DNA of 64,000 nt, taken from Cliona cf. orientalis. Taxonomy: Eukaryota > Porifera > Demospongiae > Clionaida > Clionaidae. The stretch lies in NCBI GenBank assembly GCA_963930775.1, contig OZ005700.1, forward strand, positions 3,365,476-3,429,475, given 5' to 3'. The notes beneath the pieces were generated by a model that saw only the letters and a list, made by a program, of their open reading frames with translations, was not told the origin of the DNA and did not search any database. The translations under genes and the position numbers were made by a program. This document shows positions 1-64,000 of the stretch, in pieces. The number at the start of each line of letters is the position of its first letter. Within the stretch, counting starts at the first letter, position 1.

Positions 1-423
1 CCGATGGCCAATATTACCAGCATTCCCGTGAAAATACAACAGAGTCGGCACTCTTGAGATCAGTCCCATTGGCTGCTTAATGAAATAGCCGGCAATCTTA
101 GTTCCGTCCTTGGTGGTGAGGCACACACTCTCGTACGGTAGACCAAGCGAGCTGGGCGTCTGGACGAACACACGAGCGCTCTCCGGCTGCTCGGGATAGT
201 AGACCAAGGAGTCCTGATAGTGGTAGAGGCCACCGATGACCGTGATGATGAGCAGGATGAGTATTATGACGCCACCGTACATCCAGTAGATGAGGATAAG
301 AAACAATATGGCTGCTCCACATATCCTCCAGAATTTCCAAAGCAGGAAGGTGAGCATTCGGCCGAGTGTCTCGGCAGAACTGAACCCCATGTGTCTATCC
401 GAAGGTAACGTCGGCGTAGGCAT
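1..423 (-). CDS. ABHD13: ABHD13-like alpha/beta hydrolase, first coding exon (gene continues past the window start)
   Basis: Reading from the ATG at 423 down to base 1 gives 141 open codons with no stop. The product begins MPTPTLPSDR, then has a hydrophobic stretch at about residues 36-65 that would act as a signal anchor, then YYPEQPESARVFVQTP, and ends at the window edge in LLYFHGNAGNIGHR. The HGNAGN oxyanion-hole motif after a membrane anchor is characteristic of the ABHD13/Bem46 branch of serine hydrolases. The nucleophile elbow and the Asp/His of the triad would lie beyond the window. The substrate is not known from sequence. The gene is head-to-head with the syntrophin-like gene, with 365 bp between start codons. 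Family assignment is firm; catalytic competence cannot be judged from this part. Confidence 0.85.
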   Translation of the reverse strand, partial: MPTPTLPSDRHMGFSSAETLGRMLTFLLWKFWRICGAAILFLILIYWMYGGVIILILLIITVIGGLYHYQDSLVYYPEQPESARVFVQTPSSLGLPYESVCLTTKDGTKIAGYFIKQPMGLISRVPTLLYFHGNAGNIGHR

Positions 424-788
424 ACTGATACTGAGTGAAGTAGGAAAGAAAAAGGGTACGAAAGAGCCACTTATTCTAATTAACGCCCACCCAAAACTGT
501 TTATGTAGTATCCTAGCACTGTAGTAATCTTTTTTACCTACCGAGAAGATGTTTGAAACACGGGATTACAAACTGCTCATCCCACAGTAGACGAAAAACG
601 GTTAAAGTCTCAAGATCCTCTTCAACTTGTCAAGTCATGAAGAGCACTATTTAAACGAAATTTGAGCAATTTTGAGAAATGTTTTCGTGTGCACAGTACA
701 AATTACAAAGTGGGCGGAGTCGAAGCAGCGCGGCTTGCATGCTCTGCCGTACCAAAGAACGCTCTTGATTGTACTAGTATCATAAAAA
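424..788. promoter_or_regulatory. Shared upstream region of the ABHD13-like and syntrophin-like genes
   Basis: The 365 bp between two divergent start codons hold no other gene. A GC-rich patch (GTGGGCGGAGT near 711) resembles a GC-box, but no clear TATA box is placed convincingly. A bidirectional promoter is inferred from the arrangement only. Confidence 0.4.
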
Positions 789-3700
789 ATGAATGAACAA
801 AACGGGGTGAGTTTACTGTATGTACATCAATGCTAATAATTATGAGCAGACGAATATTTTGACAGCAATCCACATCCAAATTTATTTACCAAACTAAAAG
901 GGGGCGGGGCTGCAACCCCACAAACGCTTGCTACGACAATGTATACTGCATGCATGTATCCTCTACGACAACGCATACGCAGCCCAAGGTGGACACGTTA
1001 TTCGCAGTGGCCTTCAAGGGAGGAGAGCAGCTGGAGCCAGTCAGAGCTGAGCTCTACAATGACAGACTGGTCATCTACAGACACGATCTGGTCTATGAGG
1101 ACGTTCTTGCCCACAATGTGAGTATGCTCCTTGTGCCTACTGAACCATCTCCAGCTTTCCACAGCATTCATTGTGTGATTTGGTGTTGCAGATGCATATA
1201 CGAACCCTAAAATCCCAGTGCATAGTAAAGTGACGGGTTTCATATTGATTTCCCACTTTGATGCAGGATATAGTGAATGAGAGAGTGGTGACCTTAGTGA
1301 GAGGTGAGGATGGTATTGGTATCAGTATCCAGGGAGGAATCGACTTCAAATGCCCTGTCAAAATCTATAAAATCTTTGATAATTCACCTGGTGAGTAGGT
1401 AGTCTCACATACATGTGTACACGTATAGTAATCACATAATAGTATGAGTGTGCTTTTGATTCCCTGCAGCTGCTGTGTGTGGACAGATTGAGGAGAGAGA
1501 TATCGTTTTGAGTGTGAGTTTGTTAGCATGACTGTGAATGAGTCACGCTGCATGCATACATGTGATGGTGCTGTGGCTATCTTGTCACACAATCGTGCAG
1601 GTCAATGACATAGCAATGTGGGGAAAGACTCACGATGAAGCGGTAAGATAAACGTACTGATTGTATGATAGTGGTTGAATTTTCACTTGGTGACAATGTG
1701 CATATATGTAGGTCGATATTATCCAAAATGCTGGAAGGAACGTGAAGCTTCATCTTGCTACGCTTAGATTGAAAGAGCCAGGTACATCACAACCCCATTC
1801 ACTTTATTATAGCTAAGCTACCTCTCATGATGTCGATGCAGGGGAAGAAGTGCAGCCTGATGATCAGCTGCTGCCTTTAGCCGATATCCCCCTGACACTC
1901 GCTTCAGTTACAAAATACCAAAAGGGGACAGCAATACTTAGGTATAATAATGTGGCATGCATATAGCTCACTTAGCTTCTTGATGACACAACTGTTGAAC
2001 ACAATCATAACATACACTTACCACATCACAGGCCAAATGCATTTCAAGTGGTAAGCCAAGATGGGCAGTCCAAGATGATTCTGCACTGTGATGATCACAC
2101 CCCCAATCACCTCAAAAACTGGGTGACTGCCATCAATGACAGAATCAAGGAGACAGTCCTAGTTGAGGTACCAACCACAACTGTTACATTAATACGTACA
2201 GTACTGATAGTGAGCCTTTACCAATCATGATCAACAGATTGAAAGGTGGAACACACTACGAGACCAAAGTGAAATGGTATGCAAAGTTATTATGATACAG
2301 TTTATTGAGAGCTCGGTACTATAAAGTGCATACATGTTAGCTGCATGCCTTGATTTGTGTATCCACACGCAATGTACACGCATGATTGTTACGGGCACAG
2401 GTGATTTGGATGGGCTGGGCCTATGAGCATCTTCCCTCGACAATACACACAAGAGTCTGGCAGAGAAAGTTTCTGGTGTTGAAAAAGACACACTTCCAGC
2501 TCTTCAGCATTGCTCCGGTATGCCGGTCATGATTTCTCTACCGCTATTAGTATGTCCTGTGTGTATATACTATAGGAGAATGCTGCGCAGTGGGTGAGAC
2601 CAGAAAATAGTTACAAACTTATGGAAATGACAGTGAAAGTACTGAAGGTAAGGCGCATAATATAATTTTGACCTCTTACTAGAGTGAAAGACTTTGCTCA
2701 TGTGTAATATTATTTCTCTCAATTACAGCCACATGAATTTCCAGAACAAAGAGCTAACACTGTCGTTGTTACTTCTGGAACTGGCACAAGCCACATCCTC
2801 TCTTTTGGTGATTTTACCCGTTCATTAGCTATCTAAACCAGCTGCTTATTTATTCCATAATTATTGTTTGATTTATTGTTTAGAGACTCAGTCTAACCTT
2901 GCCCTATGGACTGGGATGATACACCAGGCCACAATAGCAGCAGTGGTACACACAGAGGTGAGTGGACACGATACTAATAAATTATTAAAATAAAATTAAA
3001 TTTAAAATTTGACTCTCTAAGCACGTATAGTAGTGATTTTGATTAGTTGATGACTGCCTCATGATGATGGTACATGGGTACATTCAGTGGGCCGATCCCA
3101 ATAATTATTAACCACGTTTCACACAGCGGGAAACTTTATTGAGGTTTTTAGATGACTATGATGCTGAGTATTCCGAATTTCAGAGCACCTAATTTTCCCG
3201 ATAACAAAGTGAGGGCTAGATTTAATGCTTACCAAAGATTAGTTACCTGCTATTATTATGGAATGTGTCTGTATAGTAACATAATAACTAGGGATACGTA
3301 TTCGCAATAATGCCTCGCGCATGCGCACATGAGGTGGTGGGTGGAGAGCTAGAGAACGCCTCGTGTTGTTGCATTGATTTTTTTTTGTGGACGGTGAGTG
3401 AATTGAACGGTGAGCGGAGTAGCTATGGCCAAGCGTAAGAGTGACAGCGATAAGGACGACGCCCTGTTGCCTAGTGATATCCTGGAGTCTTCGCCGAAAG
3501 CTAAGGTGCAATGTCTTGTCACAGCTCTGTCTCTGTTGCCGCAAAGTAGCTATATGCCTTCTTCTTTGATCGCTATCTTCGGTTGCTTCGGAACTGGAGT
3601 CATCCATGGCGTCCGTATGGTCTTGTTGTTCCTTGACAGCCGATGAGTTCTTGCCGTTCACGACAATAGTGCGGCCAGATCCTTTGCGCACGCCCCCTTA

Positions 3701-6700
3701 CATGCAGCAGGCCAGGAAACACTAATGCGCGTGCGCAGTGTACGGAAATTAGCATTCCTAAGCGTGACGGACATACAAACATACCGACGCAAAACGAGAT
3801 CCGAAGCAGGATTAGTTGCCTCGCGCTAAGGCGCTCGGCAATTACCGTATAGTGGGAAATCTTGGCGAGGTTTAATTTGATGAATTTGGTATAGATCATT
3901 AATTGAACTTTTATAATAATGCATACATGCCTATGGTGGTATGGATTCAGATCGTCAATTTTAAACTTTGCCAATACCAGTACAGTGGAGAGCCATTTCG
4001 CCAAATCAAATGCTCACCAAAGTTACCCACTATAATAATTTCTATGGTGTGCTGTTTGTGTGCTATAATATTTTAACATAACAATATTAGAAGCAACAGT
4101 TTCGTGGTCACTGGAAGAGCCAGGATGTCATCTTTCTATTGGATATCAATAAAGGATTTCTAATTTGTAGTCAGAGTGATTTGGTAAGTGTTTTGGTTGA
4201 ATACAAAATTTAATGGTCAATTTTCAGTTATTTATTTTGGAGAACAATAATGATAGTGTACGTATTGACATTAATTTTGATAAGCAGACATCTATTCTAC
4301 AGTCGTTAAGCCAGCGGTCCAAAACACGTACAAGCGTTGCAGATCCAGGAAGTGCATCCGGTGGCACATTCCAGTGCATGCAATTTTTGCCGTTTTTTAT
4401 CTATTTTTCTTACTTGTTCTATCTAGGCCATCTTTCACTTCTAGGACTCCAAACAAAGACCAGAAGACAGAGGAACTCTTCTACTTTCTGCTCGTTCAAG
4501 TCCCATAACCCGGAGACATTCATGAGCTCCGCGGCAAGCGCTTTTGTGCATGCTACTCGCAAGCGCTCACAAAAAGTGCCTCGCGCAAAAAGTGGTACGT
4601 TTTGGTTCCCCTGGATGGATTCCCATGATTCAAGCACCATTCAATAGCTCTTGTGTTGCTCTACAATATGAGACTGGAACGAAGTTTTTCCATCGAGCGG
4701 TTCCAAAGTTACACGCTGTTAAAATAGTACAATAATTGCTATTTTACTGTGTACGTTTATATACAAACCAATGACATTAAACATAGTACAAGCTAGCTAT
4801 ATTGCTGCTAGCTATCAAAGGCCATCTTGAAGTTTTGCTGAAGGTTGTTGGAGCTTTCACAATCAGTCTCCTATTCCATCATCACAGCTATGGTTGACAG
4901 AAAGCACTCTCTTCATATACTTGGTAATCTGATCACAGCCGTGAACATCACCTCTATCATTGTGTACCTACATGGGGTCAGGGTGAGAGAGAGAGGGAGG
5001 GAGAGAGAGAGAAAGAGAGAGAGAGGGAGAGGGAAAGAGACAAAGAGAGTGGGAGGGAAGGAGGGAGGGAGAGACACAGATAAAAAAAAACACTAGTCAA
5101 GTACTAGCTACCGCCCAATTGCAAGCATACGCTCAGGGATTTCAGCTAGTCTTGTCCCCAGCCTGGCGCGCGAGACTAGTTTTCAGCTTTGATGTGAGTT
5201 GCTTTAACACAGGCTCATCCTCTGATGTACACTGGTAAGGCTCACCCCCATCCCTGGACTTATGCTGATACACTCGCCTCACACACGCTTAGATTGTCAT
5301 GATAATGTTGTTATTCACCGTAGCCAACATTCAGATATGCTTACTTGACTATAGAGAAGGAATCCTTCCATCTGGATGACGATGCCTCCTCCCTAGAAGC
5401 TTGGCAGTACACAAGGAATACCCTTTTTCTTGTCCTTTACGATTTGTTCTTGGGCAGACTCTGTAAACCTTCGAGAAGATATGGAAAATACCACGCGGTT
5501 GTACTGAAATTTTCTGATTTTTGATGCCGTATAACTCTGGAACCGCTCGATGGAAAAACTTCGTTCCAGTCTCATATTGTAGAGCAACACAAGAGCTATT
5601 GAATGGTGCTTGAATCATGGGAATCCATCCAGGGGAACCAAAACGTACCACTTTTTGCGCGAGGCTTTTTTTGTGAGCGCTTGCGAGTAGCATGCACAAA
5701 AGCGCTTGCCTCGGAGCTCATGAATGTCTCCGGGTTATGGGACTTGAACGAGCAGAAAGTAGAAGAGTTCCTCTGTCTTCTGGTCTTTGTTTGGAGTCCT
5801 AGAAGTGAAAGATGGCCTAGATAGAACAAGTAAGAAAAATAGATAAAAAACGGCAAAAATTGCATGCACTGGAATGTGCCACCGGATGCACTTCCTGGAT
5901 CTGCAACAATTGGACCGCTGGCTTAACGGCTGTCTATAAGTTGACATATAGTTAGAAACATTTTAATATCCTTGGGCCTTCGTACTTAGCTTTATATACC
6001 TCTGTCGCATTGCAATATTGCTTATGCACAACAATAATCCGCTTATTGTGTAGTCGACTGTTCTGTGGAGGAAGCCATTCTCTTTCCTGAGGCACTCTTC
6101 AGACGATGGACACAAGACCCTGCGCCTCGAGTGTGCAGTACAGGGATCAGGACTCACAGAAGTACAGGTATGTATGCCTCCAAATGTATTGCTTTTAGGG
6201 GGATATCCTTCTAATTTTGCTTTAAATTTCTGCTGTTGTTTTAAGATAGGTTTATGGGGTACGTGTGTGGTAAGCATAATTAGGGTAACTTGTATAATAC
6301 GTTCATCAGAAGTAAGGAATAGTTTCCAGGATGTTTCTCCGGAGGGGACAAATACCTATACAGTGTCAAAAATCCAAAATGGGATCGAGGGGAGGAGGGG
6401 GTGGGGGAGTTAAAAAATGCATAATCAATTTACCTGGGAGAGCTGCATGGGATTGCATCTCTGTATATATAGTACATAAGGCTCTCGTGTACCTACGTAA
6501 TACTGTAATAGTAATTATTCTGGTCCCTTTGTCATGTACGTATGTCATGCAGACTCATGCTACCTATGCTCTATCACCCCATGCAGGAGATCCAGTTGGA
6601 AGACCTTCAAATTGCCGTGTGTGCCATTGAGTGTTTCCTGACAACAAAGGTTGCATCGCTAGACCCTGACTTCATTTCACAGACTGACTTAGTGTCTCAG

Positions 6701-6703
6701 TAA
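789..6703 (+). CDS. SNTG: Gamma-syntrophin-like adaptor (PDZ plus split PH domains), 16 exons
   Basis: Exons: 789-806, 983-1117, 1267-1390, 1470-1513, 1601-1642, 1712-1781, 1842-1941, 2032-2167, 2238-2276, 2401-2517, 2576-2647, 2729-2807, 2884-2957, 4091-4183, 6054-6167, 6587-6703. They join in frame to about 457 aa (human gamma-syntrophins are somewhat over 500). The N-terminal half has a PDZ domain (GIGISIQGG carboxylate-binding loop, then KIYKIF and IEERDIVLSVND) lying between the halves of a first PH domain. A second PH-like region carries VIWMGWAYE, and the C-terminal unit contains TVLWRKPFSFLRHSSDDG and ends in TKVASLDPDFISQ, both close to the gamma-syntrophin tail. Syntrophins tether channels and signalling proteins to the dystrophin complex under the plasma membrane. 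The weakest boundary is the acceptor of exon 2. Introns 13 and 14 are swollen by inverted-repeat elements. Confidence 0.85.
3125..3250. repeat. Possible small inverted-repeat element in syntrophin intron 13
   Basis: AGCGGGAAACTTTA at the left and the complement of AGCAGGTAAC at the right are imperfect inverted ends. The same end type (GGGAAAC / GGTAACTTTGGTGAGCATT) occurs in the element at 3848-4034. Weakly supported and probably degenerate. Confidence 0.3.
3425..3646 (+). other. Unrecognised 73-codon open frame in a CpG-rich island inside intron 13
   Basis: An ATG at 3425 opens a frame beginning MAKRKSDSDKDDALLPSD in a local CpG-rich patch unlike the surrounding intron. It lies between two small inverted-repeat elements, and GCGCATGCGCA-type motifs occur on both sides. 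An antisense frame spans 3239-3691. I recognise no domain. It may be the captured 5' end of a gene carried by a transposon, or chance coding potential. Confidence 0.2.
3848..4034. mobile_element. 187-bp inverted-repeat MITE in syntrophin intron 13
   Basis: TATAGTGGG at 3848 is matched exactly inverted by CCCACTATA ending at 4034. The inner ends continue as imperfect inverted repeats (AAATCTTGGCGAGG versus TAACTTTGGTGAGC). No open frame. It ends 56 bp before syntrophin exon 14. Confidence 0.6.
4300..5932. mobile_element. 1.6-kb non-autonomous element with about 410-bp terminal inverted repeats
   Basis: The segment from CAGTCGTTAAGCCAGCGGTC at 4300 to about 4717 recurs nearly perfectly on the opposite strand at about 5524-5932. 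The outer ends differ at few bases (CAGTCGTTAAGCC versus CAGCCGTTAAGCC). The middle holds a GA microsatellite and unique DNA, and no transposase is visible. The superfamily is unassigned. It occupies most of syntrophin intron 14; near-identical arms imply recent movement or conversion between arms. Confidence 0.75.
4983..5080. repeat. GA-rich microsatellite
   Basis: Degenerate (GA)n/(GGGA)n tract inside the long-inverted-repeat element of syntrophin intron 14. Confidence 0.85.
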
Positions 6704-6972
6704 AAAATCTCTTCAATAATGTTCCAAGCAACAAAAAACAACAAAAGATAAGAGAGAAAAAAAACAAACACAATAGATGCTGTTATAATACAGCCAATAT
6801 TAAATTTTATCTGATGTAGTTCAACGATTTTCAGTAAAGCTCTCTCTCATTTATTAAGCACGGATGGGGAGCAAATTAAAACAGTGACATGTAATGCAAC
6901 CCAAGATTGCATGACATTACAAATCACAAGAATTTTGACAAAGAGGTGGCAGAACATCTTTCCACAGTCTGG

Positions 6973-8824
6973 CTATCTTCTCCCTGGCTTGTACACCCTC
7001 ATCATTTGCCTACAAGTCAAATAAAAAAACACTGAACCATGGGAGTAATCAATTGGTGGTTCTTTGGGATGGGGAATCAGACGTAATATTATCAGTACGC
7101 TTGAGAAACGTAGGGAGGGAAATAGACTCAAGGGCTTATCGAGCCGCCGATAAACCCTTGATAGACTTCAGAGATACAAAATCTCTACACTCTCAGCCCT
7201 CTAAATCATTGCTACTCACATTTGTTTGGCCATCTTCTTTCTCAAAGAACCTGCATAAGGCAAAAGAATGATCAAAATTACACATTATTATTACTACACT
7301 TCAAGTTTGTATACACAGACTCCCTATTCACAAAGCAATACCAAAATGCTACATGTAGGTACATGTATATATATGGTGTGGTATCAGTGTTATCACTGGG
7401 AATTCTAAACATTGTTAGTTCTCACCTAGTTTGGAAGTTGATGCAGACTGCTCCTCTTCTAGTCTTCTGCTTTTGAAACCACCAGCTCGTCTTCTTCGAG
7501 CAGGCATCCTCGATACGTCAGCTATTATAGCCGCCTTCCGCACTACAGCCACATGTACACAATATACAAGGTCATAAAATCTGTGCATTTTTGAAAGGAG
7601 TGCAGCATTGTCAGCTCACCAGGCTCCTGTCTTGCCTGCTCCTTTGCCTTAATGGTAGCCGTTAAGCTCTTCAATCTCTCTTCTCTTTGAGCAAGCCTTT
7701 CCTGCAAGAAACAGTGGACCACTCATTGTTTGCTGTCATAGATCTACTTCGTAGCCTCTCCAGTTCCCAACCTTCAATATGAGGTTTCCCAGCTATTCAG
7801 TGTTGCACACTGATACCGAAAAGCTGGGAGAGAGGACCTGGGCTGGGGATGAGGCTACCTGCCTGCTCTGACGTCATGTCTGGTACTTACAATGTATAGC
7901 TCTCTCCAGGACTGGCCACTTGTCGGTCTGCAACCTTTGAACTCCTTCCAGCAGTGTTTCTCCCACAAAGGATCAGTGTCCTCAACAAAATGCTGAAGGC
8001 ATACAGGCACATAATTATTATTACCATACTGTAATGTTTGTGGATTTCATGGGTTAATTAATATGCAGCCACGAAAATGTCCCCCCACCCCATAAAACTG
8101 TTTTCAACACATGACTGGAAGCATGACTACAGTCCAACCTCGATTATCCGAACTCGAGATGCAAAGAAAATTCAGGGTCAAAGTACACATTGTGACCATG
8201 TGACTGGATTGCGCATGCGCAGTAAACCTACGTCGCGTAGTTGCCACGCGAGAACCAGATGCTGCGCTGCTATCAAATCTGGTTTCAACGCTCAAAGAAG
8301 TAAAAGAAATGCATGGTAAGTGTTCTATCAATTGAGGATGGGATTAAAATTGTCAAAATGCTCAATAATACGTTTTTGCATGCATGATCGATCTAGTGGG
8401 TGTGGCTTAGGCGTGGTCAACGTTATCCGAACTTCTTGCTTATCCGAACAGTTCCAAATTTCCCTTGGCCAACGGGATTTGGATAATCGAGGTTGGACTG
8501 TACAAATAAATTATTAAATTTTGATCCGTGAAAACTTGCTTTTAAAACTGTAATATTTATCCCTTGAGGCAAGCGAACAAGAACACCCCTGATGAGTACT
8601 ACAGCGACTGACTGAATTTACACATACCTCATTGTACTCTTCCAGCCTCATCAGCTGAGTCGGGGTGCACCTGGGAAGATCCAATTATCAAATTATCATC
8701 ACGGATGTGCATAATAATGATAGTTTAGTACATACTTTTGAAGTACTGGCTCCAAGATGAAGTAAGGTACACCTCCAACCTCACCAATATCTGTGTGCGT
8801 GCAAGTGAGAGAGAGAGGGTGGGG

Positions 8825-8856
<32 letters not shown>

Positions 8857-10852
8857 TGTAGCGATGTGTATGTATGTGAATTTGTGTGAGATGGCGAGTA
8901 TTGTATTCAATTACCATCAATGTTGTCCATTAGCACTTTCATTGCCTGGTCAAAGAGTGAAGGAACAACTGCAGAAAGCAAGAATTAGCGTAACAATTAA
9001 CATGTGCACACCAATTAGCAAACGTGTGACTGTTGTGTGCATGAGATTGAGTGAGTGTATCTACCCTGAGGTCCAGTCAGGCTCCTCTTTCCAGAGTAGA
9101 CTTGTGTTCGTGATCTTTTTGTCAGAGCAACTGCTCCTACACACTCCAAGTTGGCTATCAATAGAAGGCAAACACGTACAAAACATAATAATGTTACAAA
9201 GGTACAACAACATACCAGGCCCTCTGTATCATTTCATATTTGTATTTATATGTACGGTTCACCTCATAAAAACAATAGTTGCACATAGCTTTCAGCAATC
9301 ACATGCATTCCTTAGTAAGAGAGTGAATTCCATGGAGTCCATGCTACATGTATCTTACCTCCTCTCTTCCTTGAGTTCACTGTTCCAGCTGCTGGAAAGG
9401 AGTCGGCATCACTTCTCGGTGAGTAGGTTCCCCCTCTCGGCACTATTGGTGGAGTCTCCAGGAAGCTACCAATGGGTGGGCTCTTGGGTCTCGTTAGGCT
9501 CGAAATAGTAGGGGCAACCCCTACACTGGCAGCAGGCTTCTTGGGAGTGGGTACTGCTGCTGGTAGGGAGGGTGGTTTGGAATGGTGTCCACCAGAAGCT
9601 ATCTTGGACGGTGATTCTTTGTGGGAATGTTTATGCTTGTGCTTGTGTTTATGTCTGTGTGTGTCCTCAGTGCTATGGCCTCTCTCCACAGAGCTTGAAG
9701 AATCAATAATAATATGCTCCTTAGCTCTTTTGACTGAACTTGAAGCAGCACTGGTTGTAGTATCCATCATCAAAGCTTTAGAGAAATCGTGATGATCAGG
9801 GAACCCACCAGCCAGGCCATCCATGCTACGAGAAGATGATTCACGGGGCATATGAGTTACATGTGGACCTCTAATGCCATCTTCTTCCAACGTTCCTCTT
9901 TTCCTTTTCCTGTGACCAGCCTGGCTTGGGCTTTGGCTGTGGTGGCTGTGACTGGCTGTAGACTCTCTAGTGCCATTGACTATCGGAGTAGGAGGAGCAG
10001 CATTGTTGCTGGAGCTGGTAGCACCACTGCTGCCACTGCTAGTGCTGGGATTCTCAGACTCTGGTAGGAGTTGCTTCCATTTTCTGACGAGGGTCTTGGC
10101 CTTCTCTCCAACCTCACCATCCCACTTGCGCAAGCCGTTCACTTCCTTACCAATGTGAGTGACCTGTATACGACATGCATGTACATGTACAGTACTATTC
10201 CTACAAGAGAAACTGGGATATTGTAGTGGTGGTCTCGTCACCCAAACATCACTATGCCTTCTTATGTAGTCTTCAGCAATGCAGGGAAGAACTGGACTTT
10301 AGCAACTACACATGTACTAATAGGATGCTCCAGCCTTGTACCATATACATGTACTTACATGTCTCCAATAATTTGCTGGGAATATTGAAACCATGGCAGT
10401 GTCTAGATACAAGACTAATTTCTATAGCGTATCTATTGTCATTGTTAGGCCATGCTCTCAGTGTTGTACCCTATGCTTCGCTGTAACACCAATATGGTGG
10501 GAATGGGCCTTTTTTTGGGGGGGGGGGGGGGGGGGGGGGACTACGCCGGGAAACATGGCCAACAATGTCACAGTTAGTCTACAGTATCCAGGGCATGACT
10601 CAAACAAGCTATTACCTTTAAAATTTCCAGTGTCATATGAACCATAGACAGCCTGTTCAGCACCTTCAGCACAGCCGCTGCCTACAGACATTGTACATAT
10701 ATATTCATAGAAGATTATGAGTTTATACAAGTTGATTAGCTCCATAGCACAGCAGTTTATATAGAGCTCACTTGTTTTTGTTGGTGGGCGGCGTCATGAA
10801 GACGTCGCTTCAGCTTCGACACAATCTCAACGTCTGAAGACTTCTCCGCCAT
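6973..10852 (-). CDS. ELOA: Elongin A (RNA polymerase II elongation factor subunit), 12 exons
   Basis: Coding exons, high to low: 10852-10772, 10681-10643, 10163-9359, 9154-9065, 8968-8915, 8790-8736, 8670-8628, 7992-7891, 7701-7620, 7542-7426, 7250-7220, 7009-6973. They join in frame to about 511 aa. The N-terminus (MAEKSSDVEIVSKLKRRL ... TLVRKWKQLLPE) is a TFIIS N-terminal helical bundle. Next comes a Ser/His/Lys-rich linker with a repeated KH run near the middle. The C-terminal half is the elongin A domain: RTQVYSGK, PSLFDQAMKVLMDNID, GGVPYFILEPVLQKCTP (the BC-box region that binds elongin C) and DPLWEKHCWKEF. The basic C-terminus resembles known elongin A tails. Elongin A raises the Pol II elongation rate and can act as a ubiquitin-ligase substrate receptor. 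The last exon is read in the phase that ends PGRR; another frame stays open further but breaks the splice phase. Confidence 0.87.
7750..7858. repeat. Short imperfect inverted repeat in an elongin A intron
   Basis: GTAGCCTC at the left and GAGGCTAC at the right enclose about 110 bp. Similar CCCAGCCT/GAGGCTA stretches recur near 5155 and 62100, suggesting a dispersed short hairpin repeat. Confidence 0.35.
8130..8500. mobile_element. Pogo/Tigger-type MITE, 371 bp
   Basis: Ends are CAGTCCAACCTCGATTATCC and its inverted copy, flanked by TA on both sides (8128-8129 and 8501-8502). TA duplication with a CAGTYYAACCTCGATTATCC-type terminus is typical of the pogo branch of Tc1/mariner. No transposase frame, so a deletion derivative. 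It lies in an intron of elongin A. Confidence 0.75.
8816..8858. repeat. GA microsatellite in an elongin A intron
   Basis: (GA)n tract with interruptions; it creates spurious Ser/Leu-rich open frames on the complementary strand. Confidence 0.85.
10517..10539. repeat. 23-base G homopolymer in an elongin A intron
   Basis: Uninterrupted G run preceded by seven T. Length is likely uncertain in any assembly. Confidence 0.9.
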
Positions 10853-11080
10853 TGGGACTCACCACCACAAATTTAGTTTTACAATTTTATCTACTAATTC
10901 CTGTAATTAGAAGATCTTTCCTGTGTTTTATTTACGGAATATCAAACTACACCCGCGTGGCCGGCCGTGGAGGACCGCCAGTCTAGTCGTCTCGCCGATC
11001 CGATAAACTGGCGCCACGTATCCAAGCTCGGACTGTACTAGCCTACTAAGTTCCAGTACCGTTCAAGATCGCTACACAGT
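10853..11080. promoter_or_regulatory. 228-bp head-to-head region between elongin A and OATP-1
   Basis: Start codons on opposite strands are separated by only 228 bp of CpG-containing sequence (GCGTGGCCGGCCG near 10955), so a shared bidirectional promoter is likely. No TATA element stands out. Confidence 0.5.
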
Positions 11081-14000
11081 ATGTCAGCCACAGAAGAGAC
11101 CGACTTTGGGACTGCGCCCATCATCTACCCTGAAGGTTTCATCAAAGCCGTGGCTGAAGACCGCAACGGTCACGCCAGCAGCCATGAAAGCAGCGGCGGG
11201 AGCGGTAGTTCGAGCTCAAACGCCTCACAAACGCAGCTGATTCAAGCTATCCGCCTCGAGCCAGTGAAGCCGGGAAATGACAAGCAAGGAGCTGTGCTAG
11301 ACAAAGAGCGTCACGTTAGCAGTAGCAGCAGCAACGGCTCGGAGGGAAAAAGCTCAGAAGCTGAAGTAGTGCAGGAGTACTACTGCGGGGTAGGCAAGTG
11401 CAGACCTAGCTGGATGCAGAAACTGAGGGATGCAAGATTCTTTACTTTCCTATTGTGCTGCAACTGCTTCATTGAAGGAGCTTTAGTGTCCGGTGAGTTG
11501 AAGTGTCACAGTTGTAGGGGGTACATGTACTCAAGCTCTACAATGGGCCAGTACAGTTAATAAGAATACACCCCTGTTGAGGAATACTTTTCCAGTTCCC
11601 CTAAAGACAAGTAATCGGATAGATTTCCCCCAGAAGACTTAATTAAAATGGAGGCAGTGACCCCCAAGACATCGTTAAAATGCACCATTTTACCCCCAGA
11701 ACATCATTAAAATAGCCTCAATACCCCCCAAGACTTCATCAAGTCAAGGTACCCCCTCAGGATACAATTATTGTTCCTCAACAGGGGTGTATCTTTATTA
11801 ACTGGAATAGCCCAATTAATTGTTTGTTGATGTGTGTGTATGCAACAAAAGGAGCAATTTCATTGAGTGAGGGTGAGTGAGAGAGAAGGGGGGTGGGATA
11901 TGGAAGCACAAAAACACAAGTTGGTCCTTTTTTAATGTATTATTTCCAGTCTGAGAAAGAGAGGTGGAACCAGACAATCTCCTATTGTGCATCCCTCAGC
12001 TGATGGATAGTGGATCAATCCTTGTTTACTAGCTTGTGTGCACTGTGGTTTGCCCCTGTGTACACTAGCCCTTTATCCTGGCTTATCCTGGCTTATCTGG
12101 AATGCATGGGTCACAAGTACATGTTGAATGATGTCACTTGACACCTAATCATGCATAGTGCAGGTGCTGTAGGGATTCTTATTTAGTGGTGATTAATTGA
12201 GGTCATTCAAGCCTGATCTATTGTTGTGGCTAAACTAGGCATGCCCGGGTGCGCCCAGGGCTTCTATTGTACAAGAAGTAGCTATAATATATACATATTA
12301 TATCCATACTGTGGGAGTAACTTTATAATTACATCAAATTCCTTGTAGTAAAATGGTGATACTTATAATTGCATTAGTAACAAAAAATTAAGTATGCAAT
12401 TCTCTGAATGGTTTGGGTTGACATTATGTCCATAAGAATCTATTATTATGCAGTGATCATGATATTATACTGTGCTTATCATATGCTAGCTAGGCAGTAG
12501 CACACGCAGAGCATGAAATCATGGCTGCAGCCCACCGCAGGTTCACACACTAGTATCATTATGAATACCTGTTGCCTTAATATGGAAATATTCTATATTT
12601 ACGTTGTTTGTTACCAGTAGCCTGAGTGAGTCAGTAAGTGCATAAGATCCACGTCCATGATAAGATGCTCAGTTACTCACTGCATGATAAAGTAAGACTA
12701 AGTAGTGATAACTGTTTGGCGGGGTGGGCTACGTGTATGCTTCGTAGATGTTGGAGATTTCTAAGCATCAAGGATTAGCCTGAGAAATGCAATTACTGCA
12801 TAGTCTGGATAGTGTGGGCTCATGACTACACTTTCACTGGGGTCAGAGTGCTGCATGGATTACTCAAGAATTGTTGTGTCTTAGCAACCACTGGCTTATG
12901 TAAACATAGAATATCATACGTCTTATGATATACATGTACATGCATATTTCCCCTTATAGCTGACCTATTTTTTCCTCGCAAAAAGTTGTAATTTTTTACG
13001 CTGGTGGAAAAGGACATGAAAACAATGCACATTTTGACAGCAATCATTCTGGCTACTATATGTACATGTAATTGTTTCCTACAGGGTTTACCTCTGTTGT
13101 TCTGTCAACTATTGAGCGTCGGTATCGGTTCTCGAGCACGGCAGCCGGGCTCATAGCCAGCACCTTCGACATGGCAGTACTGGTCTCCGTGCTCTTCATC
13201 AGCTACTTTGGGGGCAAAGGTCACAAACCAAGATGGCTTGGCATCAGTCTCATCATTCAAGGAGCTGGTAGGTCACTTTCAAACACACACACACATAAAT
13301 ACGCACACTACATGGAATTTATTGTATGCTATGTATTTGAGGGGAGCACCGATAAACACTTACATGTACTACTACATGTACATCTGGTTATCAGAAATGA
13401 AAGATGTTAGTAAAATGCACTAATATAGTACCTTGAGTAGTACATACATGTACATTGTTTATTCTAATCTTTGTGGTTAGTCCACTTTCTATTCACCTGC
13501 TTGCCTTGTTTAGGTGCATTCATCTTTTCGCTGCCATAATTCGTATGGTTGGAGTAAAGATATAATGTTTGATTCATTTAATATTCAATTTAACATTTAT
13601 CATACTATGCAATCCCTCTCTGGACATAATATCATACAGGTGCATTCATCTTTTCACTGCCACAATTTGTATTTGGTTCTTATCAAATTGGCTCCAATGC
13701 CAAGGCCCGACTGGAGTCCTGCGACGCTGGAGTTGACTTCTCCTCCGACTGCACATCAACAAACTCCTTCGCTCTGGCATTCTTCTTCATTGGTAACATC
13801 CTAATTGGAGTGGGGGCTGCCCCATTGTTCACTGTTGGCACGGCTTACCTCGATGATATTGTCAGACCTAAACATGTTCCCATCCACCTTGGTCTAGCGT
13901 ACCTACTGACGGTGGTCGGCCCTGCGCTGGGCTATGGTTTGGGTGGAGCATTCCTGAGCATATACGTTGATCCCTGGCTTGAAACGGACCTCCAGCCAGA

Positions 14001-17000
14001 GGACCCAGGATGGGTGGGAGCATGGTGGCTGTGCTTCATCTTCTCAGCGGTGGTGTCGTGGCTCCTGGCTATCCCGTTCCTGCTCTTCCCACGACTCCTG
14101 CCAGACAGCCATCTGGTGAAGAAGGAGAGAGAACTAGAGATGGCACAGAAGTACAAGGGCAAGTATGGTTTGAAGGAGGACACAGATTTGATCACAAAGC
14201 TGAAGTCGTTTCCGTACCACCTGAAGCAGGTAGTTATGACTCTGAGCTGGTGGTTCATCACCGCTGCTATCTGTAGTTCCATCATTGTTCTCTCTGGAAT
14301 GGTGTCCTTTGCTCCAAAGTATCTAGAGTCTCAGTTTACACTGACGGCTTCATCAGCTAGCCTGATTTCAGGAGGTGTAGGTAAGTGGGAAGAATGGGCA
14401 GAAATGTGCATCTCCCTACGTCTCTCTCTCTCATTCTCTCTCTCTCTCGCTCACTGTCTCTCATTCTCTCTCTCTCTCTCTCACTCTCTCTATTTCTCTA
14501 TTATTGTTCTCTCATTCTCTCTCACTTATTCACACTCTCCTGTCTATCGCTCTCTCATTCTCTCTCTTATCTGCCATGCCATTGAAAAAAATATATTTTA
14601 TAATGCAGCCATCCCTGCTGGTGGTGCTGGAGTGATAGCCGGAGCTCTCATCATTTACTTCACCAAGTCCAAGGGTCGCCAAGTAGCTCTGATAAACTGG
14701 ATCGTCTCTTTACTCATCATTCTTCCCGTACTTGTCTTCCTTGTTCACTGCCCCACTCTCAACCTCTCTGGCATCACTGTACCATACTCTGATGGGTGAG
14801 TGTGTGTCATACATACATACTTACCATATATTTTCACTGCATAAAAATTTTGCCAAACCGAGCTTTGTATTGTAGAAAAAGTTCATGGAAAACTAGTTTT
14901 GCCAATGCGGTAAAGGTCGTCATACCCCCCTTCACCTATACCTTTACAAAAATTAGTGTGATAAAATTTTTACCAAAGAGATCAAGTCGTGAAATTGGTG
15001 AAAATTTTCTCCTGGCAGAAATTTATATAGATACGATATATGTCAAAATAAACTGCCTTGTCTCCCCCCACCCTCCTCCACCTCTTAATCTCCTATCCCC
15101 TTCACCTATACCTTTTTTTCCTGTAATGATAATAATATTGTTACATGTGTCTTATCAATTTGAATCTAGGTCTCAAGTTTCATCCAATACGAGTCCCCTT
15201 AGCTCAACCTGCAGTTCTCCATGTATGTGCAACTCGACTGTCTTTGAGCCAGTCTGTGGAGCTGATGGTATCACCTACTTCTCACCGTGTCAAGCAGCAT
15301 GTCAAAAGACCTACATCGACGGAGACGTCACGGTATGTACTTTGACAAAGCATTAACTGGGGCAAAATCAAATGTTAAAATCTGAAGTGCTTATGCTGTA
15401 CATGTACATAGCTATTATGCCCATAGAAGAAGTTTCATTAGAGGAAGGGGAATGCCTTAGCTTAGCTTCCAAACGACTACAAAGGGAGGAGTACTGGTAT
15501 AAGGAATTAGCCACAATCTATCCTTACGGGCTAAATGATAACGTGAAAAACTTAGGTAACGTATCAAAGAAAGGCACAGAAAATATTGTAGTATGGGAAC
15601 TTTTTAACAAAAAACCTAGAAAATTCACAAAACGTTCTATAAAACGGAAACGGAAACATGGAGTAACGCGAACAAACCTAGAACATAAACTTAGAAATTT
15701 AATTAGTAATTGCAATAAACCCGGATTAGTGCATGAAATCAAAACACTAGTTTTCGGTCTGTTGCGTAGAAAATTAGGCATTCTGATAGACTTAGCAAAC
15801 ATCCTACTTTTAGAACAAAAAATACCAAAATACATCCCACTTATTATAAAAGATCTGGCTTGCTTCAGATTAGGTTTACATAAAGCGCCAAAAATCACTA
15901 AAACCGATAGTACAGCCAAAACTTTTTTAAAGGTTCCTTTCCACAACAAAGGTTTAGAAATGATTAATTTGTCCCAAATATTACATAGTAAACCAGTAAA
16001 AGAATCTATCCCTAGCTTCATTCAAAACCAGACTCCCCCTACTATTAGCTACTCTTATACAAAAACTATAGCAGGAAAAATTTTTAATTTCAAACAAAGT
16101 ATCAAAGATCTAGATTTTGAGACAGGCACAAAAAATTTTAGCTGCGACTGCCACGTGTCAGATTTTAAATATGAACCTGCAGGGCACGTAGTTACCGGTA
16201 ATCTAGGCATAGTGGAAAATAGAAAATTAAGAAAACTAATTAGTAAAGGCCCATCATATAGAGAACAAAATAACATTAATTGGGATACCAACCTAAAAAT
16301 CATCAAAAAAGCCGTTAGGGCATACAAAATAAAGTGGGCTAAGAAGGATAGAGTAGAGAGCCGTACTTTAGACGAATGGGAATGTAGAATTATAGAAACA
16401 GTTCAGGCTAGGATAGACAGACTTAGGAAGAAAGGTAAAAACCAACGGAAAAAACATGTTTTGTCGGATTTAGAATGCAAAAAATATTTAGAGTACTTCC
16501 AAAAACATTTTGTTTTAGTTCCTGCGGATAAAGCGAGTAATAACGTCTTAGTCGTTTGCAAAAAATATTACCTCGATGTAGTATTAAAAGAGCTTAGCAC
16601 GAAGAATGGGACTAGCCCACAAACTTACACACCTTGTGGCGTTCACGTGGACCATCTAGTTGCGGAGCACATAGAATTTTTGATTAAACAAAATATTAGA
16701 ATCCCAACGGATATGAAACAACTGCCAGCCTTTTACTGGCTCCCAAAAATGCACAAAAATCCGATAGGTAGTAGATTCATAGCAGCTTCTAGTGCATGCA
16801 CCACCAAACCTCTATCACAATTGCTAACATCTAGTCTTAAACTAATTACTATACATTTTAAACAGTATTGCGCAGGGATTGCTAGAAATACAGGTGTTAA
16901 TTGTTTTTGGATCATTAATAATGCCGCGGAAGTCCTAAAAAAACTAAAGAAATTAAACCGTACCAAAGGAGCCAGACATTTTGATAGCTTCGATTTTTCT

Positions 17001-19704
17001 ACTCTTTACACTAATATACCACACGATCTTCTTCTAGACAGCATCAGCCAGCTCATTAGTGAGGCATATAGAATTAGAGGGGCAAAATATTTAGTAGTGC
17101 AGGGCGATGGCACAGCGTACTGGTCAAACACAGTATTAACACGTGAACATAGTATTACCGATGACCAACTGGTCAAACTAATAAAATTTCTCGTGGATAA
17201 TATCTACATTCAAGTCGGAAACAAAATTTTTAGGCAAACAATAGGCATACCGATGGGCACTGACTGTGCCCCACTTCTAGCAAACCTTTTTCTTTTTTAT
17301 TACGAGTACAATTTCATGAAAGAAAAACTTAAACATAATAGTCAAATAGCAAAAATTTTTAGTAACACTTTTCGATACATTGACGACCTACTTACACTTA
17401 ACAATCCAACTTTTGAGCAGGAAATTAGGAATATATACCCGCGACAATTAGAACTAAAAAGGACCACGGAAACAGATAGTAGGCTTTCTTATTTAGACTT
17501 AGAAATAAACATTAGCGATAGGAGATTTACCACGGCAGTTTTTGACAAGCGCGATAATTTTAGTTTTCACATAGTCAATTTCCCTCACATGGATAGCAAT
17601 ATACCTAGCAAACCAGCCTATGGGGTTTATATCTCTCAGTTAATTAGAATAGGGCGCATATGCGATAGTTACGAGAGTTTTTACACCAGACACCACAAAT
17701 TAACCTGTAGATTAGTCAAACAGGGTTTTTTATACGATAAACTAGTTACTACTTTTAAAACATTTTGTAGCAGGTATCCTGAGATTTTTTCCAAATTTAA
17801 AATTTCCATTAGAAAGCACGTACAGGATGGTATTTGCCTTCCCACTGTAGCTATCAGTAGTCTGCCGAATAAAGTAAACATTAGATCTAGGTCTTCAAAA
17901 AAATCTTAGTTTAAGGGGCGCCAATAGTCTGACATCAAATTAGTTACATCATAACACTAATTACCATACTGATAGCAACCTAAACGTATATAACTAGGGC
18001 CATTGGTTACAACAACTAATACAAAAAGTTCCAGAGCCTAAAGAAGTAGACTACTCCAGCTCCTGCATGAACACCCGGGATTCGTGAGTTAACCCCTACA
18101 AAATTATGTAGTAGCTAGTAACAATACTGACTGGAGATTCTGTTAATTTCCCTGAATGTGTAATTATGGTCATATATGCATGCTGCCCGTGTCCATGAGC
18201 CACTTAGGTGGGTAGGGAGAGTTTCCATGGAACAAAAGAGCTTTTCAACCTACCACCCCTAGTTCTCAAGGCTAGGCACCTATGTGGCTCTGCCTTTTGC
18301 TTAAATTAGGTTTGCCTGAGCAGGCAGTGAGATGGTTTTCCCCTTAGGTTTGGATTGGTAGTAGAAGATAAACCTACTGAATTTTCATGTGAATAGGCCA
18401 TGTGCATTTATACTTGAATTAAATTTTTTATTAATTCTCTGATTCACTGCACCTTGGATACCACTGTAACAATTCCGAAGTTACAATCTGTCGCCATACA
18501 CTTTCTGTAGATGTCAAATGATTGTATTTCTTTTCCCATAGAGACCTGTGTTTGAGAATTGCTCTTGCATAGCTGACAACCTGGCCTCCCAGTTACTAGA
18601 AAGGGGAAGTCCCTATTACGGTGTCAATGATACGGCTGCTCTCTCCAGTCTCCTCCTCCCCAACGGCACAGCGGTGGACGGGAGGTGTGACCAGGGATGC
18701 AATAAGCTGGGCCTGTTCCTGGCACTCATTGCCATTGCTCTGTTCCTTATCTTCATCCTGCAAGTGCCCTATGTCATCATCACTGTGAGGCAAGTCACTC
18801 ACTCGTGTGTACAGGTTGTAGAAGCTGTCGTACACATGTAGTTACCACACCCTCACACTCATCCTGAATCTTCCGGAAATATTGGCACAAATTAAATTTG
18901 GTTGGGTCCTATATACAGTATCATGTAAGTACGTACCCCCACATTGAATTTTCAGAATAAGCAATATAAGCCTGCTCCCCACTTCTGTCCAATGGTGTGT
19001 AGCTTGGAGTTTAATAAACTCATAAATTCATGCAAAGTAAATTTTTTTCCGACAGGTGTGTGGCTGAGGAGCAGCGAACTCTTGCTCTTGGAGTGCAGTC
19101 TCTGGTATTCCGAGCTCTTGGTTCCATCCCTGGACCAATCGTGTTTGGCGTCATCTTTGATTCGACCTGTCTCTTCTGGCAGTTTGACTGTGATCGCCGT
19201 GGCAACTGCTGGGTGTATGACAACGTGCAGCTTAGCGATCGCGCCCTCGCCCTGGCTCTCTCGGGAGTCATTCTCAACTTCATCTTTTCCTTCCTCTCCT
19301 GGCTGGCCTACCCAAAGACTAAAAAAGAAACAAAGAGCATATCAGAGAATACTGAAGACCAGAACAAAGGAGATACAGATTTGGTGGCTTCTGGTGACTC
19401 GTATACCATCGAAGGACCTGTGAGTAGACCAGTGAAACGGACAGGCCGTATGCATAATATGGAGAGTCACTGCAGCGAGGATATACTACTGGACTCCATC
19501 GATATGGACCACATTGATGATGTCATCCCAATGACAGAGATCAGTGAGGGTGATGACTGCAGGGCAGGGAGGGACCAGGGAAATGTTGAAGAAGCTGAAA
19601 CAGTACTAGTTGGGAACATGCACGACATGCGTGCTCGGAGTGTTGGCAGCACCAGTCCAGTCCAGGTGGTGCTACCCAGCTCTCCAAAACACCACGGCTT
19701 GTAG
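11081..19704 (+). CDS. SLCO: Organic anion transporting polypeptide (SLCO family), copy 1, 7 exons
   Basis: Exons: 11081-11492, 13085-13267, 13640-14380, 14609-14795, 15170-15332, 18542-18789, 19056-19704, joining in frame to 860 aa. A Ser-rich cytosolic N-terminus of about 115 residues leads to the first membrane helix (FFTFLLCCNCFIEGALVSG). Exon 3 carries the OATP superfamily signature DPGWVGAWWLCF beside helix 6. Exons 5-6 encode the Cys-rich extracellular Kazal-like loop between helices 9 and 10 (CMCNSTVFEPVCGADG, SPCQAACQ). About 12 membrane helices are expected, and a long acidic/Ser-rich cytosolic tail of roughly 110 residues follows the last. OATPs take up amphipathic organic anions without sodium. 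All core exons equal copy 2 in length. Intron 5 holds a Penelope-like element. The donor after 18789 is GC rather than GT, supported by exon 6 being 248 nt in both copies. Confidence 0.9.
11554..11804. mobile_element. 251-bp MITE in OATP-1 intron 1
   Basis: CAGTTAATAAGAATACACCC at the left and the inverted CAGTTAATAAAGATACACCC at the right are near-identical ends, extending through CTGTTGAGGAA. The interior has a degenerate tandem unit of roughly 30 bp (ACCCCCAGAA...CATTAAAAT). No open frame. Confidence 0.65.
13514..13554 (+). repeat. Partial duplication of the OATP-1 exon 3 start with its own AG acceptor
   Basis: About 40 bp after TTTAG at 13510-13513 repeats the beginning of exon 3 (GTGCATTCATCTTTTC). 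The CAA codon of exon 3 is TAA here, so use of this acceptor would give an early stop. The intact acceptor and exon follow at 13640. OATP-2 shows no such duplicate. Confidence 0.75.
14399..14575. repeat. CT-rich microsatellite in OATP-1 intron 3
   Basis: Long degenerate (TC)n tract between exons 3 and 4. A CT-rich tract is also present in the equivalent OATP-2 intron. Confidence 0.85.
15372..17909 (+). mobile_element. Penelope-like retroelement with an open 845-codon reverse transcriptase frame
   Basis: One uninterrupted frame of 845 codons. A Cys/His-rich segment (FSCDCHVSDFKYEPAGHVVT, near residue 255) is followed by a conserved NRKLRKLISKGPSYRE block. The reverse transcriptase follows: LVPADKASNNVLVV, FYWLPKMHKNP, FDFSTLYTNIPH, GIPMGTDCAPLLANLFL, the catalytic FRYIDDLL and LSYLDLEI. 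This motif set is typical of Penelope-like elements rather than LINEs or LTR elements. No C-terminal GIY-YIG endonuclease is visible: the frame ends NKVNIRSRSSKKS about 110 residues after the RT thumb. Codon use is strongly A/T-biased compared with the flanking exons. It sits in the sense direction in OATP-1 intron 5. The 3' end was not located; sequence to about 18120 may belong to it. Confidence 0.85.
18196..18292. repeat. Short hairpin-like repeat in OATP-1 intron 5
   Basis: GAGCCACTTAGGTG near the left and CACCTATGTGGCTC at the right are imperfect inverted repeats about 100 bp apart. Possibly a small MITE. Confidence 0.35.
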
Positions 19705-20127
19705 CGTAATTTTAATTTTTATTAGGGCATTACAATAATTATTATTATTGTGCACACACTTTTAATGCTGGTATCAATCTTATTCAATCATTAATTTTAA
19801 CTGTACTTGCTAAAATCTTGGAATGTATATATATAGCCATCAGGATTTAATGTGATATGTAATGGCTGGGTGCCTGATACGTCTGAATCTGTGGATCCAG
19901 CACCATGTAGTATATAAATTTAGTAATATTATTATATCTCATGCTATTATAGCTAGCTATAGGCGCTAGGCCTATAGAAGGTATGCAGTGCACGTGATCA
20001 GAGGAAATTCACTCGACTCACTATGCTAATTAGTTCCTAGAGTGAAATTCCACAAGTTTAATTTATGCATTTCACGGGCTTATGCGAGGTATGTATGGTA
20101 ATCATCACAGCTACATTTGTAGCGATT
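19705..20127. other. OATP-1 to OATP-2 intergenic gap
   Basis: About 420 bp of AT-rich DNA with TA-rich runs. It must hold the 3' UTR of copy 1 and the promoter of copy 2. No gene or repeat is recognised. Confidence 0.5.
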
Positions 20128-23100
20128 ATGATGTTGGCAATTAAAGAAGAAAACTCAGGCTCTGGTCAAGCTCTCAGTCCAGGAATTTCTAGCGAGATTG
20201 AAATGACTAGCGAGGATCATCAAAACGTTGGCGGTAAAACTAAATTAATGTGTATGCACGTAGTAAGGGTTAGGATTGTCATAACGATAGAAGGCACTGT
20301 TGGGGGCTAGAGATTTACCTCCTGCGTATTCGTGATAATTTCTTTTATAGCTGATGAACTTCCAGATGGTGAAGAGACTGTGGAGTACTACTGTGGGGTG
20401 GGAAGATGCAGACCAAGTTGGTTGCAGCGACTGAGGGATGCGAGGCTGTTTATCTTCCTCCTGTGCTGTAACACTTTCATCCAAGGAGCTTTGGTATCAG
20501 GTACATCACGACATTCGAAGGATCATTCAGTTATCATGACATGACACGACATTGACAACTTAACGAGAGCCAATGTGCATGTTTTGGTGTGTGTGTGTGT
20601 GTGTATGTGTGTGTGTGTGTGGGGGGGAGGGAGACCTTTGTTTGACTAAGCCGTGTTCATGCCATGACTTCATCTCATATAAACATGCAGGTTTCTCTTC
20701 CGTTATTCTCTCAACTATTGAGCGTCGGTATCAGTTCTCTAGCACGGCTGCTGGACTAATCTCCAGCACATACGACATGGCAGTACTGGTGTCTGTTGTC
20801 TTCATCAGCTACTTTGGGGGCAAAGGTCATAAACCAAGATGGCTCGGCATCAGTCTCATCATCCAGGGAGCTGGTATGCTTTTTGCCATCCATCCCCTAA
20901 AAATCACAATAAACTTTGACCTACATTAGATGATTTCCACCTGCTCTAACTGCACCTGCGTGATTTCCACCAAGCTTAACTGCGCCGCAGGTGGTAGCAG
21001 TCACTACTGACATGTTAACCTACTAATGACTCTCTATCACCTCTTAGTACTATCCCACAATTTGAGGTTGAAAATTATGTTGCTATGGTAACTGCTACCA
21101 AGTTATAATGATCTCCTACTCTAGTTACTTGTTGCACTGTTTATGCTCAGCAATTGAGGCAGTCCCCATTGTGCTATAGTTGCTATAGCCTGACCGCATA
21201 AGCCTATAATTGACATGGATTTCCTATGGAGTGTGTAGATCAGTATTATAGTCATTGGAGAGGGTAGGGATTATGGTGGGGCTAATTGGAATGCTGGAGT
21301 GGGGTTGACAGGACTGTAGATGTAAAATTTATAATAATGGCTTTTGTTTAGCAACAGTATGACTGTGGGCAATTAAACCTGGATATGGACCTGAGTGTTC
21401 CAAATATGCATTGTAGTTACTGACACATACATTGTGTGGTCTTCTACTAATTGGGGCGAGCCTGAGCGAGCCCCACATAGACGAGACAAACGCTCGCAAT
21501 CCATATATTATTATTATGTTTATTATAATATTATATGTATGGTACGTCCGTCACGCGCGAACCGCCATAGACATTGTACAGCGCTGCGCGGTATATTTCA
21601 AAAGGCCGCATGAAAACATTTGCGTCAGCATAGTCACGTGTTTTTTTGACACATTGAATTATTTCAAAGGCCACTTTATTACGACTATACTTGTTCTTTG
21701 CTACTGTTTTAGTATGAGTTCTACTAACACTCAATCTGCTGAAGCGAAGAGAGAGAAAAGGCTTCAAAGAAGGCGCGAAAGAGAGAGAGCGCATCGTGCG
21801 CCGTACAGAAGCAAGCAGAAGGCTCCAAAGGAGGACACTCTGAGCGAGATAGAGCCTGTCATCAGCTCAATAGCGCAAGGACCAGCTAAGAATACGATAA
21901 AGATAGACTAGACGTACTGCTCACTGATGACTCTGGTAAAACTTTGTATTGACTGTCGGTACTGAAGGATGGAAGGGGACTATCATGCAGCTGTAGACCT
22001 ACAGGCCTACACGGCACTATGAGACTGTCTGTCATTGTTTGCTTGGATCTGTACCAGTAGTCTTCAAGATTTATCGTGCTATGGCTTTATTAAAGTTTTC
22101 GAGTAGCAGCTACTGACAGAGACTTTCAGGGGCTCAGCTCAGGCTCGCCCCAAACAGGCCCTGCATGTCACTAGTAATAATATTGACGGTACGTAGCCGC
22201 ACAACCTACAAGGCATAGCTAGTCTCCATGCTACATGTATAGCTAGAGCCTTTACAAGTGATGTTTCAGGTTGCATGTCTGATCCTTAATCGATGTAGTT
22301 ACACCTCAATGCAGTTAGCCAAAATAATGTTCCGAAGATAATAAATACTGGTACTGGAGTATCATGCATTATTACGATCAACATGTACATGTACGTGTAG
22401 CTATATTAGCACCACTGCATGGTTTGAGCAAAGATTATAATGTTTGATTCATAATACATGTACAATGCTATGCACTTCCTCCTTGAACATAATAATACAG
22501 GTGCAGTCATCTTTTCACTGCCACAATTTGTGTTTGGTTCTTATCAAATTGGCTCCAACGCCAAGGCCCGACTGGAGTCCTGCGACACTGGAGTTGATTT
22601 CTCCTCTGACTGCACATCAACAAATGATTCCTTTGCGCTAGCATTCTTCTTCATTGGTAACATCCTAATTGGGATAGGGGCTGCCCCTTTATTCACTGTT
22701 GGCCTAGGCTATCTTGATGAAATCGTCAGACCAAAATACGTCTCATTCACTTTTGGTTTTGTGTACATGTTTGCCGTGGTTGGTCCTGCCCTTGGTTTTG
22801 GACTAGGAGCAGCCTTTCTTAACACTTACGTTGATCCCTGGCTTGAAACAAACTTGGAACCGGAGGACCCAGGATGGGTGGGAGCATGGTGGCTATGCTT
22901 CATTTTCTCGGCAGTGGTATCATGGCTCCTGGCGATCCCATTTCTACTGTTTCCACGGCTTTTACCAATCAGTCACTTGGTGAAGAAGGAGAGGGAGCTA
23001 GAAATGGCACAAAAGTACACTGGAAAATACTTAAAGGATGACACTGATTTACTGACTAAACTGAAGTCGTTTCCCCATCATCTTAAGCAAGTTTTGATAA

Positions 23101-26100
23101 CACCCAGTTGGATTTTCATCACTGGCAGTGTTTGCAGCTCTATCTTTATACTGTCAGGAATGGTCACCTTCGCTCCCAAGTATCTGGAGTCTCAATTCAC
23201 TTTAACAGCTTCCTCTGCAAGCCTCATTGCTGGAGGTGTTGGTGAGCTTAATCTCTCGTTTCCGTAGCTCTCTCTCTCTCTCCCTCCCTCCCTCTCCCTC
23301 TCCCTCTCTTTACCTCTCTCTCTCCCTCGCCTCTTTCTCTCTTTTGTGTCCTAGTACATCTCTCTCCATCTTAGCAGTGTACTATGATCCTTTCCATGCA
23401 GCCATTCCGTCTGGTGCAGCTGGAGTGATAGTGGGTGCCCTCATTATCTACTTCACCAAGGCTAAGGGACGTAAAGTGGTTTTAGTTCATTTCATTGTCT
23501 CGACATTGATCTTGCTGCCAGCTCTTCTGTTTCTGCTTACCTGTCCTAATCTCAGATTGGCAGGTGTCACTGTTGCATACTCGGATGGGTGAGTATTAGT
23601 TTGCATGTCAGTGTTACTGTACTCATAATCATTCTTTGGTCAGCTAGCTAAGGTCATGGTATGCTAACTATGGAGATACTAGTGTTCACCTTGTGCATGA
23701 TAATAATTATATCATAGTGGAACTGCAAGAATGTACTAATGCTGATATCTAGTATTTTTTTAATAGTATAGAAGCTGTACCCCCAAATTAATAGTAGCGA
23801 TCCTTGAATAGTAGCTATACCTGGAGCTCAGTGAAAATCACTGTCACTGCCACTGCCACTAAGGCCATCGGAGCCTAGTTTGCATGAGCCTCCATTTATA
23901 AAATGTTTAACATCAATCCTCATAGTTCACTATTGAGCTACTATAAATTCTCATTCAATGATTGCAGTCTCCGCATTGTCGGTGCCAGGCAGGGTCAATG
24001 TGCAGCATGCCAAAGCGTGAGCCACAACTAAATTGGGGCATGGCTTTCGATGCGATTGTGCATGCACCTTACCACAAAGGTTTTGCTTCCGATGGCTCTC
24101 AATTGAGTGGAAGTGGTCACAATCATAAGTAGTAAATGAGTGCTTGTTCGGGGCAGAAGACATTCTTGGCTTGGCTCTATGGCAGCATGGGTGCTTCTTT
24201 GTCGATTAATTACCCTGTGCGCATGCACAAGGAGTGAAGTAATCGATTTGTCCGTCGGTCGTCGTCAGCACGATAATCGCCAGATCTCGCGTTCTAGGCA
24301 TCTGTGCATGTTGTAAACACAACCAATCGGTAGATATCGGTGAAAAACTGGCTTGTACGCCCTTCGAATTGCTCAAAGAAGCTTACTAGCGCTATAAATA
24401 TTATTATACATTTTCTGTTCAGCATGCCTGTGGTTTTATCAACCACACCCACTCTATTGGCACGTGCTGATGTGACTGTGCATCAGTGGTAGAGCGCTGG
24501 CGGCTTAAGTCAGTGGCCCTGGGTTCGATTCCCGGCGGCTGCCCGGATTTTTTCTCTTCCAGCTAGCTTTAAATTTAGGATGTAGATGGGATGATGCATG
24601 CCAGTGGTGCTCTAGTACAGTTCGGCTGCTATCAACACAGGGGTCTGTGATGCTCTAGTACAGTTTGGCTGCTATCAACACAGACAAGTGCGAGTGTGTG
24701 TGCCCATCCTTGTTAAGCTAAGAACTATCATGCTCAAGCTCAGTGTTGGAAAGGGTCGTCAATGATAAGTCATAAAACAGCTCTGCAGTAGAGTGTTGCA
24801 ATACTCTACACCACAGTGGTTACAGAGTGCGCAGGGTATGTGCTCTACAGAGCTCTAGTTTTAACAGTTGCACACAGATCAACTAATACAGTAATATTGT
24901 ACAACATACATAAACTGATTATAGTAAGAGGTGGATGCACAATAATTTCAACACTACCCAATACAAGTCCTGCATGCTACTTATTAATAATTATTGAAAA
25001 TGTCAGATAATCTAGACCGCGTCTCAAGCTATTAGTTGACATTATGAAAGTTATTTTTGTAATTCCTTGTGTTTAGAATCTATCATGCTTTAGTAAGTTG
25101 GCTCATCACTATCACTTTGAAGTGGAACGAGTAATGGCTGATTTTCACAAGGATTTTTGAGTTGACTACTTAAGTCTAGTATAGCGTGAGCCTGCTCTTC
25201 ATTCACTTGGAATTCCAGCACGTCCTTTCTTCTCATGCAAGAGAAACATGTCAAATAAATTTGGTGAACAATGATGGAACAAAACTGGAGAAAGGCAATT
25301 CCAATAGATAGTCCTACAGCAGTTGCTTGAATAGTAGGTTTAGACTTTCGCAGTGTCTACTGAGCCGGTACCGGAACTCGATTTGACTACCTTAAAGAGC
25401 CGGCATAGACAAATGCGCATGCGCACTTGCAACCTGACCGGACTAAGTTTAAACGGTTACGTCATTAGGTCCCACCCGCTTCGAGCTTCACGTGGCGCAG
25501 CGCCCACTAGCCAGCCAATCCGAGAAGCTACTAGCGCTGTTGCCACCGCCACTGAGTTACGACTTCTTCCCTTGGCCTACACGTTGTTTCTGCAGTGCAG
25601 CCTGCACACCAATATCCAGCTCTCCCTGTGCACACATTTAGTACACTGTTATTAAACGTGGAACTTACCATACTTTAATAAATTTATACTGATTGCCGGA
25701 TTGGATATATAGGTAGTTATAATTACCGGCATGTCACTGTGTCAAGAGATTTCAAAGGAACGGTACCTATGGAGTGATGACCTTGATGAGTTGCTCTCAT
25801 CACATGCAAAGGTAACTGTGACTAGCAATGATCGTCAAAAATCCCAGTCTGGAAATATATTGTTAGCGGAAACGAAAATATCCATACAGATACACAAAAT
25901 AAGGTAAAAACAGTATAGGATAGAAAATAGTCACTTTGATGTTCACTCTTTGCCAAATATGTCCTGCGTGAAGAGGAATTTCATAATATAAACTTCAGTG
26001 ATTGTTTATGGAAGGTGCATTAAAGTAACATAACTGTTTATTAAGGACAAATATTCTGAATAGCCAATTATACTAAAATAACAAAATGTAAGGTACACGT

Positions 26101-29100
26101 ATGCACACATACACATACACATTCATGAAGATGTGTACAATTATAACCCAACTCAAGAGTATATACCTAAAGTGGTCAGCAATGGTACTTGGATGTATTC
26201 AAGTACATGTAAGGTAAACAGGGGTAATTTCGTACGCGGGGCAATTCCGTATCCTCGTATCCCCTGTTCCACAATGCGAGCATCTATGAAATAAGCAGGC
26301 AGTATACCTAGTAGCTATTGGTAGCTATATAGGATGCCTGGAAGCGCAGCGATTACACGCGTTATGTAGCAGAAATAACGAGGATAATAAAGTTGCCCCG
26401 CATACGAAATTACCCCAACACTTGGATGTATTCAAGTACATTACACCGCCATCATTGATTCATGTAATTGTTCAACTAGGCATACAATTTGCAAAACCTG
26501 ATGACACTGCTACTGTAGAAATTATCTGCACCTCCACCTACCCCCACTAATGCACCTGTCAACGGTATGCCCCACTATCCCCCTCCCGTGCAAAACCAAG
26601 GGGTACTTACAGGAGAAGCTGGACATAGGGTGGGGCATTTGATTTTATTCGTAAATTAGAGGGTGTGGCTCACGAGACTATGATTGCCACGTCATAACAG
26701 AAGGAGCATGAATGCAATCAAATCCCCTATGTTCCCCTAGGATACACTAGGTACTGAAATTTATAGGGGATTTGACTTCAAATATTGCTCCGACCCTGGG
26801 GCAATTGAAATGATCAAATTATGTCAAATCTCCTAGTATGCCCCTACTTGGAGCGGGAGGGGAATACTGGGGCATATAATATTTATATACTATTGACAGG
26901 TGCATAACCTTAGTAAGATGAGTGCAAGTACCTCTGGAAACTCCCTCCTGGCGTGAATATCCATGTTGTATCACTCAAGCCATGGCAAAACAGACAGACA
27001 CATGGTATCCAACCTTCTCTAGCTCTGACTTCCTTTGTTGATGATGTGGTGTGCTTTATTTGGTGGTGTTGTTTATAATACTCTTGTGCAATGCGCTGCG
27101 TGAAGCGGGTGGGACCCAATGACGTAACCCTTTTCATCTCGCGCAGGCCGCAAGTGCGCATGCGCATTTGTCTATGCCGGCTCTTTAAGGTAGTCAAGTC
27201 GAGTTCCGGTACCGGCTCAGTAGACACTGCGTTAAACTTTTGTTTTGTGTGGGCAAAAAGCATATATACCTCCACTGAGAAGACAAAGGTTCAATAAAAA
27301 TAAACTTTGAAATGCCATGACAAAACGGCTTTTGTACAGATTTCTCAACAGAGCATAGAACAGCAATAACCCAGCAGAGATAAGCAGCAGTAACAAACTA
27401 ATGTTTTCAGGAAGAGCAAAATTTGATGCAAAGGTGATTAATATCATCCCCCGGGCAAGCAGTAGCAAGCCAAACCAGTACTGATGCTTTGGTTTCAAAG
27501 AAGCAAAATTAGCATCATAGAATGGCTTAAGCCTTATTGTCCACTTCAGAATCCTGAGGTGAGATAATCTTTGCAAACACTGAATGAGAAGCAACAACAA
27601 AGTGTAAGGAAGCCATAGAACCAACAGGGTAAACAGTGCTACAATGAAAAGAAGAAGGTGAGGATATCTGAAATACTCTAACGTTCCATCTACTGACCAT
27701 ACAACTGTATCTGGCTTAGTAGTATTCCATTCAGAGTACACACTGATCACTGAGAAATCTAGCATTTCAACTGCAGTTTTAAGTAACTTGTTATACGACA
27801 AAAGAATGATAGTAGCCAGTATTGGAACTGCTCTTTCACCAAAGAGTTTGGTTACTCGAGTTGAATACCTAGCTAAGAATATCATCAGTCCAGCAATCGA
27901 CTAAATATACAAGGGAAAAACAAACTGTAGCCAAGCTTTCACAAATGCATTTAAATCCTTTATGAAGCATGTTTCAATTCCAAAATCCAGGTTAAGCCAG
28001 GCAATGAAAATCTTAAAGAAGAATAGCTTCCCATGCATTTTAGCTGGAAATAAAATACTTTGATACATCCAAACAATATTGGCATAGAAGATGAGACCAT
28101 TGATCATACCCTGAGTGACAGTAATGTTCAAAACACCGACAAATAGTACAAGAAGAAATCCTGCAGCCGCAACGTAAATAAGAAGAGCCAGATTGTTGCT
28201 ATTACTACAAGAAATGCAGTGAGAGGATCCAATTGCTACACTATAGTTCTGTTTGCAACTTCCACAGAGTCTTCCAGCACGATTGAATGCACACTGAATA
28301 TCTGAATTGTTCTCCATAGACTTAATAGCTTCACTGCAGTAGTCAAATGGGCAGTTTTCACTATAGGAAGTATCATTGTTTTCTATGCTCATCCAGAAGT
28401 CAGTGCTCCATGAGAATGATGCCATCCCATTTTTGACCCTGCATTTCACTCCATTACTTGCAAGCACCGAGTAGCAGTCACAGCCTGGGGGATCTCCATG
28501 CAGGGTGAGTCCTGGTGGGCAAAGTAGCACATTGAGATTTATAAGTAGCAGAGAAAAGTGTAGGCATACATTAAAGTTTGGATAATAGATACCATTTTTG
28601 ACACAAGATGAGTAAACGTCATGATCATGATAAGCTGATAGTATCAACTGAACTGACTGGTTACTGTATACATTATAGCTAACCGGGGTGCAGTTAGGGT
28701 TATTGATATATTGAGAGCGCGGCTCCAGTGCTGGTGTTATATTTGATTGTCTGAAACTGGCATAAACTCCTCCAGTAGTTGTCCCCCAGTCTCCACCGAC
28801 TATCGCAATTGGAATAGTTAAAGTCTCACCTGGATAAATATTGTGTGTACTAATGTTAGTGGGATTATTGCACTGTGGATGATGCTCCATACATCTGCAC
28901 ACTTGTGTGGGATGACCAGATACAGAAGATGGGCTTGGATTGCTTTCGTAGTGCACAGTAATACCCTTGCATAACTTCAGAGAGGCACCATAAATGTCGT
29001 AACCAATGAAAGCGGAGTTATTACTAAAATAAAAGCTATAATTCGTACCAACCGTTGATTCAGCATCCGAATCATAGTAGTAAAAGCAACGCACATAATT

Positions 29101-32100
29101 ATCGAATTCAATATAGTCGTATTCAGGCAGCAATCTATCCGGGTTAACATAGATAGCTCCTCCATACTTATCAGCAGAGTTGTTTATGAAAGTCATATTT
29201 GGAGAATCTTTACTTTTGAATGTCAACTGTGTTGAAAGTAGTGCCATAGCTCCTCCTCTGGAGGCTGAATTGCCCACAAATGTCATATTTATAGTATCTT
29301 TAGTAATCAGCTTTGAAAAGAGAAAAAGTATTCCACCTCCTGCTCTTTTAGCAGAATTATTGACGAAAGTCAAGTTTACACCACTTCCAATGCTTATCTG
29401 GGAAAGTACACTATAGGCAGCTCCACCTGCAGTAGCTGCAGAGTTATTTGCAAAAGTAACGGTTGCCCCACTCTCAATGAATGCAAATGATAGCATTATG
29501 GATAGTGCACCGCCTGAAGATGCTGAGTTATTTGTTAAAACCAGCCTTGACCCATTTTCAATATTTAAAATGCAATGCTGAAAAAGAACTAGAGCACCAG
29601 ATCTAGAGCTAAAGGGACTGTCGATACTGTTATTAAACAAAGTCAAACTGGCACCGAAGTTAACATTCAATGTGGATGCTTTGTTCAGATTTAGAGCTGT
29701 ACTTGCTATTGGTGCAGAGTTCTGTGAAAACGATACACATGCTCCGTATCCAATAGTCATTATTGATGCAAGCTCAACGTTCATAGCTCCAACCCTATAA
29801 ACGTAACAGTAGCGTAATTTTCAATATTAAGGCCAAATAAAATTGAATATTAGTTTCTCATCCCCGCCCGCCTCTAGTTTTTCCTCCGCCTGGCCATATT
29901 TTAATTCATGAATATCATTAAAACTATCATTAAAAAATGCATGAGGCATTACGTCATAGACGCGCCAATTTTTTAATGAAATTCATGATGACATTTAATG
30001 ATATTCATGACAAAAAATAAAATAAAAAGCCACCCTCCCGCCTGGGTATATTCCTGAAAATAGGATGAGAAACTAATAATCAATTTTGCTTGGCCTAACT
30101 TGGCTATGATTTTGAGCATCTAGGGCTCCAGTTTGATATGCCGCAAAATTATTAATAAAGGTTATCGTTGCATTGTGCGTGACGTTGAGGGCTGATGTTT
30201 TGAGCTGAGAGACATGGCTCCTGCAGCTGCTGCATATGCCATGCAATTTTTACCCCGCGCGCATGCGCAAGGGGTAAAGCAATCGGTTTGTCCGTCTGTT
30301 GTTGTCGTTGTTGTCGGCACGAAAATCGCCAGATCTGGAGTTCTAGGCGTCTCTGCGTGCTATAAGCACAATCAATCGGTAGATATCGGTGAAAAACTGG
30401 TTTGTACGCGCTTCGAATTTCTCAAAAAGGCTTACTAGTGCTACAAATCGTGCATTTTCTGTTCAGCATGCCTGTGGTTTATTGACCACACCCACTATTT
30501 TAGTATGCGGATGCGACTGCTCATGCTCAAGCACTGTGTTGGAAAGGGTCGTCACGTCATGAAACAGCTACATGTATGCCTCAGAGTGTTGCAATACTAT
30601 ATTACTAGTGTCATGCATGGCCTGTTTGGGGCGAGCCTGAGCTGAGCTTCTGAAAGTCTCTGTCAGTAGCTGAGACTCGAAAGCTTAACAAAGCCGTAGC
30701 ACAATAGATCATAATAAGACCACTGACACATATCCAAGCAGACAACGACAGACAGTCTCATAGTTCCGTGTAGGCCTATACAGCTGCATTTATATAGTTC
30801 CCTCGACATAGTGTCTGCCAACACTGAGTCAAGAGAAAGTTTAATTTTAGCTGCCTCTGTTGTCAGAGTCAGTTAGCAGCACGTCTATCTTTATCGCGTT
30901 CTTGGCTTGTCCTTGCGGTGTTGAGCTGACGACGAGTTCTGTCTCGCTCCCTCCTCCTTTGGAGCCCGGCAGGGTACGGTATAGCTTGATGCCAATGTTA
31001 GCTAGCTTACATGTCACTTCATGCAGGCACGAGTGTAAAGTTGGAATTCGCTAAATTAGAACGGCGTATATACGGCCCGTAGCCCAGGCATGAGAATGCG
31101 CAATAGAATATTTCGCGCTTATGCCTATATAGAGCCATGCTGGGTATATATTTCGCGTGACCGACGTACCATGATAATATATGATAATAATATAAAATTC
31201 GCGCACAGCTGTACCGTTTATGTGGGGCTCGCTCAGGCTCGCCCCAATTATTATACGCTATAGTGGCTTCAGAGCGCGCGGGGTATGTGCTCTACAGAGC
31301 TCTAGTTAAACATAATTTTCGAGTTGTTTTGAACATGAACTGTGGATAATGATACTTCTAAACCTCCTGATTGTTTACTAGCAGAGGACTTTATGAAGTT
31401 GATGGTAGCACTGCTACTGATTCTGAGTGTGGAGAGGATGATGCTCATTGATCCACCTACATGCCATGCTGAATTATTGATGAAGGTTATATTTGTATTT
31501 CTTTCCACTACCACTGTTGAATAACAGTATACATGAACAGCTCCACCTCGTATATGTGACAAATTATCAATGAAAATTATCCTTGTGTGCTCTCTGATGA
31601 TGAATGTGGAGATGCCTTCAAAGCTTTTGGTCAGATTCTGGCCATCCCACTCTAGATGTACAATAGTCTCTATTCATGTCATGGTGTATCACGATCTACC
31701 AAGCTGTAATAAGTACGTAGCTAGCCCCAGTGCTAGATTATATGATAGTTTCCAACCCAAGAACTCAATCACTGACAATTGGGTAGCTAATAATAATCAT
31801 TATTTTTATTATGCTTCAGGTCCATAATTTCTTCGAGCACAAGTCCCCTCAGTTCAACCTGCAGTACGCTGTGTATGTGCAACTCGACTGTCTTTGAGCC
31901 AGTCTGTGGAGCTGATGGTCTCACCTACTTCTCACCGTGTCAAGCAGCATGTCAAAAAAGCTACATCAATGGAGACCTCTCAGTAAGATGGATTGCTAAC
32001 CTCATCCCTGAGCTGGCTCTCCAGCTTCTATACATTGATCTTCCAGGCCCTCCTATTTTATCAAACAATTGGGAGGGCCTGAGGATGAGGCTTCTTGTGT

Positions 32101-32967
32101 ACAATTAGTTAACCATAATACCAATTGCTTTTCCCATAGAGACCTGTGTTTGAGAATTGCTCTTGCATAGCTGACAACCTGGCCTCCCAGTTACTAGAAA
32201 GGGGAAATCCCTATTACGGTGTCAATGATACGGCTGCTCTCTCCAGCCTCCTCCTCCCCAACGGCACAGCAGAAGACGGGAGGTGTGACCAGGGATGCAA
32301 CAGGCTAGGCCCATTCCTATTTATAACTGCTGTATTGATCTTCCTCATCTTGACACTGTATGTACCTTACATCATTACAACAGTAAGGTGAGTCACAAGA
32401 CCATCTTAGACACTGTACTTTACCATCGTTGTTTCTAGACCATAATATACATAGTATTCATCTTTGATTCATTGGGGAACCTTGGAAGAGACTATTATAA
32501 CTAGCTCTTTCCTTATTATGAAGCTAATAGCAATTTTAATTAATTTTGTGCAATGACATTCAATGCCATAATAATTTCCTCCCCTGTATAGGTGTGTGGC
32601 TGATGAACAGCGAACACTAGCTTTGGGCCTGCAGTCTCTCCTATTTAGAGCTTTTGGTTCCATCCCAGGGCCAATCGTGTTTGGTGTAATCATTGACTCA
32701 GCCTGTCTCTTCTGGCAGTTTGATTGTGATCGCCGTGGCAACTGCTGGGTGTACAATAATACAGCTTTGGGTAACCGTGCTATGGCACTGGCCCTGTGTG
32801 GAGTAGCATTCAACTTCTCCTTCTCATTGTTGACTTGGGTGGCATATCCAAAAAGCAAAACTGAGGTCAATCACAAGGGGAGCAATGATAAATCAGACGA
32901 CCCTGCTGAAGAAGAGATGAATACATTGCACTCTAAAGCCAGCCAGGCATCAATAACTAAGAACTAA
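20128..32967 (+). CDS. SLCO: Organic anion transporting polypeptide (SLCO family), copy 2, 8 exons
   Basis: Exons: 20128-20233, 20351-20500, 20691-20873, 22501-23241, 23402-23588, 31820-31982, 32140-32387, 32592-32967, joining to 717 aa. I chose the ATG at 20128 because it leads directly into the hydrophilic N-terminus (KEENSGSGQAL); an in-frame ATG at 20065 would add 21 residues. The five exons from 20691 to 32387 match copy 1 exactly in length (183, 741, 187, 163, 248). The signature DPGWVGAWWLCF and the Kazal-like loop (CMCNSTVFEPVCGADG) are kept. The N-terminal region is much shorter than in copy 1, with one extra intron, and the cytosolic tail is short, ending SQASITKN. Intron 5 (23589-31819, 8.2 kb) contains an antisense broken gene and many mobile elements, yet the flanking splice sites look sound. 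Substrate is unknown. Confidence 0.88.
21451..22174 (+). mobile_element. Helitron-like element, family B, in OATP-2 intron 3
   Basis: Starts TTGGGGCGAGCCTGAGC, carries the inverted GCTCAGGCTCGCCCC near its other end, then a small hairpin (CAGGCCCTG), and ends CACTAG. The flanks are A on the left and T on the right with no target duplication. The CTAG terminus, subterminal hairpin and A/T target are Helitron-type features. Other copies lie at 30605-31247 and 50105-53259. It carries a 65-codon frame at 21714-21911. Confidence 0.65.
21714..21911 (+). CDS. Short basic protein frame carried by the Helitron-like element
   Basis: 65 codons beginning MSSTNTQSAEAKREKRLQRR and rich in Arg/Glu. The KREKRLQRRRERERA stretch resembles the basic N-terminus of Helitron or related transposon proteins, and no catalytic domain follows. 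The related element at 50105 retains a longer frame here ([18 protein letters not shown] follows the same IKID). Probably a remnant, not a host gene. Confidence 0.35.
   Translation: MSSTNTQSAEAKREKRLQRRRERERAHRAPYRSKQKAPKEDTLSEIEPVISSIAQGPAKNTIKID
23263..23350. repeat. CT-rich microsatellite in OATP-2 intron 4
   Basis: (TC)n/(CCCT)n tract directly after the donor, in the intron equivalent to OATP-1 intron 3. Confidence 0.85.
24207..24858 (+). mobile_element. Helitron-like element, family A, in OATP-2 intron 5
   Basis: The left end TACCCTGTGCGCATGCAC is partly inverted near the right end as GTGCGCAGGGTA. The right end has hairpin GCTCT-AC-AGAGC and terminates TCTAG before T. Its body (CGATTTGTCCGTCGG, AATCGGTAGATATCGGTGAA) is shared with 30247-31305 and with 53260-57828. 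A tRNA-derived insertion interrupts it at about 24480-24728. Confidence 0.65.
24477..24728 (+). mobile_element. tRNA-derived SINE-like insertion inside the Helitron-like copy
   Basis: The head (24477-24543) has Pol III A- and B-box-like sequence (CAGTGGTAGAGCG, GGTTCGATTCC), a foldable D arm, a 5-bp anticodon stem CTGGC/GTCAG around a loop reading CTT, and a good T arm. The acceptor strands do not pair and the base before the anticodon is G, so it is not a working tRNA. A 33-bp unit (GCTCTAGTACAGTT...ATCAACACAG) occurs twice in the body, 24608-24640 and 24651-24683. Comparison with the copy at 30247 shows that this stretch is extra. Confidence 0.5.
26221..26416. mobile_element. 196-bp MITE bracketed by 22-bp direct repeats
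   Basis: GGGGTAATTTCGTACGCGGG and its inverted copy (CGCATACGAAATTACCCC) form the ends. A direct repeat of ACTTGGATGTATTCAAGTAC plus two bases flanks it at 26187-26208 and 26420-26441, far longer than a normal target duplication. Confidence 0.65.
26551..26904. mobile_element. 354-bp MITE with TGCACCTGTCAA ends
   Basis: TGCACCTGTCAA at 26551 and TTGACAGGTGCA ending at 26904 are perfect inverted ends. GGTATGCCCC/GGGGCATA extend the symmetry imperfectly. No open frame. Confidence 0.65.
29850..30076. mobile_element. 227-bp MITE inserted in the broken Pmp-like gene
   Basis: TTAGTTTCTCATCC at 29850 and GGATGAGAAACTAA ending at 30076 are perfect inverted ends. Inner sequence is AT-rich, with repeated ATTCATGA/TCATTAAA words. 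Confidence 0.65.
30247..31305 (+). mobile_element. Helitron-like element, family A, inserted in the broken Pmp-like gene
   Basis: Begins TTTTTACCCCGCGCGC after host AA and ends with hairpin GCTCTACAGAGC then TCTAG before host TTAAAC. On the minus strand the host frame reads across the empty site as IMFN|CMAYAAAAGAM, matching the F..N...GAM repeat. Insertion was therefore between A and T with no duplication, as Helitrons do. The inverted ACCCCGCGCGC / GCGCGCGGGGT lies near the two ends. A family B element is nested within it. Confidence 0.7.
30605..31247 (-). mobile_element. Helitron-like element, family B, nested in the family A copy
   Basis: Inverted relative to the copy at 21451: on the minus strand it starts TTGGGGCGAGCC at 31247 and ends with CTAG at 30605. 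Flanks ATATTA/TTATTA are consistent with an A/T target and no duplication. It has a remnant of the same basic-protein frame ([11 protein letters not shown]). Confidence 0.65.
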
Positions 32968-33157
32968 AACTTAATAAACCAGAAAACCTAGCAAAATAAT
33001 ATAATGACATGATACAGTTCTCATAATATTAATCATACAAATCATATGACATTGTGCCATTATTACTGAAGTATCATTAGAGAAAATTATCATTACAAAG
33101 GTATGTCTGACATTGTGCATAACTGTGAAAATATAATAATTATTATGGGTTGACCAA

Positions 33158-36100
33158 TTAAACAGTCTTGTTGGTACGAGCACGTCTCACCCCCCTGTCT
33201 GTGGCTGGTTCACTGTTGGCAGCTCCGTAATTATTTCTCCCCCTAACAAGGGGCCTCTCCTGTTCATCACCATCCATATCCTCATCCACAAACATACGAT
33301 GTGGGAGGTGTTCATCATCAAACGGCACGTTCTCTGCATTATTGTAGAGCTCCAGGTCACCATCCTCCTCCCTGAATAAGGGAACATACTTGTTCACCTT
33401 ATAAAGGAATCGTCGAGCCCTCCTACTGCAGCCTGTGGCAACAAAGAGACTGCACATGATGACAATGTAGAAAATTGGTAGGTAGATGAGAAACAGTTGG
33501 ACTGCCAAGGCAGCAATGACTTCCTTATCACCAGCTGAAGAGTAGTTGACCCAGTAGTAGTTGAAGAGGCTGAGCCCATTCACAATAGCAAGGTTGGAGA
33601 GCATGAAGGTGTCAACGAGGTTGTAGAATCGCTTCTCGTAGGGCTGGGCCCAGGCATGGAAGGCTAACATCAGGATGACTATCATCTCAAGGGATATATA
33701 CAGGGACACAGCATTAGTGGCAAAAGCAAAGGAGAGAGAAATAATGAAACGATAGAAGAAAAAAAGACCAGCAAAGAAACGGTACCTGTCCTTGAAGCAG
33801 CCTTGAAATGAATCAATCACTGGTTTAAAACGGGCAATTTGTACATATCGTCTAAATACTCCACAACAATTGCAGCACCTTGGCATAATTTCTCTTTCAC
33901 CATAAATCCTACTTATAACTTGGATACCATTAGGGTAGAGCATGAAAAGAAATGGGGGCAAAACTATCAACAGGACTACAAGAAGTGCTGGAATTGCGTA
34001 CGGCAGGTGATCATTGCTAAAGTATTCTACTGTTCCACTCAAAAACACAACCTTTCTTGTAGGCACATAACCTTCACCCAGCATTTGTGTCCATGTCAGA
34101 ATCTCGAAGGACACTTTCGCACACTGAGCATAGGAGATGACAAGGAATGTAGATATTCCATGGATGACCCAGCTGTTGTTACGCTGTGGGTGGAGGGGTC
34201 TCTGGGTTCCTTCCCAGATAGTTTCACACTTACTCCAACATGGACTTCTAAAGCAGAGAACAAGCATCCCCAGCAGTACGAGAGCAAACACTGTCGTCAA
34301 GTACTTGAATGCAAGAACATCTAATACAGTGGCATTATCCCAGAGACAGAAGGAGAGCTTGTCTTCGTACTTGAAAAAATCAAGATTAAACATTCCATAG
34401 ATAAATCGATAAATGCTTGTAAGTTGAGCAAATCCAGCAGGCAGATCAAAAAACTCTAGGCTATTTACTTCATAAAAATCAACTATCTGAGCATAGAGAA
34501 CAACACTGTACCATGTTCCCGATGTGAGGTGAATGTTGAACATCATGACAAGCACAAACACTATCATAGTTGGTACGAGCTCAGATAGTATATAGAAAAG
34601 CCATCCAAGGTGTCCAAGATAGCACATATGACAGCTAAATCTCTGTGAGTGGTAGAAGACTGAAAAGTTATCATTGCACTTGCCACATAGGTCACCAGTT
34701 CGGTTGCGTGGTTTACAAAGATAATCCACGAGCCCTTCACATGATCCGGGCAGGGTGTAGAAAGGCTTAGAGTCATTGTTAGCACGACAGTAACCCAAGG
34801 GACACTCTGCTGTTTGCAGATCACCAGTTGCATTGCAACCAGCCCAGAAACCTTTGTTCAAGAGTGCTTGTAGACCATGATCAGTATTGCACTTGGTGAT
34901 TCCTTGGTACTGCTTATTCTGTGAGTTTGCTGAGCATACACACCTACCATACTTTCCTGGACCATTTTGAAAGACGAATCCAGGAGGACACTGACTTAGT
35001 TGCACCTCAATAGATTTGGTTACCTTCTTACGACTGAATGTCGAAAGCTCTAGGGAAAAGGTGGCGCCAATAATCCCACTGATTTGTACAGTGCCGTCTA
35101 CCACGTACTGGGATGTACTATCCAATGCTGCCAAGGCACTGGAGGGAACAATGGAAGCGAATACGACAGGATGAACAATGTGATTTAACTCATCCTCAGC
35201 TTTGAGCTGGAGATCAAAGATTTCTCCAGGTGGTATCATTAAGATGTTATGATCAGTATAAGGCTTGGAATGAATTGACAGATTGGAAGGGGCAGTGGCT
35301 ATTTCACACAAGATATCAGATTCTGATCTGCAATAGCTGTCAAAATAGTAGACTTCTTTAGGAAAGGCATCTTCAGCATTTTCGTTGAAACTTCCAGATT
35401 TATCAGCTGCACGAATGCAGGGAAGAATGGTTTCTGCATATATTGAACTACCTCTAGCACCATGTTTAGCATGTAACTTTCGATCAAGATGAAAGAGTTC
35501 TGGTAATTCAGAAACAATTGAAGTGGAACCAGCAGAGTTATTTCGGAATGAGATTGTCACATTCCAATCCTTCGTGTTCACAGTCAGATTATGATAGCGG
35601 ATGAAACAATTCCTTGAGTAGTAGAAGTCTATCGTATCATGAACAGCGGCATAAATTGCTCCTCCTACATCACTTGCAAAGTTATGATCAAAGTCTAATT
35701 GAACTCTGCGGAATATCTGTAAGGTGGCAAACTCTAACAATGCCAGGGCTCCACCCTGAATGCCAACGTTGTCCCTGAATGTGACAACAGTATCGTCTAA
35801 GATGTTAATGCTTCCTGCAGTAGCAGACAGAGCCGTGCCATTGTTGCCTATGAACTGAACACTGGAGGAAATGTTGAGAGTATACGTTGAAGAATACAAG
35901 GCACCCTCGGCAGCATCAGTGACAGCATCAGTGACGCCATCGGTTGTAATCAGATTATCAATGAAGGTGCAGTCTTTAAGGAGAGGTACAGGCAACAGCC
36001 CGTCTGTTAAAGCACTCCAAGCTTCAGGATCCAGTAGGAGACCTGCCCCCAACATTGCACTGTTGTTACGCCAATTGCACTCAAGGAAAGACACCAGATT

Positions 36101-37254
36101 TTGGAGGACGTTACTCTTCATTCGACTTGATGTAAATTCAGAGCCTCCACCATACTGGGCCCAGTTGCTGAAAAGTCTACTTTATAGAGGGTAATATTGT
36201 TTCCGTAGATGGTATCACCCTCATAAAAAAAGGTACCAATGAACACGCCGCCTCCTCCACTAACAGCAGAGTTGTTCACAAACTGACAGTTGCTTATCCA
36301 CAGATCATTATTGGTAACATAATCTTGGAGCTGAATGTTGATACCTCCACCAAAACCAGCCGAATTGCCCTCGAAAGTACACCCAGTGATGGACAGCTTA
36401 TTGTTATGGCTAAATCCTTTCAGTGTTATAGTAATCCCACCTCCATTTCCCAAACGTCTTGAGTTTGTTTTCTTCTGGTAGACCAACTGAGTAGCTGACT
36501 GATTCTTAACATTTGAACCATGATTGTTGCTAAATCGACAGTTAGAAATGTTAAACAATGTATTGTTACTATAAGGATTATTTCGGAAGTCACAGCTAGG
36601 TATTAGTCCTGGTGTACAGTATGTATGTTCAATGTATAGCCCCCCTCCACCATTGTAAATGTTGCACTCACTCTCAGGGACTGCATTTCCTCTGAAATTA
36701 GACTCTGTGACAGAGACAGAGCCGTTAACATCAAAAAGGGCCAACCCCACACCCCTATTGTTGATGAAGCTCACGGAGTCAAGATTGACACTGGTCGAGT
36801 TCAAGACGTACATGGCCGATCGAAATAAAACCATTTTTTCTGTCAGATCTCTTGTAGTACTGTTGAAAAGACAACCACAGTTCTCAATTTCAATTCCAGT
36901 AATTTGAATATCTGACACACCCACAAACTCAAATCCAGCATTTGATCCATTATTGCAGTGGATGGTGGTATTCCCTGGGTCCATCCCTGTTATTTCGATG
37001 TGCTGACAATTGCTAACAAGTATTTTCCAGTTCATACTGTGAATACCACTTACTAATATGACCTGGGTGGAACTTTTTAGTTTGTTCATTGCATACTCTA
37101 GTGTAGCACATGTATCATGAATACTGCCATTGGTAGTACAGCTTTCTGTATCGTTTCCATTGTATGGATCGACATAGATGGTAAACGAGCTGACGGTGGA
37201 GATGCTATACGTACACACACATGCTACCAGGATCAAATTAAAAATCGTATTCAT
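33158..37254 (-). CDS. Pmp-like beta-helix, Cys-rich, multi-pass membrane protein; single-exon gene split by an apparent frameshift
   Basis: The ATG at 37254 starts a good signal peptide (MNTIFNLILVACVCTYSIST); the open frame extends upstream to 37317 but adds a hydrophilic lead. About 380 codons of beta-helix follow, with Asn-rich N-glycosylation sites and FxxN/GG motifs (CTFEGNSAGFGGGI, FVNNSAVSGGGGVF). At 36175 a run of four A (TTTT in the coding strand) shifts the frame; the protein resumes as FSNWAQYGGG into a 987-codon frame ending at 33158. That frame holds more helix repeats, a Cys-rich stalk (CPPGFVFQNG, RTGDLCGKCNDNFSV), and about eight or nine membrane helices with MFNLDFFKYE, then an acidic cytosolic tail. 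Whether the shift is a sequencing error or a real lesion is undecided. It lies tail-to-tail with OATP-2, 190 bp apart. Function unknown; a cell-surface receptor or adhesion role is inference. Confidence 0.75.
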
Positions 37255-37848
37255 CTCCACACCAATAATGATTACTGGCTGCTTGTTATCTGTGGGAGTG
37301 GAGTATACCACAATCATTAGGTTGATAGTGTTTACCCTGACTAGTCAACCCCAACCAAGTACCACATATACCCAGTACAAGAGGTTAAGGGAATGTCCTG
37401 ACCTTGTAAGGGGTGTACAACATGGGATGCTAATTAACCCATAAAACAGCCCCCTTTGTACAAGTCTACAAGAGAAAATCTTATTTTTCAATTTCAAGGC
37501 ATCTATCATCCAACGGAATGGGCAATAATACACCATCTTGCATGCAATCATAATAAGTATAGCTACGGCTAGCTATAATAATATTATAATATTATTATTA
37601 TCATGAACATATGATTCACGATATCTCGTATCAATCTTTCTGGCCAAGTAGTGCTGCTATTAAAATTTATCAGCAACAATTCCACATGTTAGCCACTAAT
37701 TTTAAGCAGTAAATACTGTGACCATAATAATTAAGTAGCATGCACAATGCTTATTATTTAATATTAATAGGTGCCAAATTGCTGGGCGAGGTCCGCAGAG
37801 CGCGGCCGCGGGCCAGAGCATTCAGTTTATTATGAGCTACAATATTGA

Positions 37849-37982
37849 TGTAGGCTCGGTACAAAGGCAGTGATATGGTGCTGCAGAAGAGTCCCACGTC
37901 AACCAACTCACCTTTTTCAGCGAAGAGGAATCGGGAGAGGAACTGAGTTCAACCAAGTCATCAGGTATAGGTCGTTAACGCC
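37849..37982 (+). repeat. Dispersed repeat, copy 1
   Basis: About 130 bp (GATGTAGGCTCGGTAC ... GTATAGGTCGTTAAC) that recurs in the same orientation at 46516-46638 with scattered differences. The two copies flank the first convertase gene. Confidence 0.7.
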
Positions 37983-37987
37983 GGGAA

Positions 37988-39031
37988 TGATGGACTGGAC
38001 TGGAACGGTGGAATGGAATGGAATGCGACAGAGTATTAAGGTGCATGCGCACATGGTATATACCATATGGTATATAGCATACGAGAAGTTTTTGGTTTGT
38101 GGTGCTGTATCATTAGGATATTGTCAAGGGGGAGATGGGTTCAGGGGTTTGGAGCACTCCTTTGCCCAGGGCACGAGGCTGGTATTTATATATTATTAAT
38201 ATAGCTACTTCACTCCACTTGGCAATACAGCAATCAAGTATTGGGGTGGGACATACAAGTTGGATCATGCGGAAATCTAACATAGTATTGTCGTTTTTAC
38301 CTAGTAGTAGATAGTTAATTTAACGTTTATTAAATACATGATAGTTAGATTATATTAATATATGCAAGGATCAACAACACGTTACAGGTTAACTACTCAC
38401 AGACATGATTATTCAAATGTTCTAAATAAAATTATTATTGTGAAATAGCTAACACCTCACAATGTCATAACACACATACACTAATGCATAACATAATATT
38501 AAGTGATCACATAACGTAAGTGACAACACAACATATTAGATTAGCCATGCACACTATAGCTAGCAAGTGCTAGTATTAATGCACACACCACAATTGAGAT
38601 GCCCTCAAGTGTAGCAATTATTACTATGGTACAGCTCCGTAATAATTATGTAGGATGATCAGCAACTTTCAATCACATCCACATTTATATGGATGAGAGT
38701 GACATAATTATTCAAGGCGTGTGATGAATAATAAGCATGCGCTAAACAGTTTCATAGCAATTTTTGATGTAATTATCACCCTGGGCCAAAGGTAGTAAAA
38801 CTACAAGTAGGGATAACCTCGCTAACTGCTTGGACCAGCCACACCCCTATACTATGCTTGTGTATGCTCACAGTGCAGCATGCACTGCTGGTATGTAATT
38901 AATATGGCTTGCAATACGATAGAGACTTGAGCCGTGAATTATGCACGAGGCTGACAGGTCCTCTATCATTCCACCGTTCCATTCCATTCCATTCCACCAT
39001 TCCAGTCCAGTCCATTCCACTGTTCAATTCC
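37988..39031. repeat. Inverted GGAAT-rich arms about 0.9 kb apart
   Basis: The left arm (37988-38030) reads GGACTGGACTGGAACGGTGG then repeats of GGAAT. The right arm (38968-39031) is the complement with one extra GGAAT block. This may be a transposon with repeat-containing ends or a diverged satellite. Confidence 0.5.
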
Positions 39032-40498
39032 ATTGTTCCAGTCCACCGAATCCAAACACCCAGGGCTGAATGTACTCTCAGACTGACCTTAAGTGGTATT
39101 AATATCCATCATATCCAATGACACCAGCTTCCTAACAGGCAGTATGATCAGGAAATTTATAGCTAAATACTACCCTACTGTGACAATCATGCTAAAATGA
39201 CTGATGCAGCAACCGCACTGTATGCATGCTTTGGAGACACAGTGGCATAATAATAATATTATTATTATAATAATCATCAAGTGGTCATGCAGATGATGGT
39301 AGCTATGCTGCATATGGAAAACGTAATTAAGGAAAGAGCTATGTTTATACAATGTACACCCTTTTCAGAATAAAAGAAATTGTTCCCATAAAATTATTAT
39401 CACTTGCAAATTAAAGTTGCTAGTGATCAAACTCTAATTGGAAGTTTGCAAACTCAAAAGCAAGCCTTGAGCTCCAGTGCCCACCTTGTATTGAGGGGGT
39501 TCACGTACATGTGGCCCTGTTCTTGCAATTGGTCACGTATTTGAGGGGGGGGGGGGGGGCAGGGTGTTCTCCCATACATGATAAAACTATTCCTCGCGTA
39601 ACGGGTGTATCTTCACATGATCAGGAGTGGCCTGGCCATCCTTCATCGGCCTATAGCTATAACAAAATGGAGCTCAGATTCGGAAGAAATAGGGAATTAT
39701 AATGTCCATCATGTGTTTGACCTTCATCCCTGGTAGCCATGAAAGACACAACAAATAGTTAAGTTCAGGGTGTATTTGAAGTTGGGTCAAAGACTGAAGG
39801 GAACTTGGGGGGATTCGGATTAGCTATGAAAAATAATATCTAGGCACATCATCAATAGGATGATCCCTTTCCTGCTTGTAATAGTATCATGCAAGTCATC
39901 TCAAGGGCTGGGTAGCCCTTAATAATTGTAGCTGCTCTTTCTTGTATCAGACTGATTCTTATAATTAATACTTGCGAAGATATTATTATCGCCCGGCGAG
40001 GCCCTGTGGGCCACTATTATAGCGAAGTTGGGAATATATCCCTCTCTTGGGACTGGATAATTATTTATAATTATTATAGTGTATTGTAGGTTCACTTGTA
40101 TGGCATAGTTACGATACCTTGTACCTAGGCATCCCTGCATGTGCACCACTTCAGTCATATTATAGGGATGGACCCCATGCATGGTTCTGTGATATCCTCT
40201 TGGGAGCTATAGGCAAGGAGGCAGTGTCATCCAGGATGGCTGTTGTAGCTACCTATAGTGAATCCTTTTGAGTGGCTTAGCTACTCCTTATAACTAATTT
40301 TTGGGAAGACCCTGCAATTGATCATGTGCGTCAAAGAATGCCAATATCCTGTGATATCAAAATACCCCAAAGCCACACTTTCAATTAAGCCATACAATGA
40401 TACAACACTATAACCACAAGGTGTATAGATGTTGCAGCTACAAAAGCCAAACATTTTGGCCATAAACTCAAAACCAATTGCAATTTTATGTAACAAAG

Positions 40499-43400
40499 AT
40501 GAAATACTTGGGCATATTTCTACTTCTGATTACTATCAATCAAGTGCTTTGCATGCACAATGCTCGTCAGCAGCGCTCATCTGGAAACTCAACATCACCA
40601 TTATCAATGGAAAAGATTCGATACAGCAATGACTGGGCTGTAGAGATTCATGGAGAGCCTGAAATGGCAGACCAAATAGCAAGAAGGTTTGGATTTATCA
40701 ACTTGGGACAGGTAAAAGTTAATATAATGTACGTAGGAACCACATGAACATATCTAAATAAATCACTTTTATTTAACTTTTCAGATAGGAAATCTGAAGA
40801 CAATGTATCATTTTCAACTGGATATCAATGACACCATTAGACAGGATAGTGAATATCACTTTCTGGCATCTAGAAAGCATGGAGAATGGAGTCAAATTGG
40901 AGAGAAATTTGTCACAAAATCAATGCAAGAAGAAATGCAAGGCATGGTGAGTTAGAGAGCTAGGCTAAGCTATACCATAGCTACACTGCTATAGAAACTA
41001 TATACGTTTGTCTCAGTATTTTTTGTCTATGATATTTCTTGCAATTGCAAGAATGCAAAGGACACAAAAAATACGTAGCAAAATGCTAGTGATAAACATG
41101 TGCCCGTATGTTAGATTTAAATGAGGATATTAGTAAGTGATGTACTAGGTAGATCTAGTTGATTCCATAATCTTATACTACGAGGTATACATACATAATA
41201 TAAGTTATAGTAATAAGTATGAGCAAAGGCAAAAAATGATTACGTGGATTTGAAGAACGAGTGACTCTTTGAATGTCATGGTGACAATATTACCAGGAAA
41301 ATAAAATACCGATAAACCACCGATTAATCTGAACATAGAGCACAATTAAGTCTAGATATTCTAAGCTCTTCTTTGCTGCATGTTTGGTACAGAGAAGAAT
41401 TGTTATACAGTATAGCAGCTCCTCCGATGATACAATTTGAAAAGGCTTCGGACAGCCTATATGCTCCAATAATAATATACTGCAAAACTTTAGTGTCAGT
41501 CTTGGTATTATATTATGTCATTGTGGTTGTCTCAGTTTCATGACTCCTTTCTAGATCATTAACCATTAGCATGAGAAGATCTCATTAAATTAATTATCTG
41601 AATATTCTAGATTCCTAATTGTAAACACCTTAATTTTCTGGAACATTAAGTTGATAATACACGCATATACAATATTATTATGATGTAATCTAGATTTGAG
41701 ACTAGAGTTTTCATGCATGCAGTCAGATAACTAGAATTATCTGAGAGCTAGCCGCACTACCATATACACTGCATGCTATTATACTGTTTCTCTTACAAAA
41801 GGCTCTGCAAGCCTTGAATGTAGACCCCTCCAATTGAAAAACTTATTTGAGTTAATAGTTACCAGGAACTCTCAAATCCAGTGGCTACATACCTTTGGCT
41901 TTTGCTTGCACATAGTTGATTAGAATCTTAGACTATAGGACTTTGAAACTGATCGAATTACTTTACAGGGCTCAAATTTAATGAAAATTCCATCACTACC
42001 TCTAATGGCAACTTGGTAACAAGCTGGTTTATAACAATGCACAAAAGATCCCTGTAATTATATACTTTACCAATATTGGCAACATGAGCCATCAATAAAT
42101 CCATTCTTTATTAATATAGAGATATTATATATATATTTATAAGGTTCTAAGGAATGCATGTTGTTTCATTGAAAGTTATTTGATCAAAGCCGCACCTGAA
42201 TCAAACTGCTAGGTTCTCGATTCCTTAATTGCAGTTGTTTTTAGTCCATGCCATAATGTTATATAATGTTGATTTACTGAGAGCATGCATGCAGTGTCAC
42301 TGTTTCTTAATTGTGATCATCCATAGCTACTAGTCTTGCTTCAACGCCACATATAATATTAATTCTCGTATATACTATAGGTTGGCTATGCTGAGCAGCA
42401 GGTACTCACAAAATATTCTAAGAAGGTATTCACTGCACCTTCAGATCCAGAATTCAGAAATCAGTGGTCGCTGGTAAGTACTCAGACACTGAATAATGAT
42501 CACTGTTGCTCTATTTATGTCATTAATATCCAATTGAAATGATATATGCATGCATGTATACAATCAATAAATGCAGCAAAACACAGGGCAGACAAGTGGT
42601 CCAGCTGGTAGAGATCTCAATGTTGTCCCAGCATGGATGCAAGGGATAACTGGAAAAGGAGTCGTCGTATCAGTTGTGGATGATGGTGAGTAGCTGATTA
42701 GTATCCATGCACTGTGAGAATAATATTGCATGCATACTTGTTCGTCCACTTCAGGACTGGAGAGACGCCATACAGACTTATCCCCCAACTATGTGAGTAA
42801 TATACAACATGTTGTAGCATGCCATTGATGAATCATCAACTTATTTTGTAACATGTGAACATCATTTAGGATCCTGAAGCAAGCTGGGACTTTGTGCGTG
42901 ATGATGGAGACCCTACACCAGATACACTCTTTGGAAGTGAGGCAGACCGTCATGGCACAAGCTGTGCTGGAGAGATAGGCATGGCTAAGAGCAATGGCCG
43001 CTGCGGGACTGGAGTTGCCCACGACTGCAATTTGGGTGGACTCAAGATTGATCTCAACAGTTTATCAGATTTACAAGTTGCAGATGCTCTAGGCCACAAT
43101 GACAGTTATATTAGTGTCTATAGCAATAGCTGGGGACCACTAGACTTCGGCTTTTCTGTAAGTGGACCTGGCTTTTTGACATCACTGACATTGATACTTG
43201 GAGCTCTGGCCGTAAGGATTTCGTGATTATTAGATATTGATAAGTTGGTCATTGGTATCATCCATTATACTCATAGGGACGAGATGGGAAGGGCAACATC
43301 TATGTTTGGGCTGCTGGCAATGGAGGAGGTTTCTTGGACTCTTGTGCGGCTGATGGCTATGTTTCAAGCATCTACACTATTGGGGTTGGAGCTGCTGATC

Positions 43401-45480
43401 AATTTGGCATCCAGGCCGAGTATGATGAGGAATGTGCATCGAAGATGGTTGTGACATTTAATCACAACTCTGCAACTTTTACAAGTTCTCCTTTTGATCA
43501 AGTGGTATGTGCATGTTAACTTCAAGTCATAAGCCATTAATAACAATAATGAAGCCACAGTACTTCAAAGCTAGTACAAACCACATAATACTCTAAAAGT
43601 CTCATATAAGCTAGGGTGTATGAAATTACACCCTAGCTGCATTTTCAATGGACCAGGTGGAAAACGTGACACTCCCTAATGTCTGGTTTAATTGTGGCAT
43701 CATAGTACAAGTCAACTGTACTATGTACCCTTCATGTGGTATAATGGAATTCCTTGGACTTTACCCTTGGAATTCCATTATACCACACTCAGGGTACAAT
43801 ACCCATACTCTTTAGAAAACCCTAGTTACTGCTATTACTTGTTTCTACTTATTGTACCCAGATCAGACTTCAATGCTTAAATAATAATTTTTTTAGACTA
43901 CAACAACTCTGAATAGCAGGTGCACGGATGATTTTACTGGAACAAGTGCCTCCACACCACTTGTATCGGGAGTGATCGCTCTGGCACTACAGGCAAAGTA
44001 AGCATTGTCAAGGAGTTTACTATCTGGTTTGAAGTTGCTGGATGCACTAGCTAGAGTACTAGTATTGAAATTGAATTCCCTCTTGGGGGGGGGGGGCATT
44101 AGCTATCACCACCCTAGCTTGACCTATACATAATATCCTATTGTAAATTCTCTGTAATGCAGTCCAAACATGACATGGCGTGATGTGCAGTATCTACTTG
44201 CCTACACATCAGATTCCAGTCGTCTGATCAACGGTGACTGGAGAGTGAATGGAGCAGGGCTGAGGGTGTCACACAAACATGGATTTGGTGCCATTGATGC
44301 GGAGGCCATGGTGACTAGGGCAAAGAGGTGGATCAATGTCCCACCACAAAGGATAGCTCGAATCAATGCATCAATAACTTCTGGGTATATTCATTATTAC
44401 TGATATGTTAATCATTACTCTAATATATATTTCTATAGCTCGGCACAGATATTTCAGTCACTCACGATAACCTTCAATGTGAATTCCTCCAACTCAAACA
44501 ACATAACTTTCCTTGAACATGTGGTGGTTCCTTTATCACTCTCAATTCAAGGACTGTCACAGAGTCAAACAGTCGGCATTTCTGATCTCATAGATGACCT
44601 CAATGCTGGTGGAGATATCCCTAGTTTTCTGGCAGCTCAGAATAATCCAAATCGAGGTGATATCAGAGTTGAGTTGACCTCTCCACAGGGAACAGTGTCT
44701 GTTTTGCTTCCAAACAGAGGCAATGATTTTATTAATGACGAAGGTTATTCCTCTTGGCCGTTCATGTCCGTTCACCACTGGGGAGAAGACCCAACTGGTC
44801 GGTGGACGCTTAGAGTAACATTCAATCCTGCATCTTTCACCGCTCGTGTCCAAGTAACACCACAGATGATGAGACTCTATGGCACCACTGAAACCCCAGC
44901 CGCTGTTGCTAGCATTCCATCCACCTGTCATCCATACTGTGCAAGAGGCTGCTCGGGTCCAACGGCTGCCGACTGTGACGTCTGTAGAGATTACCGACTC
45001 AATTCAACCCTGGAGTGTGTCACGGCATGCCCACAGGGCACCACTGAGCAGAATAATTACTGTTTTGGTATGCCAACTGCAACCACTACACCAAGTGCCA
45101 CTGAGACTGCTGGTACCACCACAACTGACCCAATAACTACTATTGCTGCTGCTACTACTACTGCTGATACCACAACAGTGAATGTTGATCACGAGACCAC
45201 TACAGCCATTCCTACCGATGCTACCACACCGACACCACTTGATATCAATCATGAGCAGACCACTGGACCAGGTGTGGTTGACACCACTGCAGTCTCACCC
45301 AGTGAGGTGACTGATGTCAGTACCTCAGCATCACCACCGACCACAAATAACATCCCAGCTACAGCTATTAATATGGGAAATAATGGCATGAATAGAAATT
45401 CATCCTCTGTTAGTAGATCCAATTTTTTGATCAATTTAGCTCTAATTTTATTTGTTGTAGCACTAGTCAAGCTGTTTTAA
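40499..45480 (+). CDS. PCSK: Furin-type proprotein convertase, copy 1, 10 exons
   Basis: Exons: 40499-40711, 40785-40946, 42381-42473, 42577-42685, 42755-42792, 42870-43211, 43277-43504, 43897-43997, 44163-44384, 44439-45480, joining to 849 aa. I chose the ATG at 40499 because it begins a signal peptide ([18 protein letters not shown]). A prodomain follows ([21 protein letters not shown]) ending near KYSKK, a plausible autocleavage site. The S8 triad is complete: Asp in VVSVVDDG, His in [10 protein letters not shown], Ser in [10 protein letters not shown], with oxyanion Asn in WAAGNGG. A P domain, a furin-type Cys-rich repeat ([17 protein letters not shown]), a Thr-rich mucin-like stalk and a C-terminal hydrophobic segment ([18 protein letters not shown]) follow; the last looks like a membrane or GPI anchor signal. 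It would cleave precursors at basic sites in the secretory pathway. Confidence 0.92.
43609..43638. repeat. Perfect 12-bp hairpin in convertase-1 intron 7
   Basis: AGCTAGGGTGTA, loop TGAAAT, then the exact inverted repeat. The same hairpin is at 58632-58661 in the second convertase. Confidence 0.85.
43725..43797. repeat. 18-bp hairpin MITE in convertase-1 intron 7
   Basis: GTGGTATAATGGAATTCC (43736-43753) and its exact inverted repeat (43769-43786) around a 15-nt loop, with outer GTACCC/GGGTAC. The paralog carries the same structure with longer outer ends (GTATATGGGTTGTACCC). Confidence 0.8.
44085..44096. repeat. 12-base G run in convertase-1 intron 8
   Basis: Homopolymer equivalent to the longer interrupted G tract at 59113-59138 of convertase 2. 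Confidence 0.85.
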
Positions 45481-46515
45481 TAACTAGCTATAGCCTCAGT
45501 AATTACTATAATTATATTATTATAGCCAGTTAGCTAGCGTTCCAGTGACAATTTAGTATTTGTTCATGTAGCAAATTTAAAATTTTACGTATCCAGAGTT
45601 TTATAGATGGTGGCGCTCAGCAACTCCAGCTCAACAGAAAAAAGCAGTTAGCATGTCCGCATGCTCGATTCATAACATGGTAATGGTCGCCAACCCAACT
45701 TAGGATGCGGTTACTTTCTTGTAATAATTCCGAGCGAAGCGAGGTTCCCACTCGGGTCCTGGTGACACTTGCATGGTTTCCCGAATTTCGAAAATCTCGC
45801 TCTCGGCCTCTAGAGCATCATAGGCCAGCCTTTGCAGTTTATCAACTGTTGATCAGATTGCTAACCTGCTACCGAGTGTCACAAAGCCGTGCAATGCTTC
45901 GTCTTGCCTAAGTGTATGTACCCCATTTGAAAAATTGTGCGCCTCCCTTAAAGCTCGCACTCCACTGTCACAGTTGTGACCCCAACTTCATTACTACTCA
46001 CAGATTGGCTGACAATCGGCCCACTCTTTGAACATGTCAGACTGACAACCTAGCTAAAAATTGGACTTACTGTGTGGGCGTAATGTTGCGTCCGTGGACT
46101 TTTTTGCACATATCCTGTAGTCCCTTTGCCAGCTCCTTCACAAACATAGGAGGTGTCTAAAGCCGGTACCTATCCAATACTAAACTTTTAGACTCCTAGT
46201 CTTAACTAGCGCCTCGCCAGAGACGGTCAAATAGATCTACAGAACGCAAGGATTTTAGCACCGTCTGGCTCGTATTGAGGTAACCTTGCCCCACCCTAGC
46301 TAGAGCCTCGAGCCTCGTGCCTTGGCACGTGCCAAGCACGAGGCCAGCGGCTAGCCCCACCCAGCGCTCGTCCTACTTGCGCTTGCCTTGTGGTGCAACG
46401 CTAAATCCGATATATAAGCTCATCCTAACCAATTATTGGCTTGTGCGCGCGCTGAGCGAGGAAATTCCTGCACTCACGTGTGTCCCTAGTAATAATAATA
46501 ATAATAATAATAATA

Positions 46516-46638
46516 ATATTGATGTAGGCTCGGTACTATGGTGCTGCATAAGAGTCCCACGTCAACCAACTCACCTTCTTCAGCGAAGAGCAATCGGGAG
46601 AGGAACTCAAGTCATATCGGGTATAGGTCGTTAACACC
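46516..46638 (+). repeat. Dispersed repeat, copy 2
   Basis: Matches 37849-37982 in direct orientation (GATGTAGGCTCGGTAC ... GTATAGGTCGTTAAC). In this copy it directly follows an (AAT)n run. Confidence 0.7.
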
Positions 46639-46787
46639 GGGTTAGTCTCTAGGGTTTGTGTATACGTGGACTGGAGGGGCTGGGAGGTCTGGGGCTGGGT
46701 TGTGAATGGTTAGCAGGGTTAGTGTGGGAGGGGCTGGGTTGTGTAGGGTTTGTCTATAAAATAGTTGAAATAACAGCTGCCGGCAGC

Positions 46788-46890
46788 AACAACTGTGGTG
46801 GCCGACTGGTTCCGGGGCTCTTATGTATAGGACGGAATAGAGCGAGTTCGAATCTTGCCGTACACTTTGATTTTTTTCTTTTTTTTTTTC
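46788..46890 (+). mobile_element. tRNA-like (Leu/Ser-type) SINE head with T-rich Pol III stop
   Basis: TGGCCGACTGG fits the A box and AGTTCGAATCT the B box, followed by a long T run. The acceptor arm cannot be paired at the proper distance, so a tRNA pseudogene or SINE head is more likely than a working tRNA. Confidence 0.4.
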
Positions 46891-46967
46891 CCTGTCGAAT
46901 TTTTCTAAGTGTTGATAGATCGCATTTGCGTCGTAACAAAAAGCATACTTTCAATTAAGCCATACTC

Positions 46968-47341
46968 ATAGTTGCCAACAGTCCCGATTTGAGCGGGACA
47001 GTCACGATTTTGAGGCTGTTTTCACTGTCCCGCCCGACAGACACTTTCATCAAAGGAATGTCCCGACAAAGCCGAAAAGTACCACAATAACATTTGATAA
47101 ACAAGATTATCATTACAAACTTGCAGAATAACACTCAGTTTTGACATTTTCTAGCCTGTAAAAGTCCCAAACAGCCAAAATCTTTCATGATCTTCAGCTC
47201 AGTGCTGCTAAACTGACGATCCAAATTTCGACCACACCCATGATTTTCGTTTTATTAGAGAATTTTGAGGTGGGCGTAGGCCGTGATGTGGGTGTGGCAC
47301 ATGCATGTCCCGGCCAGTAAACTCAGGAGGTTGGCAACTAT
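46968..47341. mobile_element. 374-bp MITE in the 5' flank of convertase 2
   Basis: ATAGTTGCCAAC at the left and GTTGGCAACTAT at the right are inverted ends, with CATACT on both sides as a likely target duplication. The equivalent sequence before convertase 1 (near 40395) lacks it, so it inserted after the gene duplication or was absent from the other copy. Confidence 0.7.
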
Positions 47342-47464
47342 GCATACTATTATGATAGTTCACCAACCGTTCACTATAACAACAGGATGTAGATGTTACA
47401 GCTATAAAAGCACAAATTTTGGCCATAAACTCAAAACCATTTGCAACTCTATATTATAACAAAG

Positions 47465-50400
47465 ATGAAATCCTTGGGCACATTTCTGCTTCTGACTACT
47501 ATCAATCAAGTGCTTTGCATGCACTTACCTGACAACCCTCGTCAGCAGCGCTCATCTGGAAACTCAACATTGCCATCATTACTATCAATAGAAAAGATTC
47601 GATACAGCAATGACTGGGCTGTAGAGATTCATGGAGGGCCTGAAATGGCAGACCAAATAGCAAGAAGGTTTGGATTTATCAACTTGGGACAGGTAAAAGT
47701 TATTAACATAATTTAGGAACCATGCACACGGACATAAGCATATATATAGCTAATTGCTTTAATTTAATATTCCAGATAGGAAATCTGAAGACAATGTATC
47801 ATTTTCAACTGGATATCAATGACACCATTAGACAGGACAGTGAATATCACTTTCTGGCATCTAGAAAGCATGGAGAATGGAGTCAAATTGGAGAGAAGCT
47901 TGTCACAAAATCAATGCAAGAAGAAATGCAAGGCATGGTGAGTTAGAACTAGGCTAAGCTATACCATACACTGCTATAATATTATAGCGACTACATAGTT
48001 ATATACATAATATATTATTATCATAGTATATCTTGCGTACGTACGTACGTATACGTTTGTCTTACTGTTTGTCTATAATATTTCTTGCAATTACAAAGGA
48101 CACAAAAATTTAATAGCAAAATGCTGGTGATAAACTTGTGCCCGTATGTAAGATTTAAACGAAGATATGATAGTGTTAATATTAGTAAGTGATGTATATA
48201 GGTAGTAAATTCCATAATCTTATACTATGAGGTACATATAAGTTATAAGAATAACAAGTATATATATATATATATATGAGGAAAAGGACAATAATGAATG
48301 AATGTGGATTTGAAGAACGAGTGACTCTTTGAATGTCATGGTGACAATAAAATATTACCAGGAAAATAAAATAAACCATAAGCTAAGATTATTCTGAACA
48401 TAGAGCACAAGTCTAGCTAGATAAGCCCTTCTTTGCTGCAAGTTTGGAACATAGAGCACAAGTCTATAGCTAGATAAGCCCTTCTTTGCTGCAAGTTTGG
48501 TACGGAGAAGGCTTCAGACGCCTATACTCCAATAATTATTATCGCAAAACTTTAGTGTCAGTCTTGGTATTATATTATGACATTGTAGTTGTCTCAGTTT
48601 CATGACTCCTTTCTAGATCATTAACCATTAGCATGAGGAGATCTCATTGTCTGAATATTCCAGATTCCTAGTTGTAAACAGCTTAATTTTCCGGAACATT
48701 AGTTAATGATACATGCATATAATTGTATATTACCTTAAAGGAATCGTTTCGTACGTACTAAAATTGAAATTTGATCGTCCATTAAGAGTAATTTACCCTC
48801 ATCTATAGCTAGAATCTCTATGCATCACACTTAGACTAGAGTTTTCAGTATTATAATAATGCAGATCTAGATGTATTACAGTATAACCAGTACTATAGTG
48901 AGTCTCCAACGAACTTTTAAATTATCATATATGTAGAAAAGGTTGAAATGACTGTAACTTATTTTTTAGAGTAGCTATAGATAATATAATCATGCATTAT
49001 TATAATATGTACCCACTATATAGCAATTATAACTAGAATTAGAGCTACCATAATATGTGACCTGCTCTGAGAAACTGAGTACAATGGTGCAAGTTTCAAG
49101 GAAAAATATTGATCACAAGTGAAGTTATGACCATTTTTATTCACTCGGGTGGATACAGTCGTTTTCTGTTTTTTAATTAAATTCTGTATTATATATCGGA
49201 GCAATTAATTGCGCCCATAGCTACATTTTACTTGATACAAATGTATAAACATAATAATATTACATCAAAATGAAGCCAGGACCTTCAATTTTTTGATAGA
49301 CTAAAAAGTAGAAAATTGAAGAAAAGCAGATTTTTTCACATTTCAGCCATTATTGCATGGAAATGAATATTTACGTGCTAAGGTCCTTTTTCTCGGAGCA
49401 GGTCACATATACGCTGTTAATTAATATACTGCTTCTCTTACGAAAGGCTCTGCATAGCCTTGAATGTATATTCCTCCAATTGAAAAACTTATTTGAGTTA
49501 ATAGTTAACAGGAACTCTGAAACCCTGCAAATTGCTTGGCTATATACCTTTGGTTTTTGCTTGCACAGTCTTGCTTTAACGCCACATAGTATTATTATAA
49601 TAACTCTCCTATATACTATAGGTTGGCTATGCTGAGCAGCAGGTACTCACAAAATATTCTAAGAAGGTATTTATTGCACCTTCAGATCCAGAATTCAGAA
49701 ATCAGTGGTCGCTGGTAAGTACTCAGACACTGAATAATGATCTGATTCACTGTTGCTCTGTTTATGTCATTGATATCCAATTGAAAATGATACATGTATA
49801 CAATCAATAAATGCAGCTAAACACAGGGCAGACAAGTGGTCCAGCTGGCAGAGATCTCAATGTTGTCCCAGCATGGATGCAAGGGATAACTGGAAAAGGA
49901 GTCGTCGTATCAGTTGTGGATGATGGTGAGTTTATAGCTGCTGATTATTATGAATGTATCCATACACTGTGCATGGGAATATCAGTATATGCATACTTGT
50001 TCATCCACCTCAGGACTAGAGAGACGCCATACAGACTTATCTCCCAACTATGTGAGTAGTACTACATGTGTTGTAGCATGCCATTGATGACTCATCAAGA
50101 ATAATTGGGGCGAGCCTGAGCGAGCCCCACATAAACGGTACAGATGCCCAGCATGGCTCTATGGACATAAGCGCGAAATATTCTATTGCGCATTCTCATG
50201 CCTGGGCTACGCGCCGTATATACGCCGTTCTAATTTAGTGAATTGCAAATTTACACTCGTGCCTGCATGTAAGTAAGCTAGGAGCTACCGTTAGTATCAA
50301 CTTCTGTACCGCGCCGGACTCCAAAAGAGGAGAGAGCGAGACAGAGCTCGTCGTCAGCTCACCAGCGCAAGGACCAGCTAAGAACGCGATAAAGATAGAC

Positions 50401-53400
50401 GTGCTGCTAACCGACCCTGACAATAGCGTGTCCAAAGAATTTCGAAAACTTGGTTCTGAAAACTGGTACAAGGATGCTACAGGCATGAAGAGCAACCTTA
50501 GAGCAGCCGAACAATATGCATATTGCTGGGGATTTACTCCGTTTTCTTGGTTCTACAACCTTTTGAAGTTACTCACTACTGTCTCTCTTTTTGCTCCTTG
50601 CATAGTACTACAGACATGGCACCATACAAACTTAGTCTCGTGAACCAGACCACTCCCTCCACAGCACTGGATGTATTGCATCACCAGCACGATGCAATAC
50701 ATCCAGTGCTGTGGAGGGAGTGGTCTGGTTCACGAGACTACATACAAACTATGGGCCACCAAGGGTCCCCAGAAAATCTACAATATCTCAGCTCTGGTTA
50801 GGAGTTCAATCACGAAACAAATTGCACCAGATAGCTCACAGAATGAGCTATCAATTGACCTCTTAACTATGTAAATTGGTTGCACAGAAGCGCCGCTAGC
50901 TTCATTTTTGTTTGTATTAAGTTTATATGGAGAAAGTGGTTTGGATGGGTATGCCATATTGCCTTGCAATGGTTTTATTTACGATTGTGTTACAAATACT
51001 GTTGGATAGTACTTGCAAATAGCATGATAGTGGGACTTCAATACTGCTTTAGGTTACTGCTGAACCTGGGGTCTCTATCTTTAGAGCCCAGCAGAGTGAG
51101 TTTCTTTCCACAATACCAAGCTATAACTATTTCTATATCACTAAATCTGAATGAAATTACCTAAAAAGTATATTCCACAAAAACGTAGGCCATCAACGAC
51201 TTGCAATGATGCATATTATTGAAATCAGCACTAGAAAAAACCTAAGGACCACTAAAAGTTTTGGAGGTAATGAATACTCACAAACCTACGCAGAAACAGC
51301 AGAAATAAGTGCCAGAAAAATTATGTATTGATGTTGCTTACCATCAAATCCAGAAAGTACAGCAAAAGAGCTGCCGATTGACGTGCGAAGCATGGAAAAC
51401 GGTCGAGAATTGGCTTGTGGATATGAAAATTTGTAATGTCACTTTATGGTGCCGCGTTTAGATAGAGTATAACGCGTAAAAAACAAGCGACGCATTTTTG
51501 CGGGTTATAATTGTCCTTTGAACTCGCTACTGACAATAGAGGCAGGCTACCGTAGACTCTGGTTAATAAGCGCATGCGCTTATAGCGGTAAACGGAATGA
51601 CAGTATGCGCTTAATAAAGGATATGCGCTTATACGGCACATAACCACGCCCACAAGCGTTTGGGCACGTGATGGATGCGAGGCCTGGGCCTGGCTAGAGC
51701 TAGCTATAGCTAACACTAGCGCTCGATCGATCGATCGAGCACTTTAACGTTTACAGTTGCCGCTCGAGCTGACGAGTGCTGGCGATTAGTCGATCTTCTT
51801 GCATGATAACGTTATTCGTGGCCATCATTTCTCCAAAGATAGCTGGAGTCCAACTACTTTCCAGCCGGTCAAGGTCAGCTTCATAGAATGCCACGCCTAT
51901 TAAGCGCATGCGCTTAAGGTACCATTAAATTGCGTGGGCGTGAGGTGGGGGATATGACACCTAAACCACATCAAAGTCATTAGTGAGGTGCACGTTGTGT
52001 AACCACGCCCTTTTAATTGCACAGGTCTCAGGGGTGTGGCTGCTAGAGCCGGAAGTGTTCATTTAATATCCTCCATGGACCGGAAGCCGAGCCGGAAGGG
52101 AGGGGCCAGGCCACGCCCAAAACAGCCCCACCCTGTTCCCCAAGGACCACCATTCTCAATCAAGTGCCTACTAACCACCGGATGTCCACCGGAAGCCCAC
52201 AATCAATCCCAATTAAAACACACAGCTTCCTCAAGGCCAAAACACACACAAACACTTGGAGGCCGTTCTGCCACACCGCCCACGCAAGAGCTCACCTCAT
52301 TTCCTGTGTGGGCGGGGCAACAACACGTCATCGCAACCACATCCGCTTCAAACCATCGTCAGCTTCCGTCCAGCCGTACAGGCCCCTCGATCGCACCGCC
52401 GTACAGTGCCTCATTAACAGACATGGCCTCACCTTTGACCTCCTGCCACGCCCCCAAAGCCTCCTCGCGGGGTTCAAAGGTCACCACCGCTTCCGGGACA
52501 CGCCCACCTATCGCCGAGGCCAAGTCCCAGGCGCCGATGTCCAAGCACTGGCCCGTGAAGCCACGCCCAATCGGAAGCAATAAAACCTGCATTAACGCAC
52601 ACGCACACACTCCACACAGTGCCAGGAACACGCCCACATGCTTAATTAGGCCAAATTAGCTTTTTTTTTTTTTTTGTCGTTGCGGTTAATAGTTAAGCAA
52701 GAATGCTTTGATCTTGCTTTGATGTGGGCAATTACCGGCCTTTTCTTCAGGAGCCACTTCCGGTCGCTAATTACACGCGCATAATCATCGCTGGCCGATT
52801 CTGGACACGCCCACCTTCGACCAAAAGCACTCGTATGGCCTCTTCGGCCACGCCCCTTCACGATTCGCTAATTGAATTAGCCATTCCTGACGCTCACGCC
52901 CACGCAATTAAATGGTACCTTAATAAACAATAGCTTATGACAAGAAGAGGGCATGCGCTTAATAAATAATGTGCGCTTAATAGCGAGGTGCGCTTAATAA
53001 CCAGAGTTTACGGTAAATTAAAATTATCTTGTCTCTTGACTGTTGGCAGACACTATGTCGAGGGAACTAGCTATCGTGCAGATGTATAGGCCTACATAGC
53101 ACTATGAGACTGTCTGTCATTGTATGCTTGGATATGTGTCGGTGGTCTGCATGATCTATTGTGCTATGGCTTTGTTAAAGTTTTCGAGTCTCAGCTACTG
53201 ACAGAGACTTTCAGAGGCTCAGCTCAGGCTCGCCCCAAACAGGCCCTGCATGACACTAGTAACTTATTACCCCTTGCGCATGTTACCCCGCGCGCATGCG
53301 CAAGGGGTAACTTAGTAATCGGTCGTGTCGTCCTTGTTATCGTTGTCGTCGTCAGTGGCGTAGCTACACCAGGGCCTACCAGGGCACAGGCCCAGGCCAA

Positions 53401-56400
53401 ACTGGCCCTTGCCCTGGTAAAATAGCCAATTCAATTAAGGATCAAGTACTGTGACCTCAAAGCAAAAATAAATGAATCATGTTAAGGTACCATTTAATTG
53501 CGTGGGCGTGAGCGTCAGGAATGGCTAATTCAATTAGCGAATCGTGAAGGGGCGTGGCCGAAGAGGCCATACGAGTGCTTTTGGTCGAAGGTGGGCGTGT
53601 CCAGAATCGGCCAGCGATGATTATGCGCGTGTAATTAGCGACCGGAAGTGGCTCCTGAAGAAAAGGCCGGTAATTGCCCACATCAAAGCAAGATCAAAGC
53701 ATTCTTGCTTAACTATTAACCGCAACGACAAAAAAAAAAAAAAAAAGCTAATTTGGCCTAATTAAGCATGTGGGCGTGTTCCTGGCACTGTGTGGAGTGT
53801 GTGCGTGTGCGTTAATGCAGGTTTTATTGCTTCCGATTGGGCGTGGCTTCACGGGCCAGTGCTTGGACATCGGCGCCTGGGACTTGGCCTCGGCGATAGG
53901 TGGGCGTGTCCCGGAAGCGGTGGTGACCTTTGAACCCCGCGAGGAGGCTTTGGGGGCGTGGCAGGAGGTCAAAGGTGAGGCCATGTCTGTTAATGAGGCA
54001 CTGTACGGCGGTGCGATCGAGGGGCCTGTACGGCTGGACGGAAGCTGACGATGGTTTGAAGCGGATGTGGTTGCGATGACGTGTTGTTGCCCCGCCCACA
54101 CAGGAAATGAGGTGAGCTCTTGCGTGGGCGGTGTGGCAGAACGGCCTCCAAGTGTTTGTGTGTGTTTTGGCCTTGAGGAAGCTGTGTGTTTTAATTGGGA
54201 TTGATTGTGGGCTTCCGGTGGACATCCGGTGGTTAGTAGGCACTTGATTGAGAATGGTGGTCCTTGGGGAACAGGGTGGGGCTGTTTTGGGCGTGGCCTG
54301 GCCCCTCCCTTCCGGCTCGGCTTCCGGTCCATGGAGGATATTAAATGAACACTTCCGGCTCTAGCAGCCACACCCCTGAGACCTGTGCAATTAAAAGGGC
54401 GTGGTTACACAACATGCACCTCACTAATGACTTTGATGTGGTTTAGGTGTCATATCCCCCACCTCACGCCCACGCAATTTAATGGTACCTTAACCCGCGT
54501 TAACCTATTATATAATAATGTATGAGAGTTACTTCAGTTGCACACACTTTTTAATTCTCCCATGACAGTTCTCAGCATAATCCAGTTAATCATAGTAATT
54601 AACACCGTGTTCACTCCACTACACATAATTATATCAAGTATGCATGCCAGTCTGGCATATTGCACGTACTTCTTGTTCAGTTTTGAAAATTATTATGGGA
54701 CAATTAAGGTACCATTTAATTACGTGGGCGTGAGCGTCAGGAATGGCTAATTCAATTAGCGAATCGTGAAGGGGCGTGGCCGAGAGGCCATACGAGTGCT
54801 TTTGGTCGAAGGTGGGCGTGTCCAGAATCGGCCAGGGATGATTATGCGCGTGTAATTAGCGACCGGAAGTGGCCCCTGAAGAAAAGGCCGGTAATTGCCC
54901 ACATCAAAGCAAGATCAAAGCATTCTTGCTTAACTATTAACCGCAACGACAAATTACACAACAAGTAGAAAAAAAAAGCAAATTTAAATAATTAAATAAT
55001 TAAATAATCTAATTCATGGGGGGTTTGGGAGCACTTGGGGGGATAATTTTTACATGGGCACGCAGAATGGGTCAAAACTAGAATTTTGATGGCGGGAAAT
55101 TTTGATTCACACCTTACAATTAAAGTTATGGCCCTTTGAAGTTTCCCCATATGTTTGTATAGGAAGCCATGCATTTGCAATGTTTCCGCCCACGCGCTAC
55201 GTGAGGGGCGGGGCTACGCGCGCACATAGACGTGTCGACCTTTACCCAATTTGGCCAAAATTGGAGTATAGGCTGCCTGCTTGCATTGTATGGCTCTACT
55301 AAGCATCCAGCTCAACTATATCATGGTTTCCGGACAATTTTTTTTCTGCTTGTTGTGTGGTCTCCTTGAAAAAAAAAAAAAAAAAAAAAAGCTAATTAGG
55401 CCTAATTAAGCATGTGGGCGTGTTCCTGGCACTGTGTGGAGTGTGTGCGTGTGCGTTAATGCAGGTTTTATTGCTTCCGATTGGGCGTGGCTTCACAGGC
55501 CAGTGCTTGGACATCGGGGCCGGGGACATGGCTGCGGCGATGGGTGGGCGTGTCCCGGATGCGGTGGTGACCTTTGAACCCGTCCAGGAGGCTTTGGGGG
55601 CGTGGCAGGAGGTCAAAGGTGAGGCCATGTCTGTTAATGAGGCACTGTACGGCGGTGCGATCGAGGGGCCTGTACGGCTGGACGGAAGCTGACGATGGTT
55701 TGAAGCGGATGTGGTTGCGATGACGTGTTGTTACTCCGCCCACACAGGAAATGAGGTGAGCTCTTGCGTGGGCGGTGTGGCAGAACGGCCTCCAAGTGTT
55801 TGTGTGTGTTTTGGCCTTGAGGAAGCTGTGTGTTTTAATTGGGATTGATTGTGGGCTTCCGGTGGACATCCGGTGGTTAGTAGGCACTTGATTGAGAATG
55901 GTGGTCCTTGGGAAACAGGGTGGGGCTGTTTTGGGCGTGGCCTGGCCCCTCCCTTCCGGCTCGGCTTCCGGTCCCTGGAGGATATTAAATGAACACTTCC
56001 GGCTCTAGCAGCCACACCCCTGAGACCTGTGCAATTAAAAGGGCGTGGTTACACAACATGCACCTCACTAATGACTTTGATGTGGTTTAGGTGTCATATC
56101 CCCCACCTCACGCCCACGCAATTTAATGGTACCTTAAGTAGTAAGTGCAAGTAATATTATGCCAGTAACAAACTCGCATGTTTGACGTAGTTATGTATAG
56201 TGGAGTGAATACTTCATTAATTAATCACTATGATTAACCGAGTTATTTTGAGAACCATCATGGGAGAAGGTAGTGCATGTATGCATGCAACTTAGGCAAC
56301 CCACATTATGGGTTAAGTTAACAACCCACTTGTTTTGGCTGTGAGGTATATAGTTATTACAAATGTAATAAGATTTTTTTCATTGGGTTGGGAGAGATCG

Positions 56401-59400
56401 AGGTCGATAGGAGTCTCAAATTCTCAAGTCACTACTGGGTCCACCAAGTGCCCGGGTAACGTTACAAGTCTAGATACGCCACTGGTCGTCGTTAGCACAA
56501 AAATCGCCATATCTCGAGATGTAGGCATCTAAGCGACTTGTAAGTACAACGAATCAATCGAATTCGGCGAAAAACTGGCTTCAGTCCGTGTCAAATCGAG
56601 GGATATATGGTCCACGAGCGTCACAAATTGTGCCTTTTCGTTGGCCACCGTAGCCACGCCTATCGACAGTGCCCACAATGATTAATACATGATGCATGCC
56701 CACTGTGCTTTCTGCTCATGCGCACAACTAAGTGGCCAAGCGTATGACTGGTAAAGATCGTCGATGTTCTAAATAACATCTATAGTGACTGAAACTTGAA
56801 GCTTATGGAACCAAAGATAGCTATACTATAGCTATAGCTATACTATAAATATTATAGGTAAAAGTGCATGCTTCCTAGGTCTGGGTGCAGAGAGCACTTT
56901 TCAAGTCTCACCGGGACCCCCAGCAACTAAGCGGCATTTTCATCAATTATAGCCATGCACCAAAAGTAAATCTATAAATTTAATTGCGCAATATGGAGCT
57001 TATTTTGTGTCAAAATCATGAATTTGATTTTTAGAGTGAAATACAATGTGATCAGGCAATATCAACTTCAAATTTGATATTCACTTTGATTTTCTGTTCG
57101 ATTTTCAATTTGATTTTCAATACGATCTTCAATTTGATTTTTCATTTGATTTTCTGTTCAATTAACTTTTCGCTTTGACTTTCGATTGTTCACATTTCAT
57201 TGTTCTATAACCCAGATCAGGTTCCAATGCTCATTTTCATGAGTGTAATGCTGTCTCTCAACAATAATTTACTTGCCTGGCGACCTTTATTAGTTTTTAT
57301 TAGCAAGAATTAACCACTGTGAGGTTCCTATCATTCAACTTGAGAGCAATATTTCACTTCGGTTTGTGCTGCATTGAATATAATAAATGTCACCATGCAA
57401 GTTAAATGTAATTATTGTTGAGAGAGGATTGCACTCTAATGAAAATGACCAATGGAACCTGTTCTGGGTTATAGAGTAATGGAATATGAAACGATTGAAA
57501 ATCAAACAAAAATTTAACCGAGAATCAAGTGAAAAATCAAATTGAAGATCACATTGTGAAAGTCAAATCGAAAATCGAATGGAAAATCAAATTGAAAATC
57601 AAATTGAAAATCAAATCAAAAATTGAATTGAAAATCAAGTGAAAATCAAATTGAAAATCGAATGAAAAGTCAAAATTTAAACTACGAACAAAATGAAAAC
57701 TTTATTTCACAGTTGATACTGCCCGATCACATTATATTTCACATTCTAAATCAAAATTCTGATTTTTGACACAAAATAAGCTCCATAGCGCAATGTGCGC
57801 GCAGGGTATGTGCTCTACAGAGCTCTAGTTTTGTAACATGTAATCAAGAGTAATACCTTATTTTTGTAACATGTGAACATTATTTAGGATCCTGAAGCAA
57901 GCTGGGATTTTGTGCGTGATGATGGAGACCCTACACCAGATACACTCTTTGGAAGTGAGGCAGACCGTCATGGCACAAACTGTGCTGGAGAGATAGGCAT
58001 GGCTAAGAGCAATGGCCGCTGCGGGACTGGAGTTGCTCACGACTGCAATTTGGGTGGACTCAAGATTAACATCAGCAGTTTATCAGATTTGCAAGTTGCA
58101 GATGCTCTAGGCCACAATGATAGTTATATTAGTGTCTACAGTAACAGCTGGGGACCACTAGACTTCGGCTTTTCTGTAAGTGGACCTGACTTTTTGTCAT
58201 CACTGACATTGATACTTGGAGCTCTGGCCGTAAGGATTTTGTGATTATTAGATATTGATAAGTTGGTCATTGGTATCATCCATTATACTCATAGGGACGA
58301 GATGGGAAGGGCAATATCTATGTTTGGGCTGCTGGCAATGGAGGAGGTTTCTTGGACTCTTGTGCGGCTGATGGCTATGTTTCAAGCATCTACACTATTG
58401 GGGTTGGAGCTGCTGATCAATTTGGCATCCAGGCTGAGTATGATGAGGAATGTGCATCGAAGATGGTTGTGACATTTAATCACAACTCTGCAACTTTTAC
58501 AAGTTCTCCTTTTGATCAAGTGGTATATCCATGTTAACTTCAAGTCATAAGCCATTAATAACAATAATATGATGAAGCCACAGTACTTCAAAGCTAGTAC
58601 AAACCACATAATACTCTAGAAGTCTCATATAAGCTAGGGTGTATGAAATTACACCCTAGCTGCATTTTCAAGTATGGTGGAAAACACTCCCTAATGTCTG
58701 GTTTAATTGTGGCATCATAGTACAAGTCAACAGTACTATGGTATATGGGTTGTACCCTTCATGTGGTATAATGGAACTCCTTGGGCTTTACCCTTGGAAT
58801 TCCATTATACCACACTCAGGGTACAATACCCATACTCTTTAGAAAACCCTATTTACTGCTATTACCTGTTTCTACTTATTGTACCCAGATCAGACTTCAA
58901 TGCTTAAATAATAATTTTTTTAGACTACAACAACTCTGAATAGCAGGTGCACGGATGATTTTACTGGAACAAGTGCCTCCACACCACTTGTATCGGGAGT
59001 GATCGCTCTGGCACTACAGGCAAAGTAAGCATTGTCAAGGAGTTTACTATCTCGTTTGAAGTTGCTGGATGCACTAGCTAGAGTACTAGTATTGAAATTG
59101 AATTCACTCTTGGGGGGGGGGGGGGGGGGGAGGGGGGGCATTAGCTATCACCACCCTAGCTTGACCTATACATATCCTAATTATGCAGTCCAAACATGAC
59201 ATGGCGTGATGTGCAGTATCTACTTGCCTACACATCAGATTCCAGTCGTCTGATCAACGGTGACTGGAGAGTGAATGGAGCAGGGCTGAGGGTGTCACAC
59301 AAACATGGATTTGGTGCCATTGATGCGGAGGCCATGGTGACTAGGGCAAAGAGGTGGATCAATGTCCCACCACAAAGGATAGCTCGAATCAATGCATCGA

Positions 59401-60489
59401 TAACTTCTGGGTATAATCATTATTACTGATATGTTAATCATTACTCTAATAATAATATATTTCTATAGCTCGGCACAGATATTTCAGTCACTCACGGTAA
59501 CCTTCAATGTGAATTCCTCCAACTCAAACAACATAACTTTCCTTGAACATGTGGTGGTTCCTTTATCACTCTCAATTCAAGGACTGTCACAGAGTCAAAC
59601 AGTCGGCATTTCTGATCTCATAGATGACCTCAATGCTGGTGGAGATATCCCTAGTTTTCTGGCAGCTCAGAATAATCCAAGTCGAGGTGATATCAGAGTT
59701 GAGTTGACCTCTCCACAGGGAACAGTGTCTGTTTTGCTTCCAAACAGAGGCAATGATTTTATTAATGACGAAGGTTATTCCTCTTGGCCGTTCATGTCCG
59801 TTCACCACTGGGGAGAAGACCCAACTGGTCGGTGGACGCTTAGAGTAACATTCAATCCTGCATCTTTCACCGCTCGTGTCCAAGTAACACCACAGATGAT
59901 GAGACTCTATGGCACCACTGAAACCCCAGCTGCTGTTGCTAGCATTCCATCCACCTGTCATCCATACTGTGCAAGAGGCTGCTCGGGTCCAACGGCCGCT
60001 GACTGTGACGTTTGTAGAAATTACCGACTCAATTCAACCCTGGAGTGTGTCACAGCATGCCCACAGGGCACCACTGAGCAGAATAATTACTGTTTTGATA
60101 TGCCAACTGCAACCACTACACCAAGTGCCACTGAGACTGCTGGTACCACCACAACTGACCCAATAACTGCTACTGCTGCTGCTACAGTGAATGTTGATCA
60201 CGAGACCACTACAGCCATTCCTACCGATGCTACCACACCGACACCACTTGATATCGATCATGAGCAGACCACTGGACCAGGTGTGGTTGACACCACTACA
60301 GTCTCACCCAGTGAGGTGACTGATGTCAGTACCTCAGCATCACCACCGACCACAAATAACATCCCAGCTACAGCTATTAATATGGGAAATAATGGCATGA
60401 ATAGAAATTCATCCTCCGTTAGTAGGTCCAATGTTTTGATCAATTTAGCTTTAGTTTTATTTGTTGTAACGCTAGTCAAGTTGTTTTAA
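47465..60489 (+). CDS. PCSK: Furin-type proprotein convertase, copy 2, 10 exons with a giant intron 5
   Basis: Exons: 47465-47692, 47776-47937, 49622-49714, 49817-49925, 50014-50051, 57888-58229, 58295-58522, 58924-59024, 59189-59410, 59469-60489, joining to 847 aa. Eight of ten exons have the same length as copy 1. The signal peptide is [18 protein letters not shown]. The triad is intact ([28 protein letters not shown]) with WAAGNGG. P domain, Cys-rich repeat, Thr-rich stalk and hydrophobic C-terminus are all kept; the Thr-rich stretch is a few codons shorter. Copy 1 has [10 protein letters not shown], so the residue beside the catalytic His neighbourhood differs. Intron 5 is 7.8 kb instead of 77 bp but its splice sites agree with copy 1. 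Nothing in the coding sequence suggests loss of function. Confidence 0.9.
48396..48499. repeat. Tandem duplication of about 52 bp in convertase-2 intron 2
   Basis: GAACATAGAGCACAAGTCTA ... GCAAGTTTG occurs twice head to tail, 48396-48446 and 48447-48499, with one 2-bp difference in length. Convertase 1 has one copy. Confidence 0.85.
49053..49410. mobile_element. 358-bp MITE in convertase-2 intron 2
   Basis: ATATGTGACCTGCTCTGAGA and its inverted copy (TCTCGGAGCAGGTCACATAT) form the ends. No open frame; absent from the matching intron of convertase 1. Confidence 0.7.
50634..50739. repeat. Perfect palindrome: 49-bp arms, 8-nt loop
   Basis: 50634-50682 is the exact reverse complement of 50691-50739, around loop ACCAGCAC. 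The direct repeat CATACAAACT lies on both outer sides (50624 and 50741). Confidence 0.95.
51548..53015. mobile_element. Inverted-repeat element nested in the family B Helitron-like copy
   Basis: TACCGTAGACTCTGGTTAAT at 51548 and the inverse of TACCGTAAACTCTGGTTATT at the right end are the termini. AAGCGCATGCGCTTA-type palindromes follow. About 470 bp is its own; the rest is the TTAA element at 51918-52919. No transposase. Confidence 0.7.
51918..52919 (+). mobile_element. TTAA-flanked GGTACC element, copy A (1.0-kb form)
   Basis: GGTACCATTAAATTGCGTGG at the left, inverted at the right end, flanked by TTAA on both sides. TTAA duplication is typical of piggyBac and Kolobok transposons. The interior is GC-rich with many CACGCCC/GGGCGTG words and a T run; it has overlapping open frames of 207 and 139 codons without a known domain. 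Nearly identical to copies B, D and E. Confidence 0.8.
53486..54489 (-). mobile_element. TTAA-flanked GGTACC element, copy B (1.0-kb form)
   Basis: Inverse orientation of copy A and almost identical to it, including the A/T run and the same open frames on the other strand. TTAA at 53482-53485 and 54490-54493. Confidence 0.8.
54708..56133 (-). mobile_element. TTAA-flanked GGTACC element, copy C (1.43-kb form)
   Basis: Same ends and flanking TTAA (54704-54707, 56134-56137) as the other copies, with an extra 0.4 kb at the homopolymer site. It differs from A and B at more positions (for example TTACGTGGG for TTGCGTGGG near the end), so it is an older or different lineage. Confidence 0.8.
54951..55368. 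mobile_element. Internal 0.4-kb inverted-repeat segment of copy C
   Basis: ACACAACAAGTAGAAAAAAA at the left and TTTTTTTCTGCTTGTTGTGT at the right bracket sequence shared with 63066-63480 in copy D (CCCCATATGTTTGTA, CACGCGCTACGTGAGGGGCG). It sits where copies A and B have only a homopolymer run. Confidence 0.6.
56993..57787. mobile_element. Fold-back element with arms of a short AT-rich tandem repeat
   Basis: Ends ATGGAGCTTATTTTGTGTCA and its inverse, flanked by GCGCAAT at 56986-56992 and 57788-57794. The arms (about 280 and 390 bp) consist largely of variants of GAAAATCAAATT in opposite orientation around a spacer near 57290-57400. The copy-4 remnant at 61223 shows the uninterrupted site. 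No gene. Confidence 0.75.
58632..58661. repeat. Perfect 12-bp hairpin in convertase-2 intron 7
   Basis: Identical to 43609-43638 of the paralog; the hairpin MITE also follows here at about 58741-58837. Confidence 0.85.
59113..59138. repeat. Long interrupted G run in convertase-2 intron 8
   Basis: 18 G, one A, then seven G; the paralog has 12 G at the same place. Confidence 0.85.
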
Positions 60490-60928
60490 TAACTAGCTAT
60501 AGCCTCAGCAATTACTATAATTATTATAATAATATTATAGCTAGCTGGCTAGTGCTCCAGTGACAATTTAGTACTTGTTCATGTAGCTAGTAAATTTAAA
60601 TTTTTATTCCCATGTATGAAAACATAATACAATTCATGACGTAATTACATGAACTGATTTGATGAGCTCCACACTACCTAATCAGTACTATTATACGAAA
60701 AAACTGCTGTACTTATGTATGTATGTATGCATGTATGTAGTAATACGTCATCCACGGGTGTGGATAAAATTACACTATTTAGCTTCTAACTGGCAATAAA
60801 TTAAGGAGTGTACCCCAGCCCCCACACTCTTTCCTGCCCAAAAAATAGAGGCAAGCATAGGCTAAATTTAGTGTAGGGGTACTCTTGGACCTTGCCTCCG
60901 TTTTACGGGCAGAAAAAGAGCTACATGT

Positions 60929-60962
<34 letters not shown>
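60929..60962. repeat. 34-base G homopolymer
   Basis: Uninterrupted G run followed by more G-rich sequence. Length may be an assembly estimate. Confidence 0.9.
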
Positions 60963-60963
<1 letters not shown>

Positions 60964-61222
60964 GGGGGAGAGGGGATTTTGAGCAGCCCCTCCCACTTAT
61001 ATACAAGGCTTACTATATATCTTGGCACAGTAGCTGCCACTGTATGGTTAGCAGCAGACAAGCTGTAAACCAACAGGTGGTGCACGGTGGTTAGTGGTAC
61101 ACCCTATTAAAACATGGCTTCAGCTGTGAATAATCTACGGGGGGGACCGGTTATGGGGGGATAGGTTCACGAGTGTTACAGGTAGGTGGATTTAATAAAG
61201 TAGCATTTCTATTATTATAGTC

Positions 61223-61289
61223 ATGCACTGAAAGTAAATCTATAGTTTGAGCAATGTGCGCGTGGGGGATGTGCTTTACAGAGCTCTAG
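61223..61289 (+). mobile_element. 3' fragment of a family A Helitron-like element
   Basis: CATGCACTGAAAGTAAATCT to the terminal GAGCTCTAG matches the last part of the element ending at 57828 without the fold-back insertion. Confidence 0.55.
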
Positions 61290-62007
61290 TTTCAAGTTGT
61301 TTCAAACATAATCATTATTGTGCACTGCACTCCACATGCATGCAGGTCTTGGTTCCATGGCTTTGCGAATCATCAGATCCGGGTATTTGGGACTCTTGTT
61401 ATGGTAGGGACATGCTAAGCAATCTGTTTATAGGTCTGTTGAGGTTTGGATATTAAACTGAAAGGTCCATCTAGATTTGATGTATCCTGACAAAATTAAT
61501 GGTTTCTAGTAATGTTATAAATCAATTCTGACATCTGCTACAATCATGGTCTAGTGTAGCTAGTATTATTATAATATTGTCCTATCGTGACGTCATGCTT
61601 GTATGAAAAATCTTCCATAATAATAATATGGGCATAGGAAGATATTGAAGGTTAAGTCGAAGCGCGCATGAAATTTTTACGACCACGCCTACTTTGTGTC
61701 AAACCACGCCCATTTTTGCGCGATCGAGACTGCTATCGCGAGTTTCTCGATGAAAAAACTGTAAGTCGAATGGAATAGATTTGGAAGCAATTGAGGCACA
61801 TTCACTCATAGTCACTGCAGACTAGCTGGATTGGATCCCTGTGGCCACCCCTGTTCCTACACCCATGTTAATACTTTTACTTTAGGCTCACACGTGCATA
61901 TATTGGTGTACACCCTCTATCCTTTGTCCTACTTTCCCCTCCTTCTGGTCCCTATATCCTCTTCTGGTGCTGTACTTTCACGTCTGCATATCATGATGCT
62001 TGTGCAG

Positions 62008-62270
62008 ACATCCAGATCCACCGCTTCAACGGGCCTGAGTGGCTGAAGATTGGGGAGATTCCTGAACCTGCAATGCTTTGTGCTTGCTGTTTAGCGCCAT
62101 TAGCCTTGTCCCCAGCCTCCCCGATCTGGGTACGAGGCTATAGTGCCATCAGGAAAGGTGTTAGTGGCTGGAGCACATCATCGGCATCAGCAATGGATGG
62201 AAGCGGCCTCCTATGCAGCAATAATTGCTGGATCATCAAGTTCTTTGAACCACCATACTATTGATACGTA
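62008..62270 (+). other. Possible exon or fragment of a kelch-type repeat protein
   Basis: A good acceptor (TTGTGCAG) precedes a frame reading IQIHRFNGPEWLKIGEIPEP. A second frame after a short repeat reads AIVPSGKVLVAGAHH. Both resemble a kelch blade (W..IG.IP, SGKVLVAG), but they are in different frames, separated by GTCCCCAGCCT...GAGGCTA repeat sequence. A gene fragment is plausible; coincidence cannot be excluded. Confidence 0.22.
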
Positions 62271-62297
62271 TTGAGTGTGTGTTACCAAGATTTTTAA

Positions 62298-63727
62298 GGT
62301 ACCATTAAATTGCGTGGGCGTGAGGTGGGGGATATGACACCTAAACCACATCAAAGTCATTAGTGAGGTGCATGTTGTGTAACCACGCCCTTTTAATTGC
62401 ACAGGTCTCAGGGGTGTGGCTGCTAGAGCCGGAAGTGTTCATTTAATATCCTCCATGGACCGGAAGCCGAGCCAGAAGGGAGGGGCCAGGCCACGCCCAA
62501 AACAGCCCCACCCTGTTCCCCAAGGACCACCATTCTCAATCAAGTGCCTACTAACCACCGGATGTCCACCGGAAGCCCACAATCAATCCCAATTAAAACA
62601 CACAGCTTCCTCAAGGCCAAAACACACACAAACACTTGGAGGCCGTTCTGCCACACCGCCCACGCAAGAGCTCACCTCATTTCCTGTGTGGGCGGGGCAA
62701 CAACACGTCATCGCAACCACATCCGCTTCAAACCATCGTCAGCTTCCGTCCAGCCGTACAGGCCCCTCGATCGTACCGCCGTACAGTGCCTCATTAACAG
62801 ACATGGCCTCACCTTTGACCTCCTGCCACGCCCCCAAAGCCTCCTCGCGGGGTTCAAAGGTCACCACCGCTTCCGGGACACGCCCACCTATCGCCGAGGC
62901 CAAGTCCCAGGCGCCGATGTCCAAGCACTGGCCCGTGAAGCCACGCCCAATCGGAAGCAATAAAACCTGCATTAACGCACACGCACACACTCCACACAGT
63001 GCCAGGAACACGCCCACATGCTTAATTAGGCCAAATTAGCTTTTTTTTTTTTTTTTTTTTTTTTCAAGGCGACCTGAACACTAAGCAGAAAAAAAAAATT
63101 GTCCAAAAACCACCACAAAATCAAGCTGGGTGCATAGTGGAACCATACAATGCAAGCAGGCAGGCTATAAATTTCAATTTTGTCAAAAAGTTGGTAAAGG
63201 TCGTCACGTTTATGTGCGCGCGTGGCCCCGCCCCTCACGTAGCGCGTGGGTGGAAACATTGCAAACGCATGGCTTCCCTGTACAAACATATGGGGAAACT
63301 TCAAAGGGCCGTAACTTCGATTCTAAGGCGTGAATCAAAATTCCCCAAGGTCAAATCTCTAGTTTTGACCCATTCTGCGTGCCCATGTAAAAATTATCTC
63401 CCCAAGTACTCCCCAACCCCCCAAACATTAATTAATTATATAAATTCTTTTTTTTTTTCTACTTAGTGTTTAATTTAAGTCGTTGCGGTTAATAGTTAAC
63501 TTAAGCAAGAATGCTTTGATCTTGCTTTGATGTGGGCAATTACCGGCCTTTTCTTCAGGAGCCACTTCCGGTCGCTAATTACACGCGCATAATCATCGCT
63601 GGCCGATTCTGGACACGCCCACCTTCGACCAAAAGCACTCGTATGGCCTCTTCGGCCACGCCCCTTCACGATTCGCTAATTGAATTAGCCATTCCTGACG
63701 CTCACGCCCACGCAATTAAATGGTACC
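62298..63727 (+). mobile_element. TTAA-flanked GGTACC element, copy D (1.43-kb form)
   Basis: Same termini and TTAA flanks (62294-62297 and 63728-63731). Outside the internal 0.4-kb segment it is almost identical to copy A, differing at isolated positions in the first kilobase. Confidence 0.8.
63066..63480. mobile_element. Internal 0.4-kb inverted-repeat segment of copy D
   Basis: AACACTAAGCAGAAAAAAAA and TTTTTTTTTCTACTTAGTGT are inverted ends. The body is homologous to 54951-55368 in copy C. Confidence 0.6.
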
Positions 63728-63731
63728 TTAA

Positions 63732-64000
63732 GGTACCATTAAATTGCGTGGGCGTGAGGTGGGGGATATGACACCTAAACCACATCAAAGTCATTAGTGA
63801 GGTGCATGTTGTGTAACCACGCCCTTTTAATTGCACAGGTCTCAGGGGTGTGGCTGCTAGAGCCGGAAGTGTTCATTTAACATCCTCCATGGACCGGAAG
63901 CCGAGCCGGAAGGGAGGGGCCAGGCCACGCCCAAAACAGCCCCACCCTGTTCCCCAAGGACCACCATTCTCAATCAAGTGCCTACTAACCACCGGATGTC
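63732..64000 (+). mobile_element. TTAA-flanked GGTACC element, copy E, cut by the window end
   Basis: Begins immediately after the TTAA that ends copy D, in the same orientation, so one TTAA serves both. The visible 269 bp match copy D closely. Confidence 0.8.

What the first reader, a model, noticed from the sequence alone, without database searches (positions are those of the whole stretch)
50052..57887. One intron grew from 77 bp to 7.8 kb by nested transposon insertion after a tandem gene duplication
Convertase 1 intron 5 is 77 bp; convertase 2 intron 5 has the same edges but contains a family B Helitron-like copy (with an inverted-repeat element, itself holding a TTAA element), then a family A Helitron-like copy (with a hAT-like element holding two TTAA elements, one of which contains another segment, plus a fold-back element). 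The order of events can be read from who interrupts whom, and the splice sites remain intact. This gives a relative insertion chronology within one intron.
Basis: partly seen in the sequence, partly recalled or inferred. Interest (0 to 1): 0.8.

Follow-up and report, generated by a model that had tools for sequence, protein, structure and literature searches.

The report
Nested transposons swell one intron
One short intron of a duplicated protein-processing enzyme gene swelled to 7.8 kb because eleven mobile elements of nine kinds landed in it, many inside one another, which is a clear and readable but ordinary example of how introns grow.

Summary
Intron 5 is 77 bp in convertase gene 1 and 7,836 bp (50052-57887) in gene 2; both genes keep ten exons, intact frames and GT..AG sites. 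Two more distant paralogs have intron 5 of 69 and 64 bp, so the short form is probably ancestral.

About 7.7 kb is two Helentron-type elements, B and A, side by side, with nested inserts. Uninterrupted copies of all six interrupted elements exist: A 29 of 29, B 30 of 30, C 7 of 7, hAT-like 8 of 8, MITE 9 of 9, TTAA 9 of 9 copies examined. Age estimates follow the nesting in 8 of 8 relations, but for TTAA3 only after closer copies were added, and not all differences are significant.

The pre-insertion intron was about 120 bp, not 77. The TTAA3 segment is a poly-A-tailed element found at the same A-run in 26 of 75 exact 5' ends. TTAA1 and TTAA2 are nearest neighbours, suggesting a local jump. 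Splicing is untested.

The parts
47465..50051 (+). convertase gene 2, exons 1-5
   Evidence: gene model, intact frame to exon 10; Pfam Peptidase_S8, P-domain, pro-domain
57888..60489 (+). convertase gene 2, exons 6-10
40499..45480 (+). convertase gene 1 (10 exons); its intron 5 (42793-42869, 77 bp) is the empty counterpart
   Evidence: dS 0.054, dN 0.014 against gene 2
50052..57887 (+). gene 2 intron 5, 7,836 bp, GTGAGT..TAG
50107..53259 (+). element B: non-autonomous Helentron/HINE-type, 15-bp subterminal inverted repeats GGGGCGAGCCTGAGC / GCTCAGGCTCGCCCC, 3' end CTAG, T/T target; ~0.6 kb without its inserts
   Evidence: nearest copies 96% identical
   Evidence: 39 other places with C; B empty at this site in 30 of 30 loci
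50633..50740 (.).
   Evidence: 7 of 7 other C copies lack it
51550..53013 (+). TA-flanked inverted-repeat MITE inside B (459 bp without its insert)
   Evidence: several copies 99-100% identical and empty
51914..52923 (+). TTAA1 element inside the MITE, target TTAA
   Evidence: MITE empty at this site in 9 of 9 loci
53267..57828 (+). element A: non-autonomous Helentron/HINE-type, TTACCCC.. to ..GCTCTAG, T/T target; ~0.6 kb without its inserts
   Evidence: nearest copies 84% identical
53353..56484 (+). hAT-like element inside A (CAGTGGCGTA..TACGCCACTG, 8-bp TSD GTCGTCGT at 53345-53352 / 56485-56492); 694 bp without its inserts
53482..54493 (-). TTAA2 element inside the hAT-like element, inverted relative to TTAA1 and 99.7% identical to it
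54704..56137 (-). TTAA3 element inside the hAT-like element
54952..55377 (+). poly-A-tailed ~425-bp segment at the A-run of TTAA3
   Evidence: 100% identical to a free-standing copy (L069)
56992..57787 (.). fold-back element inside A (arms begin TATGGAGCTTATTTTGTGTCAAAA, 6-bp TSD GCGCAA at 56986-56991 / 57788-57793)
50052..50106 (+). host left edge of the intron
   Evidence: aligns with gene 1 intron 5
53260..53266 (+). host bases left between B and A (TAACTTA), matching AACTTAT of gene 1
   Evidence: sequence
57829..57887 (+). host right edge, including the second unit of a ~33-bp tandem repeat of the target site

Best explanation
After the convertase gene was duplicated in tandem, intron 5 of gene 2 (by then about 120 bp) received two non-autonomous Helentron-type elements at neighbouring T/T sites, probably A first and then B. 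Other elements then landed inside them. In A: a hAT-like element, a fold-back element, two TTAA elements within the hAT-like element, and a poly-A-tailed segment in one of these. In B: element C, a palindrome within C, a TA MITE, and a TTAA element within the MITE. Two of the TTAA copies probably arose by a short-range jump. Because the insertions lie between intact splice sites and away from the exons, the intron can still be spliced out. Shown: boundaries, target duplications (not for the poly-A segment), empty copies, multicopy status, short introns in gene 1 and two paralogs, intact reading frame. Inferred: the A-before-B order, the local jump, in-situ insertion of each layer, and continued splicing.
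For: Intron 5 is 77 bp in gene 1, 7,836 bp in gene 2, and 69 and 64 bp in two more distant paralogs. Target marks. Uninterrupted copies at the insertion sites: A 29 of 29 loci, B 30 of 30, C 7 of 7, hAT-like 8 of 8, MITE 9 of 9, TTAA 9 of 9. Terminal branches (substitutions per site): A 0.097, hAT-like 0.011, TTAA2 0.000, fold-back 0.001, B 0.013, C 0.0045, MITE 0.002, TTAA1 0.001; TTAA3 0.005 once closer copies were added. The segment has 0 private changes in 416 columns. Inner is not older than outer in 8 of 8 relations (7 by branch, the segment by private changes). The two genes have dS 0.054 and dN 0.014 with full-length frames.
Against: In one search, before closer copies were added, TTAA3 had a branch of 0.0146, longer than the hAT-like element around it (0.0107). 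On private changes fold-back against A, hAT-like against A, TTAA2 against hAT-like and C against B are significant; MITE against B (p 0.07) and TTAA3 against hAT-like (p 0.25) are not; TTAA1 against MITE and segment against TTAA3 were not tested this way. The C tree holds only 5 other copies. The palindrome-in-C relation was not dated. The branch of A (0.097) exceeds half the synonymous divergence of the two genes (0.027), which taken literally would put A before the duplication; the branch is an upper bound and introns 3-5 differ at 29 of 242 sites, so this is unresolved. One of 39 other C places has a 60-bp, 82% match to B about 470 bp upstream. The two paralogs are taken as outgroups by sequence distance; no tree was built. 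No transcript data.
Confidence: 0.9

Rival explanations
1. The nest was assembled elsewhere and some layers arrived as ready-made composites, so 'who interrupts whom' does not date events in this intron.
For: The TTAA + segment combination occurs elsewhere: 7 of the 8 segment copies fetched lie at the A-run of a TTAA element, 26 of 75 exact 5' ends genome-wide have this junction, six of them with the very junction of TTAA3 (one search count, the window copy included), and the copy at 62294-63731 carries a related segment at the same place.
Against: All A, B, C, hAT-like and MITE copies examined are empty at the insertion sites (these are the best matches, not all copies). For the segment, copies with it are scattered over the tree of the TTAA arms, junctions take 14 forms in 26 copies, and the segment differs less than the arms in 7 of 7 comparisons with TTAA3 (Fisher p below 0.05 in 5; 0.050 and 0.124 in the others, the last with the closest relative L108; the comparisons share TTAA3 and are not independent). 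This favours separate insertions at a hot spot.
Confidence: 0.08
2. The large intron predates the duplication and gene 1 lost the whole block (deletion or gene conversion with a short-intron paralog).
For: Nominal age of A (0.097) is larger than half of dS (0.027).
Against: Two more distant paralogs also have short introns. B, C, MITE, fold-back and TTAA1/2 copies have short branches. Gene 1 keeps ATCAACTTATTTTGTAACATG uninterrupted.
Confidence: 0.05
3. Assembly artefact: repeats were misjoined between the two halves of gene 2.
For: Several repeat copies above 99% identity nearby.
Against: Frame, splice sites and both intron edges match gene 1, the locus was found once, and the layers have their own target duplications.
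Confidence: 0.03

Closest known systems
Helentron / HINE (DINE-1-like) non-autonomous rolling-circle elements (PMC4067079; passages read)
   Same: Subterminal inverted repeats (13 bp in a typical A copy, 15 bp in B), palindromic 5' subterminal repeat (by eye), T/T target without TSD
   Different: No autonomous partner with Rep/helicase/endonuclease was sought; 3' stem-loops are weak by folding; both end in CTAG, which fits the Helitron CTRR
Nested-insertion chronologies (TEnest and the human interruption study as cited in PMC5657132; passages read)
   Same: Relative order of elements read from who interrupts whom
   Different: Here one intron only, checked by empty copies and branch lengths
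piggyBac-type TTAA MITEs (recalled)
   Same: TTAA on both sides, terminal inverted repeats
   Different: No transposase sought; assignment by target site only
hAT MITEs (recalled)
   Same: 8-bp TSD, CAGTGGCG..CGCCACTG ends
   Different: No transposase sought; assignment by ends and TSD

Membership tests
Helentron/HINE (elements A, B) | subterminal inverted repeats of about 11-15 bp | tested here: met
   B 15 bp exact; A 13 bp in a typical copy, eroded to 7 bp in the window copy
Helentron/HINE (elements A, B) | insertion within TT, no TSD | tested here: met
   flank after CTAG begins with T in 28 of 29 A loci; flank before GGGGC ends in TT in 29 of 30 B loci (read by eye; in a few B loci with long spans, such as L053, L056, L057 and L067, the two ends may belong to neighbouring copies)
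Helentron/HINE (elements A, B) | 3' terminal stem-loop | tested here: inconclusive
   weak: -4.6 kcal/mol for A; for B -2.5 kcal/mol and not the CAGG/CCTG stem seen by eye
Helentron/HINE (elements A, B) | autonomous partner encoding Rep/helicase/endonuclease | not tested
   no search made
   5' ends are TTACCCC and TTGGGGC, target T/T
hAT | 8-bp TSD | tested here: met
   window copy and 8 of 8 fetched copies (read by eye)
hAT | hAT transposase partner | not tested
   no search made
piggyBac-type (TTAA elements) | TTAA target and terminal inverted repeats | tested here: met
   three window copies and 8 of 8 loci printed; inverted repeats
SINE (segment in TTAA3) | RNA polymerase III A and B boxes | tested here: not met
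   no B box on either strand of two segments; A-box-like hits only on the reverse strand of one (simple patterns of my own recall)
proprotein convertase (furin type) | S8 catalytic domain, P domain, pro-domain | tested here: met
   Pfam above gathering cut-offs for both proteins

The most novel reading that the evidence does not exclude
A poly-A-tailed, probably RNA-copied element of about 425 bp uses the internal A-run of one abundant TTAA transposon as a landing pad: 26 of 75 exact 5' ends in the genome sit there with 14 different junctions, so DNA elements carrying an A-run act as repeated targets and possibly vehicles for the retroposon.
Probability: 0.5. Interest if true: 0.45.

Novelty: new member of a known kind. 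Interest (0 to 1): 0.3.

Why it matters
It is a clean worked case in which a tandem gene copy keeps the empty site and two more distant paralogs point to the direction of change, so growth of one intron by 7.7 kb can be followed layer by layer. It does not change what is known about how introns grow. The side result, one A-run hit repeatedly by the same poly-A element, is a testable statement about target choice.

Tried and rejected
A step in gene 1/gene 2 divergence at the insertion (the insert as a barrier to gene conversion) was tested. Introns 3-5 differ at 29 of 242 sites and introns 6-9 at 25 of 652, and noncoding sites just left and right of the insertion differ at 27 of 218 and 14 of 473 (p 5.5e-6). 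But coding sites do not differ (4 of 147 and 16 of 574), and the best single change point lies in exon 6 near 43179 of gene 1, not at the insertion. Not claimed.

I first took the TTAA3 segment as inherited with its carrier because the copy at 62294-63731 has a segment at the same spot. The tree of the arms, the junction forms and the lower divergence of the segment made separate insertion at a hot spot more likely, though the comparison with the closest relative (L108) is not significant (p 0.12).

Rfam matches in the intron (17 at E up to 1, 16 of them on the palindrome) are all below gathering scores and are taken as chance matches to a hairpin. Literature searches: (sponge genome, Helitron; 2 papers listed; SINE/MITE hot spot; 0; Porifera transposons; listing only) gave nothing usable; these searches are too narrow to say that anything is not in print.
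Full report
What was checked. The window is C12:3365476-3429475 of an unnamed 216.8-Mb genome in 149 contigs. The gene structure and furin-type proteins point to an animal; a sponge is my guess from recall, not from a call. Two tandem genes encode furin-type proprotein convertases (Pfam S8 catalytic domain, P domain and pro-domain for both). Each has ten exons and an intact frame, of 849 and 847 residues. Intron 5 is 42793-42869 (77 bp) in gene 1 and 50052-57887 (7,836 bp) in gene 2, both GTGAGT..TAG. dS is 0.054 and dN 0.014, so gene 2 looks constrained despite its large intron.

Direction of change. A search with exons 4-6 of gene 2 gave six places from six candidates: gene 1, the two halves of gene 2, an exon-6 fragment on C13, and two paralogs further up C12. 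The two paralogs have intron 5 of 69 and 64 bp. They are less similar to genes 1 and 2 than these are to each other; no tree was built. On this basis the short intron is ancestral and the large one derived in gene 2. No second haplotype of the locus turned up.

Anatomy. The host bases left in the intron are 50052-50106, seven bases between B and A, and 57829-57887: 121 of 7,836. Read without inserts, gene 2 has ATCAAGAATAAT-AACTTAT-TTTTGTAACATGT followed by a second, similar unit ATCAAGAGTAATACCTTATTTTTGTAACATGT that gene 1 lacks (sequence). The intron was thus about 120 bp when the first element arrived, and the second unit serves as an empty-site witness inside the same intron.

Element B (50107-53259) and element A (53267-57828) have marks given for Helentrons and HINEs in PMC4067079 (passages read): subterminal inverted repeats (15 bp in B; 13 bp in a typical A copy, 7 bp left in the window copy) and T/T targets. 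The flank after CTAG begins with T in 28 of 29 A loci, and the flank before GGGGC ends in TT in 29 of 30 B loci (read by eye; in a few B loci the two printed ends may belong to neighbouring copies). The 3' stem-loops are weak by folding. The canonical Helitron TC end and A/T target are not met. The window copy of A has 16 extra bases at its 5' end (TTACCCCTTGCGCATG) that are an inverted copy of its own hairpin arm.

Inside A lie a hAT-like element (53353-56484; 8-bp TSD here and in 8 of 8 copies), TTAA2 and TTAA3 within it, a poly-A-tailed segment in TTAA3, and a fold-back element (56992-57787; 6-bp TSD here and in 6 of 7 copies). The counts in this paragraph were read by eye. That makes eleven elements of nine kinds.

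Empty copies. Queries were composed from each host element without its inserts and searched in the genome (40 candidates scored of 3128, 1062, 96 and 1155). In one search, single alignments crossed the insertion sites in 29 of 29 A loci, 30 of 30 B loci, 8 of 8 hAT-like loci, 9 of 9 MITE loci, 7 of 7 C loci (palindrome site) and 9 of 9 TTAA loci (segment site). These are best matches only: the other A loci and the B loci that cut out, and 8 hAT-like, 9 MITE, 7 C and 9 TTAA loci of the 40 scored in each search. One search prints the site alignments for 9 other copies each of A and B, 8 hAT-like and 9 MITE copies. In one search, none of the 39 other C places has an alignment running on into B; one has a 60-bp, 82% match to B about 470 bp upstream. 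So the composites were, as far as seen, made here.

Chronology. Terminal branches of the window copies among fetched copies are: A 0.097; B 0.0133; hAT-like 0.0107; C 0.0045; MITE 0.0022; fold-back 0.0014; TTAA1 0.001; TTAA2 0.000 (with 29, 24, 8, 5, 9, 7 and, for TTAA, 9 fetched copies plus the window copy at 62294; 6 of 30 B and 2 of 7 C loci were left out for coverage of 85% or less). TTAA3 had 0.0146, longer than the hAT-like element around it. After seven segment-bearing copies were added, of which L108 proved its close relative, it has 0.0052. The segment has no private change in 416 columns. With the second TTAA3 value the inner layer is not older than the outer in 8 of 8 relations; the palindrome was not dated. 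On private changes fold-back and hAT-like are younger than A (p 1.5e-8 and 1.3e-4), TTAA2 is younger than the hAT-like element (0.0016), C is younger than B (0.039), and A is older than B (0.002). MITE against B (0.07) and TTAA3 against hAT-like (0.25) are not significant. These branches are upper bounds because only the best candidates were fetched. The branch of A is longer than half the synonymous distance of the genes (0.027). Introns 3-5 differ at 29 of 242 sites, so the date of A relative to the duplication rests on the empty site in gene 1 and in the two paralogs, not on branch lengths.

TTAA copies. TTAA1 and TTAA2 differ at 1 site of the aligned arms (about 980 columns), are 99.7% identical over their length, and lie 558 bp apart in opposite orientation. 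With the copy at 62294-63731 they form a group with 96% support, sharing two changes absent from 17 other copies. TTAA2 is the best match of TTAA1 among the 40 scored of 1646 candidates. A short-range jump is the simplest reading; local hopping is described for Sleeping Beauty and reported as weaker for piggyBac (PMC3952818, passages read).

The segment. The ~425-bp segment ends in a long A-run and also stands free (L069, 100% identical). Exact matches to its 20-base 5' end number 75 in the genome. 26 matches have CCGCAACGAC, the sequence before the A-run of TTAA elements, within 25 bases upstream, with 14 junction forms. 7 of 8 copies fetched, picked from the top of the list, lie in TTAA arms, and are scattered over the arms' tree. 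It has no pol III boxes by simple patterns, and its two ends can pair. I read this as a hot spot for a poly-A retroposon. Slippage of the A-run, or conversion of the segment between copies, could imitate part of it.

Verdict. It is a tidy example of a known process, with reading order from interruption already in use (PMC5657132, passages read). The main open points are splicing of the 7.8-kb intron and the timing of A relative to the duplication.

Noticed in passing
54952-55377 and genome-wide: Poly-A-tailed segment found at the same A-run of TTAA elements for 26 of 75 exact 5' ends, 14 junction forms; possible landing pad.
   Followed up: partly
30250-31307: A second nest in the window: a B copy on the minus strand lies inside an A copy, close to the A 3' end.
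   Followed up: partly
62294-64000: Two TTAA elements directly adjacent and sharing a TTAA; other close-set groups elsewhere, e.g. three copies at C7:6672638-6675784.
   Followed up: no
L076:971-1271 (C13:5642670-5642970): A 301-bp fragment of convertase exon 6 and the start of intron 6, 93.7% identical to gene 1; no other convertase exon matched in the 2-kb stretch fetched.
   Followed up: partly
L074, L075 (C12, about 20 and 40 kb before the window): Two further convertase paralogs in opposite orientation; L075 seems to change frame near the catalytic His in exon 6.
   Followed up: no
50144: The window copy of B lacks about 50-60 bp near its 5' end that the copy at 30602-31252 and many others keep.
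   Followed up: no
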